A DNA stretch of 64,000 bases, taken from the NCBI GenBank assembly GCA_023151185.1, contig JAKLJL010000001.1, positions 62,001 through 126,000 of the forward strand. The letters run 5' to 3'. The notes beneath the pieces are model-generated. The model worked only from the letters and a program-made list of their open reading frames with translations. It was not told where the DNA came from and ran no database searches. The DNA comes from Bacteroidota bacterium (GTDB lineage: Bacteria; Bacteroidota; JABWAT01). The position numbers and the translations under genes are program-made. Positions within the stretch are counted from its first letter, which is position 1, and every line of letters starts with the position of its first letter. This document shows positions 1 to 64,000 of this stretch, one piece after another.

Positions 1-745
1 CTGGTTTTTCCTCGGTTTCACCAATTGACGACAGGAAAATGGATTCCAGGTCGGACTTCTGCTGAAGTCCGACCAGTTCCTGCCGGATCGCAGCAAAATC
101 ACCGGACAGCACCATCTCGCCTTTATGGATAATCGCCAGGTCGTCGATGATTTCTTCGAGATGGGAAAGTACGTGGCTTGAAATAAAAACCGTTCCCCCG
201 GCTACAGAGAACTCTTTTAAAATCCGTTTCATCATTTTTGAGGATGACGGATCAACTGATTCAAAAGGTTCATCGAGAACAAGTAAATCAGGTTTATGGA
301 TCAGCGCACAGAGAAAACCGAGTTTCTTTTTCATTCCGGTTGAGAAATCGGCCACCAGCCGGGAACCGAGTTCCAGATCGAGCAGGTTTGCCAGGGGCCA
401 GGCCCGCCGTTCAGCTTCTTCTTTTGAAAGCCCATAAATTTTCCCAAAGTAAACCAGATTTTCGAGACCGGTCATCAGGTCATAAACTGCGGGGTCAGCG
501 TATAAAACACCGATCCGTTTCATCAGGGCCGGGTCGCCGTCTGAGACTCTGCTTCCAAAAAGTGAAATAACTCCTGAAGTCGGATCACTTAGCCGGGTAA
601 GCAGATTAATGGTGGTCGTCTTCCCTGCCCCGTTTGGTCCCAGAAACCCAAAAATCCGGCCTTCGTTCACCGACAGGGACAGGGAGGTGATGGCTTTAAA
701 AGGACCGAAAGCTTTTATAATACTTTCAAAGCGGATAATCTCCAT
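1..745 (-). CDS. ABC transporter ATP-binding protein (3' end outside window)
   Basis: This is the ATPase subunit of an ABC exporter, expected to power the permease encoded just upstream. The start is the ATG at 745-743, which overlaps the permease stop as TGATG, so the two are probably translationally coupled. Reading the minus strand gives a Walker A GPNGAGKTTT (about 600-640), a signature-like FSTGMKKKLGF, a Walker B LLVLDEPFESVDP and an H-loop ISSHVLSHLEE. About 248 codons are present and the reading frame runs off the window edge, probably close to the natural C-terminus. The short domain and the ATPase-permease pairing fit the ABC-2 exporter class (CcmA/NatA-like). The substrate cannot be read from the sequence. 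Confidence 0.9.
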   Translation of the reverse strand, partial: MEIIRFESIIKAFGPFKAITSLSLSVNEGRIFGFLGPNGAGKTTTINLLTRLSDPTSGVISLFGSRVSDGDPALMKRIGVLYADPAVYDLMTGLENLVYFGKIYGLSKEEAERRAWPLANLLDLELGSRLVADFSTGMKKKLGFLCALIHKPDLLVLDEPFESVDPSSSKMMKRILKEFSVAGGTVFISSHVLSHLEEIIDDLAIIHKGEMVLSGDFAAIRQELVGLQQKSDLESIFLSSIGETEEKP

Positions 746-2250
746 CAGGCTTCCTCTTTCAGTAAGTGAACCATTTTTTCTTTACGGCTTTCCCAGATCC
801 GGGCAATCAGATCCGGACTGAAGCTGCTTAAAACAAGTATAAAAAGTGAGCCGGTCAGGATAATGACTGGAGCATCGGGTGAGGCTGATAGCCACCCTGC
901 GATCAATTCAGTGCCAACCATGGCGATCATGACGCCTGCCATAATAATGATGGCCAGGAGAAACCGCTGGGAGGAAGGGCCCCGTATCCCCCCTTTAACC
1001 GGCATCCGGATGATCAGCCACCCGTTCAGAATCAGAAGACAATCCATATAAATAAAGCTCAGGGCAAGTGAAAACCCTGTTTTCGCCAGCCAGATGGTGA
1101 AAAACCGTGAGGAAAAAAGCCGCAGGCCGTCGTACCCGGCAAGAATGATCAGGTAGAAAAGGAGACTGACCGTAATTGCTGTTTTCAATTGCCGGATGAG
1201 GTCACGGGTTTGGTTTCTTATCGTGAGATGAGGCCAGGCAAACGTGCCCAGTACACCCAGAGCATAGAACCAAAAGGTTGTTCCGATCACCAGCCAAAGC
1301 ATTTTTCCATCAGGAACGAAAAGATCAGCAGCCGGGTCTTCAGAAAACCGTACACTTCCCGTAAGGAATCCCATAAACGGGCCGATCAGGATCAGTATTC
1401 CAAAGGTTGGGTGACGCCGGACAGCAGCCCACCACGGATTTAAAATCAGCCGTAATTTTCCGGATTGAGTCTGATCAGGATCTGAAACCGTTTCCTCTGA
1501 CCGTTCCATCCAGAGAAATAACCGGTTGTCCGCCCAAAGGCCCGCCACTGCAATGACAAGGAGAATCAGGCTGCCGGTCAGATGAGGAGAAACCAGATTT
1601 TCTGCTGCAAGTCCGCTGATCCAGTACCGGTTGAGACTTTCAATTACTGAACTGCCGGCTTCGCTGCGGGAAATCTGAAGGAACAAAAAGTACAGCAGGA
1701 AAAAAACCAGAATGGAGGCCTGTCTGAAAAACCATTTCTGCTGTTTCAACCGGAACATGAGGGCAGAGACGAGCCGGATGAGAATCATCAGAAAGAGGAT
1801 CCAGATCAGAATCTGCGGCAGTGCAGCCGGATACTCTGAAGTCCGGAACCAGGATAACCCGAAAATCAGCAGGAAGAGGGAAATGATCAGGGTTTGAGGC
1901 TGAAGAATCCGGTCAATCCAGTCCAGAAGGTACAGGTCGGCGTCACTGACGGGGAGAAATCGGAACCTGCCCAGTCCGGTTTTTCCTATTTTGGCTGACC
2001 GGATCGGCAACAGGATTGCCAGAAAGGACGAAAACCCGAAAATTCCGCCCCAGATCAGGACCGGGTCCTGTTTCTGCAGTTCCCGAAGGACATTTCCGGC
2101 TGACAGGCTGGATACAAGCAGCAAGGACCAGATCGCCATCATGACGACGATCAGAAGCAGGGTTCCGAACCGCTTTTTTCCCAAGATCTGATTTTTCAGC
2201 AGAATCAGTCTGCCGGTAACCAGGGTTTTGATCAGAGAAAACTGGATCAT
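745..2250 (-). CDS. ABC transporter permease, about 12 TM segments
   Basis: This 501-residue integral membrane protein has about twelve hydrophobic segments spread along its length, for example FGTLLLIVVMMAIWSLLLVS near the N-terminus and FLLAIIIMAGVMIAMVG near the C-terminus. It has no recognisable catalytic motif. It is read immediately before an ABC ATPase whose start overlaps its stop, so it is almost certainly the membrane half of that exporter. I chose the ATG at 2250 because an AGGAAGG Shine-Dalgarno sits a few bases upstream. The frame stays open to a GTG at 2301, which would add 17 polar residues and has no ribosome site. A TACCTTTA promoter-like box lies at 2334-2327. The exact permease family and substrate are unknown. 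Confidence 0.8.
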   Translation of the reverse strand: MIQFSLIKTLVTGRLILLKNQILGKKRFGTLLLIVVMMAIWSLLLVSSLSAGNVLRELQKQDPVLIWGGIFGFSSFLAILLPIRSAKIGKTGLGRFRFLPVSDADLYLLDWIDRILQPQTLIISLFLLIFGLSWFRTSEYPAALPQILIWILFLMILIRLVSALMFRLKQQKWFFRQASILVFFLLYFLFLQISRSEAGSSVIESLNRYWISGLAAENLVSPHLTGSLILLVIAVAGLWADNRLFLWMERSEETVSDPDQTQSGKLRLILNPWWAAVRRHPTFGILILIGPFMGFLTGSVRFSEDPAADLFVPDGKMLWLVIGTTFWFYALGVLGTFAWPHLTIRNQTRDLIRQLKTAITVSLLFYLIILAGYDGLRLFSSRFFTIWLAKTGFSLALSFIYMDCLLILNGWLIIRMPVKGGIRGPSSQRFLLAIIIMAGVMIAMVGTELIAGWLSASPDAPVIILTGSLFILVLSSFSPDLIARIWESRKEKMVHLLKEEA

Positions 2251-2326
2251 TAACCTTCCTGATTCATTGAGTGATCGGGCTGACCTGCTATGCTTCGGCA
2301 CATTTATGTACTGAAATTCCTGAATT

Positions 2327-2334
2327 TAAAGGTA
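2327..2334 (-). promoter_or_regulatory. Putative -7 promoter box TACCTTTA for the ABC operon
   Basis: On the minus strand the sequence reads TACCTTTA, one base from the Bacteroidota -7 element TAnnTTTG. It lies 77 bases before the preferred ATG at 2250 and 26 before the GTG at 2301. The hairpin at 2341-2363 sits where the -33 region would be. Confidence 0.4.
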
Positions 2335-2340
2335 TAAGTT

Positions 2341-2363
2341 CCCCTCCTTTGAAAAAGGAGGGG
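2341..2363. repeat. Perfect 9-bp inverted repeat (hairpin)
   Basis: Arms CCCCTCCTT (2341-2349) and AAGGAGGGG (2355-2363) flank a 5-base loop. It sits between the end of valS and the ABC operon, both minus strand. There is no T-run on the minus strand after the stem, so it is not a classical intrinsic terminator. It could be a dispersed palindromic element, an operator, or a weak terminator. Confidence 0.5.
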
Positions 2364-2453
2364 AGTTTCAAATGCCATAAGTTTCAAAATAATACGGGTT
2401 TATGTGCATAGTTTCCCGCCTTTATGATAGGAGGCGTGTTTAAATTGCCAGGC

Positions 2454-5114
2454 TCACCCAAACTGAGCAATCGCTGTTTTCAGTTTTCCAAGGTTTTCCT
2501 CGATTGAGGCCGCCTTTTCCTTCTCAGCAACGATAACCGATTCAGGTGCCTTTGCCACAAATCCCGGGTTGTTCAGTTTACCCCAGGTTGCCCGCAGAAT
2601 TCCTTCCAAACGGTCAATTTCCTTCTGAAGCCGGGCTTTTTCAGCTTCAACGTCGATCAGTCCTGCCATTGGGATGAACAATTCCTGTCCGTCGACCACA
2701 ATTGACCCTGCCATTCCCGGTTTTTGGGTTTCTGCACCGGCAATGACCTCCGTCACCTTCGATTGTTTTTCAAAATAGCCTTTATACCGGCTGAAGATCT
2801 GGGTAAACTCAGACGAAGTCGTCCTGACGTGGAGAGAAATCGGTTTTCCCGGCGGAACGTTCATTTCAACCCGTACATTCCGGATGGAATTGATGCATTT
2901 CTGAACAAATTCCATCTGCCTTGCAGCATCTTCATTTTTCCAGGCGGTATGAACCACCGGATAGGAGTCGTACAGAATCGTTTCACCCGGATTTCGGGGA
3001 CGAAGGGATTGCCAGACTTCTTCTGTGATAAACGGCATGTACGGATGGAGCAGTTTCATCATGGATTCAAACAGATGAAGGGCAAGGCTTAACGTCCGGA
3101 CTTTTTCAGCAGGATCATCACCATACAGCCGGGGTTTGATCAGCTCAATATACCAGTCGCAGAAATCACTCCAGATCACATCATAAACAGCATTGATGAC
3201 CTCATTCATCCGGTATTTGTCATAGCTGTCTTCTGTGCTTTCGATAGCCACCTGAAGCCGGTGAAGCATCCATTTATCAGCCAAATCAAGTTTCTCCGGA
3301 TCGATACCGGCAGAATAGGACTTTCCTTCTTCAATAAACATGGACAGGAACCGGTAAGCATTCCAGATTTTATTTGAGAAATTCCGGCCCTGTTCCAGCC
3401 GTTCCTCATCGAAATGAATGTCTGTTCCCTGTGGCGCAACCATCAGAATTCCGACCCGGAGGCCGTCGGTCCCGTATTTATCAATCAGGTCGAGCGGTTC
3501 GGGTGAATTGCCGAGTGATTTCGACATTTTGCGGCCCAGTTTATCCCGGATGATGCCGGTGAAGTACACATTCCTGAAAGGAACTTTTCCGGTAAAGTAA
3601 AGCGATGACATAATCATCCTGGCAACCCAGAAAAAGATAATATCCGGTCCGGTAACCAAATCATCGGTTGGATAATATTCTTTAAGATGAAGGGACTCCT
3701 TCGGCCAGTCAAGGGTAGAAAACGGCCAGAGCTGTGAAGAAAACCAGGTATCGAGAACATCCTCATCCTGTTTCAGATTGGCAGAACTGCAGTTGGTACA
3801 GGATTTCGGATCCTCAAGTTCACAGATCAGCTCTCCGCAGTCCTGGCAATACCAAACCGGAATGCGGTGCCCCCACCATAACTGCCGTGAAATACACCAA
3901 TCCTTGATGTTGGTCATCCAGTGCTCATACGTTTTCGTCCAGCGGTCGGGGTAGAACCGGATATCGCCGTTTCTGACAACTTCAAGTGCAGGCGCCGCCA
4001 AAGGTTCCATTTTCACAAACCACTGATCAGACAGCCGGGGTTCAATAACCACATCAGCCCGTTCAGAATATCCGACTTTATTGTCGTAGTCTTCGATTTT
4101 ATTCAGGAAACCAAGTTTTTCGAAGTCCGCCACAATTTTCTTGCGGGCTTCAAAGCGGTCCAGACCGATATACTCTGCCGGAACCTGATCATTCAGGGTG
4201 GCATTCGGATTCATGATATTGATCATGGGAAGCTGATGGCGTTTTCCGATTTCATAATCGTTCGGGTCATGAGCCGGTGTAATTTTAACAGCACCGGTTC
4301 CAAAGGCAGCATCCACATAGTCATCGGCAATGACCGGAATCTGACGGCCGGTCAAAGGCAGGTTCAGCAGTTTGCCCAGGTGATGCTTATACCGGTCATC
4401 GGCCGGGTTAACCGCAACTGCCACATCCCCCAGCATGGTTTCCGGCCGGGTTGTTGCAACCGTAATATGACCGCTTCCGTCTGCCAGCGGGTAGTTGAAG
4501 TAATAGAGCTTTCCTTTGGATTCCTTATAGATTACTTCCTCATCGGATAGAGCCGTCATCGAGGCCGGGCACCAGTTGATGATCCGGTTCCCACGGTAAA
4601 TCAGACCGGCTTTGTACCAGTCAACAAAAGTTTTTCTGACGGCAAGGGAAAGTCCGTCGTCCATCGTAAACCGTGACCGTTCCCAGTCGCACGAGAGACC
4701 GAGTTTCTGAAACTGATTAAAAATGATTCCGCCGTATTTTTCCTTCCATTCCCAAACCCGTTCCACAAATGCTTCACGGCCCAGATCATGCCGTGATTTT
4801 CCTTCTTCGGCTTTCAGGGTTTTTTCTACCCGGGTCTGGGTTGCAATTCCGGCGTGGTCCATCCCCGGCTGCCAGAGTACATCCTTTCCCTGCATTCTCG
4901 CCCGGCGGCTCAGAATATCCTGTATGGTCAGATTCAGAACATGCCCCATGTGCAGAACGCCGGTCACATTCGGCGGTGGAATCATGATGGCAAATTTCTT
5001 TTTGGGGGATGCCGGGTTCGACCGGAAATTTCCGTTTTTCAGCCAGGCGGCGTACCGGCTCCGTTCAACTTCCTTCGGATCGTAAACTTTGGATTTTGGA
5101 TTGGTTTCTGACAT
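2454..5114 (-). CDS. valS: Valine--tRNA ligase
   Basis: This class Ia aminoacyl-tRNA synthetase charges tRNA-Val in the cytoplasm. The HIGH-type motif PPPNVTGVLHMGH lies at residues 46-58 and KMSKS at 529-533, followed by the anticodon-binding domain. The C-terminal ValS coiled coil is present (VEAEKARLQKEIDRLEG onward). The length of 886 residues is normal for bacterial ValS. I start at the ATG at 5114 (MSETNPKSKVYDPKEVE), which matches the usual ValS N-terminus. An in-frame extension to 5210 would add 32 residues with no similarity to the family and would run across the promoter box at 5142-5149. The gene is divergent from the NTF2-like gene at 5290. Confidence 0.97.
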   Translation of the reverse strand: MSETNPKSKVYDPKEVERSRYAAWLKNGNFRSNPASPKKKFAIMIPPPNVTGVLHMGHVLNLTIQDILSRRARMQGKDVLWQPGMDHAGIATQTRVEKTLKAEEGKSRHDLGREAFVERVWEWKEKYGGIIFNQFQKLGLSCDWERSRFTMDDGLSLAVRKTFVDWYKAGLIYRGNRIINWCPASMTALSDEEVIYKESKGKLYYFNYPLADGSGHITVATTRPETMLGDVAVAVNPADDRYKHHLGKLLNLPLTGRQIPVIADDYVDAAFGTGAVKITPAHDPNDYEIGKRHQLPMINIMNPNATLNDQVPAEYIGLDRFEARKKIVADFEKLGFLNKIEDYDNKVGYSERADVVIEPRLSDQWFVKMEPLAAPALEVVRNGDIRFYPDRWTKTYEHWMTNIKDWCISRQLWWGHRIPVWYCQDCGELICELEDPKSCTNCSSANLKQDEDVLDTWFSSQLWPFSTLDWPKESLHLKEYYPTDDLVTGPDIIFFWVARMIMSSLYFTGKVPFRNVYFTGIIRDKLGRKMSKSLGNSPEPLDLIDKYGTDGLRVGILMVAPQGTDIHFDEERLEQGRNFSNKIWNAYRFLSMFIEEGKSYSAGIDPEKLDLADKWMLHRLQVAIESTEDSYDKYRMNEVINAVYDVIWSDFCDWYIELIKPRLYGDDPAEKVRTLSLALHLFESMMKLLHPYMPFITEEVWQSLRPRNPGETILYDSYPVVHTAWKNEDAARQMEFVQKCINSIRNVRVEMNVPPGKPISLHVRTTSSEFTQIFSRYKGYFEKQSKVTEVIAGAETQKPGMAGSIVVDGQELFIPMAGLIDVEAEKARLQKEIDRLEGILRATWGKLNNPGFVAKAPESVIVAEKEKAASIEENLGKLKTAIAQFG

Positions 5115-5141
5115 GGGTGCAGTCTGATAAATGAAAAACAT

Positions 5142-5149
5142 CAAATTTA
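5142..5149 (-). promoter_or_regulatory. Putative -7 promoter box TAAATTTG for valS
   Basis: The minus strand reads TAAATTTG, an exact match to TAnnTTTG, 27 bases upstream of the valS ATG at 5114. It forms half of a divergent promoter region with the box at 5267-5274. Confidence 0.5.
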
Positions 5150-5266
5150 CGAAATCTCCCGCTGATTTGCCCGTTATTTTTCCTGGACACCGGTCATCCG
5201 GCGGGAACAAACCTGATGGAACCGCAACAAAATGCCCGTTTATTTCAGGATCAGTTCCGAAACCAG

Positions 5267-5274
5267 TATTTTTG
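5267..5274 (+). promoter_or_regulatory. Putative -7 promoter box TATTTTTG
   Basis: TATTTTTG matches TAnnTTTG exactly and lies 15 bases before the ATG at 5290, with a GGAGG ribosome site in between. It supports the short start chosen for the NTF2-like gene. Confidence 0.5.
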
Positions 5275-5289
5275 CATCCGGAGGACCTT

Positions 5290-6189
5290 ATGACCTATTT
5301 CTGTATTCTAATTTTGTCGGCTGTTATCGGATTTTCACCTGCCTTCGGGCAGAAGCTGGCCAAACCTGTAAAAAAAAGTAAACCTGTTTCTGCTTTTCAG
5401 GACCTGGTAAACACGGAACGGGCTTTTGCAGATCTGGCCGCCAAAAAGGGAATCATGGCCGCCTTTACGGCGAATCTTTCTGATTCGGGTGTTTTATTCC
5501 GTCCCGGTCCGGTAAACGGCCAGGCATGGTTCGAAAAAATGGGGGAAACCCGCGGAAAATTAACCTGGGAGCCGGTTTTAGCCCAGGTTTCCAATTCAGG
5601 AGATTTCGGTTTTACTACCGGCCCGTTTTATTACAAACCGGATTCTCTCCCCTGCGAAATAGTTAATTGCACCTGGGGACAGTACCTCTCGGTCTGGAAA
5701 AAAAACAGTGACGGAGTTTGGAAACTCATGATCGACTTTGGTGCCCGCCATCCTGAAAAACCGGTAAAACGGGTTTCTGTAAAGCCGGCTGATGACTCTA
5801 AATTCCGGTTTCGGGTCAATCCGGAGGAAAATACTCTGGATACCCTGATGGCTTTTGACCGGAACCTGACCGACTCACTTGGGAAAAAGGGATATGGGAT
5901 CCGGATACAGAGAACCCTGCATAAAAAAGCCTTGGTTCTTGCTGACCGGTTTCTCCCCAGGACTGCCGCCAATCCCGGAAAGATTTATTCAGAAATGGAA
6001 GGATTTACCAGAGTGAAACCGGTTGGCGGAATGGTTGCTTCTTCACGGGATCTGGCTTACACCTATGGTTCAATCGAGGTTCGGGATTCGAAATATACCA
6101 GTTTGGACAAATATCATTACCTGCGGATCTGGAAGCGGGAGCCTTCCGGAAAATGGTCCGTTCTGGTGGATCTGTCTGCTTTGCAATGA
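5290..6189 (+). CDS. Secreted tandem NTF2-like (DUF4440-type) protein
   Basis: This 299-residue protein starts with a Sec signal peptide (MTYFCILILSAVIGFSPAFG). Two NTF2/SnoaL-like modules follow. The first (about 35-150) includes FQDLVNTERAFADLAAKKG, VLFRPGPVNG and a closing WKLMIDFGARH. The second (about 165-299) repeats the pattern, ending in WSVLVDLSALQ. NTF2-like folds are cone-shaped ligand or catalytic pockets; no active-site set can be assigned here. The ATG at 5290 is chosen for its GGAGG site 6 bases upstream and the signal peptide. The frame is open to 5131, but that stretch crosses the promoter box. The stop overlaps the next ATG (ATGA), so co-translation with the GNAT gene is likely. 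Confidence 0.75.
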   Translation: MTYFCILILSAVIGFSPAFGQKLAKPVKKSKPVSAFQDLVNTERAFADLAAKKGIMAAFTANLSDSGVLFRPGPVNGQAWFEKMGETRGKLTWEPVLAQVSNSGDFGFTTGPFYYKPDSLPCEIVNCTWGQYLSVWKKNSDGVWKLMIDFGARHPEKPVKRVSVKPADDSKFRFRVNPEENTLDTLMAFDRNLTDSLGKKGYGIRIQRTLHKKALVLADRFLPRTAANPGKIYSEMEGFTRVKPVGGMVASSRDLAYTYGSIEVRDSKYTSLDKYHYLRIWKREPSGKWSVLVDLSALQ

Positions 6190-6704
6190 CTGAAACTTTA
6201 ACCATTCGGAAGGCTGATCCGGCTGACCGCCAGGCTATTCTGAACCTGTACCAGAAAGTGGCTTCCTTTCCCGGCGGAATTGCACGGGTAAAGGATGAAA
6301 TTACACCGGGCTACATCGATCGGTTTATGAACGGCGCAAGGGAACGGGGGCTTGAACTGGTGGCAGAGCATGCCGGCAGGATCGTTGCAGAAATTCATGC
6401 TGCCCGGCCGGGAATTTCCGTTTTCCATCATGTCCTGTCCGATCTGACCATTGTCGTTGATCCTGATTTTCAGGGAAAGGGAACCGGACGGAAGCTTTTT
6501 ACCGGATTTCTGAACCGGATCAGAGAAGAGTTCCCTGATATTCTTCGGGTTGAACTGATTGCCCGGGAAAGCAACCGGTCTGCCCTCCGGTTTTACACTT
6601 CACTGGGTTTCCGGCAGGAGGGCCGGTTTGAAGGCCGGATTCATTCAGTTACCGGCGGGTTTGAGGCGGATATTCCCATGGCCTGGATGCGGGATCAGGG
6701 CTGA
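6186..6704 (+). CDS. GNAT-family N-acetyltransferase
   Basis: This 172-residue protein is a single GNAT domain that transfers acetyl from acetyl-CoA to an amine. The acetyl-CoA loop is visible as VVDPDFQGKGTGRKLF (motif A, Q/RxxGxG/A), followed by ELIARESNRSALRFYTSLGF (motif B), the usual end of the fold. The start overlaps the previous stop by four bases (ATGA), which decides between this ATG and an upstream one at 6153. It converges on the BMC gene with 18 bases between the stops. The substrate is not predictable. Confidence 0.88.
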   Translation: MTETLTIRKADPADRQAILNLYQKVASFPGGIARVKDEITPGYIDRFMNGARERGLELVAEHAGRIVAEIHAARPGISVFHHVLSDLTIVVDPDFQGKGTGRKLFTGFLNRIREEFPDILRVELIARESNRSALRFYTSLGFRQEGRFEGRIHSVTGGFEADIPMAWMRDQG

Positions 6705-6722
6705 CTTTCTTTCTGCAGAAGG

Positions 6723-7283
6723 TTAAATCATATCTCCGAGCAATTCTTTGCTGGGTTGGGGAATCACGACCCGGTTGACCAGAACTCCTTTTTCGGTCAG
6801 AATAGCAGAAGCAGCATCAATGGCTGTTTTAACCGAAGACACATCGCCGGTGCAGGTGAAAAAGGCTTTTCCGCCAAGCGCCATCGCAAGCCTGACTTCA
6901 ATTAACTGCACGGCTGCCGATTTTACTGCTGCATCGGCTGCTTCAATCAGGGCAGAAATCGAAAAACTCTCACAAATCCCGAGTGCATCCAGAAATCCGG
7001 CATGACTTTGCCCGGCGATTCCGGTCAGGACCGATGGATCCACATTCGGGATTACGAAATGATCAATCAGGGAAAACCTGACTTCTGCACAGGCATTTTC
7101 AACTGCAGACTGAACAGCAGCCACTTCGCCAGAAATCAGAACCATATATTTTCCCGAGCAAATCGTTCTGCTGAGCATCAGGTTCACATTTGCTGACTTC
7201 AGCATAACATCTGCTGCCTGATATCCCGCAGCAATACTCGAAAGTTCAATCAGTCCGATGGAAGAAGCTGGTGTTGTAAGCAT
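6723..7283 (-). CDS. PduT-like tandem BMC-domain shell protein (BMC-T)
   Basis: This 186-residue protein contains two BMC domains (about 6-90 and 96-180). Each begins with the characteristic start IGLIELSSIAAGYQAAD or LGICESFSISALIEAAD and continues into KSANVNLMLSRTIC or KSAAVQLIEVRLAM. Such proteins form trimeric tiles of bacterial microcompartment shells. The closest recognised relative is PduT, which binds a 4Fe-4S cluster at the trimer pore through a Cys in its first domain. The equivalent Cys is present here at residue 42 (SRTICSGKY). The gene lies 57 bases downstream of a pduS-like gene on the same strand, the known functional partner of PduT. No hexameric (BMC-H) or pentameric (BMC-P) shell gene, nor a signature enzyme, occurs in the window. 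A TATCTTTT box lies at 7313-7306. Confidence 0.9.
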   Translation of the reverse strand: MLTTPASSIGLIELSSIAAGYQAADVMLKSANVNLMLSRTICSGKYMVLISGEVAAVQSAVENACAEVRFSLIDHFVIPNVDPSVLTGIAGQSHAGFLDALGICESFSISALIEAADAAVKSAAVQLIEVRLAMALGGKAFFTCTGDVSSVKTAIDAASAILTEKGVLVNRVVIPQPSKELLGDMI

Positions 7284-7340
7284 AGTTGTCTAATCAGGTG
7301 AAAGTAAAAGATAGATGAACCCGCCGGGCCGTTCAGGGAA

Positions 7341-8669
7341 TTATCTGGTTTCCGAATTTTCAATTATGACATAGGCCGGGTTAACCTCCCGGATTGTTCC
7401 GGTTACACTTGAATGAATAACCGAACCCAGTTTCCCGGGTTCCGGCCGACCCAGAATATCATTTTTCTTAATTGGCTGTCCTTCGGTCACTGCCGGTGAC
7501 ACTGCATCTCCGACATGTTGCCTGAGGAGTATTTTTACCCATTTCGGGGCTGGCTTTTCATCCCGGTAGGGCGTATGGACATCGAATTCAGTTAAACCGA
7601 GCCGGGAAATCAGTTTTTTTAACGGAACCCGGCGGCCGTCCTTGAACGGGTGGACTTCGACCGGCTTTTTCTGATCCATTTTGATTCCCGCAGCCTTGTT
7701 TTCCCGCTTCCCTTTGTCGCAGGCTTCTTTGGGAAACAAATCCTCCGGGCAGGAATATAAAGTACACAACCCGCAGGAGCAGCAGAGGTCGGCATAGACA
7801 TTCCACATGGCGTTGTTCTGGCCGGTAAAACCCAGTGACCGCATGACTTTATGGGGCTGAACGTCGTAACCCAGCAGATACCTCGGGCAGAATTCTGTGC
7901 AGTAGCTGCATTGGTCGCAGGCTGATTTCCCGATCTGATGCCAGTTTTTTTCGGGCTGATTTTTTCGCTGGACCAATTTGTGATCCTCTGGCAAAATAAT
8001 CAGCCCCCCGGTGGTTTTTGTGACCACTTCGGTTGTGTCGAAGGTGAGTTTTCCCATCATCACCCCACCAACATAAATCCCGTATTTTTCACTGGTGACA
8101 CCCCCGCAAAACCGGATCAGATCGGCAAAGGGAGTTCCGACAGGGACCCAGAACGAGCCGGGATTTTTCACTGCGCCGGTTACACAGATAAATTTTTCGG
8201 ATACAGAATCCCCCTGAGAGGCCTTCCAGATATTCAGAACGGTTTCCACATTGTTAACCACACAGCCCACATTCAGCGGAATTCCGCCCGGCGGCATCAG
8301 GCGCCCGGTTGCGGCGTAAACAATTTCATACTCGTCGCCAGACGGGTAAAAATCGCCAAGTTCGAAAATGGCCAGTCCGGTTCCCGGCAGATGGGAAGAA
8401 ACGGCCTCAATTGCCGCCTGATTTTTCGACTTGATGCAGATCAGTCCGGTTTTGGCGCCAACCTGGTTTTTCATCAGAGCCGCACCTTTTACAATTTCGG
8501 CGGCGTGGTGAACCATCAGTTCAAAGTCTTTGTGAAGCAATGGCTCGCATTCAGCCCCGTTGACTAAAAAATAATCAACGGTGGAACCTGCTTTTACGTG
8601 AGTCGGGAATCCTGCACCGCCGGCACCGACGACACCAGCTTCTGCTATTTGTTCGGGTAATGTCGACAT
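7341..8669 (-). CDS. PduS/RnfC-like Fe-S flavoprotein (electron transfer, SLBB domain)
   Basis: This 442-residue protein has the PduS layout. A glycine-rich nucleotide/flavin loop GVVGAGGAGFPTHVK is at the N-terminus, followed by an SLBB-type middle region. Two 4Fe-4S motifs come next: C251-x2-C254-x2-C257-x3-C261-P, and a second built on C296/C297, C299, C302 and C307. It ends in an RnfC-type barrel-sandwich domain (PVTEGQPIKKNDILGRPEPG). In the propanediol-utilisation compartment, PduS is an NADH- and flavin-dependent cobalamin reductase that docks with PduT. RnfC of the Rnf complex shares the fold. The downstream PduT-like shell gene favours a compartment role, with electrons passing across the shell. 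A TATCTTTA box lies 18 bases before the ATG. Confidence 0.88.
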   Translation of the reverse strand: MSTLPEQIAEAGVVGAGGAGFPTHVKAGSTVDYFLVNGAECEPLLHKDFELMVHHAAEIVKGAALMKNQVGAKTGLICIKSKNQAAIEAVSSHLPGTGLAIFELGDFYPSGDEYEIVYAATGRLMPPGGIPLNVGCVVNNVETVLNIWKASQGDSVSEKFICVTGAVKNPGSFWVPVGTPFADLIRFCGGVTSEKYGIYVGGVMMGKLTFDTTEVVTKTTGGLIILPEDHKLVQRKNQPEKNWHQIGKSACDQCSYCTEFCPRYLLGYDVQPHKVMRSLGFTGQNNAMWNVYADLCCSCGLCTLYSCPEDLFPKEACDKGKRENKAAGIKMDQKKPVEVHPFKDGRRVPLKKLISRLGLTEFDVHTPYRDEKPAPKWVKILLRQHVGDAVSPAVTEGQPIKKNDILGRPEPGKLGSVIHSSVTGTIREVNPAYVIIENSETR

Positions 8670-8687
8670 ATCTTTTTTTGTAAAAGG

Positions 8688-8695
8688 TAAAGATA
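8688..8695 (-). promoter_or_regulatory. Putative -7 promoter box TATCTTTA for the pduS-pduT-like operon
   Basis: The minus strand reads TATCTTTA, one base from TAnnTTTG, 18 bases before the ATG at 8669. The 88-base divergent region to the sensor kinase at 8758 must hold both promoters. On the plus strand TTACTTTG lies just before 8758 but has a one-base-short spacer. Confidence 0.4.
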
Positions 8696-8757
8696 GGGAA
8701 GAATTTCCGGTTTCAGAAAGAGTTTGAATTCGTTTCAGATTCTGGTTACTTTGTTTG

Positions 8758-11700
8758 ATGTTTTATACCAGCCGTCACCCGCTTGCCCGGGTTCTTTTTC
8801 TTTTATTACTCTGGTCGGGTGATCTGCCCGGGCAGACTCAGTCGCTGACAATTGAACGGTATTCGGTCAATCACGGGTTGTCGAACCCAAGTATCAATTC
8901 AGTTTACCAAACCCGGGACGGGTTTCTCTGGATAGCTACAAAAGACGGACTGAACCGATTCGACGGACAGGAATTCCGTGTTTTTAAAAAAACCGGAGAT
9001 TCCGGGAAATCTCTTTCCGAAAATTATATCATGACTCTGCAGGAAGACGATGAAGGACGGCTCTGGGTTGGTACCTGGGGCGGCGGACTTTACCGGATGG
9101 ATGCAGAAACAGGAGAATTCTACCCGGCGGATCTTGCCGGCACCGGCGATGAGTACATTCAGTTTCTTCTCAATGCCGGAGACGGATTTCTCTGGGCAGG
9201 AACCCGTGACAGCGGTCTTTTGAAGATTGACCCGGCTTCCGGGAAGGGTGTTTTTTTTACTTCCGGGATGAAACGGGATCTTCCCGGGGCTTGTCTGAAC
9301 ATTACCGGGCTTGTTAAAGGACCCGGGAATTCACTGTTGCTGGCCTCGCTTGGCGGCGGAATATACCAGTTTGATCAGGCAACCGGCAGGTTCAGACCCC
9401 TGAATTCCGGCCTGGAAAACCGGTTTGTCAATGATGTGTCGGTGGCCGGACCCAACCGGTTCTGGGTGTCAACTGAACTGGGGCTTTATCTGCTTGATCT
9501 TAAAAACGAGACCAGCCGGAAGGTGATTTTTACCCACCCGCAGAGTAAAATCCTGAATACCACCTCAATCAGGCAGGTTCTTCAGGACCGGTCAGGAAAT
9601 TTGTGGATCGGCACCATTTCCTGGCAGGGATTATTTAAAACACGGCCGGAGATTCCCGATCAGGCAGGGGTCATTTGCCTGGAATATGAACTTTCGGATC
9701 CCCGGTCCTTGTCATCTAACCAGATTCGATGGCTCTTCGAGGATCGCCATCAAAACCTCTGGATCGGGACCGAAGATGGTCTGAATAAACTCCCGAAAGT
9801 CAAACCTTTTCTTCAGTACCGGACCCGGTCGGGGAAAACCGGAACCCTGAACGGCAGAGTTGTCAGCGGAATTCAGGAAACAGAGTCCGGTTTTTTATGG
9901 GTTGGCTACCGGGGATCCGGGTTCGACAGGGTGAACCGGCAAACAGGAAAAACGACCCATTTTTCGGGGAATGGCAGTCCCGGCCAGTCGCTTTCAAATG
10001 AGGATGTAACCACACTGCTTGCCGATTCTGAGGGGAAACTTCTGATCGGAACCATTGGTGGAGGTGTGAATGAACTGACCCCGAAAACCGGCAAAATCAG
10101 ACACTGGATCCCACCGGATTACTCCGGAAATGTCAATAACTCACGGTGGATTCAGAAAATGGTGGAAACCCGGTCCGGTCAGCTTCTGGTAGGAACCAAT
10201 GATGCCCTTTGGGTTCTAGACAGAAAAACTGGCAGGTTCACTCTGTGCCGTGACTATTTCGGGATCCGGGAAACCGGACTTCCGGCGGTTTATTCGGTGA
10301 ATGAGCTTTTTGTGGATTCCCATGACAGAATCTGGGTGGGAACCTGGCAGGACGGTTTGTTTTGCGTGGATCCGTCACTAAAAAAAATCACCCGTTATCC
10401 TCCCGGAAATGAGTCGGCCGACCGGTTATCTTCAGGGAAAATTTCTGCTGTCCGGGAATCAGTTTCAGGCGGAATCTGGGTTGGAACCCATTCCGGCGGA
10501 TTGAATTACCTGAATCCGGCCACCGGAAAAATAACCCGGTATTCAACCCAGAACGGGTTGCCGAATGATGTGGTTTTCTCTGTACTCGAAAACCGGCAGG
10601 ATGATGTCTGGATATCCACCCTAAATGGCCTTGTCCGGCTAACCCCATCTACAGGAAAAACAAGGGTTTACACCGAAAATGACGGGCTGGTCAGCACTCA
10701 GTTTAACTGGCATGGCGGATATAAAACCCGGGATGGCCGGTTCTGTTTTGGCGGGATCAACGGATTTGTGCTGTTTCATCCCGATTCCATTTCTGTGAAC
10801 CGCCTTCCGCCGGCTGTTGCCCTGACATCGTTCAAAGTTTTCGATGAGGAAGCCAGTCTGCCAAGGTCACTGCCGGCAACCCGGAAAATCACCCTGAAAT
10901 ATTTTCAGAATTTCTTCTCGGTTGATTTTATTGCCCTTGATATGGCACCGAAGGAGAAACATGACTACCGGTATCAGCTTGACGGAATTGACCCCGGTTG
11001 GGTGGACCCCGGGAACCGGACGACGGCGTTCTATACCGACATCAGGCCGGGTGTTTACCGGTTCTCAGTAGTGGCGGCAAATGCAGATAAATTCTGGAGT
11101 CCGCCGAAAACCCTGGAAATTGAAATCCTTGCCGCCTGGTACAGCTCCTGGTGGTTCAATTCTCTTCTTGTCCTGACGGTTGGACTTATCCTGTTTTCGA
11201 TTTACCGGTTCCGGCTGAACCAGCTCATGAAAGTAGAACGGATCCGGATGGATATTGCCACCGATCTGCACGATGAAATCGGCAGTAACCTGTCAAGCAT
11301 CAGTCTGGACAGTCAGGTTCTGCTTCAGAATTCGGAACTTGCCGGTGAAAACCGCCGGATTCTGACCGATATCAGCCGGACGGCAAAAGAAACAATCGAC
11401 TCCATGCGGGATATTATCTGGTTTATCAATCCCGGTCATGAACAGGGAAATGATCTGATTCTTAAAATGAAAACAACGGCCGCTGCCCAGTTGACAGGAA
11501 TTAACTGGACGTTTGAAACCGACCCGGGTCCGGGTCTGGACCATCTGAGTCTGGACGTCAGGAAAAACTGTTACCTGATTTTAAAAGAAGCCCTGACCAA
11601 TGCTGCAAGGCATTCTGGCGCCGCAATAGTTACCATCCGGGTCCAGCCTGCCGCCGACGGCCTGACGCTGACCATCCGGGATGACGGATCCGGGTTTGAC

Positions 11701-11835
11701 CCCGGGAAACCGGTCGATGGCAATGGAATCGGAAATATGAAACTGCGGGCCGGGAAAATAGGGGCAACACTCGACATTGTCTCAACCCGGGGAACCGGAA
11801 CAGAACTTCGGCTGACCTATCCGGAGAAAAAATGA
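8758..11835 (+). CDS. Two-component sensor histidine kinase with beta-propeller (Reg_prop) input domain
   Basis: This 1025-residue sensor has a signal peptide (LARVLFLLLLWSGDLPGQ) and then about fourteen two-component-regulator propeller repeats (GLSNPSINSVYQTRDGFLWI, EDDEGRLWVGTWGGGLYRM and similar). A Y_Y_Y domain (about 700-785) and one membrane span (about 795-815) follow. The kinase core is of the HisKA_3 type with phospho-acceptor H838 in TDLHDEIGSNLSSISL, and the HATPase has N-box LKEALTNAARHS and G-boxes DDGSGFD and GNGIGN. The periplasmic propellers would sense a ligand, often a polysaccharide fragment in Bacteroidota. The response regulator starts inside its stop (ATGA). The ATG at 8758 is preferred to the adjacent TTG at 8755. 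It is divergent from the pduS-like operon. Confidence 0.95.
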   Translation: MFYTSRHPLARVLFLLLLWSGDLPGQTQSLTIERYSVNHGLSNPSINSVYQTRDGFLWIATKDGLNRFDGQEFRVFKKTGDSGKSLSENYIMTLQEDDEGRLWVGTWGGGLYRMDAETGEFYPADLAGTGDEYIQFLLNAGDGFLWAGTRDSGLLKIDPASGKGVFFTSGMKRDLPGACLNITGLVKGPGNSLLLASLGGGIYQFDQATGRFRPLNSGLENRFVNDVSVAGPNRFWVSTELGLYLLDLKNETSRKVIFTHPQSKILNTTSIRQVLQDRSGNLWIGTISWQGLFKTRPEIPDQAGVICLEYELSDPRSLSSNQIRWLFEDRHQNLWIGTEDGLNKLPKVKPFLQYRTRSGKTGTLNGRVVSGIQETESGFLWVGYRGSGFDRVNRQTGKTTHFSGNGSPGQSLSNEDVTTLLADSEGKLLIGTIGGGVNELTPKTGKIRHWIPPDYSGNVNNSRWIQKMVETRSGQLLVGTNDALWVLDRKTGRFTLCRDYFGIRETGLPAVYSVNELFVDSHDRIWVGTWQDGLFCVDPSLKKITRYPPGNESADRLSSGKISAVRESVSGGIWVGTHSGGLNYLNPATGKITRYSTQNGLPNDVVFSVLENRQDDVWISTLNGLVRLTPSTGKTRVYTENDGLVSTQFNWHGGYKTRDGRFCFGGINGFVLFHPDSISVNRLPPAVALTSFKVFDEEASLPRSLPATRKITLKYFQNFFSVDFIALDMAPKEKHDYRYQLDGIDPGWVDPGNRTTAFYTDIRPGVYRFSVVAANADKFWSPPKTLEIEILAAWYSSWWFNSLLVLTVGLILFSIYRFRLNQLMKVERIRMDIATDLHDEIGSNLSSISLDSQVLLQNSELAGENRRILTDISRTAKETIDSMRDIIWFINPGHEQGNDLILKMKTTAAAQLTGINWTFETDPGPGLDHLSLDVRKNCYLILKEALTNAARHSGAAIVTIRVQPAADGLTLTIRDDGSGFDPGKPVDGNGIGNMKLRAGKIGATLDIVSTRGTGTELRLTYPEKK

Positions 11836-12506
11836 AAGAAAAACCCATGGCAGAAGACCGGCGGCCTGTTAAACCGATAACCATCTGGCTGATAGAGGAT
11901 AACGCAAGGTACAGGAAAACCCTTTCCGGTCTGATCATCCAGACACCGGGTCTGACCTGTCCAGGCAGTTTCGGTTCGTGCGAAGAGGCGTTCAGTTCAG
12001 GGAAATCACTTCCCGCTCCTGAAGTTATCCTGCTGGATATCGGGCTGCCGGGAATAAACGGAATATCCGGGATCGAAACCTTCAAAACCTGGTTTCCTGA
12101 CGTCAACATTCTGATTCTGACCGTTTACGATGATCATGACCGGGTTTTTGAGGCACTCTGTGCCGGTGCATCAGGGTATCTGCTGAAAGATGCCCCGCCA
12201 GAGAAAATTGTGGATGCCATTCATGAAGTAGTTGCCGGTGGTGCCCCGATGAACATCCGGATTGCCCACCGGGTTCTCGAAATTTTTGCCAGGATGAAAC
12301 CCCGGAAAACCGATTATGGCCTGACAGACCGTGAAAAGGAAATTCTGCAGCTTCTGGTTTCGGGTCTGACCAAACAGGAAATCGCAGACCGCATTTTCCT
12401 GAGTTTCCATACCGTCAATACCCATATCAAAAATATTTACTCCAAACTGCACGTAACGACCCGTTCAGGTGCTGTTTCAAAAGTTTACCGGGAAAATATC
12501 CTTTGA
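11832..12506 (+). CDS. NarL/LuxR-family response regulator
   Basis: This 224-residue DNA-binding response regulator is the evident partner of the preceding kinase (four-base ATGA overlap, GGAG ribosome site). The receiver domain has the acidic pair E22/D23, phospho-acceptor D69 (VILLDIGLPG) and the conserved Lys in YLLKDAPPEKI. The C-terminal LuxR helix-turn-helix is clear: LTDREKEILQLLVSGLTKQE, then FHTVNTHIKNIYSKL. The receiver is preceded by about 15 polar residues, so an internal start at M6 is also possible. Its targets are unknown. The nearest candidates are the metallophosphatase downstream and the divergent pduS-like operon. Confidence 0.95.
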   Translation: MKEKPMAEDRRPVKPITIWLIEDNARYRKTLSGLIIQTPGLTCPGSFGSCEEAFSSGKSLPAPEVILLDIGLPGINGISGIETFKTWFPDVNILILTVYDDHDRVFEALCAGASGYLLKDAPPEKIVDAIHEVVAGGAPMNIRIAHRVLEIFARMKPRKTDYGLTDREKEILQLLVSGLTKQEIADRIFLSFHTVNTHIKNIYSKLHVTTRSGAVSKVYRENIL

Positions 12507-12570
12507 GACAACCAGATTTTTAAATCTTAAAATACCACAAACGTGCGATTTCTGTTTCCTGCCGGTTCCC

Positions 12571-12578
12571 TACCTTTG
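12571..12578 (+). promoter_or_regulatory. Putative -7 promoter box TACCTTTG
   Basis: TACCTTTG is an exact TAnnTTTG match 51 bases before the metallophosphatase ATG. The same TTCTGTTTC tract lies upstream here (17 bases between its GTTTC start and the box) and before the ileS box. An AT-rich dyad, AGATTT-TT-AAATCT, lies at 12514-12527 between the response-regulator stop and this promoter and could be an operator. Confidence 0.5.
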
Positions 12579-12628
12579 AAGACCTTTAAAACCAGAAGAA
12601 CCAAGAACCACACATTCCCGGAGGATGT

Positions 12629-15600
12629 ATGATCAAATTTACCGCCCGCCTGATCCTTGCCGGATCTTTGTTTATTTCAGCCGGACTTTCAGCCCAGGTT
12701 CCCGAACGAACCGGATGGTGGAAGTTCGATGATCCGGCCAACCTGACAAAAGCAGAAAAAGGAACTGACCTGTCTCTGACCGGAACTGCTGCGGCCATTT
12801 CGGGACCTGCCGCCGAAAACGGTGCAGTTACCATTGGAACCGGCAGTTATTTTTCGCTGACTCACGGGGTTGAACCCAACGGTGGCGGAACCTGGGTCAA
12901 TGAATGGTCCATCCAGGTCGATTTCCGGATTCCGGAAACAGGAAAGTGGTACTCGATCATTCAGACCAATACCGGTAACTCGAATGATGCCGACTTTTTT
13001 ATCAAACCGGATGGCACGATCGGGGTCGGATCCATCGGGTATACCACGGCCACTATCCTGCCGGGCGAATGGTACCGGTTGGTTCTGTCGGTGAATACCG
13101 GAAGGCATTTTCGGTATTACCTCGATGGTCAGTTGGTGAAAGACGGCGAAATTCCGGATCTCGACGGCCGGTACGGCCTGGATCCGTCCTTACTTGTTTT
13201 TGCTGATGATGATGGGGATGATGCCCCGATAGATGCTGCCGAAATCGCCTTCTGGGGAGTTCCCCTTACAACCTGGGAAGCCGGCAGTCTTGGCGGATTC
13301 GGTCATACCCAGCCTGTTGACCCGATGACTCCTGCCGGAAAATGGACCTTCGAAAACGCAGACCGTTATCTTGAAGGTCTTTACGGTCCTGATCTGGTTC
13401 TGAAAGGAACTCAGGAAGCCGTCAGTGGACCCGGCGGAACCGGCGTTGCCATGAAAATCGGTCCGGGAAGTCATTACGAAATGCTGTCTCAGGGAAATTC
13501 CGGTGAAAATGTGAATGACTATACCCTGGTTATGGATGTTAAAATCCCGGCGAAGGGGACCTGGTACACCTTTTATCAGACTGATACTCTGAATACGTCG
13601 GATGGTGATTGCTTTGTGAATACGGCCGGGAATGTGGGGACTGCTGCCACCGGCTATACGGCTTACAGCCTGATCCCGGAGGAATGGTACCGGGTTGCCG
13701 TCTCGGTTAAAAATGGTGATTTTCACCGGATCTATCTTGATGGGCACCTTGCCCAGCAGGCTCCCGGTCAGGATCTGAACGGCCGGTTCAGTCTTTCCCG
13801 GTTTGCACTGCTTTTCGGGGATAATGACGGTGATGACGGTGCGCTGGAGGTTGGTGAAGTTTCCTATTTCAAACGGGCACTTTCCGGTGATGAAATTGCT
13901 CTTCTGGCGGGATACGGACACAAAATCTCGGACGATCCGGAGCCGGTGGATCCGCTTGCAGGGTGGTGGAAATTTGATGATTCCGCTGATCTGCTGAAAG
14001 CAGAAACCGGTCATGGAAAACCCCTCGAACTCGTGGGAACCCATATTAAAATTGACGGGCCTGCCCTGGATAACGGAGCCGTCCTGATCGGAAAAGGCAG
14101 TCACTACAAAATTACCCACGGAATCGGGGCAAACGGCGGCGGCATCAAGGTCAATGAATATTCACTCCGGTTCGATTTCCGGGCTGATGATGTGGGTACC
14201 TGGAAAGCATTCTTCCAGACATCGGCAGCCAATAATTCAGATGCTGACTGCTTCATCAATACAGCAGGAAATATCGGAACTGCCGCAACCGGCTACACTC
14301 CTTACAAAGTTATTGCCGGGCAATGGTACCGGCTGGTCATTGTGGTGAAGAACGGCAGTTACTTCCGGTATTATATTGACGGAAAACTGGCTTTGGAAGG
14401 TGTCTCCCAGCAGGTTGACGGCCGATTTGCTCTGGAATCAGTTTTGCTGGCATTTGCTGATGAAGATGGTGAAGACGGAAATCTCCGGGTTGCAGAACTG
14501 GCTATCTGGAACTATCCGCTGACAACTGAAGAAGTTCAGAATCTGGGCGGATTCGGTCATGACCTTACACCCAAAACCCTGGTTCGGGTTCCCTACCTGC
14601 AGACACCAAGGCCCACGTCCATGATCATAACCTGGCCAGATTCTTCAACAACCGGAACTTTAGTGGAGTATGGTACCGGAAACTCTGCCGGATTGAGCCA
14701 AACCGGAACCAGCGAACTGATCGCCGAAGGCTTCCGCTGGCATACCGTGAAACTGACGGGCCTTACACCGGATACCGAATATTCCTATGCGGTAAAAAGC
14801 GGCGGACAATCCTCACCGGTTTACAAATTCAGAACTCCGCCCGATTCTCTCAGCACCGGGAAAATGAGATTCCTGCTGTTCAGCGATACCCACACACCCG
14901 ATTCGAGTGCCGTCAATAAAGTCATGCGGGCTGCAAAAGCAAAAGTGACCGAACTGTACGGACCTGACCTTCAGAATGCTATCACCGCCATTCTGCATTC
15001 AGGTGACCTGACGGTTTCAGGAAACACCATCATGCAGTTTAACGACCAGTTCTTTACGCCGTTATCTCTGTTTACCCCAAATATTCCAACCATGACAACA
15101 CCGGGAAATCATGAGGTCGAAACTCCGTTTTATTACAGTTATATGAAATATGAGGGACTTTCTGACTTTCTGAACTCTTCATCACTCAAAGAAAAAGTCT
15201 GGAGCATAAAAATCGGTAATACGATGGTGATCAGCCTGAATACCAATATAGTGTCGACCTCCGGTGCTCAAACCAAATTGTTTTTGGAACAACGCCTGAA
15301 AGCTGCCGAAGCCGATACAACAGTCGATTTCGTGATGGTGATGTTTCACCACCCGCCGTTTACCGAACTTTGGGTCGATGCCCTGACGTATGATGCCGGG
15401 CCCAATTTTGTTCGGGAACAACTCTTTCCCATCCTGAAAAAATATCCGAAAGTCCGCCAGATTACTTATGGCCATACTCATGCCTATGAGCACGGGGTGA
15501 TTCCTTCCGACCAGGACAAGGGAGATTTCAGGATGATCTGTGCCGGCGGCGGTGGTGGCGATACAGATCGCTGGGGTGAGTTTACCAACTTTGACTACCC

Positions 15601-16393
15601 TGAAATCAACGCCTCGATGGATTACTATCATTACATTATCATGGAAGCCGATCTGGGTGCAAAAACCCTCACCGGTTCCGTTTACGCCATCGGGAACGCC
15701 TCCAAAACCCTGAATAATGTTCTGGTGGATCAGTTCCATTTTAAAGTCAACCAGACAAATCCGGGCAAACCGGGCCTTCAGGCTGAAGACTCCGGAAATG
15801 AGATTCTGCTGAAGGCTGTTCCGGAGGGTATGCAGGATGGTTTGATGTCGGTCAGGGTGCAGCTTGCCAGTGATAAATCCTTCAAAACGGTTCTGCTGGA
15901 TTCAGTTACCAACTGGCGGAATATCTATGGGGTGGATGGATCGCTGGTTCCGGTTGACAAAAACAAAGGAGTGGATCTGACCTCGTTCGGATTTGGTAAA
16001 CTGGATTTTGATTCACCTTCCGGAATTGCTGCCCGGGTTAAATTCCGGGATCAAAACCTGAAATGGAGCCCCTGGTCAGATGCTGTTACCGCCCTGACCG
16101 GAACCGGAATTGAGACTGACGGGAAGGCTCTGACCTTTAGTCTTGAACAGAACTTCCCGAATCCGTTTAATCCGGAAACCATGATCCGGTATTCCATTCC
16201 GTCTGCCGGAAAGGTAACGGTTGTGGTTTATGATGTTGCCGGAAAGGAAATTTCCCGCCTGGCAGATGAAGTGAAACCAGCCGGCAGGTACACCCTCCGG
16301 TTTAATGGTGCGGCACTCAGTTCGGGGATTTATATGGTCCGGATACAGTCGGGATCATTCGTTGCAACCAAAAAGATGGTTCTGATTAAATAA
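12629..16393 (+). CDS. Secreted metallophosphatase with three LamG-like repeats and T9SS sorting tail
   Basis: This 1254-residue extracellular protein starts with a signal peptide cleaved near SAGLSAQ23. Three related LamG/concanavalin-like modules follow at residues 27-226, 235-431 and 443-644, each ending in G(F/Y)GH. Next is a purple-acid-phosphatase N-terminal fibronectin-like domain (about 646-742), then a calcineurin-like metallophosphatase (about 744-1060). Its metal-ligand motifs are D753-x-H755, GD793, GN827-H828-E829, FHHPP and G948-H-T-H951. A C-terminal T9SS sorting domain (LEQNFPNPFNPETMIRYSIP, ending TKKMVLIK) predicts export and anchoring by the type IX system. GGAGG precedes the ATG. 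The LamG repeats suggest carbohydrate or surface binding; the phosphoester substrate is unknown. Confidence 0.92.
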   Translation: MIKFTARLILAGSLFISAGLSAQVPERTGWWKFDDPANLTKAEKGTDLSLTGTAAAISGPAAENGAVTIGTGSYFSLTHGVEPNGGGTWVNEWSIQVDFRIPETGKWYSIIQTNTGNSNDADFFIKPDGTIGVGSIGYTTATILPGEWYRLVLSVNTGRHFRYYLDGQLVKDGEIPDLDGRYGLDPSLLVFADDDGDDAPIDAAEIAFWGVPLTTWEAGSLGGFGHTQPVDPMTPAGKWTFENADRYLEGLYGPDLVLKGTQEAVSGPGGTGVAMKIGPGSHYEMLSQGNSGENVNDYTLVMDVKIPAKGTWYTFYQTDTLNTSDGDCFVNTAGNVGTAATGYTAYSLIPEEWYRVAVSVKNGDFHRIYLDGHLAQQAPGQDLNGRFSLSRFALLFGDNDGDDGALEVGEVSYFKRALSGDEIALLAGYGHKISDDPEPVDPLAGWWKFDDSADLLKAETGHGKPLELVGTHIKIDGPALDNGAVLIGKGSHYKITHGIGANGGGIKVNEYSLRFDFRADDVGTWKAFFQTSAANNSDADCFINTAGNIGTAATGYTPYKVIAGQWYRLVIVVKNGSYFRYYIDGKLALEGVSQQVDGRFALESVLLAFADEDGEDGNLRVAELAIWNYPLTTEEVQNLGGFGHDLTPKTLVRVPYLQTPRPTSMIITWPDSSTTGTLVEYGTGNSAGLSQTGTSELIAEGFRWHTVKLTGLTPDTEYSYAVKSGGQSSPVYKFRTPPDSLSTGKMRFLLFSDTHTPDSSAVNKVMRAAKAKVTELYGPDLQNAITAILHSGDLTVSGNTIMQFNDQFFTPLSLFTPNIPTMTTPGNHEVETPFYYSYMKYEGLSDFLNSSSLKEKVWSIKIGNTMVISLNTNIVSTSGAQTKLFLEQRLKAAEADTTVDFVMVMFHHPPFTELWVDALTYDAGPNFVREQLFPILKKYPKVRQITYGHTHAYEHGVIPSDQDKGDFRMICAGGGGGDTDRWGEFTNFDYPEINASMDYYHYIIMEADLGAKTLTGSVYAIGNASKTLNNVLVDQFHFKVNQTNPGKPGLQAEDSGNEILLKAVPEGMQDGLMSVRVQLASDKSFKTVLLDSVTNWRNIYGVDGSLVPVDKNKGVDLTSFGFGKLDFDSPSGIAARVKFRDQNLKWSPWSDAVTALTGTGIETDGKALTFSLEQNFPNPFNPETMIRYSIPSAGKVTVVVYDVAGKEISRLADEVKPAGRYTLRFNGAALSSGIYMVRIQSGSFVATKKMVLIK

Positions 16394-16421
16394 GGCTGAA
16401 CAAAAAGTGAAGGCAGAAAAA

Positions 16422-16455
16422 GGGCTGCTCCCGGAATGGAGCAGCCCTTTTTTTT
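16422..16455. terminator. Strong bidirectional intrinsic terminator
   Basis: Perfect 10-bp stem GGGCTGCTCC / GGAGCAGCCC (16422-16431 and 16438-16447), a 6-base loop and eight Ts after it on the plus strand. The minus strand has five Ts after the stem (AAAAA at 16417-16421). It separates the convergent metallophosphatase and small membrane-protein genes, and its T-run overlaps the stop codon of the latter. Confidence 0.93.
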
Positions 16456-16903
16456 AATATCTGAAAACCATCAGAAATAAAATGACCAGTTTCAGAAAAT
16501 GTTCGGCAGTCGAAAAGGTGTTGTATCTGGTTGCAGAAACCTGAGCACCGGCCAAATCACCCAGAGCCATACTCTGTTTTAAATTTTTCCATGTTCTGAA
16601 AGTCATTCCATGTTCAATTCCCATCAGGACAAGAGTCAGCAGAAATCCGATATGAATATTCGGGTGGATCATGCCGAATCCGCCTTTCAGAAATATCAGG
16701 GAGATCCCGGTAATCAGAGTCACAAGTCCGAATATCATCAGAACCCGGTGAATGGTATCCACACGGCCGGGAGAAAATCCGGCCGGACTGTCCTTTACCG
16801 ACTGTCTGATTTCTGAAGATAGGGCAAGAGGCAGGCCAAACCAGATGGCCATTGAAGCCACATGAAGGGTTTTAATGGCCAGAAGGAAGGTCAGATTTTC
16901 CAT
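16454..16903 (-). CDS. Small four-TM integral membrane protein (CopD/DUF2269-like)
   Basis: This 149-residue protein has about four membrane spans: LAIKTLHVASMAIWFGLPLA, MIFGLVTLITGISLIFL, HIGFLLTLVLMGIEHGM and the C-terminal LKLVILFLMVF. The N-terminal pattern (KTLHVASMAIWFG) with His and Trp in the first helix resembles CopD/DUF2269-type membrane proteins, but I cannot assign a function. The start is placed at the ATG at 16903, because the open frame to 17014 overlaps the winged-helix gene upstream and is arginine-rich. It probably shares a transcript with that 59-residue gene, 64 bases upstream on the same strand. It ends at the bidirectional terminator. Confidence 0.7.
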   Translation of the reverse strand: MENLTFLLAIKTLHVASMAIWFGLPLALSSEIRQSVKDSPAGFSPGRVDTIHRVLMIFGLVTLITGISLIFLKGGFGMIHPNIHIGFLLTLVLMGIEHGMTFRTWKNLKQSMALGDLAGAQVSATRYNTFSTAEHFLKLVILFLMVFRY

Positions 16904-16967
16904 GAAGAATCCCGTGAGAAAGTGAATTCTCCTACAAGGAAAGACCCGGTAAAAAGGTTCCCGTTGG

Positions 16968-17147
16968 TTATTTTGCCGGTTCCCAGTAGCATCTGACCGG
17001 AGAAACGATGGCACCTTCTGTTTTTAGTTTAGCCATGATCTTGTCTACTTCTTTCCGGTCAATTCCGGTCAGTTCAGCAACCTGGCCACCGCTGAGGGGT
17101 TTTCCGGCCTTTTTCATCGCATCCAGAATCTGGGTTTTTGTGTCCAT
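16968..17147 (-). CDS. Small winged-helix DNA-binding protein (59 aa)
   Basis: The minus strand encodes a compact 59-residue protein beginning [20 protein letters not shown] and ending VRCYWEPAK. The first 45 residues read as a winged-helix/helix-turn-helix: helix [11 protein letters not shown], then [20 protein letters not shown] as the turn and recognition helix, then a [10 protein letters not shown] wing. An AGGAGA ribosome site lies 6 bases before the ATG, so this is a real small gene. Similar mini-regulators of the MarR/ArsR shape, ending in a (C/R)YW motif, occur in several anaerobe and Chlorobi-type genomes; that comparison is from memory. It precedes the small membrane-protein gene on the same strand and may regulate it. 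Confidence 0.75.
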
Positions 17148-17221
17148 GAGATTTTCTCCTTATAAAAGCCAGCAAGTTCAGGGGTTATAGCTTTATTTCA
17201 AATTAGAAGAAAGTTAGAGTT

Positions 17222-18218
17222 TTGATCTGGCGTGTTGGGGAATTGCCAGGATCAAAGCATCATCCGGAGGTAAACCGGTACTTTTGGCTTTTGATGAAAT
17301 TCAGAAAATTGACGGGTGGAGTGAAATGGTTAAAAAATGCTGGGATGAAGATACTTTTCAGAACAGAGACATCCGGGTAATCCTGTCTGGACCCTCCCAG
17401 CTACTTATTCAAAAGGGGCCGACCGAGTCTTTGGCCGGTCGGTTTGAACTGACACGGATGGGGCATTGGTCATTCCCGGAAATGGAAACGGCATTTGGCC
17501 TGACTGCAGACCAATTTGTCTGGTTTGGCGGTTATCCGGGAAGTGCCGGGCTTATTGAGGATGAAACCCGTTGGCAGGACTACATCCGGAATTCTCTGAT
17601 TGAAACCACACTTAACAGAGATATCATGTTATTGACACGTGTTGACAAACCAGCACTTCTGCGCCAGTTGTTTGAATTAGGATGCAGTTATTCCGGCCAG
17701 ATTGTTGCCTTAAATAAAATGCCTGGGACCTTGAATGATGCAGGAAATACTACAACACTTTCGGGTTACCTGCGCTTACTTGGTGATGACGGGTTATTGT
17801 CAGGACTTGAATAGTTTAGCAGAAACCAGATAAGATTGAGAGCCTCCAGTCCGAAATTTCAGGTACATAACCCTGCTCTCTTTGCAATTCAGGCCGGAAG
17901 ATTATTCTCGGATGCAGTTTCTGACAGATCCTTTTGGGGCAGGGCAGCGGAATCTGCTGTGGCCCCTTTTTATTAAACTCATCTGATGAAAAGGGCATCC
18001 GGATTTTTTGGTGTAGGGAAGGGAATGCTGAAATTGACTTTGTGTTGACCAAAGGGGAAAAGGTTGTTGCCATAGAAGTGAAATCGGGGTATGAAAAAAG
18101 TACAGGCGGAATGGAAATTTTCAGAAAGAAATTCAATCCGGATAAAATCCTTCTGGTTGGGAATCCCGGTTTTCCGTGGCAGGAATTTCTGAAGGTTGAT
18201 CTGGATCAGCTTTTTTAA
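17222..18218 (+). pseudogene. Broken AAA ATPase with DUF4143 (5' truncated, nonsense and frameshift)
   Basis: This is the remnant of an ATPase of the AAA_14/DUF4143 family. The reading frame begins in mid-protein (KPVLLAFDEIQKIDGW, the Walker B region), with a stop just upstream, and the N-terminal 80-100 residues including Walker A are missing. The conserved stretch SLAGRFELTRMGHWSFPEME and the DUF4143 region follow. An in-frame TAG at 17812-17814 interrupts GLLSGLE*FSRNQIRLRASS. The frame then shifts by one base at a T5 run (17967-17971). The C-terminal nuclease-like end (EIDFVLTKGEKVVAIEVKSG) resumes in another frame up to TAA at 18216. Three independent lesions make decay the best reading. 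A sequencing error could explain the T-run shift but not the missing Walker A. Confidence 0.85.
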
Positions 18219-18983
18219 TCAGCCAGCCGCCTGCTTCCTGACCTCTGCTGCCATCGCCGGGTTTACTTCAAAATTCTGCTCCAGAAATTCCAGGTAAGCC
18301 AGAGCAGATTCCGGTGACCGGTCATATCCCTGACAGAAAGATCCCAGTTTGACTTTGAGTCCGGGAAATCGTTGTTCAAACCGTCGGTCCGGCGAAAAAG
18401 AATCCGAATAAACCGGGTTTGGAGTATCAATCCGTGCTGCCAGATCCAATAACCGGTCAACAGCATACCATTGGATAAATCTCATTGCTGAAAGTTTTTC
18501 ACCCCGCCGGTATCTGCACAACCCGACATACAGATTTGTCACGGCTTCCCCGATCAGCCAGTCGGTTGGGGATGGCTGTTGAGCCAGTGGTTTTCTGACC
18601 GGTTTTCTTATTTCATCTGAAATCCAGTCCCGTTTCCAGATCATCCGTCCTTCCGAAAACGGAATTCCCGCCAGTTCATGTTCTTCAAAAACAGCAAATT
18701 CGCAAAAGATTCCGTCTGCAAAAAGAAGCTTATACCCATCCGGAGAGTTTAAAAATGAATACGAAACCGGGTGGATTTCCGTCAGCCAGTCCAGATTCTG
18801 AATGAAGATGTGCTTGGCTCCGGGAGCCACGATGGCAAAAAAATCGAGATCAGAAAACTCATCCATCCGGTCAAGTTCCGGCCCTGCAGAACCAAGTCCG
18901 AATAAAGCAAGAGCATCAGACCGTTTTGAAAGTGAATGACCGATGTCTTTGAGTCTGTTTTGAAGGGCAGAAGGAGTTGGCAT
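18219..18983 (-). CDS. Nucleotidyltransferase-fold protein
   Basis: This 254-residue protein carries the polymerase-beta-type nucleotidyltransferase signature early on, ALFGLGSAGPELDR...EFSDLDFFAIV (about 27-53), where the D-x-D pair would bind Mg-NTP. The rest is helical (WLIGEAVTNLYVGLCRYRRG, AMRFIQWYAVDRLLDLAAR), resembling the C-terminal helical domain of the lincosamide/aminoglycoside nucleotidyltransferase group. A physiological substrate cannot be given, and nothing here specifically shows antibiotic modification. Its stop directly abuts the end of the DUF4143 remnant (convergent, no gap). It lies 29 bases downstream of the AAA ATPase gene on the same strand, so the two may be co-transcribed. 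Confidence 0.72.
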   Translation of the reverse strand: MPTPSALQNRLKDIGHSLSKRSDALALFGLGSAGPELDRMDEFSDLDFFAIVAPGAKHIFIQNLDWLTEIHPVSYSFLNSPDGYKLLFADGIFCEFAVFEEHELAGIPFSEGRMIWKRDWISDEIRKPVRKPLAQQPSPTDWLIGEAVTNLYVGLCRYRRGEKLSAMRFIQWYAVDRLLDLAARIDTPNPVYSDSFSPDRRFEQRFPGLKVKLGSFCQGYDRSPESALAYLEFLEQNFEVNPAMAAEVRKQAAG

Positions 18984-19012
18984 AAGAGGTTTTTTTTTAA
19001 ATTTTTTGGATT

Positions 19013-20152
19013 TTATCCCGGTTGAAGTCCGTCCCTTTTTAACCAGGCCTCATAAAGTGGGTCCAGGAAGGAAATTGTTTTCCCTGACAGATCAATGATT
19101 TCACGGTTTTCGAGGGCTTCCTTTATTTTTTTAACATTCCCGGGTGTTCCGAGACGATAAGTATCAATAACAGTTTTTGAAGTCATCTGAGTCTGATTAT
19201 CAGAAACAGCTTTAAGAAAATTCAGTTGGGTTGGACTGAGTGAATCGGTTAAATTTTGGAATAAAAGACTGAGCTGATCCTGAAGAGAGTCCCATGCAGC
19301 GAAGACAATGTCCTCTGAGCAGATCAGATGGGTTCGTAACCAGGTCTGCTGGGCCAGTTGCTGCACATAATAAGGATGACATCCGGCTGTTTCTGCAATA
19401 AGTTTAGCCTGTTCAGGCGAAAGTATTTTTCCCGTTTCTTCAAATTTGGTGGTTAAAAAGGGGATCCAGTCCTCTGTTTTGATTTTCTGGAGAAACAGGA
19501 TATCCCCAAAATTATAAAATGGCATGGCCGGTTTTGTAAAAACATCCATCAGCATATGCCGTTTACTCCCATACAGGCAAAACGTTACATTCTGATGAAG
19601 CTGCCAGTGAGAACGTAATTTTGACTGGAAAGCAACCGGGTCATCAAAAGCCGCCAGATTTTGAAACTCATCAATACATAATACAAACCTGATTTTTTTT
19701 TCTTTTGCCAGCGTTTCAGGCAAATTTAAGATATCATCCGGATTCCGTGCCACTTCTTCCCAATCCATGCTTAATGAGAAGTTGCTGATATCATCCGGCG
19801 AAAAGGATAGCCTCGGAATAAATTTGCCGAGAAACGAACGGGCATCATCGACCCATTCTTCCATTTTTGAGGAACCGGCTTTTAGAACTGCCGAAGCAAA
19901 GTGACGGTAAAATTCAGACTCTGACCTGACGTTCATTAAGTCAAGAAAACAGAACCGGATTGATTTATTTTCCGTTTCAATCTGTCCGGCTGCCCTGCGG
20001 ACCAATGAAGATTTGCCCCATCTCCGTGGTGAAATAAGGATAGTATGAATTCCGGAGGTGAAATTTGCTTTGAGATGAGCAAGTTCATTTGACCGGTTTG
20101 CAAAGTGCCCGCCGGTAATGACTTTTCCAAACATGAATGGAGTTGTATTCAT
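19013..20152 (-). CDS. AAA-family ATPase (ATPase_2 type)
   Basis: This 379-residue P-loop ATPase has the Walker A variant ILISPRRWGKSSLV (residues 38-51), typical of the ATPase_2 family. Walker B is IRFVLCIDEFQNLAAF, with a sensor-like CLYGSKRHML. The C-terminal half is a winged-helix-like region with SPTQLNFLKAVSDNQTQMTS. The biological role of this family is poorly known. The ATG at 20152 lies only 5 bases after a perfect TATCTTTG box, so the transcript may be leaderless, or translation may begin at M7 (MFGKVITGG). A 7-bp dyad covers the -33 position. CCGG is sparser here than in flanking genes (about 10 in 1.1 kb), consistent with an acquired segment. Confidence 0.85.
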   Translation of the reverse strand: MNTTPFMFGKVITGGHFANRSNELAHLKANFTSGIHTILISPRRWGKSSLVRRAAGQIETENKSIRFCFLDLMNVRSESEFYRHFASAVLKAGSSKMEEWVDDARSFLGKFIPRLSFSPDDISNFSLSMDWEEVARNPDDILNLPETLAKEKKIRFVLCIDEFQNLAAFDDPVAFQSKLRSHWQLHQNVTFCLYGSKRHMLMDVFTKPAMPFYNFGDILFLQKIKTEDWIPFLTTKFEETGKILSPEQAKLIAETAGCHPYYVQQLAQQTWLRTHLICSEDIVFAAWDSLQDQLSLLFQNLTDSLSPTQLNFLKAVSDNQTQMTSKTVIDTYRLGTPGNVKKIKEALENREIIDLSGKTISFLDPLYEAWLKRDGLQPG

Positions 20153-20157
20153 GTTTG

Positions 20158-20165
20158 CAAAGATA
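20158..20165 (-). promoter_or_regulatory. Putative promoter with TTTTG -33 and TATCTTTG -7 for the AAA ATPase
   Basis: The minus strand reads TTTTG, then 19 bases, then TATCTTTG. This is a full match to the Bacteroidota consensus TTTG-N19-TAnnTTTG. Only five bases separate the box from the annotated ATG, implying a leaderless or very short leader. Confidence 0.6.
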
Positions 20166-20173
20166 GGGAAGGA

Positions 20174-20190
20174 ATTTTGTTATACAAAAT
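20174..20190. promoter_or_regulatory. 7-bp perfect dyad ATTTTGT-TAT-ACAAAAT (candidate operator)
   Basis: The inverted repeat covers the -33 element of the ATPase promoter. That position suits a repressor that blocks RNA polymerase, possibly autoregulation. It may also simply be an AT-rich coincidence. Confidence 0.4.
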
Positions 20191-20433
20191 AGTGATATAC
20201 AAAAAAGTATAATACTGAAGAGTGTATGAGTATTCTGGTGTTTAAAAATGGAAAGGAAAGGCTTGAAGATTGAGAGCAAATGGGAACTCAATAAAGGGGT
20301 GTAATACTGAGATCCTTGTAGATCGTATCAAAAACAAAAAATATAATTAAGAGGCGTTAGCCCTGACATCTCCGAATTAAACAACCAACATGAATGTGTT
20401 CCCCACGGGCTTCTGTTTCTCAGAACTTTTTCC

Positions 20434-20441
20434 TACCTTTG
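20434..20441 (+). promoter_or_regulatory. Putative -7 promoter box TACCTTTG for ileS
   Basis: TACCTTTG is an exact TAnnTTTG match 31 bases before the ileS ATG at 20472. It supports that start over the in-frame ATG at 20394, which lies upstream of the promoter. A TTCTGTTTC tract precedes it, as before the box at 12571. Confidence 0.55.
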
Positions 20442-20471
20442 CAGGCTAAACTTTTTTCTCAGCAGAATTCT

Positions 20472-23400
20472 ATGAAATACCGTGAACTATCCGGCGGTGC
20501 CCAGTTTACCGCCATCGAAAAAGAGATCCTGGCCCACTGGCAGAAGAATCAGGTCTTCGAAACGTCATTAAGAAAGGATGAAGACCGCCCGCACTTTACC
20601 TTTTATGAAGGTCCGCCCACAGCAAACGGCCGTCCGGGCATTCACCACGTTATGGCCAGAACCGTCAAGGATTTATTCTGCCGGTACAAAACACTCAAAG
20701 GCTACAAAGTCGGCCGGAAAGCCGGATGGGATACACACGGACTCCCCGTCGAAATCGAGGTTGAAAAAGAACTGGGCCTTCAGGGCCGGTCACAGGTTGA
20801 ACAGTACGGCGTCGCAGAATACAATAAACGCTGCAAAACCTCCGTCCTCAAGTACAAGGATCAGTGGGATACGTTAACCAACATCATGGGGTACTGGGTA
20901 GACCTGAACGATCCGTACATCACCTTCGAGAATAATTACATTGAATCCAACTGGTGGGCGCTTAAAACCCTTTACGAAAAGGGCCTGCTGTACAAAGGCT
21001 ACAAAATCCAGTGGTATTCGCCCGGTTCTGCCACAGTTCTGAGTTCGCACGAAGTGTCTCTCGGTTACAAGGAAGTTCAGGATCCATCCGTTTATATTTC
21101 CTTTACAACCGATGAAGATCCCGATACCAGTTTTCTTGCCTGGACGACCACTCCCTGGACACTGGTGTCAAACATGGCCCTTGCCGTTCATCCTAAACTG
21201 GATTACGTGAAAATTCAGTTTAAGGAAACCGGAAAGTTCGTCTGGCTGGCTCAGGCCCGTCTGTCGGTCATCAAAGAAGAGTATGAACTTGTGGCAACCT
21301 GCAAAGGAACCGATCTGATCGGGAAAACCTATCAGCCCTTGTTTGATTATGCACTGAAAGAGGTTCCAAAAGATCAGGCCTGGCGGGTCATTGCCGCCGA
21401 TTTTGTGACCACGGAGGACGGTACCGGAATTGTTCACCAGGCCCCGGCTTACGGTGCGGATGACTATGACGTTACCCAGAAAAACGGTATCCCGCTGTAC
21501 AATCCCATCAACCGGGATGGTTGTTTTGAGGATAAAATCGACATTGTTGCCGGACTCTGGTTCAAAGATGCTGATAAAGTCATTGCCCGGAATCTGAAAG
21601 ACCGCGGGCACATGTACCGTCACGAAACCTATCTCCACAACTATCCGATGGATTGGCGGAAGGGAACTCCGCTGATGAGTTACCCGGTTGAATCGTGGTT
21701 TATCCGGACGACAGCAGTTAAAGACCGCATGGTGGAACTGAATAACCGGATCAACTGGAAACCGGCAAGTACCGGAACCGGCCGGTTCGGAACCTGGCTC
21801 GAAAATAACGTGGACTGGGCTATTTCCCGGCAGCGGTTCTGGGGAACCCCCATCCCGATCTGGGTCTCCGACAAGGATCCCGGGTACATCGAGGTGATCG
21901 GGTCTGTGGCTGAACTGAAAGCCAAAGCCGGAATTCCTGCTGATCAGGAACTCGATCTGCACCGCCCGTACATTGATGAACTTACCTGGCCGGGCCCTGA
22001 CGGATCGACTATGAAACGGATTCCCGATCTGCTGGATGTCTGGTTCGACTCCGGTGCCATGCCGTTTTCCCAGTGGCACTATCCGTTTGAAAAGCAGGAA
22101 AAATTCAAACTTAATTTTCCGGCTGATTTTATCGCAGAAGGCGTCGATCAGACCCGTGGCTGGTTTTATACTCTTCACGCCCTCGGGACCATGCTGTTCG
22201 ACAATTACGCTTTTAAAAACGTGGTGTCCAATGGACTCGTTCTCGACGCCAAAGGCGAAAAAATGTCGAAGACGAAGGGAAACACCGTCAACCCGTTCGA
22301 AATTATTGAACAGTTCGGTGCAGATTCCCTGCGCTGGTACATGATTTCCAATTCAAATCCGTGGGAAAACCTGAAATTCAATCTGGAAGGTCTGAAGGAA
22401 ACCCAGCGGAAATTCTTCAATACCCTGATGAATACCTATCAGTTTTTCGCCATGTATGCGAATATTGACGGATTTCATTACGATGGAAAAAATCTGGTGC
22501 CCGTTTCAGAACGGACGGAACTCGATCAGTGGATAATTTCCCGGCTGAATTCCATTATCCGGTTTACCGATGAGAATTTCAATGAGTACGAGCCAACCCG
22601 TGCGGCCCGTGAACTGGAAGAATTCATGGATGAAGTCTCGAACTGGTATGTAAGAAGAAGCCGGCGCCGGTTCTGGAAAGAAGGGACTGCCAAGGATAAA
22701 CTGGCGGCTTACCAAACTCTGTTTGAATGTCTGGAAACTCTTTCCCGGTTAATCTCACCGGTTGCACCGTTCGTTTCAGACTGGTTGTACCTGAACCTGA
22801 TGGAAGGCTCCGGCAAAAAGGTAGTATCCGTTCACCTGTCCGAATTTCCGGTTTCAGATGAATCCCTGATCAACCAGGATCTGGAATACCGCATGGCAAT
22901 GGCCCGCGGGATTTCATCCATTGTGCTCAGAATCCGCAACAAAGTCAGTCTGAATGTCCGTCAACCGTTAAAACGGATCATGATTCCGGTCCGTGATCCG
23001 AAAGAACGCCGGGCCATTGATAAAGTGAGGGATGTGATCGTTGACGAAATAAATGTGAAAAGTATTGAGTATATTGACGATGACAGCGGCATCGTTCAGA
23101 AGACGGCCAAACCCAATTTTAAGAAACTGGGAGCCCGGTTCGGTAAAAATATGGGGGCAGTAACCGAGGCAGTTAAATTGCTATCGGGCGAACAGCTCAG
23201 CCGGTATGAAATTCACGGTTCACTGACCCTGAACATTGCCGGAAGTGAGGAAGTATTTGCTGCTGATGACATCGAAGTCATCCGGAAAGACGTCGAAGGG
23301 TGGCTGGTTGAAAGTGAAGGACGGCTTACTGTTGCCCTTGACACAGAACTGAACGAAGAACTGATCAGTGAAGGACTTGCCCGGGAATTTGTTAACCGGG

Positions 23401-23621
23401 TTCAGAACCTGAGAAAAGAATCGGGATTCGAGGTCACTGACCGCATCCGGATTTATGTTGAGGCAACACCCCGTTTGGGTGCTGCACTTACCTCCATGCA
23501 GGAATATATCATGCGTGAAACTCTGACAGTTGATATTGCACAATCCGGGGCATCGGCACCGGCATTAAAAGAGTTGCAAATTAACGACGAATCCTGTAAA
23601 CTTGCGCTTCAAAAAATTTAA
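20472..23621 (+). CDS. ileS: Isoleucine--tRNA ligase (long, type 2)
   Basis: This 1049-residue class Ia synthetase charges tRNA-Ile. The HIGH motif is PPTANGRPGIHH (residues 48-59) and the KMSKS loop is KMSKT at 597-601. The WDTHGLPVEIEVEKELG block and the editing domain are intact. The length and the GxPGIHH form place it with the eukaryote-like type-2 IleS enzymes rather than the ~930-residue type-1 enzyme with a C-terminal zinc finger, and no such zinc finger is seen. Type-2 enzymes are generally poorly inhibited by mupirocin; that is family knowledge and has not been shown here. I start at MKYRELSGG because 26 extra residues would precede the promoter. dksA and lspA follow closely. Confidence 0.97.
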   Translation: MKYRELSGGAQFTAIEKEILAHWQKNQVFETSLRKDEDRPHFTFYEGPPTANGRPGIHHVMARTVKDLFCRYKTLKGYKVGRKAGWDTHGLPVEIEVEKELGLQGRSQVEQYGVAEYNKRCKTSVLKYKDQWDTLTNIMGYWVDLNDPYITFENNYIESNWWALKTLYEKGLLYKGYKIQWYSPGSATVLSSHEVSLGYKEVQDPSVYISFTTDEDPDTSFLAWTTTPWTLVSNMALAVHPKLDYVKIQFKETGKFVWLAQARLSVIKEEYELVATCKGTDLIGKTYQPLFDYALKEVPKDQAWRVIAADFVTTEDGTGIVHQAPAYGADDYDVTQKNGIPLYNPINRDGCFEDKIDIVAGLWFKDADKVIARNLKDRGHMYRHETYLHNYPMDWRKGTPLMSYPVESWFIRTTAVKDRMVELNNRINWKPASTGTGRFGTWLENNVDWAISRQRFWGTPIPIWVSDKDPGYIEVIGSVAELKAKAGIPADQELDLHRPYIDELTWPGPDGSTMKRIPDLLDVWFDSGAMPFSQWHYPFEKQEKFKLNFPADFIAEGVDQTRGWFYTLHALGTMLFDNYAFKNVVSNGLVLDAKGEKMSKTKGNTVNPFEIIEQFGADSLRWYMISNSNPWENLKFNLEGLKETQRKFFNTLMNTYQFFAMYANIDGFHYDGKNLVPVSERTELDQWIISRLNSIIRFTDENFNEYEPTRAARELEEFMDEVSNWYVRRSRRRFWKEGTAKDKLAAYQTLFECLETLSRLISPVAPFVSDWLYLNLMEGSGKKVVSVHLSEFPVSDESLINQDLEYRMAMARGISSIVLRIRNKVSLNVRQPLKRIMIPVRDPKERRAIDKVRDVIVDEINVKSIEYIDDDSGIVQKTAKPNFKKLGARFGKNMGAVTEAVKLLSGEQLSRYEIHGSLTLNIAGSEEVFAADDIEVIRKDVEGWLVESEGRLTVALDTELNEELISEGLAREFVNRVQNLRKESGFEVTDRIRIYVEATPRLGAALTSMQEYIMRETLTVDIAQSGASAPALKELQINDESCKLALQKI

Positions 23622-23643
23622 GGCCTGCTAAGGGGGTATTCTG

Positions 23644-24045
23644 ATGTCGACAATTCAATTCAAACCAGACATCAAAGGGCACTGGACGCCTGAGGATTAT
23701 CAGCACTTTTTCACCATTATCCTGAAGAAAAAGGAAGAGATCCTCGAAGATCTTAACATGCTCCGTGATACGCTGGCTGAATCTTCTGCTGACGGATCCT
23801 TCGAAAATAAAACGTACTCGCTTCACATGGCTGATCAGGGAACCGACGCCATGGAACGGGAAAAGACGTTTCTGTTTGCCTCGCGGGAAGGTAAAATTCT
23901 GGATTATCTGGAACGTGCCATCCAGCGGCTGCAGAACGGAACTTACGGTTACTGCAAAGTGTGCCAGAAACCCATCGAGAAAGGCCGTCTTGAAGCAGTT
24001 CCTCACTCCCAGATCTGTGTACCCTGCAAACAAAAGCAAGGCTGA
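23644..24045 (+). CDS. DksA/TraR-type zinc-finger transcription factor
   Basis: This 133-residue protein has an N-terminal coiled-coil segment (about 25-95, LKKKEEILEDLNMLRDTL). A C4 zinc finger follows (C108-x2-C111 in GYCKVCQKP and CVPCKQ at the end). This is the DksA/TraR fold that binds in the RNA polymerase secondary channel and, with ppGpp, adjusts initiation. The usual acidic tip is less clear than in E. coli DksA. The ribosome site is AAGGGGGT 8 bases before the ATG. It sits between ileS and lspA, a common order in Bacteroidota. The ppGpp synthetase at 39069 would be its natural partner. Confidence 0.9.
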   Translation: MSTIQFKPDIKGHWTPEDYQHFFTIILKKKEEILEDLNMLRDTLAESSADGSFENKTYSLHMADQGTDAMEREKTFLFASREGKILDYLERAIQRLQNGTYGYCKVCQKPIEKGRLEAVPHSQICVPCKQKQG

Positions 24046-24050
24046 TCCGT

Positions 24051-24587
24051 TTGAAGGTTCTCTGGTTTTCTCTGGCGATTGTTTTTTCTGATCAGCTTTT
24101 AAAACACCTCATCCGTACCCGGCTGCTTCTTGGCGAAACGGTCTCTGTTGCAGGAGACTTTTTCCGGCTGAGTTACGTCGAAAATCCGGGAATGGCGTTT
24201 GGTATCCACCCAGGTAACAAACTGATTTTTACACTGCTCACCCTGGTTATCATCGCCGGCCTGCTGGCTTATTTTTTTCAGATCAGGAAAGAAGCCCTGC
24301 ATCAGAGACTGCCGCTGGCCATCATTCTGGGCGGAGCAGCAGGGAACCTGATCGACCGTATTTTCTTCGGAATCTGGTTCCAGATGGATGGCTGGTTTCA
24401 GGGCCGGGTGGTCGACTACCTCGATTTTGATTTTTTTGATATTGATTTTGCCGGAATCTATATGACCCGGTGGCCGGTTTTCAATCTTGCTGATGTTGCG
24501 GTGATTTCTGGCGTTCTTCTGATGATTTTCTTCATGAACCGTGGGGCTCAGGAAGAAGAAGACTCAGAAAATCAGCCGGCTGCCTGA
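24051..24587 (+). CDS. lspA: Lipoprotein signal peptidase (signal peptidase II)
   Basis: This 178-residue inner-membrane aspartyl protease removes signal peptides from diacylglyceryl-prolipoproteins. Four membrane spans are visible. The conserved blocks are SDQLLKHL near the N-terminus, ENPGMAFG, GGAAGNLIDRI and FNLADVAV; the two catalytic Asp residues are those of the last two blocks. The start appears to be TTG at 24051 (TTG AAG GTT CTC TGG), 5 bases after the dksA-like stop, since no ATG precedes the essential first helix. It is normal length. The M28 peptidase at 58387 carries a lipobox and would be a client. Confidence 0.95.
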   Translation: MKVLWFSLAIVFSDQLLKHLIRTRLLLGETVSVAGDFFRLSYVENPGMAFGIHPGNKLIFTLLTLVIIAGLLAYFFQIRKEALHQRLPLAIILGGAAGNLIDRIFFGIWFQMDGWFQGRVVDYLDFDFFDIDFAGIYMTRWPVFNLADVAVISGVLLMIFFMNRGAQEEEDSENQPAA

Positions 24588-24663
24588 ACTTTCCTTTCCT
24601 GTCCCGATTTGGTTTATCAGTAAAACTTTTTGATTTTTGCTGAGCCGACTAATTTCAAATTTC

Positions 24664-25845
24664 ATGACAGAACCTGCACTAACCTTATTTCTGAAACCCG
24701 GGATGGACCGCCGACTGAAAAAGGGACATCCGTGGGTCTTTTCAAATGAACTTGAACAGATTCCGGGAAACTGGACTGCCGGATGCCTCACTGAAGTTGT
24801 AAATCCGAAAAAACAAAGCTACGGAACCGGGTTTTTCAATCCGTCAAGTCTGATTTCGGTCAGGTTGCTTCAAACCGATCTGAAGGTGTTAACCCAGGCT
24901 TTTTTTGAAGAACGTCTGGCGGATGCACAAAAATTAAGGGAAACCCTGTTCCCCGGTGAAACAGCCTACCGTCTCTGTTTCGGTGAGTCTGATTTTCTTC
25001 CCGGCCTCGTGATCGACCGGTACGGCGACTTTTTTGCTCTTCAGGCTCTTTCTGCCGGGATCGAACTGCACCTTCCGCTGGTTACTGGTGCCCTGCTGAA
25101 CCTGTTTCCCGGAACGAAAGGTATTGCCGAAAAAAACACGTCACACCTTAGGAAACTGGAGGGACTTCCGCTCAGGGACGGAATTCTGTTTGGGGAAGTG
25201 CCTGACCAGGTTTCCATGACAGAAAGCGGGATCCGGTATTCAATTTCTCTTCTTGAGGGACAAAAAACCGGGTTTTTCCTCGATCAGAAAGTCAACCGGG
25301 TCAAGGTGAGAGAGCTTGCCGCCGGGAAAAAGGTTCTGGATTGTTTCACCAATCAGGGCGGATTTGCACTGAACGCTGCGGTTGGCGGGGCGGCTTCGGT
25401 TACCGGTGTAGATTTGTCTGAACAGGCCGTGAATGCCTGCCGTGAAAATGCCCGGCTGAATGGGGTTCGGGCAGAATTCGTTCAGGAGGATGTCTTCCGG
25501 TTCCTGACCCGGATCCGGGATAAAAAGGAACCGGTAGAATTTGTTATTCTTGATCCGCCTTCCTTCGCCAAATCAAAGAAAAATATCCCTGCAGCGAAAA
25601 AGGGATATGCCGAACTTAACCGGCTCGGACTTTCCCTGATTCCGCAGGGTGGATTTTTAGCAACCGGAAGCTGTTCGCAGCATTTGTTCGAAGAAACGTT
25701 TCTGGAAATTGTCAAAGAGGAAGCCTTCACTGCCGGCCGGCAACTCAGGCTGGTTTACCGGGGAAATCAGTCCCCCGACCATCCGGTGCTGGAATCCATG
25801 GCCGAAACCCGTTATCTGAAATTTTTTATTTTCCAGGTCATCTGA
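24664..25845 (+). CDS. rlmI: Class I SAM-dependent rRNA methyltransferase (RlmI-like)
   Basis: This 393-residue protein is an RlmI-type 23S rRNA m5C methyltransferase. It has an N-terminal PUA domain (LKPGMDRRLKKGHPWVFSNE), an EEHI-type central domain with the block EGQKTGFFLDQKVNR, and a Rossmann methyltransferase domain with VLDCFTNQGGFALNAA and the catalytic-region motif LDPPSFAKSKKN. It ends with SCSQHLFEETFLE. The ATG at 24664 (MTEPALTLFL) is preferred to 24637, because the extra nine residues fall outside the family alignment as I know it. The RlmI assignment (E. coli C1962) is by family; site specificity is not verifiable here. Confidence 0.85.
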   Translation: MTEPALTLFLKPGMDRRLKKGHPWVFSNELEQIPGNWTAGCLTEVVNPKKQSYGTGFFNPSSLISVRLLQTDLKVLTQAFFEERLADAQKLRETLFPGETAYRLCFGESDFLPGLVIDRYGDFFALQALSAGIELHLPLVTGALLNLFPGTKGIAEKNTSHLRKLEGLPLRDGILFGEVPDQVSMTESGIRYSISLLEGQKTGFFLDQKVNRVKVRELAAGKKVLDCFTNQGGFALNAAVGGAASVTGVDLSEQAVNACRENARLNGVRAEFVQEDVFRFLTRIRDKKEPVEFVILDPPSFAKSKKNIPAAKKGYAELNRLGLSLIPQGGFLATGSCSQHLFEETFLEIVKEEAFTAGRQLRLVYRGNQSPDHPVLESMAETRYLKFFIFQVI

Positions 25846-25879
25846 GCCGGTGGGCAGCAGATACCCGGTAAAAAAACCT

Positions 25880-25893
25880 GGCAGCCATCTGCC
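25880..25893. promoter_or_regulatory. Small hairpin before rodZ-like gene
   Basis: GGCAG-CCAT-CTGCC forms a 5-bp stem with a 4-base loop, enclosed by a distal ACCCGG / CCGGGT pair (25863-25868 and 25892-25897). It lies just before the GGAG ribosome site of the gene at 25912. It may be a short leader structure or the end of the rlmI transcript; there is no T-run. Confidence 0.3.
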
Positions 25894-25911
25894 GGGTCCC
25901 GGAGAAAAAGT

Positions 25912-29394
<3,483 letters not shown>

Positions 29395-29399
29395 ACGAT

Positions 29400-30014
29400 A
29401 TGAAATTTGAACTGGACAAACGAGATACACTCGCCATTTTTAAACTGAAGGAACACCGCCTGGATTCCACAATTTCACCTGCAGTGAAAGGTGAATTTGT
29501 CACTCTGCTTTCGGCAGACGGAATTCAGAATATGCTTGTGGATATGACCGAAGTTTCCTTCTGTGACTCATCCGGACTTTCCTGCCTGCTGGTTGCCCAC
29601 CGGATCTGCAACAATAACGGCGGTTTATTCGGGCTGGTTGGCTGCCAGCCGGCAGTTGAGAAACTGATCGGGATCAGTCACCTTGACCGGGTTATCCAGA
29701 TGTATGATAATATCGAGGATGCCGTTGTCGATTTTGAAATTCAGATGGAAGATCTCGAAGATGAACTTCCTGAAGAAGGGGAAGAAGACGAAGATCCAAC
29801 CAAGGATCCTTTTTACGATCCTGATCTGGATACCTTCCAGCGGGGTGGTTCGGCTCCGGCTGCAGGGAAGCGCCGTGCCGCAGCAGATGATGACGAGTTT
29901 GATGGTGGAGATCTGGACGAGTTTAATGATGATGCGCCCGGCGACGACGATTCGTACCCTGATTTCGATGACTCCTTCGAAGATGAGGATTTGTCGCCCC
30001 GGAAGCGGAAGTAA
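29400..30014 (+). CDS. STAS-domain (anti-sigma factor antagonist-like) protein with acidic tail
   Basis: The first ~110 residues form a STAS domain. VDMTEVSFCDSSGLSCLLVA carries the Ser that is phosphorylated in SpoIIAA/RsbV proteins, and GCQPAVEKLIGISHLDRVIQ completes the fold. The last ~90 residues are extremely acidic and low-complexity (EDLEDELPEEGEEDEDPTKD, DDDEFDGGDLDEFNDD), ending with a basic RKRK. No RsbW-type kinase or phosphatase gene is adjacent. The predicted role is partner switching. The acidic tail is unusual and could bind a basic partner or a cation. It lies between the GT9-like gene and the symporter genes in the ligA-led cluster. Confidence 0.85.
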   Translation: MKFELDKRDTLAIFKLKEHRLDSTISPAVKGEFVTLLSADGIQNMLVDMTEVSFCDSSGLSCLLVAHRICNNNGGLFGLVGCQPAVEKLIGISHLDRVIQMYDNIEDAVVDFEIQMEDLEDELPEEGEEDEDPTKDPFYDPDLDTFQRGGSAPAAGKRRAAADDDEFDGGDLDEFNDDAPGDDDSYPDFDDSFEDEDLSPRKRK

Positions 30015-30023
30015 TACCCGGGC

Positions 30024-31460
30024 ATGGGATTTCAGGCGGCTGATCTCTGGATCGTTGCAATTTACCTGGCGGTCAGCATCGGAATCGGTGTGTATGCCGG
30101 CCGGGGAATTACAGGTGCCGCCGGTTATTTTTCGGGTGACAAAACCCTGCCGTGGTGGGCTGTCTGCATCTCAATTGTTGCCACCGAAACTTCTGCTCTT
30201 ACCTTTCTGAGTATCCCCGGGCTCGCCTACGCCGGGGATTTTTCATTTTTACAGATTGCCCTCGGGTATATCTTAGGGCGGGTTCTTGTCGCCCGTTTTT
30301 TCCTTCCCGGATATTTCTCTGGAAATCTGACCACCGCCTACCAGTGGATCGGGTCCCGGTTCGGGGCTGGGGCGCAGAAATCTACGGCTGTTCTTTTTAT
30401 GGGAACCCGGCTTCTGGCCGATGGCGTCAGGTTGTATGCAACCGCCATTCCGGTTGCCCTCCTGCTTGGCGTTTATTCGGACAATTCCATATCACAGGAA
30501 AATCTGTACACGATTGCGATTGTGGTTCTGGGGCTGATCACAATTTTCTATACCGTTTTTGGCGGAATCAAGGCGGTGATCTGGTCAGACTTTCTGCAGT
30601 GGATCATCTACCTGGCCGGCGGAATTGCGGCTCTGGTGATCCTGTTCGGCCTGGTCCCGGTTTCAGGTCTGATTCCCGAAAAATTCACGGTTCTTCACTT
30701 AACATCACCCGGCGGGATCTGGGAGTGGACGGATGCGTATCATTTTCTGAATGCCCTCTTTGGCGGGTTGGTGCTTTCGATGGCAAGCCATGGCACTGAT
30801 CAGATTATCGTTCAGCGGATCCTCTGCACCCGGTCAGAGTCGGATGGTAAAACGGCTCTGGTCCTTTCCGGACTGATCGTTTTCGTTCAGTTTACCCTGT
30901 TTCTGCTGATCGGGTCCCTGCTGGCTGCTTTTTACTCGGGCCGGAATCTTGCCCCCGATCAGGCTTTTTCTTCCTTTATCATCGAAACAATGCCATCCGG
31001 ACTTTCAGGTCTCATTCTGGCCGCCGTAATCGCTGCTGCAATGAGTTCACTCAGTTCTTCGGTTAATTCTCTGGCCTCTTCTGCAATGACCGACTTTTCA
31101 CGCCTGACCGGAAACCGGATGACTGAACTTGCACTTTCCCGCTGGATTTCAGTCGGTTGGGGCGGGCTTCTGACAATAATGGCCGTAATTCTGGTTTTTT
31201 CAGGCGGCTTAATGAAAAATTCGGTTGTTGAAGCCGGACTTAAAATTGCTTCGGTTACTTACGGACCTGTTCTGGGAATTTTTATTCTGGGGAACCTGAA
31301 ACAGGCGGTTTCCTGGCCGGTTATCCGGGCTGCCTTACTGGTTTCACTTGCCGTCATGGCCGGACTTGTTTTCTGGACACCGATGGCCTGGACCTTGTTT
31401 ACCCTCTCGGGGATGGGAGTCTTCCTCAGTTTAATTTTCATTTTCAGAAGGATATTCTGA
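30024..31460 (+). CDS. Sodium:solute symporter family protein (SSS), copy 1
   Basis: This 478-residue inner-membrane transporter has about 13 hydrophobic helices. SSS landmarks are YFSGDKTLPWWAVCISIVAT near helix 2, IATETSALTFLSIPG, the GGIKAVIWSDFLQW block, SHGTDQIIVQRILCTRS and ILAAVIAAAMSSLSSSVNSL. It should couple Na+ entry to uptake of a small solute; the substrate (sugar, vitamin or amino acid) is not evident. The next symporter gene begins inside its stop (TGATG), and the pair may form a co-expressed or heteromeric unit. Confidence 0.9.
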   Translation: MGFQAADLWIVAIYLAVSIGIGVYAGRGITGAAGYFSGDKTLPWWAVCISIVATETSALTFLSIPGLAYAGDFSFLQIALGYILGRVLVARFFLPGYFSGNLTTAYQWIGSRFGAGAQKSTAVLFMGTRLLADGVRLYATAIPVALLLGVYSDNSISQENLYTIAIVVLGLITIFYTVFGGIKAVIWSDFLQWIIYLAGGIAALVILFGLVPVSGLIPEKFTVLHLTSPGGIWEWTDAYHFLNALFGGLVLSMASHGTDQIIVQRILCTRSESDGKTALVLSGLIVFVQFTLFLLIGSLLAAFYSGRNLAPDQAFSSFIIETMPSGLSGLILAAVIAAAMSSLSSSVNSLASSAMTDFSRLTGNRMTELALSRWISVGWGGLLTIMAVILVFSGGLMKNSVVEAGLKIASVTYGPVLGIFILGNLKQAVSWPVIRAALLVSLAVMAGLVFWTPMAWTLFTLSGMGVFLSLIFIFRRIF

Positions 31461-33220
31461 TGCAGGACCGATTACTTGCCACCTCTGACTGGCTGATTAT
31501 TCTCGTTTATATTTTGATTTCGCTCGTGATCGGGTTGTGGTTTTCCAAACGTGCAGGGAAAAATACCGAAGAATATTTTCTTTCCGGAAGGAAACTGCCC
31601 TGGTGGATTGCCGGGACTGCGATGGTGGCAACTACTTTTGCTGCTGATACACCGCTTGCTGTTACCGAAATTGTAGCCCAGAACGGGATTTCTGGGAACT
31701 GGCTGTGGTGGAGCATGGCCATTGGCGGAATGATGACGGTTTTCTTCTTTGCCCCATTGTGGCGCCGGGCCGGTGTTCTGACGGATCTGGAGTTTACTGA
31801 AATCCGGTATGCCGGGAAGCCGGCGGCCTTCCTCAGGGGTTTTCGTGCCGTTTATCTTGGGGTTTTTATGAACTCGGTGATCATGGGCTGGGTGAACCTT
31901 GCGATGGTAAAAATCATGATGGTCGTTCTGCCCGACTGGAATGCCCAGGCTTTTATTCTCGGCATGATGCTGTTTGTGGCGCTATACTCGACACTTTCAG
32001 GGCAGTGGGGAGTGGCTATTACTGATACCTTTCAGTTTGCCTTTGCCATGATTGGTTGTATCGTTCTGGCCTGGTTTGCCCTCGACCACCCGGCTATAAA
32101 CGGCATGGAAGGTCTGCAGAAATCCCTGCTTTCGGGAACCTTTGAACTGCTTCCGAGGATAGGCGACTCGTCTGTTTCGGGGGTTCTTGCCCTGAGTGTA
32201 TCTGCCTTCCTGACCTACATCGGGGTCATCTGGTGGTCAAGCTGGTATCCGGGAAATGAACCCGGTGGTGGCGGATACGTAGCCCAGCGGATGATGTCTG
32301 CCAAAAATGAATCTCATGCCCTGGTTGCAACTCTTTGGTTTAATATTGCCCACTACTGCCTCCGTCCCTGGCCGTGGATTATTGTGGCGCTGGTTTCGCT
32401 GGTAATTTTCCCCGGGCTTCCGCCAGAACAGCAGGGTCAGGGATTTGTTATGGTGATGAAGGAAGTTCTTCCTTCAGGATGGTACGGCTTCCTGATCGCT
32501 GCTTTCCTGGCTGCTTACATGAGTACCATCGCCACTCATCTGAACTGGGGGGCTTCTTATGTAGTCAATGATGTCATGAAGCGGTTTGTATTCCGACAAA
32601 CCGAAAAAACCCTGATCTGGGAAAGCAGACTGGTTACTCTTGGGCTGATGGTCCTGTCTTTCGTGATTACCTTTTATCTGCTCGAAACCATAAAAGGTGC
32701 CTGGGAGTTTATTCTGAACTGCGGAGCCGGGATTGGCGGGGTCCTTATTTTAAGATGGTACTGGTGGCGGGTAAATGCCTGGTCCGAAATTTCTGCAATG
32801 ATTGCCCCGATCATAACCTACACGGTTCTTCATCAGTTTTTTCCGGCGGTAGTTTTCCCTTACTCAACTCTGATCATAACAGGAGTAACCACCGTGGTCT
32901 GGGTTGCCGTGACTTTTATAACCTCGCCTGTTGAAAAAACTCACCTGACAGAGTTCTACATTAAAACACGCCCGATGGGTCCCGGATGGAAAACTTTTAG
33001 AGAGGAATCTCACCTTGAGGGAAAAGGGATTCCCATCAGCAGACTGGTGAAATTGTGGCTGGCAGGGGTCGTCGTGATTTATTTTACCCTGTTTTCAATA
33101 GCTGAGTTTATTTTTAACCGGTTGGATTTAGCCCTTTCCTTCCTTGGCATTGTTCTGCTTGCCGTTGTTGTTCTGAAATTTGATTATGATAAGTATGGCT
33201 GGCGGATGCTGAACGAGTGA
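31460..33220 (+). CDS. Sodium:solute symporter family protein (SSS), copy 2
   Basis: This 586-residue SSS-family transporter differs from its upstream neighbour, so it is not a recent duplicate. The landmarks are EEYFLSGRKLPWWIAGTAMV, TTFAADTPLAVTEIVAQNG, SGQWGVAITDTFQFAFAM and FLAAYMSTIATHLNWGASY, with about 14 membrane segments. The end is unusually long. The form with a Trp-rich WWSSWYPGNEPGGGGYVAQR segment is common in Bacteroidota/Planctomycetes 'Na+:solute symporter' entries. The substrate is unknown. Its stop overlaps the GTG start of the recombinase gene (GTGA). Confidence 0.9.
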   Translation: MQDRLLATSDWLIILVYILISLVIGLWFSKRAGKNTEEYFLSGRKLPWWIAGTAMVATTFAADTPLAVTEIVAQNGISGNWLWWSMAIGGMMTVFFFAPLWRRAGVLTDLEFTEIRYAGKPAAFLRGFRAVYLGVFMNSVIMGWVNLAMVKIMMVVLPDWNAQAFILGMMLFVALYSTLSGQWGVAITDTFQFAFAMIGCIVLAWFALDHPAINGMEGLQKSLLSGTFELLPRIGDSSVSGVLALSVSAFLTYIGVIWWSSWYPGNEPGGGGYVAQRMMSAKNESHALVATLWFNIAHYCLRPWPWIIVALVSLVIFPGLPPEQQGQGFVMVMKEVLPSGWYGFLIAAFLAAYMSTIATHLNWGASYVVNDVMKRFVFRQTEKTLIWESRLVTLGLMVLSFVITFYLLETIKGAWEFILNCGAGIGGVLILRWYWWRVNAWSEISAMIAPIITYTVLHQFFPAVVFPYSTLIITGVTTVVWVAVTFITSPVEKTHLTEFYIKTRPMGPGWKTFREESHLEGKGIPISRLVKLWLAGVVVIYFTLFSIAEFIFNRLDLALSFLGIVLLAVVVLKFDYDKYGWRMLNE

Positions 33221-34131
33221 AAAAGCTGGTCTTTCCGGTTTTTCCGGCAGTTTTTCAGAAATACAAGCAGTTTATCCGGATTGAAAAGAACCTGGCCGGA
33301 AATTCTCTTGAGTCTTACGGGCTCGATTTGGTCAGGTTTTCCGGTTTCCTCCAGGACCAGAAAATCACATCCCTCCCTTCTATTACCCTGAATCTGATCG
33401 AACATTATCTGAAGTCTCTGCATGAAGCTGGGTTGGCAGCTTCTTCCATTGCCCGGAATATTTCTACGTTAAGAGGATTCCACCGGTTTGTGTTTTCTGA
33501 AGGACTAATTCCCTCAGATCCGACTGAATTGATAGATTCAGTTAAATTGCCAAAAAAGCTGCCTGAGGTGCTTTCGGTCAGTGAAATGTTCAGCGTTTTG
33601 GAAGCTGCCCGGGATGACCATCCGGTCGGACTCAGAGACCGGGCAATTCTGGAACTGCTTTATGCAACAGGAATGCGGGTAACCGAACTGATAACGCTAA
33701 AGCAATCCCAGCTCTTTTTTGATATCGGTCTGATCAGGGTCTTCGGAAAGGGATCCAAAGAAAGACTGGTCCCGGTCGGGGAACAGGCAGTTCAGTTTGT
33801 TCAACGGTATCAGACCCAATCCAGGCCGCTTTTTTCCCGGTTCGGAAGAAGTGCCGATACCTTGTTTCTGAATCAAAAGGGAACCGGACTCAGCCGGATG
33901 ACCATTCTGACTCTGGTCAAATATTACTCTGGTCTGGCTGGAATTTCGAAGGAAGTAACACCCCACACGTTTCGTCATTCCTTTGCTACCCATCTGCTCG
34001 AAGGAGGCGCAGATCTGCGGGCGGTTCAGGAAATGCTGGGGCACGCAGATATATCAACCACGCAGATTTATACCCACATCGACCGGGAATTTCTTAAAGA
34101 AGTTCACTTTCAGTTTCATCCCAGGCGGTAA
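33217..34131 (+). CDS. Tyrosine recombinase XerC/XerD-like
   Basis: This 304-residue site-specific recombinase has the N-terminal SAM-like domain (FRIEKNLAGNSLESYGLDL) and a C-terminal catalytic domain. The first catalytic Arg lies in ATGMRVTELITLK, the Lys-containing hairpin in FGKGSKERLVPVG, the box-II His-Arg in HTFRHSFATHLLEGGADLRA, the second His in EMLGHADISTTQ, and the nucleophile Tyr in IYTHIDREFLKE. Size and motifs fit the chromosome-dimer resolution enzymes XerC or XerD rather than a phage integrase, and no mobile element surrounds it. The start is GTG at 33217, overlapping the previous stop. Confidence 0.93.
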   Translation: MKKLVFPVFPAVFQKYKQFIRIEKNLAGNSLESYGLDLVRFSGFLQDQKITSLPSITLNLIEHYLKSLHEAGLAASSIARNISTLRGFHRFVFSEGLIPSDPTELIDSVKLPKKLPEVLSVSEMFSVLEAARDDHPVGLRDRAILELLYATGMRVTELITLKQSQLFFDIGLIRVFGKGSKERLVPVGEQAVQFVQRYQTQSRPLFSRFGRSADTLFLNQKGTGLSRMTILTLVKYYSGLAGISKEVTPHTFRHSFATHLLEGGADLRAVQEMLGHADISTTQIYTHIDREFLKEVHFQFHPRR

Positions 34132-34132
34132 C

Positions 34133-34669
34133 TTATACTGCTTCAACCAAAAGAACGGTTCCGGCAATCCCAATCACCCTGATTTTCGTCCCGGCCGTAA
34201 CCGGTCTGTGAAATTTTTCAAGTGCAGGTGCATCGGTAAGATGCTCGTGTACCGCAACACACACCCTGCCAGGCTCTGTCATACCGATCGCTTCCGTTAC
34301 CTGACCTTCGCACCGGATCAGGGCTTCGATTCCTTCATGGCGCTTCCACCACAGTCCGATCAGCCAGGTTGTTCCGGTGCCGGTAATCCACGCCAGTAAA
34401 ACTCCGGTCAGAACCGGCATACCCTCATTTACCGGGAAGCCTTCAAAGGGAAATCCCCAAAAACCGGTTAATCCGGTATAGAGCAGGATCAGGCTGATGC
34501 CCGGGAAGGAAAATAAATGAAATCTGGCAATTACCGGGACCGATTGATTGTCTGACGACTCAGAGGTCGCAAAACCGGGATTTCCATAAAAGGTACTCAG
34601 CATCAGGTTGATAAATACACAAAAGCCGCCGGCGGCGATGAAAAGGAGATAAAGGATACTTAGTGACAT
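34133..34669 (-). CDS. NfeD/YqiJ-like membrane protein with OB-fold tail
   Basis: This 178-residue protein has three membrane spans (LSILYLLFIAAGGFCVFINL; SLILLYTGLTGFWGFPF; VLTGVLLAWITGTGTTWLIG). A cytosolic OB-fold-like tail follows (IGMTEPGRVCVAVHEHLTDA to KIRVIGIAGTVLLVEAV). This is the arrangement of short NfeD/YqiJ proteins, which partner SPFH/flotillin proteins in membrane microdomains. No SPFH gene adjoins it. I choose the ATG at 34669; the longer frame to 34798 is polar and lies across the probable promoter area. It converges with xerD. Confidence 0.72.
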   Translation of the reverse strand: MSLSILYLLFIAAGGFCVFINLMLSTFYGNPGFATSESSDNQSVPVIARFHLFSFPGISLILLYTGLTGFWGFPFEGFPVNEGMPVLTGVLLAWITGTGTTWLIGLWWKRHEGIEALIRCEGQVTEAIGMTEPGRVCVAVHEHLTDAPALEKFHRPVTAGTKIRVIGIAGTVLLVEAV

Positions 34670-34845
34670 GGGTTTCCCTAATGGTGGTTCCACCGCAAAA
34701 ATGAGCTCTGCAGAATAAAAACCCAACTCAGAAGTCTTTCCTGATGTCAGAATCCTCACAAAAACAGGTGACTTTCCCTGATGTCTGTTTTTTTTCACTG
34801 TATTGAATTGTATTTTAGTTATTTAATTACCAGAAATCTGGCAGT

Positions 34846-35739
34846 ATGACCAAAGATATTAAAGTCGGTCTCACAGTTTTTATTGCACTGGCGGTGTTTT
34901 TTGCAGGTCTGGGATATCTGAAAGGATGGTCACTTTCTCAGGAACACACGATTGTTATTGCCAGGTTTGATGATACCATCGGGCTGATTGAAGGGGATCC
35001 GGTTTACATCCGGGGTATGCATGTCGGCAAAGTGGAAGAAATGAAGAACGAGGGTACTTTCGTTGCCGTTAAAATGTCGGTTGACCGGTCTTCTCCGGTT
35101 TACAAAGATGCCATCGCAAAAATTGGGATGCTGGAACTCCTTGCCGGGAAGAAAATTGACATAATTCCAGGGATTTCAGGAATCCAGGTGGAATCGGGTG
35201 GTGTAATTCAGGGCGGAATCGGGGCCGATATTCCCAGAATGCTGAGCCAGGTCAATGAAGTCAGTGACGACCTTAAACTCCTGATCAGGAATCTCAATAA
35301 AACGCTTGAAGGCGTTAACTCAATTGTGGCCAATGACCAGTTTCAGCAGAATACCCTAACCTTGATGGAAAATCTGTCGGAAACCAGCCGGAACCTGACT
35401 CTTCTGACCCGGAATCTGAACCGGGATGGCGGTGCCCTCGATTCCATGGCGGCCAGAATTAACCGCCTTGTCTATTCTCTGAATTCGGCAGTCGGGAAGC
35501 TGACGCCTCAAGCCGGTCAGATGCTGTCTGAAACAAGTAAGACGATGGAAAACCTGAATCTGGCTGTGACCCAACTGAATGAGCTTGCCGGAAAACTGAA
35601 TTCAAATAAATCCCTGGCCAATCAATTGCTCACAGATGAAAAATTCGCAGCCAAATTTAACTCAACCATTGATTCCCTGAATCTGTTCATGAACCATGTC
35701 AGAACCCGGCCGGTCCGGCTGGATATTGACCTCTGGTAG
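34846..35739 (+). CDS. MCE/MlaD-family lipid-transport substrate-binding protein
   Basis: This 297-residue protein has one N-terminal membrane anchor (VGLTVFIALAVFFAGLGYL) followed by an MCE domain (about 38-115; FDDTIGLIEGDPVYIRGMHV, then AGKKIDIIPG) and a long helical C-terminal region. MCE proteins form hexameric rings that shuttle phospholipids between membranes with an MlaE permease and MlaF ATPase. Neither is adjacent, so those subunits must be encoded elsewhere. The downstream gene begins 34 bases later and could be an outer-membrane partner. Confidence 0.9.
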   Translation: MTKDIKVGLTVFIALAVFFAGLGYLKGWSLSQEHTIVIARFDDTIGLIEGDPVYIRGMHVGKVEEMKNEGTFVAVKMSVDRSSPVYKDAIAKIGMLELLAGKKIDIIPGISGIQVESGGVIQGGIGADIPRMLSQVNEVSDDLKLLIRNLNKTLEGVNSIVANDQFQQNTLTLMENLSETSRNLTLLTRNLNRDGGALDSMAARINRLVYSLNSAVGKLTPQAGQMLSETSKTMENLNLAVTQLNELAGKLNSNKSLANQLLTDEKFAAKFNSTIDSLNLFMNHVRTRPVRLDIDLW

Positions 35740-35773
35740 TTAACCTGCTTCCCCGAAACCTCTTGGAGATACC

Positions 35774-37084
35774 ATGCAGTCTTTAAAAAAACCGGCCATT
35801 CTTTTGATTTTCATGATCTGGACCCTACCTGTTCTGGCTCAGATTTATTCAGGTTCTGGCCGGCTGACCCACGTCATGACCTCAGAAATGCTGGGAATTG
35901 CCGGATATAAACTTTCTATTTTGTCATCGAACGGGATGGTACCGGGTGATTTCACCGGCCAGTCTGCATCAAACCCGGTCCTGACCCAGAATTACATCGG
36001 CTTTGACTATGGTGTCGGCGATTATTTTCAGATCAGTTCTGTGTTCAATGTTTTGCAGATGAATCATTCTGAGGCCAAATCTGAGCTGGGTGTTGGTCCC
36101 GTTTCGCTTGCTGCTAAACTCGGGAATCTTGAATTCCTGGAAGGACGGGTTAAAACGGGTCTCCTGATCGGGACAACCATTGCCATCGGTGATCTGGTAA
36201 ACAAACCCTTTTACCCCTATTATTCCGGAACGGTTGAACTTGGGTTTCTGAGTTATACATCCTGGTATCTCGATCCGGACAGTCCTGAACAGGGATCAAG
36301 TCTTCATTTTAATCTCATGTTGCTGACTCATAACGATGGGCATCTGAAAGTTGGGAAGTCAACCGCAAAAACAATTGAATTGCCAGGTCGTGCCGTCGGC
36401 GTAAAATATGGACTGGGCTACCTTTATCCGTACGGATCCTGGAATTTTTATTCAGAGCTTTGGGGTGAATGGTTCTTTAAACAGCCTAACCCGGTTATTT
36501 ATTCACGGGAGTCTTTTGCCTACCTGAATGGTGGAATGAAGTATAATTTTACTTATTGGGATCTTAGTCTGTCGGCTGATGTTCTCCTGGTTGGCAACAC
36601 TGAAGAGACAGATTATGTGAAGTCTGCTGTAATCGGATATCCGCAGGTTCTTAAAGAACCGAAAAACTATGCTCCGTTTATGATCAATGCCGGAATCAAC
36701 ATTAATTTTTCTGATATTGTCAATTCCTGGATGGGCTACAGTGTTGCTGTCTATAACTACAACCAGGTTCCGGCCGATCAGTATACCGAAGATCTGAGGA
36801 AAGACGACGTTCTGACCAAGATTGAAATGGAATATTACCGCAACCTGTATCAATGCTATAAAAGCGCCAAACGGTACGATGAAAACTTAAAAGGGACTTT
36901 GTATATCGACTTCACCGTAAAACCGGATGGAACCGTTGAGAATGAAAAGGTTGTCATTTCAACGTTTGATTCAGCCTTTACCTACCAGGTTGAGCAGTGT
37001 ATGATCGGTCAGGTTAAGGAATGGGTGTTCCCGAAAGGTGAAAAACCCCTCCGCTTCGAAATTCTCCCGCTGAACTTCCAGTAA
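35774..37084 (+). CDS. Secreted beta-rich (barrel-like) protein with AgmX/PglI C-terminal domain
   Basis: This 436-residue protein starts with a signal peptide (PAILLIFMIWTLPVLAQ). A middle region (about 30-330) alternates short hydrophobic strands and aromatic residues in the manner of an outer-membrane barrel (FDYGVGDYFQISSVFNVLQM, GAKYNFTYWDLSLSADVLLV-type segments). The last ~75 residues match the AgmX/PglI C-terminal (myxo_SS_tail, TonB-like) domain: LYQCYKSAKRYDENLKGTL, VKPDGTVENEKVVIS and CMIGQVKEWVFPKG. That domain normally hangs from inner-membrane proteins, so this fusion is unusual. The stop overlaps the next start as TAATG. The barrel is inferred from composition only. Confidence 0.65.
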   Translation: MQSLKKPAILLIFMIWTLPVLAQIYSGSGRLTHVMTSEMLGIAGYKLSILSSNGMVPGDFTGQSASNPVLTQNYIGFDYGVGDYFQISSVFNVLQMNHSEAKSELGVGPVSLAAKLGNLEFLEGRVKTGLLIGTTIAIGDLVNKPFYPYYSGTVELGFLSYTSWYLDPDSPEQGSSLHFNLMLLTHNDGHLKVGKSTAKTIELPGRAVGVKYGLGYLYPYGSWNFYSELWGEWFFKQPNPVIYSRESFAYLNGGMKYNFTYWDLSLSADVLLVGNTEETDYVKSAVIGYPQVLKEPKNYAPFMINAGININFSDIVNSWMGYSVAVYNYNQVPADQYTEDLRKDDVLTKIEMEYYRNLYQCYKSAKRYDENLKGTLYIDFTVKPDGTVENEKVVISTFDSAFTYQVEQCMIGQVKEWVFPKGEKPLRFEILPLNFQ

Positions 37085-38772
37085 TGTCCTGCCGGGAATT
37101 CTTTTTTTCCCTTTCCTTTCTTTTCATTCTGACCAGTCCGGTTTTGTCCCAAACGGCAAAACCGGTCTCAGGAAAGAATGGGATGGTGGTATCAGCCCAC
37201 CGGTTTGCATCCGAAACAGGGATCAGAATTCTTAAATCCGGCGGAAATGCCATTGATGCCGCCGTTGCGGTTGCCTTTGCCCTTCAGTCTGTTTACCCAA
37301 CCGCCGGCAATATTGGAGGCGGCGGGTTTGCCGTCATCCGCCTGAAAGACGGATCCTCTTTTACCCTTGATTTCCGGGAAACGGCACCGGCCGGTGCCGC
37401 CCCGGATATGTACATCCGGAACGGAAAAGCCGACGGGAACTTATCCAAAACGGGAATCCTTTCTGCCGGAGTCCCCGGAACTGTAGGGGGTATGGCAGCC
37501 CTTCATGACCGGTGGGGACGCCTGGCCTGGAAAACGGTGGTTCAGCCATCCGTCCGGCTGGCCGAATTCCATGTGCTGACGTCAACCTCTGCTTCCGTTC
37601 TGAATGACTTTTCCCGAGAGCTTGGACAGTTTCGGGAAACTGCAGAAATATACTGCAAGCCGGATGGAACCGCATGGGCTGCAGGGGATACCTTCCGGCA
37701 GCCTGACCTTGCCAGAACCCTTCAGCGAATTGCCCTGAACGGACCCGGGGAATTTTATTCAGGGGAGACCGCAGCCCTCATTGCCGGTACCTCGGCCAAT
37801 TACAACGGACTTTTATCGGCTCAGGATCTGGTTTCCTACAAACCGGTTTGGCGGGAACCTCTGACCGGAACCTACCAGGGAATCCGCCTGCTAACAATGG
37901 GCCTGCCTTCAAGTGGTGGGGTCATTCTGCTGCAAACCCTGAATATGCTGGCCTTGCTGCCTGACAGAAATCTGGACCTTTCCGGTCCGGAATCCATCCA
38001 TGATGTCTGCCGGTCTTTGCAGCTTGCTTATGCAGACCGGGCTGCGTTTATGGGAGATCCGGCCTTTACCCGGGTTCCTTTGGATACTCTTATTTCACCC
38101 GCCTACGCTGCCAGACGGTTAAAGGAAACCAGCCGGGAAGCTAAAATTCCCTCAGCGAATATCTCACAGGGTATGATTGCAGGGTATGAATCAGATGAAA
38201 CGACTCACTTTTCAATTGTGGATGGCGAAGGGAATGCCATCAGCATCACCTATACCCTAAATGGGGCCTTCGGTTCATTTCTGGTTGTAAAAGGGGCCGG
38301 GTTTTTGCTGAACAATGAAATGGATGATTTCAGTATCCAGCCCGGTGTACCGAATTTGTACGGACTGATCGGAGGAAAAGCCAACGACATCCGGCCGGGT
38401 AAACGAATGCTCAGCAGCATGACGCCGGTAATTGCCGAAAAGAACGGGAAACTGTGGTTAGTTGCCGGCAGTCCGGGTGGCTCTACCATCCCCACAACGG
38501 TTCTGCAAACGTTTCTTCATCTGGTTCATTCGGGAAAACCAATCCATGAAGCTGTTTCTGCCGGCCGGTTTCATTATCAGTGGCTTCCCGATATTTTTTT
38601 CTACGAACGGAATTTCCTTCCCGCAGAAACTTTGGACCGGCTCAGGTCCTTGGGGTATCATCTTGAAGAAAGAAAAGGGTATCAGGGACGGTGTGATGCT
38701 ATTCTGATTGACACCGGCGGATTTCATGGCGGTGCTGATCCACGGGGCGAGGACACTGCTATCGGATTTTAG
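37084..38772 (+). CDS. ggt: Gamma-glutamyltransferase (secreted)
   Basis: This 562-residue N-terminal-nucleophile hydrolase cleaves gamma-glutamyl bonds of glutathione and similar peptides in the periplasm. It has a signal peptide (FFFSLSFLFILTSPVLS) and the large-subunit blocks GGNAIDAAVAVAFALQ and NIGGGGFAVIRL. The autocleavage site is ETTHFSIVD, where the Thr becomes the catalytic residue of the small subunit. The small-subunit block MTPVIAEKNGKLWLVAGSPG also fits. The length is typical. It is translationally linked to the AgmX-tailed gene. Confidence 0.94.
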   Translation: MSCREFFFSLSFLFILTSPVLSQTAKPVSGKNGMVVSAHRFASETGIRILKSGGNAIDAAVAVAFALQSVYPTAGNIGGGGFAVIRLKDGSSFTLDFRETAPAGAAPDMYIRNGKADGNLSKTGILSAGVPGTVGGMAALHDRWGRLAWKTVVQPSVRLAEFHVLTSTSASVLNDFSRELGQFRETAEIYCKPDGTAWAAGDTFRQPDLARTLQRIALNGPGEFYSGETAALIAGTSANYNGLLSAQDLVSYKPVWREPLTGTYQGIRLLTMGLPSSGGVILLQTLNMLALLPDRNLDLSGPESIHDVCRSLQLAYADRAAFMGDPAFTRVPLDTLISPAYAARRLKETSREAKIPSANISQGMIAGYESDETTHFSIVDGEGNAISITYTLNGAFGSFLVVKGAGFLLNNEMDDFSIQPGVPNLYGLIGGKANDIRPGKRMLSSMTPVIAEKNGKLWLVAGSPGGSTIPTTVLQTFLHLVHSGKPIHEAVSAGRFHYQWLPDIFFYERNFLPAETLDRLRSLGYHLEERKGYQGRCDAILIDTGGFHGGADPRGEDTAIGF

Positions 38773-39068
38773 ATCCTGCCGAAAAACCCGATTTTTAATA
38801 AAATGCTAATCATTCTCCCATATTCCGCTGCTCAAGCTCCTGAAATGGTGAATTATATCCCATAAATCGGGATTTCCCCGTATTTTATTCTCCAATCTGC
38901 CATCCAGGAGTTTCCTTGTGTCCTCCACTGAAAGGGTGAAAATCCGCTTTACCGGCAAATCTGATGCAAATGTCTGATTTTAAAGGACTTTGACCGGGAA
39001 GATTTAATTTGCAAATCCGCAAAATATTTGTAAATTACAGCATATAAGTCCGGAATTTTAAAAAGGAT
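38773..39068. other. 296-bp intergenic region before spoT/rel
   Basis: No supported gene is present. The region is AT-rich near its right end, with AATTTGCAAATCC and CAAAATATTTGTAAATTAC within 60 bases of the next ATG. These suggest a promoter, but no exact TAnnTTTG box. A CCCGATTT / AAATCGGG pair about 70 bases apart is too wide for a terminator. Confidence 0.6.
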
Positions 39069-41267
39069 ATGTCAGCAACGGTACAACAGGAATCACCTGA
39101 ATTGAAACTGAACCGTCTTTTGGACTCCTGCCACAGGAATCTGAAGTCGGTGGATGACGACCTGATCAGAAAGGCGTTTCAGTTTTCGTTTGCGGCCCAT
39201 AAGGATATCACCCGGGCCAGCGGTGAACCGTATTTTATCCATCCGCTGGCAGTTGCTACGATCCTGGCAGAGGAACTCAGGCTGGATGACATTTCGGTTG
39301 CAGCCGCCCTGCTTCACGATGTGATTGAAGATACTGAGTATGAATACGAGTTTCTGAAAAAGGAATTCGGGCAGACGGTTGCCAACCTGGTAGACGGAGC
39401 AACCAAAATTACGGATATGTTTAAAAGCCATGAGGTGACCGAGGCTGAGTCCTTCAGAAAACTGATGCTGTTCATGATCAAGGACATCCGGGTTATTCTG
39501 GTGAAATTTGCTGACCGCCTTCACAATATGCGCACGCTGAATTACCTTCCGCAGGCCAAACAGATCAAGATTGCAACCGAAACCCTCGATATCTATGCAC
39601 CTCTTGCCCACCGGTTCGGGCTGTGGCAGATCAAATGGGAATTCGAAGACCTCAGCTTCAAATATCTGAATCCGGAATCTTACGAGGATATTTTCAGAAA
39701 AGTAAACACCCGCAGGGAAGAACGGGAACAGTACATTCAGAATTTCACCGATCCCATCTCGAAACGGCTCACTGAAGCCGGATTTAAGTTTGAGCTCTCA
39801 GGCAGGCCCAAGCATTTCTTTTCCATCTACAACAAAATGGTCAAAAGAAGCAAGCCTTTCGAAGAAATTTATGACCTTTTTGCAGTCAGGATTATTCTGG
39901 ATACCACACAGGCCTATGACTGTTTTACGGTGTATGGCATAGTCAGCGATATATACTTCCCGGTTCCCGTTCGCTTTAAGGATTATATTTCAGTTCCCAA
40001 GCATAACGGCTATCAGTCCATCCATACTACCGTTGTCGGGCAGGATGGTAAACTGGTCGAAGTCCAGATCAGAACCCGGAAAATGCATGAAATTGCAGAA
40101 AAGGGTGTTGCTGCCCACTGGTCTTACAAAGAAGCCGGTGAATCGGTGGTGAATAAACAAAGCGATGAATGGATCAGTTGGGTCAGGGAAATCTTTGAAC
40201 AGGCTGATAATGCCGATAACCCGAATCAGTTTATCGAAGATTTCAAACTGAACCTGTTCCAGGATGAAATATTTGTTTTCACACCCAAGGGTGATCTTAA
40301 AATTCTTCCGAAGGGATCCACCCCGGTCGATTTTGCCTATGAAATTCACACCAACGTTGGCAACCATTGCATCGGCGCAAAAATCAACGGGAAAATTGTA
40401 CCGCTGAATACCCGGATCGAAAACGGGAATCAGGTCGAAATTATCACCTCCAAAAACCAGAAACCCAACCAGGATTGGGAAAAGTTTGTCGTTACCCACA
40501 AGGCAAAAAGCAAGATCAGAGCTTTTCTGAACGAGGAAAAACGGAAGGTGACTGAACTTGGCCGTGAAATGTGGGATAAAAAAGTCAGGAAACTGAAGCT
40601 GAAGTTTACCGATCTGGAGTTGAATAAACTGATTCAGGATATGAAATACTCGAATCAGAATTCCTTCTTTTATGCGGTCGGATTCGGGATTGTGAACCAT
40701 GAGGAATTTCTGGACCGGTATGTAGCCCGGCAAATTGCGAAAAAGGACCAGAAACCGGATGAAAAGCCGGAATTCGGAACCTTCGAGGAATTTGTAAAAA
40801 CCTCACGGTCTTCACAGAAATCGCTGGTTGTTGAAGGGAAAAGCGCCAACATCCAGATGAACTATGCCAAATGCTGCAACCCGGTTCCCGGCGATGATAT
40901 CATCGGTTATGTGACAATCGGTGAGGGAATCAAAGTTCACCGCCGGAATTGCCGTAACATTGCCGGGTATTCGACAGGAGACGTGACCCGCCTGGTCGAG
41001 GTGGACTGGCCGAAAGGAGCCCACGAAGACTTCATGGCCGGAATCCGCCTGTCCGGCGAGGACCGGAAGGGAATGGTTTCGGATATAACCAATGTAATTT
41101 CGAAAACACTGAACACCAATATACGGGGTCTTAATTTTAATACGAAGGATGGTATCTTCGACGGATCCATCATTGTTTATGTGAATGACGTTGACCATCT
41201 GGTACGGATTATTGACAGAATCAAGCGGGTAGAAGGGGTGAAGTCGGTAGCCCGGCTCGAAGAGTGA
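39069..41267 (+). CDS. Bifunctional (p)ppGpp synthetase/hydrolase (SpoT/Rel type)
   Basis: This 732-residue stringent-response enzyme contains an N-terminal HD hydrolase (H83-D84 in LLHDVIEDTE), a synthetase domain (GRPKHFFSIYNKM, YDLFAVRIIL), a TGS domain (DEIFVFTPKGDLKILPKGST), a Cys-containing zinc/helical segment (NYAKCCNPVPGDDIIGYVT) and a C-terminal ACT domain. The synthetase loop reads RFKD at residues 302-305, the RxKD form typical of bifunctional enzymes rather than the ExDD of synthesis-only RelA. It probably both makes and degrades ppGpp. It heads a cluster ending with ssb. Confidence 0.96.
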   Translation: MSATVQQESPELKLNRLLDSCHRNLKSVDDDLIRKAFQFSFAAHKDITRASGEPYFIHPLAVATILAEELRLDDISVAAALLHDVIEDTEYEYEFLKKEFGQTVANLVDGATKITDMFKSHEVTEAESFRKLMLFMIKDIRVILVKFADRLHNMRTLNYLPQAKQIKIATETLDIYAPLAHRFGLWQIKWEFEDLSFKYLNPESYEDIFRKVNTRREEREQYIQNFTDPISKRLTEAGFKFELSGRPKHFFSIYNKMVKRSKPFEEIYDLFAVRIILDTTQAYDCFTVYGIVSDIYFPVPVRFKDYISVPKHNGYQSIHTTVVGQDGKLVEVQIRTRKMHEIAEKGVAAHWSYKEAGESVVNKQSDEWISWVREIFEQADNADNPNQFIEDFKLNLFQDEIFVFTPKGDLKILPKGSTPVDFAYEIHTNVGNHCIGAKINGKIVPLNTRIENGNQVEIITSKNQKPNQDWEKFVVTHKAKSKIRAFLNEEKRKVTELGREMWDKKVRKLKLKFTDLELNKLIQDMKYSNQNSFFYAVGFGIVNHEEFLDRYVARQIAKKDQKPDEKPEFGTFEEFVKTSRSSQKSLVVEGKSANIQMNYAKCCNPVPGDDIIGYVTIGEGIKVHRRNCRNIAGYSTGDVTRLVEVDWPKGAHEDFMAGIRLSGEDRKGMVSDITNVISKTLNTNIRGLNFNTKDGIFDGSIIVYVNDVDHLVRIIDRIKRVEGVKSVARLEE

Positions 41268-41292
41268 GATTTACACACGAAAGGGGAAAACA

Positions 41293-41640
41293 ATGAAACC
41301 GAGAGTCAGAACCCTGACCAAAAAAGACGTGGCCAAGAAAGTGGCAGAAGAGCATGACGAACGTCTTTACCACACGTCCAGATGGGTGGATGCTACTTTT
41401 GATGCCCTGCGGGATCTTATGCTGACCACAGATGAAGAAGTCCGGATTGAAATCCGGGATTTCGGAGTGTTTGAAGTGAAGGTTACCCGGCCGAAACCCA
41501 AGGCACGGAACCCGAAAACCGGAGATACGGTTTACATCCCCTGGCGGAAAAAAACTCACTTTAAGCCCAGTAAACTGATCCGTGAGGCCCTTCAGCAGCC
41601 GTTGTCGGATGAAAAAATCAAAGATATTCTGGAAGATTAA
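41293..41640 (+). CDS. HU/IHF-family DNA-binding protein
   Basis: This 115-residue protein has a short N-terminal extension and then a Bac_DNA_binding domain (LTKKDVAKKVAEEHD ... EIRDFGVFEVKVTRPKPKAR). The proline-containing DNA-intercalating arm region RNPKTGDTVYIPWRKK and C-terminal helix FKPSKLIREAL follow, with a ~15-residue tail. It bends DNA as a dimer. The ribosome site is AAGGGGAAAA. The RuvX gene starts immediately after its stop codon. Confidence 0.92.
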   Translation: MKPRVRTLTKKDVAKKVAEEHDERLYHTSRWVDATFDALRDLMLTTDEEVRIEIRDFGVFEVKVTRPKPKARNPKTGDTVYIPWRKKTHFKPSKLIREALQQPLSDEKIKDILED

Positions 41641-42075
41641 GTGACCGGATATTACCTGAGCCTGGATATCGGGGAAGTCCGGACGGGAATTGCCAAATCG
41701 GACCCTCTCGACATTCTGGCAACCCCATTGAAGACTATTCCTGCCGGCACCCTGCTGGCCGAATTGAAAAACCTGATTACCCCAGAGGTTAAAGGCCTTG
41801 TTGTCGGTATGCCCTATAACCTGAAAGGGCAGACCGAGCAGAAAGCCAGATCCATTCTGGCCATTATTGAAACCATCCGGGCAGCTTTTCCCGATTTGCT
41901 CATTATCCCCTTCGATGAGCGGTATTCGAGTAAAATTGCCCAGCAGCAGATTCTGGCCTCAGGCCGGGGAAAAAAGGCCCGGCAGGAAAAAGGACTGGTG
42001 GATCGCCAGGCGGCTGCCATTATTCTTCAGGATTACCTCGATTCCATCAGTAACCGGCCAACCCACTTTTATTGA
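41641..42075 (+). CDS. ruvX: Holliday-junction resolvase-like protein RuvX/YqgF
   Basis: This 144-residue RNase H-fold protein starts with GTG directly after the HU stop. The YqgF motifs are LSLDIGEVRTGIAKSDPLDI, VVGMPYNLKGQTEQ (family: VVGLP...), PFDERYSS and LVDRQAAAIILQDYL. The acidic residues D9, E-R of DERYSS and the final D supply the metal site. YqgF proteins process 16S rRNA 5' ends and may act on Holliday junctions. The length is typical. It is followed by 215 bases without a gene. Confidence 0.93.
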   Translation: MTGYYLSLDIGEVRTGIAKSDPLDILATPLKTIPAGTLLAELKNLITPEVKGLVVGMPYNLKGQTEQKARSILAIIETIRAAFPDLLIIPFDERYSSKIAQQQILASGRGKKARQEKGLVDRQAAAIILQDYLDSISNRPTHFY

Positions 42076-42156
42076 CCCCGGGCTTCTCTTTATCCGGCTG
42101 CGGGAATACGGGTTCTATTTAACAATTACAATACCACCTTCCTTCTGGACTCTATT

Positions 42157-42192
42157 GCCGGCCGTTCTGGGAGACCCTCTCCAACTGCCGGC
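42157..42192. other. Nested hairpin in ruvX-def intergenic region
   Basis: GCCGGC (42157-42162) and GCCGGC (42187-42192) enclose a 5-bp stem GGAGA-CCC-TCTCC (42170-42182). There is no T-run. The 42076-42290 gap holds no gene that I can support. Because GCCGGC is self-complementary and CCGG is common here, the outer stem may be chance. Confidence 0.3.
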
Positions 42193-42241
42193 CCCCTCCA
42201 ACAAAATCGGTCATCCATTTCCGAACGGACCGGAATTCTTT

Positions 42242-42249
42242 TATTTTTG
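42242..42249 (+). promoter_or_regulatory. Putative -7 promoter box TATTTTTG for def
   Basis: TATTTTTG is an exact TAnnTTTG match 41 bases before the def ATG. It suggests that def-fmt-ssb can be transcribed separately from the upstream spoT-HU-ruvX block. Confidence 0.5.
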
Positions 42250-42290
42250 ACGGTGTTGAAGTGCTGATTGGAAGTTAACAGCAGAAGGCA

Positions 42291-42830
42291 ATGATTTTAC
42301 CTATATATACTCTCGGGGATTCAGTTTTAAGGCAAAAGGCAGAGATTTTATCTGCTAAAACACCTGAACTGGACCAGTTGATCAAAGATATGTTCGAAAC
42401 CATGTATCAGGCAGACGGAATTGGTCTTGCTGCACCCCAGATCGGCCGGTCCATGGATCTGATTGTCCTCGATATTTCGGCGATGAAGGAAGGCCGGGCC
42501 ACCTCACCCATGGTGCTGATCAATCCGGAGTTTCTCGATAAACAGGGAGCCTGTTCCATGGAGGAAGGATGCCTTTCCGTCCCGGGAATCAATGAATTTG
42601 TTGACCGTCCCGAAATTATCACCCTTAAATATCAGGATGAAAACTTCAATACCCGGACGGAAACCTTTAGCGGGATGATGGCAAGAGTCATCCAGCATGA
42701 ATATGATCACCTTCAGGGGACTCTGTTTGTTGATTACCTGTCTGCCTTCAAAAAAACGCTGCTGAAAAACCGGATCCGGGATATCCAGAGGGGTACCGTC
42801 GACGTCGACTATCTTCTGGCAGAAAAATAA
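42291..42830 (+). CDS. def: Peptide deformylase
   Basis: This 179-residue metalloenzyme removes the formyl group from nascent N-terminal Met. The three diagnostic motifs are present: GIGLAAPQIG (motif I), EEGCLSVPG (motif II, Cys metal ligand) and VIQHEYDHLQG (motif III, HExxH ligands and catalytic Glu). Size and spacing are typical. fmt follows within 30 bases, the classical def-fmt pairing that installs and removes the formyl group. Confidence 0.98.
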   Translation: MILPIYTLGDSVLRQKAEILSAKTPELDQLIKDMFETMYQADGIGLAAPQIGRSMDLIVLDISAMKEGRATSPMVLINPEFLDKQGACSMEEGCLSVPGINEFVDRPEIITLKYQDENFNTRTETFSGMMARVIQHEYDHLQGTLFVDYLSAFKKTLLKNRIRDIQRGTVDVDYLLAEK

Positions 42831-42856
42831 TCCTCACCTTTTAGTCTCACACCGTC

Positions 42857-43798
42857 ATGTCACTCCGTTATGTTTTTATGGGAACCCCCGATTTTGCAGT
42901 TCCGGTTCTGGAACACCTGATCCGGAACGGATATCCGCCGGAAGCCGTGGTCACCGGCCAGGATAAACCCCAGGGCAGGGGACAGATCCTTCAGGAAACA
43001 CCTGTCAAACAGTGTGCAAAAAAGTACGGGATCACCCGGATTCTGCAACCGGATGATTTAAAAAGTGACGTGTTTTTTGATGAAATCTCGGCCATTGAGG
43101 CAGAGTGCTTCGTTGTAGTTGCCTTCAGAATATTGCCGGAACGGATTTTTTCCCTTCCCAAAAAGGGGACATTTAATCTGCATGGAAGCCTGTTACCCAG
43201 ATATCGGGGTGCTGCACCCATTCAGTGGGCGCTTCTGAACGGAGATACCGAAACCGGTGTCACAACTTTTTTCCTGAAACCTGCGGTCGATACCGGCTCC
43301 ATCATCGGGACCCGGAAGCTCAGCGTTCCCGTAACCATGACCGGCTCTGAACTTCATGATGCACTTGCACACCTTGGGGCCGAACTGACTTTGGAAACCC
43401 TTCAGAAAATTGAATCCGGTACAGCAGAAACCAAACCCCAGGAGGATGCACTGGCCACCCGTGCCCCCAAGCTCACCAGAGAAGATTTCCGCATTGACTG
43501 GTCCCGGCCGGGAAAAATCATCCGGGATAAAATCCGTGCTTTCGATTCCTATCCAGGGGCCTGGTGTTACCTCGACGGGAAGGTCGTGAAACTCTTTCAG
43601 GTTGACTTTTTTCCGGGAAGTCCGTATTCTAGCGGGCGCAACGGATTGATCACCGAGTTATCCAAAAGCAAAATCACAATTCAGGTTTCAGATGGGTTTC
43701 TGACCATCGGCGAACTTCAGCTTGAAGGTAAGCGGCGGCTTTCCGTTCGTGAAGTCCTCAATGGGTTTTCAATCAAACAAAGTCAACAATTTACGTGA
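42857..43798 (+). CDS. fmt: Methionyl-tRNA formyltransferase
   Basis: This 313-residue enzyme formylates Met-tRNAfMet with 10-formyl-THF. The N-terminal formyltransferase domain has MGTPDFAVPVLEHL, the catalytic region FNLHGSLLPRYRGAAPIQWA (Asn-His) and the D of FLKPAVDTGSII. The C-terminal domain begins near APKLTREDFRIDWSRPG. It follows def and precedes ssb, which begins 18 bases later. The length is normal. Confidence 0.98.
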   Translation: MSLRYVFMGTPDFAVPVLEHLIRNGYPPEAVVTGQDKPQGRGQILQETPVKQCAKKYGITRILQPDDLKSDVFFDEISAIEAECFVVVAFRILPERIFSLPKKGTFNLHGSLLPRYRGAAPIQWALLNGDTETGVTTFFLKPAVDTGSIIGTRKLSVPVTMTGSELHDALAHLGAELTLETLQKIESGTAETKPQEDALATRAPKLTREDFRIDWSRPGKIIRDKIRAFDSYPGAWCYLDGKVVKLFQVDFFPGSPYSSGRNGLITELSKSKITIQVSDGFLTIGELQLEGKRRLSVREVLNGFSIKQSQQFT

Positions 43799-43816
43799 GT
43801 TCAGGAGAAAAATATC

Positions 43817-44263
43817 ATGGCCAGAAGTGTAAACAAAGTGATTCTTGTCGGAAACGTCGGTAAAGACCCCGAAGTCAGGTACACCCCAAGTAACCAGGCG
43901 GTTGCCAATTTTACGCTTGCCACTTCAGAAAGCTGGAAAGATCAGTCCGGAAAAATGACCGAGAGAACCGAATGGCATAACCTGGTTGTCTGGGGCAAAC
44001 TGGCTGAAATCTGCCAGGAATATGTGAAAAAAGGGCATAAACTGTATGTCGAAGGCCGCCTTCAGACCCGCAGTTGGGATGATAAGGAATCAGGCGCCAA
44101 ACGGTACACAACTGAAATCGTCGTTTCGGATATGCTGATGCTGACATCGAAAAGCGGGGGCAGCGGCGACTATGAATCTTTTGCACCTGCTGCCGGGGGA
44201 AGCAAACCGGAATCTTTCGGTGCTCCATCTGCAGCCCTGTCTGACGACGACCTCCCCTTTTAA
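43817..44263 (+). CDS. ssb: Single-stranded DNA-binding protein
   Basis: This 148-residue SSB has an OB fold (residues 1-105, [51 protein letters not shown]). A low-complexity linker follows, and it ends in the protein-interaction tip DDDLPF. The tip recruits replication and repair partners. It is the last gene of the cluster, followed by a terminator-like hairpin. The LigA and Xer genes elsewhere in the window belong to related DNA-maintenance functions. Confidence 0.98.
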
Positions 44264-44288
44264 AGTCTGACAGCGTTTCGTTTTTCTT

Positions 44289-44338
44289 AGCCGTAACGGC
44301 CCGGCGGTTCATCCGATTTGGGTCATTACGGCTTTTTT
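44289..44338 (+). terminator. Intrinsic terminator after ssb
   Basis: AGCCGTAA (44289-44296) pairs with TTACGGCT (44326-44333), followed by a T-run to 44338. The loop is large (29 bases, GC-rich with possible internal pairing). Position and T-run support termination of the def-fmt-ssb transcript. Confidence 0.65.
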
Positions 44339-44379
44339 AGTATTATTGAAGATGTTTCACTTGTCAGGAATGCTACTTT

Positions 44380-45651
44380 TTGGATAGTTATACGGCCGGA
44401 CTACTGGTCATTTTTATAATCTGCCTGGCTTTTTCGTTTGTCTTCAGCGGAGCCGAGGTCGCCTTTTTTTCCCTCAAAGAAGATCAGATCAGCAAACTCA
44501 GAAAAAGTACCCGGTCGCGGGAACTCAGGATTGCTGAAATTCTTTCAGATTCCCAGAAACTCCTGGTGACCATCCTGATCGGGAATAATCTGGTCAATGT
44601 TATGGCATCGGTCATTGCCGCCACTCTTACCTACAACTTTCTTCACCATCTGCCGGTCGATCCGGTTTTGGTCTATATTTTAGAAGTTTTCGTCCTTACG
44701 TTCATTTTCCTGATCCTGTCTGAGATTACGCCAAAAATCATCGGGGCGCATCTGTCCCTGCGGTTTGCAGTTATTGTTGCCCCGCTGATATCGTTCCTGA
44801 TCGGATTGTTTACCCCGGTTACCTGGCTGGTTATGAAACTGACCCGGTGGATCAGACCCGGAAAACTTTCGGGGGAAAAAGTTTCGAATGAAGACCTGAA
44901 GACCATTGCAGATGTGGTTCATGAACATGGCTCACTGGCAGAAAATGAAAAGGAAATGATCAGTTCCCTGGCCGATTTTTCCGAAAAAACAGTCCGTGAA
45001 ATTATGATTTCCCGGGTGGATATGGTGGCTATTGAATCGGATGCCGGCCGTGAAGAAGTCATGGAAACCGTCAGGCAAAGCGGTCACTCCCGGATTCCGG
45101 TTTATCTGGAATCACTCGATCAGATTTCCGGAATTTTATATGCCAAGGATCTGATTCCGTTTCTGTCCGAAAAAAACAGCAAGCGTGAATTTTCACTTCA
45201 GAAACTTCAGCGGCAGCCGTTATTTATCCCCGAAGGAAAAAAAGTCAGTGACCTTCTGAAAGAGTTTCAGATCCGGAAAATGCACATCGCCATTGTGGTT
45301 GATGAGTACGGGGGAACTGCCGGAATGGTCACGCTGGATGATGTGATATCTGAAATTATCGGGGAAATCAGAGATGAACATGACGAAGACCTGCCGCTGT
45401 ACCGGCAGTTGGCCCCGAATGTCTGGTCCTTTGACGGAAAAACTCCCGTTGATCTGGCAGAGGAAGTCCTGGGTCTGACCCTTCAGTCCAGAAATGACGG
45501 ATTCGAAACCCTTGCCGGATTTATTCTTTCCGTCTCGGGTGCAATTCCCAAAGAAAAAGCCGTGATCCGCTATCAGGATGCTGAATTCATCATTGAAAAG
45601 GTTGAAGGCCGCCGGATTGCCAAAGTTAAAGTGATTCTCCGTGCCGAATAA
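44380..45651 (+). CDS. CNNM/CorC (HlyC)-family membrane protein with CBS pair
   Basis: This 423-residue protein has an N-terminal DUF21/CNNM membrane domain (about four spans; GLLVIFIICLAFSFVFSGAE, LVYILEVFVLTFIFLILSEI), an acidic helix (ISSLADFSEKTVREIMISRV) and a CBS pair (about 205-325, with HIAIVVDEYGGTAGMVTLDD). It ends in a CorC_HlyC transporter-associated domain. Members are linked to Mg2+ or Co2+ efflux; the older 'hemolysin' name is misleading. The start seems to be TTG at 44380 (MDSYTAGLLV) with an AGGA upstream; no in-frame ATG precedes helix 1. Confidence 0.9.
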   Translation: MDSYTAGLLVIFIICLAFSFVFSGAEVAFFSLKEDQISKLRKSTRSRELRIAEILSDSQKLLVTILIGNNLVNVMASVIAATLTYNFLHHLPVDPVLVYILEVFVLTFIFLILSEITPKIIGAHLSLRFAVIVAPLISFLIGLFTPVTWLVMKLTRWIRPGKLSGEKVSNEDLKTIADVVHEHGSLAENEKEMISSLADFSEKTVREIMISRVDMVAIESDAGREEVMETVRQSGHSRIPVYLESLDQISGILYAKDLIPFLSEKNSKREFSLQKLQRQPLFIPEGKKVSDLLKEFQIRKMHIAIVVDEYGGTAGMVTLDDVISEIIGEIRDEHDEDLPLYRQLAPNVWSFDGKTPVDLAEEVLGLTLQSRNDGFETLAGFILSVSGAIPKEKAVIRYQDAEFIIEKVEGRRIAKVKVILRAE

Positions 45652-45979
45652 AATTTGCTTTCTGCTTTTTCTGTTGATCTCCTCTCCGGTTTTTGCAGCA
45701 GATCCGCCTGATTCACTTTCGGTCTGCCGGGATTCCTGGACCGGGCGGGATAAACTGTTTCACTTCACCCTGTCCTTTTTTCTGACAGTAAGCAGTTCGG
45801 TCGTGATTCACCGCGAGGCAAAGACCGATCATTTCCTCCTGCCGGCCGCGGGTATTGCAGCCGGCGCCGGTGTTGCCAAGGAAATCCGGGATTCTGTCAC
45901 TCCCGGGAACCATTTCTGTTTTAAAGATCTTGTTTGGGATGCTGCCGGTATTTTAGTGGCCGCAGGATTGCTCTTATGA
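45641..45979 (+). CDS. YfiM-like small secreted protein
   Basis: This 112-residue protein has a signal peptide (ICFLLFLLISSPVFAADPP). The conserved block RDKLFHFTLSFFLT and the later GVAKEIRDSVTPGNHFCFKD and LVWDAAGI match the YfiM/DUF2279 lipoprotein-like family, whose function is unknown. It starts at a GTG 11 bases inside the preceding CNNM gene, and the PHP gene starts inside its own stop (ATGA), so all three are probably read together. The lack of a clear lipobox Cys differs from E. coli YfiM. Confidence 0.72.
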   Translation: MPNKICFLLFLLISSPVFAADPPDSLSVCRDSWTGRDKLFHFTLSFFLTVSSSVVIHREAKTDHFLLPAAGIAAGAGVAKEIRDSVTPGNHFCFKDLVWDAAGILVAAGLLL

Positions 45980-47019
45980 CACCCCGTTTTTTCGAAGCTG
46001 AAGGCATCATTCACCTGCATTCCAGGTACAGTGATGGCTCCGGCGAAGTACCTGAAATAATGAAGGATGCCACCGGCAGCCTGCTCGATTTTGTTCTGTT
46101 TACAGATCATAACACCCTTCGTCCGAAAAAAGATGGCTGGGAGGGTTGGTACAATCAGACGTTGGCGTTATTCGGTTGCGAACTGAACGACCGGAATGAT
46201 CAGAATCACCTGCTGTCTTTTGGCATTGATGACATCTCTCCGAAACATAAAACGGCCTCCGGGTACATTGATGAGGTGGTCGATGCTGGCGGAATCTGCT
46301 TCCTGGCCCATCCCCACGAGAAACGGTCCAACCTGCCCCAGTATCCTCCCTATCCCTGGACAGACTGGTCATCTGACCGGTTTACCGGAATGGAAATCTG
46401 GAATCATATGTCTGACTGGATGGAAGGACTGACCGATGAAAACAAATATCAGCGGTTTGTGCACCCCCTCCGGTCCCTGAAATTCCCGCCTGAGGAAACC
46501 CTTCAGAAATGGGATGAACTGAACCGGGACCGGCTGGTCGTCGGGATCGGCGGTTCTGACTGCCATGCCATCGAACAGGAAATCATGGGTGTGACTGTTC
46601 AGGTTTTTCCCTATAAAGTTGCCTTCCGGGCCATCCGAACGCATGTTTTGCTCGAAAAACCCCTTTCCCGTGACCTGTCTGCTGAAGAAAATGCAAGTCT
46701 GATATATTCTGCCTTAAAAGCAGGACGGTGCTTTTTCGTCAATCATTACCGGGGGCATGGCAAGGGCTTCCGGTTCTGGTTCGAAGGTGCCGCCACTCAG
46801 CTTCAGATGGGGGACCGCCATCCTGCCGGCTCTTTTCTGGCCAAGATTTTCATTCCTGAAGTCCGGACCATCCGGCTGCTGAAAGATGGAAAGGTGATTT
46901 CCTCGCAGCAGGAGACTGACCATCTGGTCGTCCCGGTAACCGGGCCCGGGGTTTACCGGACCGAAATCCTTTTCGGCGACACGGGCTGGATCTTTTCGAA
47001 TCCGATTACCCTCATCTGA
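45976..47019 (+). CDS. PHP-domain metal-dependent phosphoesterase-like protein
   Basis: This 347-residue protein carries a PHP domain. Metal ligands are visible in GIIHLHSRYSDGSGEV (HxH and D), FTDHN, CFLAHPHEKRS and GGSDCH. PHP proteins hydrolyse phosphoesters of nucleotides, histidinol-P or DNA 3' ends. A C-terminal Ig/FN3-like beta tail (IRLLKDGKVISSQQETDHLV) is present, as in several secreted or cytosolic PHP phosphatases. The ATG at 45976 is favoured by the ATGA overlap; the longer frame from 45934 is not. Confidence 0.85.
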   Translation: MTPRFFEAEGIIHLHSRYSDGSGEVPEIMKDATGSLLDFVLFTDHNTLRPKKDGWEGWYNQTLALFGCELNDRNDQNHLLSFGIDDISPKHKTASGYIDEVVDAGGICFLAHPHEKRSNLPQYPPYPWTDWSSDRFTGMEIWNHMSDWMEGLTDENKYQRFVHPLRSLKFPPEETLQKWDELNRDRLVVGIGGSDCHAIEQEIMGVTVQVFPYKVAFRAIRTHVLLEKPLSRDLSAEENASLIYSALKAGRCFFVNHYRGHGKGFRFWFEGAATQLQMGDRHPAGSFLAKIFIPEVRTIRLLKDGKVISSQQETDHLVVPVTGPGVYRTEILFGDTGWIFSNPITLI

Positions 47020-47110
47020 CCTGCTCCGGGTTTTTTCTTTCTTCCGGAAATCTGTATTTTGCAGGAAATAAGTTAAGCGGTCAGGAAATAGTTATTTAAT
47101 CCGGAAGTTT

Positions 47111-48631
47111 ATGTCCTCCCAGAACTTTACTGAACCCTCCAGCACACCGGCGTCCCCAGACAAACCCAAAGAATACTGCGGTATTTTTGGTGTATTTAAC
47201 CACCCCAATGCCTCTGTACTGACCTACTACGGGCTTCATGCCCTTCAGCACAGGGGCCAGGAAGCAGCCGGTATTGTAACGGTTTCCTGGGATGAGGAAA
47301 AAAAACGGAACCAGATGAATGCCTACCGGGGCCTGGGGCTTGTCACCGATGTGTTCAGAAACCCAAAACTCTGGGAAGACAGCCTGAAAGGGGATATGGC
47401 TATCGGACATAACCGATATTCGACTTCCGGCAGTTCGAACCGGATTGCCAACATTCAGCCGTTTCAGGTTCATTACAAAAGCGGGAATATTGCGCTGGGG
47501 CATAATGGAAATCTGTCAAACATCCGGGAAATCAGAACCCGGCTGATTGAAGAGGGAACCATTTTCCAGTCTACAACCGATTCTGAGGTATTTCTTCATC
47601 TGATTGCAAAATCCATTGAACATGATCAGGTTGCACAGATCCGTCATGCCCTGCTTCAGGTCAAAGGTGCTTATTGCCTCGTGATTCTGACTGATGATAA
47701 ACTGATTGCCGTCCGGGATCCGAACGGATTCAGGCCTCTAAGTCTGGGAAAACTGGGCGATGCTCTGGTGGTGGCCAGCGAAACCTGTGCGTTTGATATT
47801 ATCGGTGCAGAATACATCCGGGAGGTTGAACACGGCGAAATGCTGGTCATAGACAAAGACGAAAACGGAAAAGTCCGCCAGCAGTCTTATTTTCTGCCAC
47901 GACCTGCCAATACCTCGAAATGTATATTTGAGTTCGTCTATTTTTCGCGGCCGGATAGCCGGATTTTTGGTGAATCGGTTGATAAAGTCCGGCGGAAGCT
48001 GGGTAAAAATCTGGCATTGGAAGCCCCGGTTCAATCAACCAAAGAAGATAAAGTTTTTGTGATTTCGGTGCCCGATTCCTCAAACACTGCAACGCTGGGC
48101 TATGTAACAGAATCCCAGAAGCAGGGAATCAATGCCCGGTATGAACTGGGTCTTATCCGGAATCACTATGTCGGGCGGACGTTTATCCACCCCGAAGAAA
48201 GCGGCCGGGGACTGAAGGTCAGAACGAAATTCAATCCGGTCAGAGGGGTAATCGAAGGTCGGAAGGTGGTTGTGGTCGACGACTCAATTGTTCGGGGAAC
48301 CACCTCCAAGAATCTGATGAAACTGATCCGGGAAGCCAATCCGAAAGAAATTCACTTCCGGGTTTCCTCGCCGCCTATTAAACATCCCTGTTATTACGGA
48401 CTTGATTTCCCTGATCCTGAAAAGCTGATTGCCAATGAAGCCGGTGGCGATATAAAGAAAATAGCTATGGAAATCGGAGTTGACTCACTTGAATACCTGT
48501 CAATTGAAGGAATGGTCTCTGCCTGCGGGTTTGACGGCGATCCGTTAAAATCCGGTTTCTGTACAGCCTGTTTTAGCGGTAAGTATCCGGTCAGCATCGA
48601 GGAAGGAATCGGAAAAGAAGAAAATGACTGA
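47111..48631 (+). CDS. purF: Amidophosphoribosyltransferase
   Basis: This 506-residue enzyme makes phosphoribosylamine from PRPP and glutamine, the first step of purine synthesis. The mature N-terminal nucleophile is C23 (KEYCGIFGV), so the first 22 residues are a propeptide. The glutaminase signature HALQHRGQEAAG and the PRPP loop VVVVDDSIVRGTT are clear. Cys residues in SKCIFEF, HPCYYG and CTACFSG match the 4Fe-4S-containing B. subtilis-type PurF. The stop lies 8 bases inside the next gene. A near-promoter TATTTTGC lies near 47056. Confidence 0.98.
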   Translation: MSSQNFTEPSSTPASPDKPKEYCGIFGVFNHPNASVLTYYGLHALQHRGQEAAGIVTVSWDEEKKRNQMNAYRGLGLVTDVFRNPKLWEDSLKGDMAIGHNRYSTSGSSNRIANIQPFQVHYKSGNIALGHNGNLSNIREIRTRLIEEGTIFQSTTDSEVFLHLIAKSIEHDQVAQIRHALLQVKGAYCLVILTDDKLIAVRDPNGFRPLSLGKLGDALVVASETCAFDIIGAEYIREVEHGEMLVIDKDENGKVRQQSYFLPRPANTSKCIFEFVYFSRPDSRIFGESVDKVRRKLGKNLALEAPVQSTKEDKVFVISVPDSSNTATLGYVTESQKQGINARYELGLIRNHYVGRTFIHPEESGRGLKVRTKFNPVRGVIEGRKVVVVDDSIVRGTTSKNLMKLIREANPKEIHFRVSSPPIKHPCYYGLDFPDPEKLIANEAGGDIKKIAMEIGVDSLEYLSIEGMVSACGFDGDPLKSGFCTACFSGKYPVSIEEGIGKEEND

Positions 48632-49634
48632 CCAGAAGCAGCCCGGGTCCCGGTCAGGTTCTGCTAAGACTTCTCCACGGTTCATTCCACGTAAAAGCAA
48701 GCTTTGGCTTACCGCAGATCTTTTTTTTCTAACCCGGCCAACCCAGTTTTTCCCGATCTGGGCAACCCTGACGGCCGGTTATCTCGTTTCCGGCATCCAG
48801 CCATTTCAGTTTCCACTGTTTTCCCTTTCCTTTTCAGGTGAATTCTGGCTGACTTTACTGAGTGTTTCACTGGGAAGCGGATCTGTTTTCGTTTACAATC
48901 AGGCAGCAGATATGGAGACCGACCGGATTAACGGAAAACTCCTCATTTTATCAGACGGACTTGTCAGCCGGGAAGCTGCACTCTGGTTGGGACATGGGCT
49001 GACGGCGGCGGCACTTCTGATTGCCGGTTTCCTTTCGAAATGGCTGGTAATAATTTATCTGCTGGCTGCTCTTGCCGGTATTGCCTACAATTTCCCTCCG
49101 GCCAGCATGAAAAACAGGCCTTTTTCCGGAATTTTTATTAATGCGGCCGGCGGATTTCTGTGTTTTCTGGCAGGAGCCATCAGTGCTGCTGACCTTACTT
49201 CTGCCATGATTCTGGCTGCTGTTCCGTATGGGTTAGCCTGGGGTGGCGTTTTTGCCCTGGTGACAATTCCGGATATGAAAGGTGATCTGGCTGCCGGTAA
49301 AAGGACTTTGGCTGTTGCTTACGGAAGTCTGGTCACCCGGCGCTTCGCCTTTTTAGCATCGTCTTTTGCGCTGCTGATCTCTTTTTCAACAGGCGATTGG
49401 GTGTTTATCTCTTCCGGACTGATTTCTCTGCCATTTTATCTGGCCCTGACCCGGAAAAATGAACCGCCGGGAATTTTTCTTCCCGTCAAATTGTCTTTTA
49501 TTTCCCTGATTGGCGCTGCAGGTTTGCTCGCACCGGTTTTTTTTATTCTGAATTCCCTTAACTTTGCAGTCTGCCGGTGGTATTACCGGTTCAGGTACCG
49601 CATCCGGTATCCGGATTTATCTCCGGTTAAATAA
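48624..49634 (+). CDS. UbiA-family prenyltransferase
   Basis: This 336-residue membrane protein (about nine spans) carries the two aspartate motifs of the UbiA superfamily: VYNQAADMETDRINGK (NxxxD...D) and IPDMKGDLAAGKRT (DxxxD). These bind Mg-diphosphate of a prenyl donor. The acceptor (quinone precursor, heme, chlorophyll or a lipid) is not readable. The N-terminal ~25 residues are basic and polar, and the C-terminus ends in a basic tail (RYRIRYPDLSPVK). It overlaps purF by 8 bases and lies 9 bases before a pgsA-like gene. Confidence 0.87.
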   Translation: MTDQKQPGSRSGSAKTSPRFIPRKSKLWLTADLFFLTRPTQFFPIWATLTAGYLVSGIQPFQFPLFSLSFSGEFWLTLLSVSLGSGSVFVYNQAADMETDRINGKLLILSDGLVSREAALWLGHGLTAAALLIAGFLSKWLVIIYLLAALAGIAYNFPPASMKNRPFSGIFINAAGGFLCFLAGAISAADLTSAMILAAVPYGLAWGGVFALVTIPDMKGDLAAGKRTLAVAYGSLVTRRFAFLASSFALLISFSTGDWVFISSGLISLPFYLALTRKNEPPGIFLPVKLSFISLIGAAGLLAPVFFILNSLNFAVCRWYYRFRYRIRYPDLSPVK

Positions 49635-49643
49635 AGAAATGAC

Positions 49644-50192
49644 ATGATTCTGCCACAAAACCGTTTTTGGACGATTTCAAATATATTCAGCCTGTCCCGG
49701 GTACTCATTGTTGCTCCGGGGATCTGGTTATTATTTGACCGGACCGAGGCCGGCAACTGGATGGCTGCCAGCTTGTTTTTTCTGGCAGCCGTAACGGATA
49801 TGCTCGATGGCTACATTGCCCGGCATTTTGATCAGGTTTCAGACTGGGGTAAAATTCTGGACCCGTTGGCCGATAAAATCAGTATTACCGCTGTTATTTT
49901 TTCGTTGTTGTGGCTTGGCCTTCTGCCGGTTTGGTTTGTTGTTCTGGTTGTTATGAGAGACCTGATTATTTTCTTTGGTGGATTGTGGATCCGGAAAAAG
50001 ACCGGAGAAATCCCAATGAGTGTGATGAGTGGCAAAATCGCAGTTCTGACAACAGGAATTACCATTTTGCTGGCAATCCTTCCTTCCGGAATCTGGTTCA
50101 CAGTTTTCCTTGTTCTAAGTGTCCTCCTGCTGGGATATTCCTTCGGGGAATACTCGCTTCGTGTGCTTACCCTTTTGAAAAAGACCTCCTGA
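49644..50192 (+). CDS. CDP-alcohol phosphatidyltransferase (PgsA-like)
   Basis: This 182-residue membrane protein has the CDP-OH-P transferase motif DGx2ARx8Gx3Dx3D, here DMLDGYIARHFDQVSDWGKI ... LDPLADK. The size and motif fit phosphatidylglycerophosphate synthase (CDP-diacylglycerol + glycerol-3-P), though a related headgroup cannot be excluded. Five to six membrane spans. The stop is followed by the ftsY ATG one base later. Confidence 0.87.
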   Translation: MILPQNRFWTISNIFSLSRVLIVAPGIWLLFDRTEAGNWMAASLFFLAAVTDMLDGYIARHFDQVSDWGKILDPLADKISITAVIFSLLWLGLLPVWFVVLVVMRDLIIFFGGLWIRKKTGEIPMSVMSGKIAVLTTGITILLAILPSGIWFTVFLVLSVLLLGYSFGEYSLRVLTLLKKTS

Positions 50193-50193
50193 T

Positions 50194-51165
50194 ATGCTGA
50201 AATGGTTTAACCGGCAGGAAGAAACTGCCCGTGTTGAAAAGGGGCTGGATAAAACCCGGCAGTCCCTTTTCGGAACACTTCATAAATTTTTCCTTGGAAA
50301 ACGAACGATCGACGATTCCTTTCTTGATGATCTGGAAGATAGTCTGATTTCGGGGGATGTGGGGGTAAAAACCACGCTTGAAATTATTGACCGCCTGCGG
50401 GAACGGGTTTCAAAAAACGCCTTTACTTCCGAAAAAGAACTGATTGAACAGTTGCATGAAACCATTTCTGACAGTCTGAAATCCGGGATGAAAGGTGTAG
50501 AAACCTTCGATCAGTTTATGGAACAGGTTTCCATGAAAAAACCCTTTGTGATTCTGATCGTCGGGGTGAATGGAGTCGGGAAAACAACTACCATCGGGAA
50601 ACTGGCCAGCCGGTTTAATAAATTGGGAAAAAAGGTGGTTCTTGGTGCGGCTGATACCTTCCGTGCTGCAGCAGCCGATCAGCTCGAAATCTGGGCTAAA
50701 CGGGCCGAGGTCCGGATTGTTCTTCACCAGGATGGGGCAGATCCGGCTGCCGTGGCATTCGATACAGTTCAATCTGCACTTGCCAGAAACGAGGATGTTG
50801 TTTTAATTGACACTGCCGGCCGTCTGCACAATAAACTTCACCTGATGGATGAACTGAACAAGATTCAGCGGTCAGTCGAGAAAATTCTTCCCGGTGCCCC
50901 GCATGAAGTATTTCTGGTTCTTGATGCCTCAACCGGACAGAATGCCCTGGTTCAGGCCCGGGAATTTTCTAAGGTGGTCCGTATCTCAGGGTTGGTTCTG
51001 ACCAAGCTGGACGGAACTGCAAAAGGCGGTATTGTACTCGGAATCTGCAATGAACTGAAAACCCCCGTCCGGTTTATCGGTGTAGGTGAACAAATCGAAG
51101 ACCTCCGGCCGTTTGATCCCGAAATTTTCGTGGATGCATTATTCGAAGGGACAGGAAAAGCATGA
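50194..51165 (+). CDS. ftsY: Signal recognition particle receptor
   Basis: This 323-residue SRP receptor GTPase targets ribosome-SRP complexes to the membrane. The N domain (about 15-95, FLGKRTIDDSFLDDLEDSLI) precedes the G domain with G1 GVNGVGKTTTIGKL, the DTFRAAAADQL insertion-box block, G3 DTAGRLHN and G4 TKLDGTAKGG. The acidic A domain of E. coli FtsY is absent, as in many bacteria. rimO starts 4 bases inside its stop (ATGA). Confidence 0.97.
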   Translation: MLKWFNRQEETARVEKGLDKTRQSLFGTLHKFFLGKRTIDDSFLDDLEDSLISGDVGVKTTLEIIDRLRERVSKNAFTSEKELIEQLHETISDSLKSGMKGVETFDQFMEQVSMKKPFVILIVGVNGVGKTTTIGKLASRFNKLGKKVVLGAADTFRAAAADQLEIWAKRAEVRIVLHQDGADPAAVAFDTVQSALARNEDVVLIDTAGRLHNKLHLMDELNKIQRSVEKILPGAPHEVFLVLDASTGQNALVQAREFSKVVRISGLVLTKLDGTAKGGIVLGICNELKTPVRFIGVGEQIEDLRPFDPEIFVDALFEGTGKA

Positions 51166-52502
51166 GTTCTGCAGGGTCTAAATCCATCCGCACAAAAATT
51201 AAAAAAGGCCAGTTCCCGAAGGTAAACGTCATTACCATGGGCTGCTCCAAAAACCTGGTTGACTCAGAAGTGATGATGCGCCAGTTTCAGGGAAACCATT
51301 TCCGGATCGCAGCAGAACCGGAAGACGCCGATATCATTATTATCAATACCTGCGGGTTTATCGATGCAGCCAAGGAAGAATCCATCGGGACCATTCTGGA
51401 TGCTGTGGAAATGAAGGAAAACGGTTCGGTCAGCAAAGTTCTGGTTACCGGTTGCCTGATTGAACGGTTTAAATCGGACCTGGAACGGGAAATTCCCGAA
51501 GTTGACCGCTTTTTTGGTACCAACCAGCTAAATGCAGTTTTGGAAGAGCTTGGTGCTGTTTATAAAAAAGAACTGGTTGGGGAACGGCTGATCACAACCC
51601 CGGGACATTTTGCTTACCTGAAAATCAGTGAAGGCTGTGATCATCCCTGTTCCTTTTGTGCTATTCCGCTGATGCGTGGAAAACACGTATCGAAACCAGT
51701 CAGTGAAATTGTTCAGGAAGCCCGTTTTCTTGCCGCTAAGGGTGTAAGGGAATTGAACCTGATCGCCCAGGATTTAACGTATTACGGCATGGATTCTGAA
51801 GGAAAACGGATCCTGCCGGCCATGCTGAAGGAACTCTGTAAGGTCGAGGGTATCGACTGGATCCGCCTGAATTATGCCTATCCGAATCAATTCCCGATGG
51901 AACTGATCGAAGTCATGGCCAGTGAACCCAAAATCTGCCGGTATCTGGATATGCCGATCCAGCATCTTTCCGGAAAAGTTCTGAAGGAAATGCGCCGGGG
52001 AATCACCCGTGAACGAACCGAAAATCTCATCAGGGATATCCGGTCAGTCATACCCGAAATTGCCCTGAGAACAACTCTGATTGTCGGATTCCCGTCGGAA
52101 GGCGAAGCAGAATTTCAGGAACTTGCAGATGGCATCCGGGAGCTGAAATTTGACAGGTTGGGCACTTTCACCTATTCGCCCGAAGAAAATACAACCGCCA
52201 TCCCGCTGGGCGATCCGGTTCCTGCAGAAGAAAAGGAACGCCGTCAGAAACTGATCATGGAAATTCAGCGGGAAATTTCAAGAGAAAAGAATGAACAGAA
52301 AATCGGGAAAACCCTCAAGGTCATGATCGACCGTCAGGAAGATAACTGGTTGACCGGACGGACGGAATCAGATGGCCCTGAAGTCGATAATGAAGTCATC
52401 ATTCAGGAAGGAACAGCCCCTGCAGGATCCTTTGTCAATGTTGAAATTCTGGATGCAGAGGATTTTGACCTGTTTGGCCGGATTACCGGGAAACCCTTCT
52501 GA
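51162..52502 (+). CDS. rimO: Ribosomal protein S12 methylthiotransferase
   Basis: This 446-residue radical-SAM enzyme methylthiolates Asp in ribosomal protein S12. The N-terminal UPF0004 domain has the auxiliary-cluster cysteines (VITMGCSKNLVDSEVM, NTCGFIDAAKEESI, VTGCLIERF). The radical-SAM CxxxCxxC motif is GCDHPCSFC, and a C-terminal TRAM domain ends at about residue 440. DSEVM and YLDMPIQHLSGKVL distinguish RimO from MiaB. Confidence 0.96.
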   Translation: MSSAGSKSIRTKIKKGQFPKVNVITMGCSKNLVDSEVMMRQFQGNHFRIAAEPEDADIIIINTCGFIDAAKEESIGTILDAVEMKENGSVSKVLVTGCLIERFKSDLEREIPEVDRFFGTNQLNAVLEELGAVYKKELVGERLITTPGHFAYLKISEGCDHPCSFCAIPLMRGKHVSKPVSEIVQEARFLAAKGVRELNLIAQDLTYYGMDSEGKRILPAMLKELCKVEGIDWIRLNYAYPNQFPMELIEVMASEPKICRYLDMPIQHLSGKVLKEMRRGITRERTENLIRDIRSVIPEIALRTTLIVGFPSEGEAEFQELADGIRELKFDRLGTFTYSPEENTTAIPLGDPVPAEEKERRQKLIMEIQREISREKNEQKIGKTLKVMIDRQEDNWLTGRTESDGPEVDNEVIIQEGTAPAGSFVNVEILDAEDFDLFGRITGKPF

Positions 52503-52532
52503 AACCGGATTTCACATCTCGGAATAAGTTTG

Positions 52533-52540
52533 TATTTTTA
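52533..52540 (+). promoter_or_regulatory. Putative -7 promoter box TATTTTTA before plsC
   Basis: TATTTTTA is one base from TAnnTTTG and lies 25 bases before the plsC ATG. It would start the plsC-to-peptidase operon. Confidence 0.35.
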
Positions 52541-52565
52541 AAAGTTTGTTCAGCAGTTCAGGATT

Positions 52566-53282
52566 ATGCTCAGAAGCCTTAAACAGCATTGGATAACAGG
52601 TGCAGGAATCTGCCTCCTGATGATGTACGGGATCCGGTTTCTTTTCGCCAGAAACCCGGCAGAACAGGAAGAAACCATCCGCACATTTTTTAACCGGATG
52701 GTTCAGTTCTGGAAACTGAAAGTCACGATCGAAGGCACAGAAAATGCCGATCCGACACAGCAGTATGTGATTATTGCAAACCATCAGAGCCAGATGGATA
52801 TTCCGGTTCTGTATCATACCATTCCCGTTCCCATGAGAATGGCCGCCAAGCATCAGTTGTTCAGGATTCCGTTTTTTGGCTATTTCCTACGGCATGGCGG
52901 GTTCATTCCGGTCTACCGCGGGGATAAAAATGCTGCAATTAAGTCTTTGGCACAGGCGAAGGCGTTGTTTGGAAAAGGACTATCTGTATTTATCGCGCCC
53001 GAAGGAACCCGGTCTAAAACCGGTGAGTTTCTTCCGTTTAAAAAAGGTGCATTCGTGATGGCAATTGAACATCAGAAGCCCATTCTTCCCATTGTTCTGA
53101 TTGGAACACGGGACGTGGTCAAACGGGGAGGCCTGAAAGTTTACCCCGAATTTCCCGTCAGAGTCAAAATCCTGCCGCCGATTCCGGTTGAAGGATTAAC
53201 TTACAGTGATCGTGATCAGCTGATTTCCACGGCCTGGCAGACCATGTCTGAGGCCTATAAGGAAGGAGTTAAGAATGTCTGA
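52566..53282 (+). CDS. plsC: 1-acylglycerol-3-phosphate O-acyltransferase
   Basis: This 238-residue enzyme acylates lysophosphatidic acid to phosphatidic acid at the inner membrane. The acyltransferase motifs are NHQSQMDIPVL (block I; the family has NHxxxxD), FIPVYRGDKNAA (block II), APEGTRSKTGEFLPFKKGAF (block III) and the later IVLIGTRD. One N-terminal membrane span (ITGAGICLLMMYGIRFL). The stop is 8 bases inside the kinase gene, so it leads a tightly overlapped set. Confidence 0.95.
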   Translation: MLRSLKQHWITGAGICLLMMYGIRFLFARNPAEQEETIRTFFNRMVQFWKLKVTIEGTENADPTQQYVIIANHQSQMDIPVLYHTIPVPMRMAAKHQLFRIPFFGYFLRHGGFIPVYRGDKNAAIKSLAQAKALFGKGLSVFIAPEGTRSKTGEFLPFKKGAFVMAIEHQKPILPIVLIGTRDVVKRGGLKVYPEFPVRVKILPPIPVEGLTYSDRDQLISTAWQTMSEAYKEGVKNV

Positions 53283-54279
53283 ATTTTCTGTTGCCAGCCT
53301 GATGGTGAATCAGGATAAAACAGTGTCGCCCGATACGGAGTGGGACCAGGTTCTGGCGATTTTTAAAAAGACCGATTCCCTGACGACCTGGATCAACCCG
53401 TCAGATTATGATGTTTTTGAAGATAAGTGGGATCGGGGAACCCCGTTTGACTGGACCGTCCGGTTTTCAACATCCCTGCTGACCCGGTATTATCACCTTT
53501 CCATTCATCCGGCTGCCGGAACTGTGCTGGTCACCCCGCTGATTTGTTTTCAGGACTATCAGGAACAGTTGCTCACTGATTACAAAATTCCGGGAATCCG
53601 GAAAACCCTCAGTTCTTTCCTCCATGATTTCAATAACCACCTGACGGTTCTGCTGCCCAATATGGAAGCAGCCCTCATGTTTTCAACCCCAGAAGCCAAA
53701 AACCATAAATACCTTTCTGCTTCGATGAAGGGGATGGACAACCTGAACGCCTATGCCAATCTGGTTTCTACCTTATGCCGGGCTCCTCGGGCAATGGTGC
53801 GGTTTTTCCCAATTTCCGGACTGGTTCTTGAGGTGACAAAGGAAGCAGAAACCCGGTATCCGGGATTGAAAATTTCGGTGGTGCTTGAAGATGATTTCCA
53901 GATTGCCTTTTATCAGGAATTTTTCAAGGACCTGCTTCACATCTTTTTAAAAAATGCCTGGGAAAATCAGCCGGAGGATCAGGTTATCCTCAGTTTTTCG
54001 GCCTTCACACAGCCGCACAGCCATTGCCTGCCCGAGTATGACCTGACCCGTGGTAATTACCTGAAACTGGTCATTTCGCAGACTGCTCCCGGGCCGGATG
54101 CTGAAACCCGGACCCGGATGTTTGATCCCTTTTTCACCACCAGAAGCAAAGGAAAAGATGAAGGAATCGGGCTGACTCTGGCTAGAAATATGATGGACTG
54201 TGCAAACGGAACTTTGAAATACATCCCGTCGTCAGATGCAGGTCACTTTCAACTATTTTTTCAACGTGCGGTAACATGA
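53275..54279 (+). CDS. Atypical histidine kinase-like protein (degenerate G1 box)
   Basis: This 334-residue soluble protein has an N-terminal ~100-residue sensor-like region without membrane spans. An HDFNN-type phospho-acceptor helix contains H117 (SSFLHDFNNHLTVL), and a HATPase domain follows. The N-box LLHIFLKNAWEN, the F-box FDPFFTTR and the G2 box GIGLTLARNMMD are present. In the G1 position, however, the usual DxGxG is replaced by ISQTAPGPDA, so the Asp that hydrogen-bonds adenine is a Gln. It may be inactive, bind another nucleotide, or act as a phosphatase or pseudokinase. The gene overlaps plsC by 8 bases and gldA by 4. No response regulator adjoins it. Confidence 0.8.
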   Translation: MSEFSVASLMVNQDKTVSPDTEWDQVLAIFKKTDSLTTWINPSDYDVFEDKWDRGTPFDWTVRFSTSLLTRYYHLSIHPAAGTVLVTPLICFQDYQEQLLTDYKIPGIRKTLSSFLHDFNNHLTVLLPNMEAALMFSTPEAKNHKYLSASMKGMDNLNAYANLVSTLCRAPRAMVRFFPISGLVLEVTKEAETRYPGLKISVVLEDDFQIAFYQEFFKDLLHIFLKNAWENQPEDQVILSFSAFTQPHSHCLPEYDLTRGNYLKLVISQTAPGPDAETRTRMFDPFFTTRSKGKDEGIGLTLARNMMDCANGTLKYIPSSDAGHFQLFFQRAVT

Positions 54280-55232
54280 GTATAGAAGCTAAGGAAATAA
54301 GTAAAAATTACGGATCTTTTCCTGCCGTTAAACCCGCCTCCTTTTCGATAAATACCGGAGAAATTGTCGGGTTTCTGGGTCCAAACGGAGCAGGAAAAAC
54401 CACCACCATGAAAATGCTGACCGGTATTCTGAAGCCAACTTCCGGTACAGCCGGAATTAACGGGTTCGATATTCTGGAACACCCCGACAGAATCAGAAGG
54501 GAAATCGGATTCCTGCCGGAAAACAATCCGTTGTATACAGAACTGACGGTTTCTGAGTATCTCGATTATGCAGCCCGGATCGGAGGAATACCGAAAGACC
54601 GGGTACAGTCGAGAATTGATGAAATGACCCAGCTTTGCGGTCTTGAAACTGTGACCCGGAAACAGATCGGAACGCTGTCGAAAGGCTTCAGGCAACGGGT
54701 CGGACTGGCTCAGGCTTTGATTCATGATCCGGCTGTTCTTATTCTGGATGAACCGACTACCGGACTTGATCCGAACCAGATCATCGAAATCCGGGATTTG
54801 ATTCTCAATCTCGGAAGAGAAAAAACGGTCCTCCTTTCCACCCATATTCTTCAGGAAGTAGAAGCCATCTGTTCCCGAGTTCTCATTATCAATGAAGGTG
54901 AACTGGTTGCAGACGGAACACCGGCAGAACTTCAGACCCGGTTTAAAGGCGGGGTCGCCTGGTACCTTGAGTTTGCCCATGACCTTACTGCCTTTCAGGA
55001 GAAAATCCTGAAGATCCACCCCGAAATGACGATGGAAGTAATCTCGGTGGGTGAAAGTTCAAACCTGGTTAAATTTACCACCCTGCATCAGGATGAGTTT
55101 AACCGGAAACTTTACCATTTCTGCCGGGACCACCAGATCGAACTTCTGCAGATGTACAAAGAAGAAAGTAATCTGGAGGATATATTCCGCCGGCTGACCC
55201 TGACTTCTGAACCCCGTAACACTTCAAACTGA
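54276..55232 (+). CDS. gldA: GldA-type gliding ABC transporter ATPase
   Basis: This 318-residue ABC ATPase has Walker A GPNGAGKTTTMKML, the signature LSKGFRQRVGLAQAL, Walker B VLILDEPTTGLDP, and H-loop STHILQEVEAIC, with a ~90-residue C-terminal extension typical of the CcmA/GldA group. With the permease and GldG-like protein downstream, it forms the Gld ABC complex needed for gliding or surface-protein functions in Bacteroidota. The start overlaps the kinase stop (ATGA). Confidence 0.92.
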   Translation: MSIEAKEISKNYGSFPAVKPASFSINTGEIVGFLGPNGAGKTTTMKMLTGILKPTSGTAGINGFDILEHPDRIRREIGFLPENNPLYTELTVSEYLDYAARIGGIPKDRVQSRIDEMTQLCGLETVTRKQIGTLSKGFRQRVGLAQALIHDPAVLILDEPTTGLDPNQIIEIRDLILNLGREKTVLLSTHILQEVEAICSRVLIINEGELVADGTPAELQTRFKGGVAWYLEFAHDLTAFQEKILKIHPEMTMEVISVGESSNLVKFTTLHQDEFNRKLYHFCRDHQIELLQMYKEESNLEDIFRRLTLTSEPRNTSN

Positions 55233-55248
55233 TCCGGAGACCCCAGGT

Positions 55249-55962
55249 ATGACTCCTTCTCTGGCGGCGTTGATCCGCAAAGAGCTGAATCTCTTTTTCA
55301 ATACCCCGGTGGCTTTTATCGCCACGGTTATTTTTCTGCTGTTCGTCGGGTGGTTTTTTAACTCGACCCTGTTCCTCGAAAATTCGGCCAGCCTCAGAAC
55401 CCTGTTCAATGTGGCCCCGTTTGCCTTTCTTTTTTTCATCCCGGCACTTACGATGAAACTCTTCGCCGAAGAGTTGCGGTCCGGGACCTATGATCTGCTG
55501 GTTTCCAAACCGGTCAGTCTGGTTCAGATTATAACCGGCAAATTTCTGGCAGCAAATCTGGTCATTCTGGTATTGCTGGCTCCAACTCTGCTGTATGCTG
55601 TAACCATCGGATCACTCGCACCACTTGATTGGGGTGTCGTAGCCGGCGGTTACCTGGGCTTGCTGATGGTCGGTGCCATTTACACCTCGGTTGGTATTTT
55701 CACTTCCTCGCTTACCGAAAACCAGATTGTCGCATTTATTTCGGGATTTGTTCTCAGTTTTCTGCTGTACACGGCCAATCAGATCGGAATTTTTGTTCCC
55801 GGCGCCATCAGCAGTTTGTTTGAGTATCTCTCTGTTGGGACGCATTTTACTGCCATTGCCCGGGGAGTAATTGATTCACGGGATGTCGTTTATACCCTGG
55901 GAATGGTAATTCTCTTTCTGACTCTGACCTGGCTTGTTCTGCTGAACCGGAGGGAAAAATAA
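55249..55962 (+). CDS. gldF: GldF-type ABC permease
   Basis: This 237-residue permease has about six membrane spans (FIATVIFLLFVGWFFNSTLF; LVILVLLAPTLLYAVTI; IVAFISGFVLSFLLYTANQI; others). The block MKLFAEELRSGTYDLLVSKP is typical of ABC-2-type exporters including GldF, where the ATPase contact helix lies. The spacing to gldA is 16 bases and to gldG one base. Confidence 0.9.
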   Translation: MTPSLAALIRKELNLFFNTPVAFIATVIFLLFVGWFFNSTLFLENSASLRTLFNVAPFAFLFFIPALTMKLFAEELRSGTYDLLVSKPVSLVQIITGKFLAANLVILVLLAPTLLYAVTIGSLAPLDWGVVAGGYLGLLMVGAIYTSVGIFTSSLTENQIVAFISGFVLSFLLYTANQIGIFVPGAISSLFEYLSVGTHFTAIARGVIDSRDVVYTLGMVILFLTLTWLVLLNRREK

Positions 55963-55963
55963 T

Positions 55964-57460
55964 ATGAAATTCCTGAAAACACTTCAGCCCCGCCACCAGG
56001 CCTATCTGATCATTCTGGTTGTTATTGCCCTGAATCTGCTGTCTTTCCTTTTCTTTTTCCGGATTGATCTGACCCGGAGTGAATTGTATACCTTGTCGGA
56101 TGCAACCAAAAAACTGGTCGGAACCCTCGATGACAAGGTAACTGTTAATGTTTACTTTACCGATAACCTGCCGGCGCCGTATTCGACGAACCGCCGGTTC
56201 ATTCAGGACCAGCTTGAAGAATTGAGAAGTTATTCGGATGGGAAGCTGAACTTCCTGATGGTGGATCCGGCCGGATCAGACCAGTTGGAAAAACAGGTTG
56301 AACAGGCCGGAATCCCGGCTCTCCAGATACAGGTTGTGGATAATGATAAAATGGAAGCCAAAAAAGCTTACATGGGCATTGAAATCCTGTATGAAAATAA
56401 AAAGGAAACCTTGCCGGTCGTCCAGAAACCCGAGAATTTTGAATTTGATTTTTCAACGGCCCTGAACCGGATGGTAAGGAAAAAATTGCCGGTTCTCTAT
56501 ACCTCTGCCGATTTCGGAATGCCGGGCTGGTCGGGGAAACAGGGAGTTGAACAATACCTGAGCAAACAATATGAACTGTCTGCTGTTTCCGTTAAGGATT
56601 CCGCAGGAATTCCGGATTCGGTAAAAAGCCTGGTTCTTTTTACACCCTCCGAGCAACTTTCTGAGCTTGCAAAAAACAATTTGTTCCGCTTTCTTGATCG
56701 TGGTGGCCGCCTGGCTGTTTTTGCCGACCGGGTTTCGGTCAACCCGCAGACACAGCAGGCCGTGGCCCTGAAAAATGGCCTTGACTCCCTTTTCCTCCGG
56801 TATGGTCTCACCGTTTCGGATAATCTTGTACAGGATTTGCAGTGTGCCTCGATCAACGTCCCGCAGCAGGTTGGCATGTTCCAGTTTAACAGCCAGGTTG
56901 AGTTTCCCTTTCTGCCGGTCATCTCGGATGTAAACCCGGATCATGAACTTTCCCGTGGAATTTCTGTAGTTACCCCGATTTTTGCCTCGGCAATCACACT
57001 GGACTCAGTTGCAGCACGGCTGGGGGCTGTGCCGGTTCTTTCAACCAGTTCCAAATCCAGAATTTCCACAGGTTTTTATCTGCTGGATCCTTACCAAAAG
57101 TGGGATGAGGCAGATTTTAATCAGGCTGCCCTGCCGGTAGCTGTAGCTCTTGCTGCTGATTTTGGCGGAAAAGGAACTCCCGGACGGCTTTTCCTGATGA
57201 CAGATGGGGAACTGGTAAACGACGATTATGTTCAGGGTGGATCCGGCGTCCCCTTCTTCATTAATGTCATGTACTGGATTTCGGATGATGAAGACTTGCT
57301 GGCAATTCCCTCGAAACGGAATTTCATGGTTCCGTTGCCGGAATTGTCTCCTGCAACCCGCCAGGCTGTTAAATACACCAATCTCCTGCTGCCGCCGGCT
57401 GTTGTACTTGTCTGGGGATTGTACCGCTGGCGGAAACGCAGAAAATTATCTCAATCCTGA
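55964..57460 (+). CDS. gldG: GldG-type ABC auxiliary protein
   Basis: This 498-residue protein has an N-terminal membrane span (LIILVVIALNLLSFLFFF). Then comes the GldG-typical start RIDLTRSELYTLSDATKKL, an extracytoplasmic region, and a C-terminal span (LLPPAVVLVWGLYRWRKRR). It belongs to the ABC_transp_aux/GldG family encoded with GldA and GldF. The mechanism is unclear; Flavobacterium gldG mutants do not glide. Presence of the cassette does not prove gliding. Confidence 0.92.
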   Translation: MKFLKTLQPRHQAYLIILVVIALNLLSFLFFFRIDLTRSELYTLSDATKKLVGTLDDKVTVNVYFTDNLPAPYSTNRRFIQDQLEELRSYSDGKLNFLMVDPAGSDQLEKQVEQAGIPALQIQVVDNDKMEAKKAYMGIEILYENKKETLPVVQKPENFEFDFSTALNRMVRKKLPVLYTSADFGMPGWSGKQGVEQYLSKQYELSAVSVKDSAGIPDSVKSLVLFTPSEQLSELAKNNLFRFLDRGGRLAVFADRVSVNPQTQQAVALKNGLDSLFLRYGLTVSDNLVQDLQCASINVPQQVGMFQFNSQVEFPFLPVISDVNPDHELSRGISVVTPIFASAITLDSVAARLGAVPVLSTSSKSRISTGFYLLDPYQKWDEADFNQAALPVAVALAADFGGKGTPGRLFLMTDGELVNDDYVQGGSGVPFFINVMYWISDDEDLLAIPSKRNFMVPLPELSPATRQAVKYTNLLLPPAVVLVWGLYRWRKRRKLSQS

Positions 57461-57484
57461 TTGGATAAATAGGGGAGTTTAGCC

Positions 57485-58390
57485 GTGACTAAAAGTCAGA
57501 AAACAGTTTTACTTCTGGGCTCATTCCTGATCATTGGGATCGGAGCACTCGTGTTTCAGTTTTACCGGTCGGTAACCGGAACGTTTGATGCCGGTTCTCC
57601 GCTTATTGGGTCACTGGACAACCTGACCGGACTCATCATCAAAACCGGGTCTTCTGAACTTGTTCTTGAAAAGAAAGATTCTGTCTGGCGGATTATCCGC
57701 CCGCTGGATGAACAGGCCGGGAAGGAAAAAATCAGCCAGATTATGACACTCCTGAAAGAAGCAGTTGTCCTGGCTCCAATATCTGATAACCCGGCAAAAC
57801 AGCACCTGTTCGGCGTCGATAGTACCGGCAACCTGCTTACTCTCATCTCGGGTTCTGAAAAGAAACTCTGGCGGGTTGGGTTACCGGGCCCAGATTTCAG
57901 TTCAACCTATCTGCGTCAGGAGGGTGAAACGGATGTTTTTATTTTCTCCGGGCGGTTGGGACAGATCATGACGGATGTGGCAGATTACCGGGATAAACTG
58001 ATTCTGCAGGAAACAACCGACAGTCTGACTGCGATCAAAATCACTTCCCTAACCGAGGAGTTTGCCATGGTCCGGGATTCAACTGGATGGCTGCTCGACG
58101 GAACCCGGATCGAACAGGAAAAAATGAATCCGGTTCTCTCGACACTGAACCGGCTGGATGCTGACTTTATTGCGGATACGCTGAATGCTGAAAATCTTGT
58201 TTATCCGCTTACTCTGAAGGTCGTCATCCAAAATGGAAAGAATCAGAAAGAAATCCGGTTTTATAAAATTCCTGAACGCCCGGAATATGCTGCAGTTGTT
58301 TCGGGCCGGAAAACGGTTTATCTTCTGGCTGACTGGAAAACTGACCGGCTGAATAAAAGCCGGAATTACTGGACTGGAAAATCTGAATGA
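57485..58390 (+). CDS. DUF4340-domain protein
   Basis: This 301-residue protein has one N-terminal membrane span (TVLLLGSFLIIGIGALVFQF) and a large periplasmic DUF4340 region with repeated beta elements (VWRIIRPLDEQAGKEKISQI, GWLLDGTRIEQEKMNPVLST). DUF4340 proteins occur next to GldA/F/G-type ABC systems in many Bacteroidota and Planctomycetes, so it is probably an accessory part of that complex. The start is GTG at 57485. The next gene starts inside its stop (ATGA). Confidence 0.85.
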   Translation: MTKSQKTVLLLGSFLIIGIGALVFQFYRSVTGTFDAGSPLIGSLDNLTGLIIKTGSSELVLEKKDSVWRIIRPLDEQAGKEKISQIMTLLKEAVVLAPISDNPAKQHLFGVDSTGNLLTLISGSEKKLWRVGLPGPDFSSTYLRQEGETDVFIFSGRLGQIMTDVADYRDKLILQETTDSLTAIKITSLTEEFAMVRDSTGWLLDGTRIEQEKMNPVLSTLNRLDADFIADTLNAENLVYPLTLKVVIQNGKNQKEIRFYKIPERPEYAAVVSGRKTVYLLADWKTDRLNKSRNYWTGKSE

Positions 58391-60168
58391 AAAAACTGAT
58401 TCTGCTCTCACTTGCCTTCGGTTCACTGACCGGTTGTGTGAAATATGATGCGGCCATTACGGAATCCGAACTTAAAAAGTCTGTTTATTTTCTTGCCTCC
58501 GACAGCCTGAAGGGAAGAATGACCGGTTCACCCGACATCCGGCGGGCTGCCGGATATCTGGCAGACCGTTTCCGGGAAATGGGCCTTCACCCGCTGGGAG
58601 ATTCATCCGGATATTTTAGCTATTACGATTTTGTTGCAGGAGCCGAACCCGATTCCGCAGTCTTTATTGAAACTGCCGGCAGGAAGTTGGTTCAGGGCCA
58701 GGAGTTTACCCTCAGAAGCTTTTCAGGTACCGGTGAAGCCACAGGTTTGCCGGTTGTCTTTACCGGGTTTGGCGTCAGATCGGACTCTCTGGGCTACGAT
58801 GATTATTCAGGCGTGGATGTTTCGGGAAAAATTGTTCTGGTTCTCAGGTACAGTCCGGAAGGTGACAATCCCCATTCGGCGTTTAACCCGGTTTCCTCCT
58901 TCCGTCAGAAAGCCCGTCTTGCCAAAGAAAAAGGAGCAGCCGCAGTTTTCTTTGTCAATTCCACTGAAGATGAAAATGATGTGCTGGCTAAACTGGACTA
59001 TGACCGGGGAGGAAACCTTCCGGTTCCTGTTTTTAACCTAAAACGGTCTGTTGCCGATTCCTGGTTGAAATCTGCGGGGAAGCCCTCTCTTTCTGAATTG
59101 GAATCTGCAGGTAAAAGGACTAAAAAACCGGCCTCTTTTATTCTTCCCGGGGTTCAGGTAAGTTACCATGCCGGACTTAACCTGATCAGGAAACCCGCCT
59201 TCAATGTGGTTGGGCTGCTGCCGGGAACTGACTCCCTCCTGAAAAAAGAATATGTGGTAATCGGGGCCCATTACGACCATTGGGGATTGGGTGGGGCCGG
59301 CTCCCTGTACCGGGGGGATGAACCTCAGATTCACAACGGAGCAGATGATAACGCATCGGGTACTGCAGGAATCATTGAACTGGCACAGGCTGTTGCCGGT
59401 TCAGAAAAACTTCCCAAACGGTCTCTGATTGTTGCTGCCTTTTCGGGCGAGGAACTAGGACTTCTGGGTTCTTCTGCCTTGGTGAATGAGTTTCCTGTGC
59501 CGGTTACGCAGGTTGTGACCATGATGAATTTCGATATGATCGGAAGGCTGGACTCGGTTAACCAATTGGTGATGTACGGAATGGGAACCTCATCCCGGTT
59601 CAAAGCTCTGGCAGACTCTCTGAACAAGCCTTACGGGTTTAAGTTGTCGTTTAAGGATGAAGGATTCGGCCCAAGCGATCATTCCAGCTTTTATTCGAAG
59701 GATGTACCGGTTCTTTTTTATCATACCGGTCTGCACTCAGATTATCACCGCCCCTCTGATGACGCTGACAAAATCAACTATCCGGGAACCGAAAAAGTCA
59801 TGCAGTATGCATCTGATATGCTTCAGGTTCTGCTGAATCAGCCGGTAAAGCCTGATTTTATCCGGGTGAAATCCCAGTCTGCCGGCCGGTCAATGGCCTT
59901 TAATGTCTACATCGGAACAATCCCTGATTATGCCTCAAATGAAAAAGGTCTTAAAATAACCGGTGTAAATCCTGGGTCTCCTGCTGAAAAGGCCGGACTC
60001 AAAGGCGGTGATCTGATTACCCGCATTGGCGAGACAGAAATCGGATCTATTTATGATTATACCGATGCACTTTCAAAACTAAAAGCCGGCAAAGAAGAGG
60101 TTCTGGTTTACAAACGAAACGGGCAGGAAGTCAAAGGAATTCTGATCCCGGCAAAACGGAATCAATAA
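58387..60168 (+). CDS. Lipoprotein M28 aminopeptidase with PA and PDZ domains
   Basis: This 593-residue protein carries a lipoprotein signal (LLSLAFGSLTGC), so it should be processed by LspA and anchored in a membrane. A PA-type insert (GFGVRSDSLGYDDYSGVDVS) precedes the M28 catalytic domain. Zinc ligands are in GAHYDHWG, NGADDNASG (bridging Asp), FSGEELGLLGS (catalytic Glu and ligand), MNFDMIGRL and the final FYHTGLHSDYHRPSDDADKI. A C-terminal PDZ domain (GVNPGSPAEKAGLKGGDLIT) may regulate or recruit. The M28 family contains aminopeptidases and carboxypeptidases; specificity is not assigned. Confidence 0.93.
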   Translation: MKKLILLSLAFGSLTGCVKYDAAITESELKKSVYFLASDSLKGRMTGSPDIRRAAGYLADRFREMGLHPLGDSSGYFSYYDFVAGAEPDSAVFIETAGRKLVQGQEFTLRSFSGTGEATGLPVVFTGFGVRSDSLGYDDYSGVDVSGKIVLVLRYSPEGDNPHSAFNPVSSFRQKARLAKEKGAAAVFFVNSTEDENDVLAKLDYDRGGNLPVPVFNLKRSVADSWLKSAGKPSLSELESAGKRTKKPASFILPGVQVSYHAGLNLIRKPAFNVVGLLPGTDSLLKKEYVVIGAHYDHWGLGGAGSLYRGDEPQIHNGADDNASGTAGIIELAQAVAGSEKLPKRSLIVAAFSGEELGLLGSSALVNEFPVPVTQVVTMMNFDMIGRLDSVNQLVMYGMGTSSRFKALADSLNKPYGFKLSFKDEGFGPSDHSSFYSKDVPVLFYHTGLHSDYHRPSDDADKINYPGTEKVMQYASDMLQVLLNQPVKPDFIRVKSQSAGRSMAFNVYIGTIPDYASNEKGLKITGVNPGSPAEKAGLKGGDLITRIGETEIGSIYDYTDALSKLKAGKEEVLVYKRNGQEVKGILIPAKRNQ

Positions 60169-60174
60169 CCCTCA

Positions 60175-60480
60175 ATGTATCAATTTCATATTTTTATCTG
60201 CGAAAATGAACGCCCGGAGGGCCATCCAAGAGGAAGCTGTGCCAGGAAAGGATCGCCAGACCTGACGGCAGTTTTTAAAAGCGAACTGGCGAAACGGAAT
60301 CTGAAAGGAACCGTCCGGGCGAATAAATCAGGTTGCCTGGATTTTTGTGAAAAAGGCCCGGTTGTCGTGGTCTACCCAGAAGGAATCTGGTATTCCCCCC
60401 TGTCAGAAGAGGACGTCCGGGAAATTGTGGCTTCTCATATCGATCAGGGGGTGGTGGTCAGCCGTCTTCTGATGAAATAA
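60175..60480 (+). CDS. Thioredoxin-like [2Fe-2S] ferredoxin
   Basis: This 101-residue protein resembles the thioredoxin-fold [2Fe-2S] ferredoxins (Clostridium/Aquifex type, NuoE-like). Candidate cluster ligands are C9 in IFICENER, C22 in RGSCARKG and C53 and C57 in GCLDFCEKGPVVVVYPEG, the last block being characteristic. It begins 7 bases after the peptidase gene and ends 13 bases before the ThyX-like gene. It could supply electrons to a neighbour; the partner is not evident. Confidence 0.85.
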   Translation: MYQFHIFICENERPEGHPRGSCARKGSPDLTAVFKSELAKRNLKGTVRANKSGCLDFCEKGPVVVVYPEGIWYSPLSEEDVREIVASHIDQGVVVSRLLMK

Positions 60481-60492
60481 ACTCGAAAGAAA

Positions 60493-62025
60493 ATGGCATC
60501 AACCCCTAAAGTCAGCCTGGTTAAGGCTTTTCCTTCACCGTTCAGGAATGCAATTGCCACTGCCCGGACCTGTTATTCCTCAAAGGGAATCATCACTGAC
60601 GAAGACGTTTCTGAAAAGCATTTTCATATTGCGAAGTCAACTTACCAGGCCGGGCATCATACCACTTTGCAGCATGCCAGTTTCCAGTTTGCCATTTCTG
60701 ACATTTCACGACATACCATCTGGAGTTTTCTTCACAGCCATCCGTTTTATAATTCTGAACAGGTCAGCCAGAGATATGTCGAGGTAAAGCCGGGCACTTT
60801 TCACGTACCGGAAATGAAATCTGAGGCCCTGCGGGTTTACCTGGAAGCCCATGACCGCCTGATGGACTATTACCACCGTCTGAATGATTCCCTTGGTGGG
60901 GTAACCACCTCTGCTTACCTGAGCCGGTTTCCTGCACGGAAGTCAGATGTAAAAAAGACAGACCGGGATGTAAAGAAAAAAACACAGGAAATTGCCCGGT
61001 ATGTGCTGCCGGTCAGTACGTTTGCTTATTTGTATCATACCATTTCGGGTGTCACCCTGCTCAGATACTGGCGGTATTGCAATCAGGCTGAAACACCACA
61101 GGAAACCCGGGATCTGGTCGGTGCCATGATTAGGTTGCTTCTGGATTACGATCCTGAATTCAGGGAAATTCTTCAGGAACCAATGCTGCTTGAGGAAACT
61201 CCCGAATATGATCATTTTCAAAAATTTTGGGAGGGAAACCGGCCTGATCAGTCCTTTATTGCCGAATTTGATGAAAGTCTGGATGGACGGGTCTCGAAAC
61301 TGATTGGCTGGACCGGGCAGGCAGAATCGGTTCTTGCTGCGTCAGTCAGGGAAGTTTATGGACTCACCCGGGATAAACTTTCTGACGAAGAGGCAATTGA
61401 TCTGGTATTGAATCCGGCAAAAAACCGGATTTTTGGCGAAAGCCTGAATCTGACCACCCATTCCAAAATCTCGAGAACTCTGGTTCATCCACATTACACG
61501 TTCCGGAAAAAAATCAGCCATGCAGCCGACTCGCAGGATCAGAGGCACCGGATGACTCCGGCAAGCCGGCCGCTTCTTGCTACACACCTGACCGGTTCAC
61601 CCGACTATATCACACCCGGGATTATTCTGGAGGATCCGGCGTCTCACCGGTTATATTCCGAGGCGATGGAGTTTGCCTGGGATGCCATGACCAAACTGAA
61701 AACGCTTGGTGTTTCAGATGACCAGATTCAGTATCTGCTTCCGAATGCGGTTTCAGTCCGGTTTTCTGAATCTTCTGATCTGCTGAATCTGCATCATAAA
61801 CACCAGATGCGGCTATGCTACAATGCTCAGGAAGAAATCTGGCGGGCTTCGCTTGATGAATCTGTTCAGATTTCAGAAATCCACCCACTGATCGGGAAGT
61901 ATCTGCTCCCGCCGTGCCATCAGCGCTTTTTATCAGAGGTACGCCCGGTTTGCCCCGAGGGTGACCGGTTTTGCGGCGTAAAAGTCTGGCGACTGAACCG
62001 GGAAGACTACCAGCGGTTGATCTGA
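60493..62025 (+). CDS. Tandem ThyX-like protein (FAD-dependent thymidylate synthase family, divergent)
   Basis: This 510-residue protein is about twice the length of canonical ThyX. The N-terminal half has the ThyX-type segment HHTTLQHASFQFAISDISRH. The motif RHTIWS (R73-H74) then continues after an insertion to NSEQVSQRY (87-95), so the classical RHRxxSxNxxSxR is split and lacks its second Arg. The C-terminal half carries a second, further diverged copy around D346 (DSQDQRHRMTPASRP). Such two-domain forms are annotated as FAD-dependent thymidylate synthases in some FCB genomes. Whether they methylate dUMP or another substrate is not settled. Ribosome binding and start are ordinary. A ferredoxin gene precedes it. 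Confidence 0.75.
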   Translation: MASTPKVSLVKAFPSPFRNAIATARTCYSSKGIITDEDVSEKHFHIAKSTYQAGHHTTLQHASFQFAISDISRHTIWSFLHSHPFYNSEQVSQRYVEVKPGTFHVPEMKSEALRVYLEAHDRLMDYYHRLNDSLGGVTTSAYLSRFPARKSDVKKTDRDVKKKTQEIARYVLPVSTFAYLYHTISGVTLLRYWRYCNQAETPQETRDLVGAMIRLLLDYDPEFREILQEPMLLEETPEYDHFQKFWEGNRPDQSFIAEFDESLDGRVSKLIGWTGQAESVLAASVREVYGLTRDKLSDEEAIDLVLNPAKNRIFGESLNLTTHSKISRTLVHPHYTFRKKISHAADSQDQRHRMTPASRPLLATHLTGSPDYITPGIILEDPASHRLYSEAMEFAWDAMTKLKTLGVSDDQIQYLLPNAVSVRFSESSDLLNLHHKHQMRLCYNAQEEIWRASLDESVQISEIHPLIGKYLLPPCHQRFLSEVRPVCPEGDRFCGVKVWRLNREDYQRLI

Positions 62026-62044
62026 ACTACCTGAAACCGGATGG

Positions 62045-62536
62045 ATGGTTCCGGATCACTCCCTTTTTACTGGATTTCGTTTGAAACTATCTCCTTTTCT
62101 GACCCGTCTGGCCCTGAATCTGTTTCCGCCGATTCTGTTTAACCGGATTAGAATAACCCATTTATCACGGGATTTTAAATACTGCCGTGTCCGGATCAGA
62201 AAGTCAGTTCTGAATACCAATTTTCAGGGATCTGTGTTTGGCGGGACACTGTTCAGCGGTGGGGATCCGTTTCAGGCAATTTTGTACTGGCAGTATTTTG
62301 AACATGAGGGCATCCACCTTCAGGCCTGGCTGAAAAAAGCACGGATTGATTACCTTAAACCGGCCCGGACCCATCTGATTCTGGAATTTCACCTGTCGGA
62401 TGACGATATTCACGAAGCCCGGACTGCATTGGCAGAAACCGGCCGTTTTGAAAAATGGCACGACTGTCCCGTCCGGACAGTTCAGGGAGACCAGGTTGCC
62501 CTGATGAAAACGTTGGTCCACCTGAAAAAAATCTGA
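62045..62536 (+). CDS. DUF4442 (hotdog, PaaI-like thioesterase) protein
   Basis: This 163-residue protein fits DUF4442, a hotdog-fold group related to PaaI-type acyl-CoA thioesterases. The conserved stretch VLNTNFQGSVFGGTLFSGGD and the following LYWQYF and KARIDYLKPARTHLILEFHL strands mark the fold. The catalytic residues of thioesterases are not assignable with confidence. The ATG at 62045 is preferred; an overlapping ATG at 62041 is out of frame. It lies between a ThyX-like and an RNA-methyltransferase gene. Confidence 0.8.
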   Translation: MVPDHSLFTGFRLKLSPFLTRLALNLFPPILFNRIRITHLSRDFKYCRVRIRKSVLNTNFQGSVFGGTLFSGGDPFQAILYWQYFEHEGIHLQAWLKKARIDYLKPARTHLILEFHLSDDDIHEARTALAETGRFEKWHDCPVRTVQGDQVALMKTLVHLKKI

Positions 62537-62557
62537 CCCTTTCCCGGAACAATAAAA

Positions 62558-63748
62558 ATGACTTACCATCCGTTATCCTTTGAAATTATTAAACGTTTTT
62601 TTCCCGACGGGAAGCGGCTTGACAGTCTTTTCCGGCAGGTATTCAAAGAAAAAAAGGTCAAACCGCAGGAAAAAAAGCAGATTTACGGAGAAGTCACCGG
62701 CTTTATCCGGTTATTCCCTGCCTGGCTTGCAGAAGAATTTCCTGAAATGGATCTGGCCGACACCGATTGGGTCACGGTTTTAAAGGCCATTCGGTCTTTC
62801 GACTGGCAGTCCCATCAGGCCCGGTTACTTGCATTGCCGGATGATACCCCGGTAACCCCTGAAATTCTAAGGAAGTTCGGTCTGCCTGCCCTATTCCGTT
62901 CCTGGATCGGAGAATCGGTACCCGACCGCGAAGTGCTGAAGTTTTTGAAAAAAACAATCCGCCCGAAACCGGTCTACCTGAGAGAAATCGGAAAAATTGA
63001 AAAACCGGGCCGGGACCTCATTCCGGTTGAAGGTTTTCAGGGTGCCTGGAAGTATACCGCATCCGTGCTTGATTTTGCCGATGACTGGTTCCAGTCCGGC
63101 CAGTTTGAGATTCAGGACCTTTCCGGGCAGATTGCCGCAATGCTGGCAAACCCAAAACCGAATGATAAAATTATGGATGCCTGCGCTGGTCATGGCGGTA
63201 AAACCATGACTCTGGCTTCTCTGATGAAGGGAAAAGGGAAGATCGTTACCGTGCATGTGTCTGAACAGGAACTGCAAACCCTGAAACTCAGAGCCAGGAA
63301 ACATCAGCTTGGCAATATCGTTTCGGTCATGCTCGACTCGCCCGATCTGGAGTCTGTTAAAAATTCACTGGATATCGTTTGGGTGGATGCTCCCTGCTCC
63401 GGATCGGGTGTTATCCGCCGGAATCCGGAAGTCGTGTACCGGCTGAATGAAACCGTGATTCAGAAAATGGAAGAGGAACAATCTATTCTGATCAATCATT
63501 ACTTCCAGTTTGTAAAACCCGGCGGCAGATTGGTATACTCAACCTGTTCGGTTTTTAGTGCAGAAAATGAGGCGGTCATTCAGGATTTTATTTCCGGAGC
63601 CGAAAATCAAACGGAATTCGCCTCTCTTCAACCCGGAATCAGTTACTTTGGCCTGTCGGTTCCTGATACCAATCCGCAGCGGATGGGCTTTTCAGATTCA
63701 CCGGATACAGATGGATTTTTCCTTGCTGTTCTGACCAAAAAGGCCTGA
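62558..63748 (+). CDS. RsmB/NOP-family RNA cytosine-C5 methyltransferase
   Basis: This 396-residue SAM-dependent enzyme methylates cytosine in rRNA or tRNA. The C-terminal catalytic domain shows the SAM site DACAGHGGKTMTLASLM, motif IV VDAPCSGSGVIRRNPEV with one catalytic Cys, and motif VI VYSTCSVFSAENE with the second. The N-terminal ~160 residues are the NusB-like RNA-binding region of the RsmB type, shorter than usual. Specificity (for example 16S C967) cannot be read from the sequence. Confidence 0.9.
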   Translation: MTYHPLSFEIIKRFFPDGKRLDSLFRQVFKEKKVKPQEKKQIYGEVTGFIRLFPAWLAEEFPEMDLADTDWVTVLKAIRSFDWQSHQARLLALPDDTPVTPEILRKFGLPALFRSWIGESVPDREVLKFLKKTIRPKPVYLREIGKIEKPGRDLIPVEGFQGAWKYTASVLDFADDWFQSGQFEIQDLSGQIAAMLANPKPNDKIMDACAGHGGKTMTLASLMKGKGKIVTVHVSEQELQTLKLRARKHQLGNIVSVMLDSPDLESVKNSLDIVWVDAPCSGSGVIRRNPEVVYRLNETVIQKMEEEQSILINHYFQFVKPGGRLVYSTCSVFSAENEAVIQDFISGAENQTEFASLQPGISYFGLSVPDTNPQRMGFSDSPDTDGFFLAVLTKKA

Positions 63749-63753
63749 ATTCA

Positions 63754-64000
63754 GTGGCAGATAAACGGATTGAAGGCCGTGATCTCTTTCTTGCCGGAAA
63801 GTATTTTGAGGCCCATGATTGCTGGGAAGAAGCCTGGCAGGAAGAAACCGGGGCAGAAAAACTGTTCCTTCAGGCTCTGATACAGATTTCGGTTGCGCTG
63901 TATCATGCCTCTTCTGATAATTATACCGGCGCAACCGGCTTGCTTGAAAAAGCCGGCAGTAAGCTGAAACAGCTCCCGGAATCTGAGCAGAATAAGGTCC
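63754..64000 (+). CDS. DUF309 family protein (3' end outside window)
   Basis: The frame starts at a GTG 5 bases after the methyltransferase stop and stays open to the window edge (82 codons). The hallmark YFEAHDCWEEAWQ matches the DUF309 HEAWE-type motif, followed by KLFLQALIQISVALYHASS. DUF309 proteins are small all-alpha proteins of unknown function. The start codon choice is inferred from the short spacing; no ATG lies upstream in frame. Confidence 0.82.
   Translation, partial: MADKRIEGRDLFLAGKYFEAHDCWEEAWQEETGAEKLFLQALIQISVALYHASSDNYTGATGLLEKAGSKLKQLPESEQNKV

Follow-up and report, generated by a model that had tools for sequence, protein, structure and literature searches.

The window, a stretch of 64 kb spanning positions 62001-126000 of contig C11 in a genome of 3.74 Mb and 27 contigs (G000), carries on its minus strand two genes, which encode a PduS-like flavoprotein and a PduT-like tandem BMC-T shell protein (Table 1). 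Both ORFs are intact, as the initial annotation had located them. Their common order and strand are consistent with a single transcript. In the other loci listed the gap between the two genes is usually 3-30 bp, and the same order on one strand is found in 77/77 of those with both genes.

Table 1. Features of the PduS-like/BMC-T locus, with positions counted from the start of the window.
Feature	Positions	Strand	Basis
PduS-like NADH:FMN / iron-sulphur oxidoreductase gene, 442 aa	7341..8669	-	Pfam domains, PduS identity, BMC-T adjacency
PduT-like tandem BMC-T shell protein gene, 186 aa	6723..7283	-	two PF00936 domains, AlphaFold model, PDB matches
Glycine-rich GVVGAGGAGFP motif of the PduS-like protein; expected NADH/FMN site	8604..8636	-	conservation
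First four-cysteine motif of the PduS-like protein, CDQCSYCTEFC, C251-C261	7887..7919	-	conservation, spacing
Second four-cysteine motif of the PduS-like protein, CCSCGLCTLYSC, C296-C307	7749..7784	-	conservation, spacing
Codon of the BMC-T pore cysteine C42; expected [4Fe-4S] ligand	7158..7160	-	conservation, 3n79 alignment
Gap between the PduS-like and BMC-T genes, 57 bp	7284..7340	-	ORF positions

Using Pfam, we found the domains PF01512, SLBB (PF10531), Fer4_17 (PF13534) and RnfC_N (PF13375) in the PduS-like protein, in the order by which PduS has been defined (PMC6325248). Its identity is 36% with the PduS of Salmonella and 38% with that of Ilyobacter, and all cofactor cysteines align with the latter. 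Its two tetracysteine motifs (CxxCxxCxxxC and CxxCxxCxxxxC) have the spacings C251xxC254xxC257xxxC261 and C296xxC299xxC302xxxxC307, identical to those of C264xxC267xxC270xxxC274 and C309xxC312xxC315xxxxC320 in Citrobacter PduS (PMC2982820). Both motifs are kept in 12/12 relatives as well as in 77/77 complete loci among the matches listed. The four domains and the two motifs confirm the initial description as a PduS-like flavoprotein with two intact four-cysteine motifs. A loss of these motifs in close homologues, which had been considered at the outset, was not found, the cysteines being kept in all homologues examined. The stretch GVVGAGGAGFP is largely invariant in 12 relatives and aligns with Ilyobacter PduS, and is predicted to be the glycine-rich NADH/FMN motif.

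The BMC-T protein contains two PF00936 domains (155.9 bits in Pfam) and is 40% identical to Ilyobacter PduT, with the pore cysteine aligned. Its AlphaFold model (pLDDT 89.6) gave as best PDB matches PduT-type shell proteins with a TM of about 0.9, including 3pac, which is PduT with the 4Fe-4S site, and 3n79, which is PduT C38S. The modelled protein is predicted to have a PduT-type fold with tandem BMC domains. Residues 7-182 match residues 3-178 of 3n79 without a gap, so that C42 corresponds to C38 of Salmonella PduT, and ICSGKY at this position agrees with the pore-cysteine pattern of PduT (C-P/S/A-G-K/R/S-Y/F). The earlier claim that the tandem BMC-T protein retains its pore cysteine therefore holds. 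C42 is invariant in an 11-sequence alignment, in 12/12 relatives and in 80/80 loci among the matches listed; the last count is partly due to selection, because one of the two seed patterns contained the pore cysteine, and the 12/12 count, obtained with PF00936 in the phylum set, is free of this bias. Against the NCBIfam model TIGR02526 (eut_PduT equivalog), the protein scored 126.5 bits at a cut-off of 250.3; it is PduT-like and stands outside the named equivalog.

A scan of genome contigs with the BMC-T alignment (517 relatives) kept at least 80 loci. Those listed belong to Ignavibacteria (Melioribacteraceae, Stygiobacter, Ignavibacteriaceae) and Acidobacteriota (Bryobacterales). Stygiobacter electus, a culturable relative, is among the carriers of the pair (L199). 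Among them, 77/80 have a PduS-like gene with both cysteine motifs directly upstream on the same strand, and in the remaining three, where the BMC-T gene lies at a contig end, the locus is cut. The view that redox-active shell tiles are rarely found alone does not apply to this lineage, where the two-gene arrangement is the common one. With regard to the flanks, 42/80 of the BMC-T loci listed have a gene for a SpoIIE-type (PP2C) phosphatase upstream of that for the PduS-like protein; in Melioribacteraceae-type genomes it is directly upstream and sometimes overlaps (L072, L074-L078). In the window this phosphatase gene is absent, and a two-component-type sensor gene is divergent at the locus.

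Genome-wide profile searches revealed no further PF00936, PF03319 or PF00171 match within the 64 kb, which bears out the initial annotation in that BMC-H, BMC-P and aldehyde dehydrogenase genes are missing there; for the cobalamin genes, likewise stated to be missing, the ORF map agrees when judged by eye. Outside the window, the picture is different from that of a shell conduit without a compartment, as it had first been described. Apart from the BMC-T gene of the pair, the only PF00936 matches in G000 are two tandem BMC-H genes at C23:115.7-116.2 kb. PF03319 matches two adjacent BMC-P genes (C26:49.4-50.0 kb) and a single BMC-P gene (C11:141.5 kb), which overlaps the end of a phosphoglucomutase-like gene. 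Together with a candidate aldehyde dehydrogenase (AldDH), the compartment pieces lie at five separate places: the pair itself and, at four others, the BMC-H pair, the BMC-P pair, the third BMC-P gene and the AldDH gene. The genome-wide searches with PF00936 and PF03319 found no locus in G000 with both BMC-H and BMC-P, and since the two share no place, the genome has no main BMC locus.

We considered whether this scatter is an artefact of the assembly, with the pair belonging to a full BMC operon split between contigs, and found no such operon. The pair lies inside C11, a contig of 992 kb, and the single-contig relatives are scattered to the same degree, which rules out the artefact. In G007, BMC-H is found at 2.22 Mb, BMC-P at 3.15 and 1.81 Mb and AldDH at 1.26 Mb; in G029, BMC-H, the two BMC-P genes and AldDH lie at 4.33, 3.55, 4.27 and 1.39 Mb, respectively.

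At its C-terminus, the second protein of the BMC-H pair (L005:17974-18450; C23:115.97-116.45 kb) has a conserved domain of about 45 aa, LTVxELRxLARxxxxLPIxGREISRANKxxLI, which is also present in the homologues L080, L081, L082, L085, L086, L087 and L088. Its best match to Pfam Rho_N (E 0.00025, 21.4 bits) is below the cut-off of 24.9. The model of this domain consists of short helices (pLDDT 93), with transcription factor Rho as a weak best PDB match (E 2.2). Among shell tiles, a domain of this nucleic-acid-binding-like kind would be unusual.

The CoA-acylating AldDH at C2:115.1 kb is one of several aldehyde dehydrogenases found in G000 with PF00171. Its closest PDB match is the acetylating acetaldehyde dehydrogenase 5j78, and it scored 610.2 against TIGR02518, whose cut-off is 620.1. 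The enzyme (568 aa) has a C-terminal extension of about 110 residues, in which two motifs are conserved, S-x4-IEERLRxRAGN and, at the very end, ISxxEIxxIIxxF. These look like encapsulation peptides, because they form short helix-like segments behind a variable linker. In the 15 BMC-bearing genomes of the phylum set, the tail motifs were found on no other protein, and the matches with E values of 0.02-0.8 were housekeeping proteins or chance ORFs, so that no further tailed cargo emerged. A class II aldolase lies near the AldDH in G018 and G030, and this copy has no tail. The same type of enzyme was considered as a signature enzyme and rejected: it occurs in some relatives but is absent from the four genomes of the window's own family (G000-G003). 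A gene for a PCC-domain protein (PF03479) is located 11 bp upstream of AldDH in G000 (L095:8712-9137; C2:114.7 kb) and directly upstream of it in all four genomes of the family. As a candidate for a promoter common to the dispersed genes, we considered TATCTTT-like strings. They occur upstream of the PduS-like gene, the BMC-T gene, the BMC-H gene H1 and the PCC/AldDH genes, with a partial match only at H1 and the AldDH operon; such strings are common upstream of ORFs (8/158 within 60 nt).

The canonical metabolosome core consists of AldDH, a PduL-type phosphotransacylase (PTAC) and an Fe-type alcohol dehydrogenase. Of these, AldDH is present; profile searches showed PduL (PF06130) to be absent from G000 and the Fe-type alcohol dehydrogenase (PF00465) from G000-G003. 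Two relatives have further loci besides the dispersed set. G014 has a compact BMC locus (C45; L083:7065-12193) with BMC-P genes, a PduL-like PTAC, BMC-H, a class II aldolase, acetate kinase and an AldDH with an N-terminal encapsulation-like helix. In G046 (C160; L084:10209-10982), a second BMC-H gene adjoins that of a class II aldolase whose C-terminus bears an encapsulation-like helix, and this locus is PVM-like.

The genes that are scattered over the genome are closely linked by their distribution. In the phylum set of 60 genomes, our own included, the genomes with BMC-H, those with BMC-P and those with the tailed AldDH form an identical set of 15. The AldDH matches in these genomes show 55-77% identity to that of G000; the next matches, of 44% and 42%, are in two genomes without BMC genes, followed by values below 32%. 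The pair is found in 12 of the 15, belonging to families f1, f7 and f11, always together and never outside the 15. PduS orthologues (56-82% identity) are present in exactly the 12 genomes with a tandem BMC-T, adjoining it in 12/12, and elsewhere only RnfC-type relatives of 36% or less were found. A naive count for all 12 falling within the 15 gives 3e-10, with the effective number made far smaller by relatedness; counted by families, the pair gives 0.01 and AldDH 7e-6. The pairwise distances of the PduS-like protein, BMC-T and AldDH correlate across the 12 genomes (0.88-0.96), as shared ancestry alone can also bring about. Shell genes and AldDH without the pair are present in G006, G007 and G029, from three families, and the pair is therefore not essential to the compartment. 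The dispersed compartment is conserved, and the pair is an optional module in it. Beyond the phylum set, a PF00936 search covered 50 further genomes reached through the pair and found additional BMC-H genes in 49. Not counting the two BMC domains of BMC-T itself, 48 carry two or more, G073 carries one and G085 none. The latter, a MAG of 4.8 Mb with the pair at L190 and no other PF00936 gene, is either an incomplete bin or a true loner.

Our observations comprise gene content, scatter, co-occurrence, the conservation of all cofactor residues and the fold. From these we think it probable that, in a dispersed (FRAG-type) microcompartment which oxidises an aldehyde, the pair forms the module for electron transfer, through which electrons leave across the shell. 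We infer a shell that would be built from the BMC-H pair, a BMC-T trimer and the three BMC-P proteins, in whose lumen the acetylating AldDH would be held by its C-terminal tail. There, the enzyme would convert an aldehyde, most likely acetaldehyde, with CoA and NAD+ to acyl-CoA and NADH. The PduS-like protein, presumably docked on the inner face of BMC-T, would oxidise the NADH at its FMN. From there the electrons would run through the two [4Fe-4S] clusters of this protein to the one that BMC-T would hold in its pore, and then to an acceptor that is presumably cytosolic. In this way NAD+ would be regenerated without an alcohol dehydrogenase, which the pair would replace as redox outlet. Such an exit would solve the problem of NAD+ supply, because AldDH makes NADH and the Fe-type alcohol dehydrogenase (G000-G003) and PduL (G000) are absent. 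Another route of NAD+ recycling, e.g. a zinc-type alcohol dehydrogenase, is possible. Tentatively, the compartment may even be a minimal metabolosome, with AldDH as its sole core enzyme. Its redox balance would then be kept not by a lumenal alcohol dehydrogenase and phosphotransacylase but by a PduS-BMC-T wire, along which electrons leave for a cytosolic or respiratory acceptor. Against the proposed electron exit speaks that lumenal recycling of CoA is left without an explanation, since PduL is absent from G000, and that the co-occurrence counts in the phylum are not independent events, the 12 genomes falling into three families.

Electrons might instead flow inwards, with cytosolic donors supplying, by way of BMC-T, a lumenal enzyme that is reductive or radical-activating. 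The direction is not readable from the sequence, and inward flow has been proposed for glycyl-radical compartments, where PduS would feed the activase (PMC6325248). However, the only candidate cargo found in G000 is an NADH-producing AldDH, and the cluster of Citrobacter PduT at +99 mV is fit to accept electrons from NADH rather than to drive low-potential reductions (PMC6325248), which makes this direction unlikely. The Citrobacter protein also offers a precedent for a role as cobalamin reductase, since PduS was shown to be a corrin reductase anchored by PduT (PMC2982820). That the PduS-like protein serves a B12-dependent lumenal enzyme, as in Pdu, with BMC-T merely as its anchor, seems improbable here: no B12-linked gene was noticed beside the pair in the window or in the flanks of the relatives, and PduS homologues are common in B12-independent loci (PMC6325248).

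The initial annotation had offered two further readings. According to one, the pair has taken on a new role in redox transfer, independent of any compartment, and its physical separation from all other BMC genes as well as the MAG G085 would agree with this. Yet all 12 pair-bearing genomes of the phylum set also have BMC-H, BMC-P and the tailed AldDH, and BMC-H genes accompany the pair in nearly all of the further genomes, so that repurposing, for which the shell genes and the candidate cargo enzyme elsewhere in G000 give no support, is very unlikely. The other reading, a satellite of a main BMC locus elsewhere, was right in that shell genes and a candidate cargo do lie elsewhere, but a main locus does not exist. 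Finally, the pair might be what is left of an older pdu or GRM operon in decay and might no longer have a function; the dispersal of the shell genes and the absence of the classical core enzymes PduL and Fe-type alcohol dehydrogenase would agree with such a fate. We can hardly give credence to it, as both genes are intact with every cofactor residue kept, and their arrangement is preserved in Ignavibacteria-type as well as Bryobacterales genomes.

Electron conduction across the shell by PduS and PduT is an open question (PMC6325248). Testing it is difficult where an alcohol dehydrogenase, a B12 enzyme or a glycyl-radical enzyme is present in the compartment as well. For the AldDH of the window's own family, no lumenal redox partner other than the pair was found, and relatives with and without the pair share the compartment, which provides a natural comparison.

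In satellite loci, such as ccmK3/K4 of the beta-carboxysome (PMC8217296, PMC4207490), a shell gene is likewise kept apart, which allows separate regulation. By the definition of 2014, however, a satellite has a main locus with BMC-H and BMC-P (PMC4207490); since G000 has none, the locus in the window is not a satellite. With the Pdu systems of Citrobacter, Salmonella and Ilyobacter, our pair shares the four domains, the cysteine motifs, the pore cysteine and the position of the PduS gene directly upstream of PduT. It differs from them in its identity of 36-40% and in standing alone, outside a dehydratase operon and with no B12 enzyme nearby. Citrobacter PduS is an NADH-oxidising FMN protein with two coupled [4Fe-4S] clusters, which co-purifies with PduT, and an exit of electrons through PduT has been suggested for it (PMC2982820). 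In the glycyl-radical compartments GRM1b, GRM3 and GRM5, PduS and PduT occur with B12-independent metabolism and have been proposed to link lumen and cytosol electrically (PMC6325248). In contrast to these, the pair in the window has no adjacent glycyl radical enzyme and lies outside a compartment operon.

In gene arrangement, the compartment resembles the FRAG compartments, the type under which Sutter et al. 2021 (PMC8217296) have already listed such scattered genes. There, FRAG compartments, with subtypes 1-7, have their shell genes spread over as many as six places, a triplet of BMC-P genes and few enzymes nearby, and are reported from Ignavibacteriae, Gemmatimonadetes, Planctomycetes and others, with their function given as unknown. 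The dispersed compartment of G000 fits this type as it is described there: its shell genes occupy four places, with AldDH at another, and share no joint BMC-H/BMC-P locus, as is also the case in G007 and G029; it has three BMC-P genes, two adjacent and one apart; and it is remote from known enzymes. The main text of that paper makes no mention of PduS or PduT. Overall, the FRAG compartment has in this pair a genuine PduS/PduT-type module, intact and widely conserved, with a function that we predict from sequence. Our data tie the pair and a remote, tailed AldDH to the shell genes by co-occurrence, and these compartments thereby receive a candidate enzyme and a redox module.
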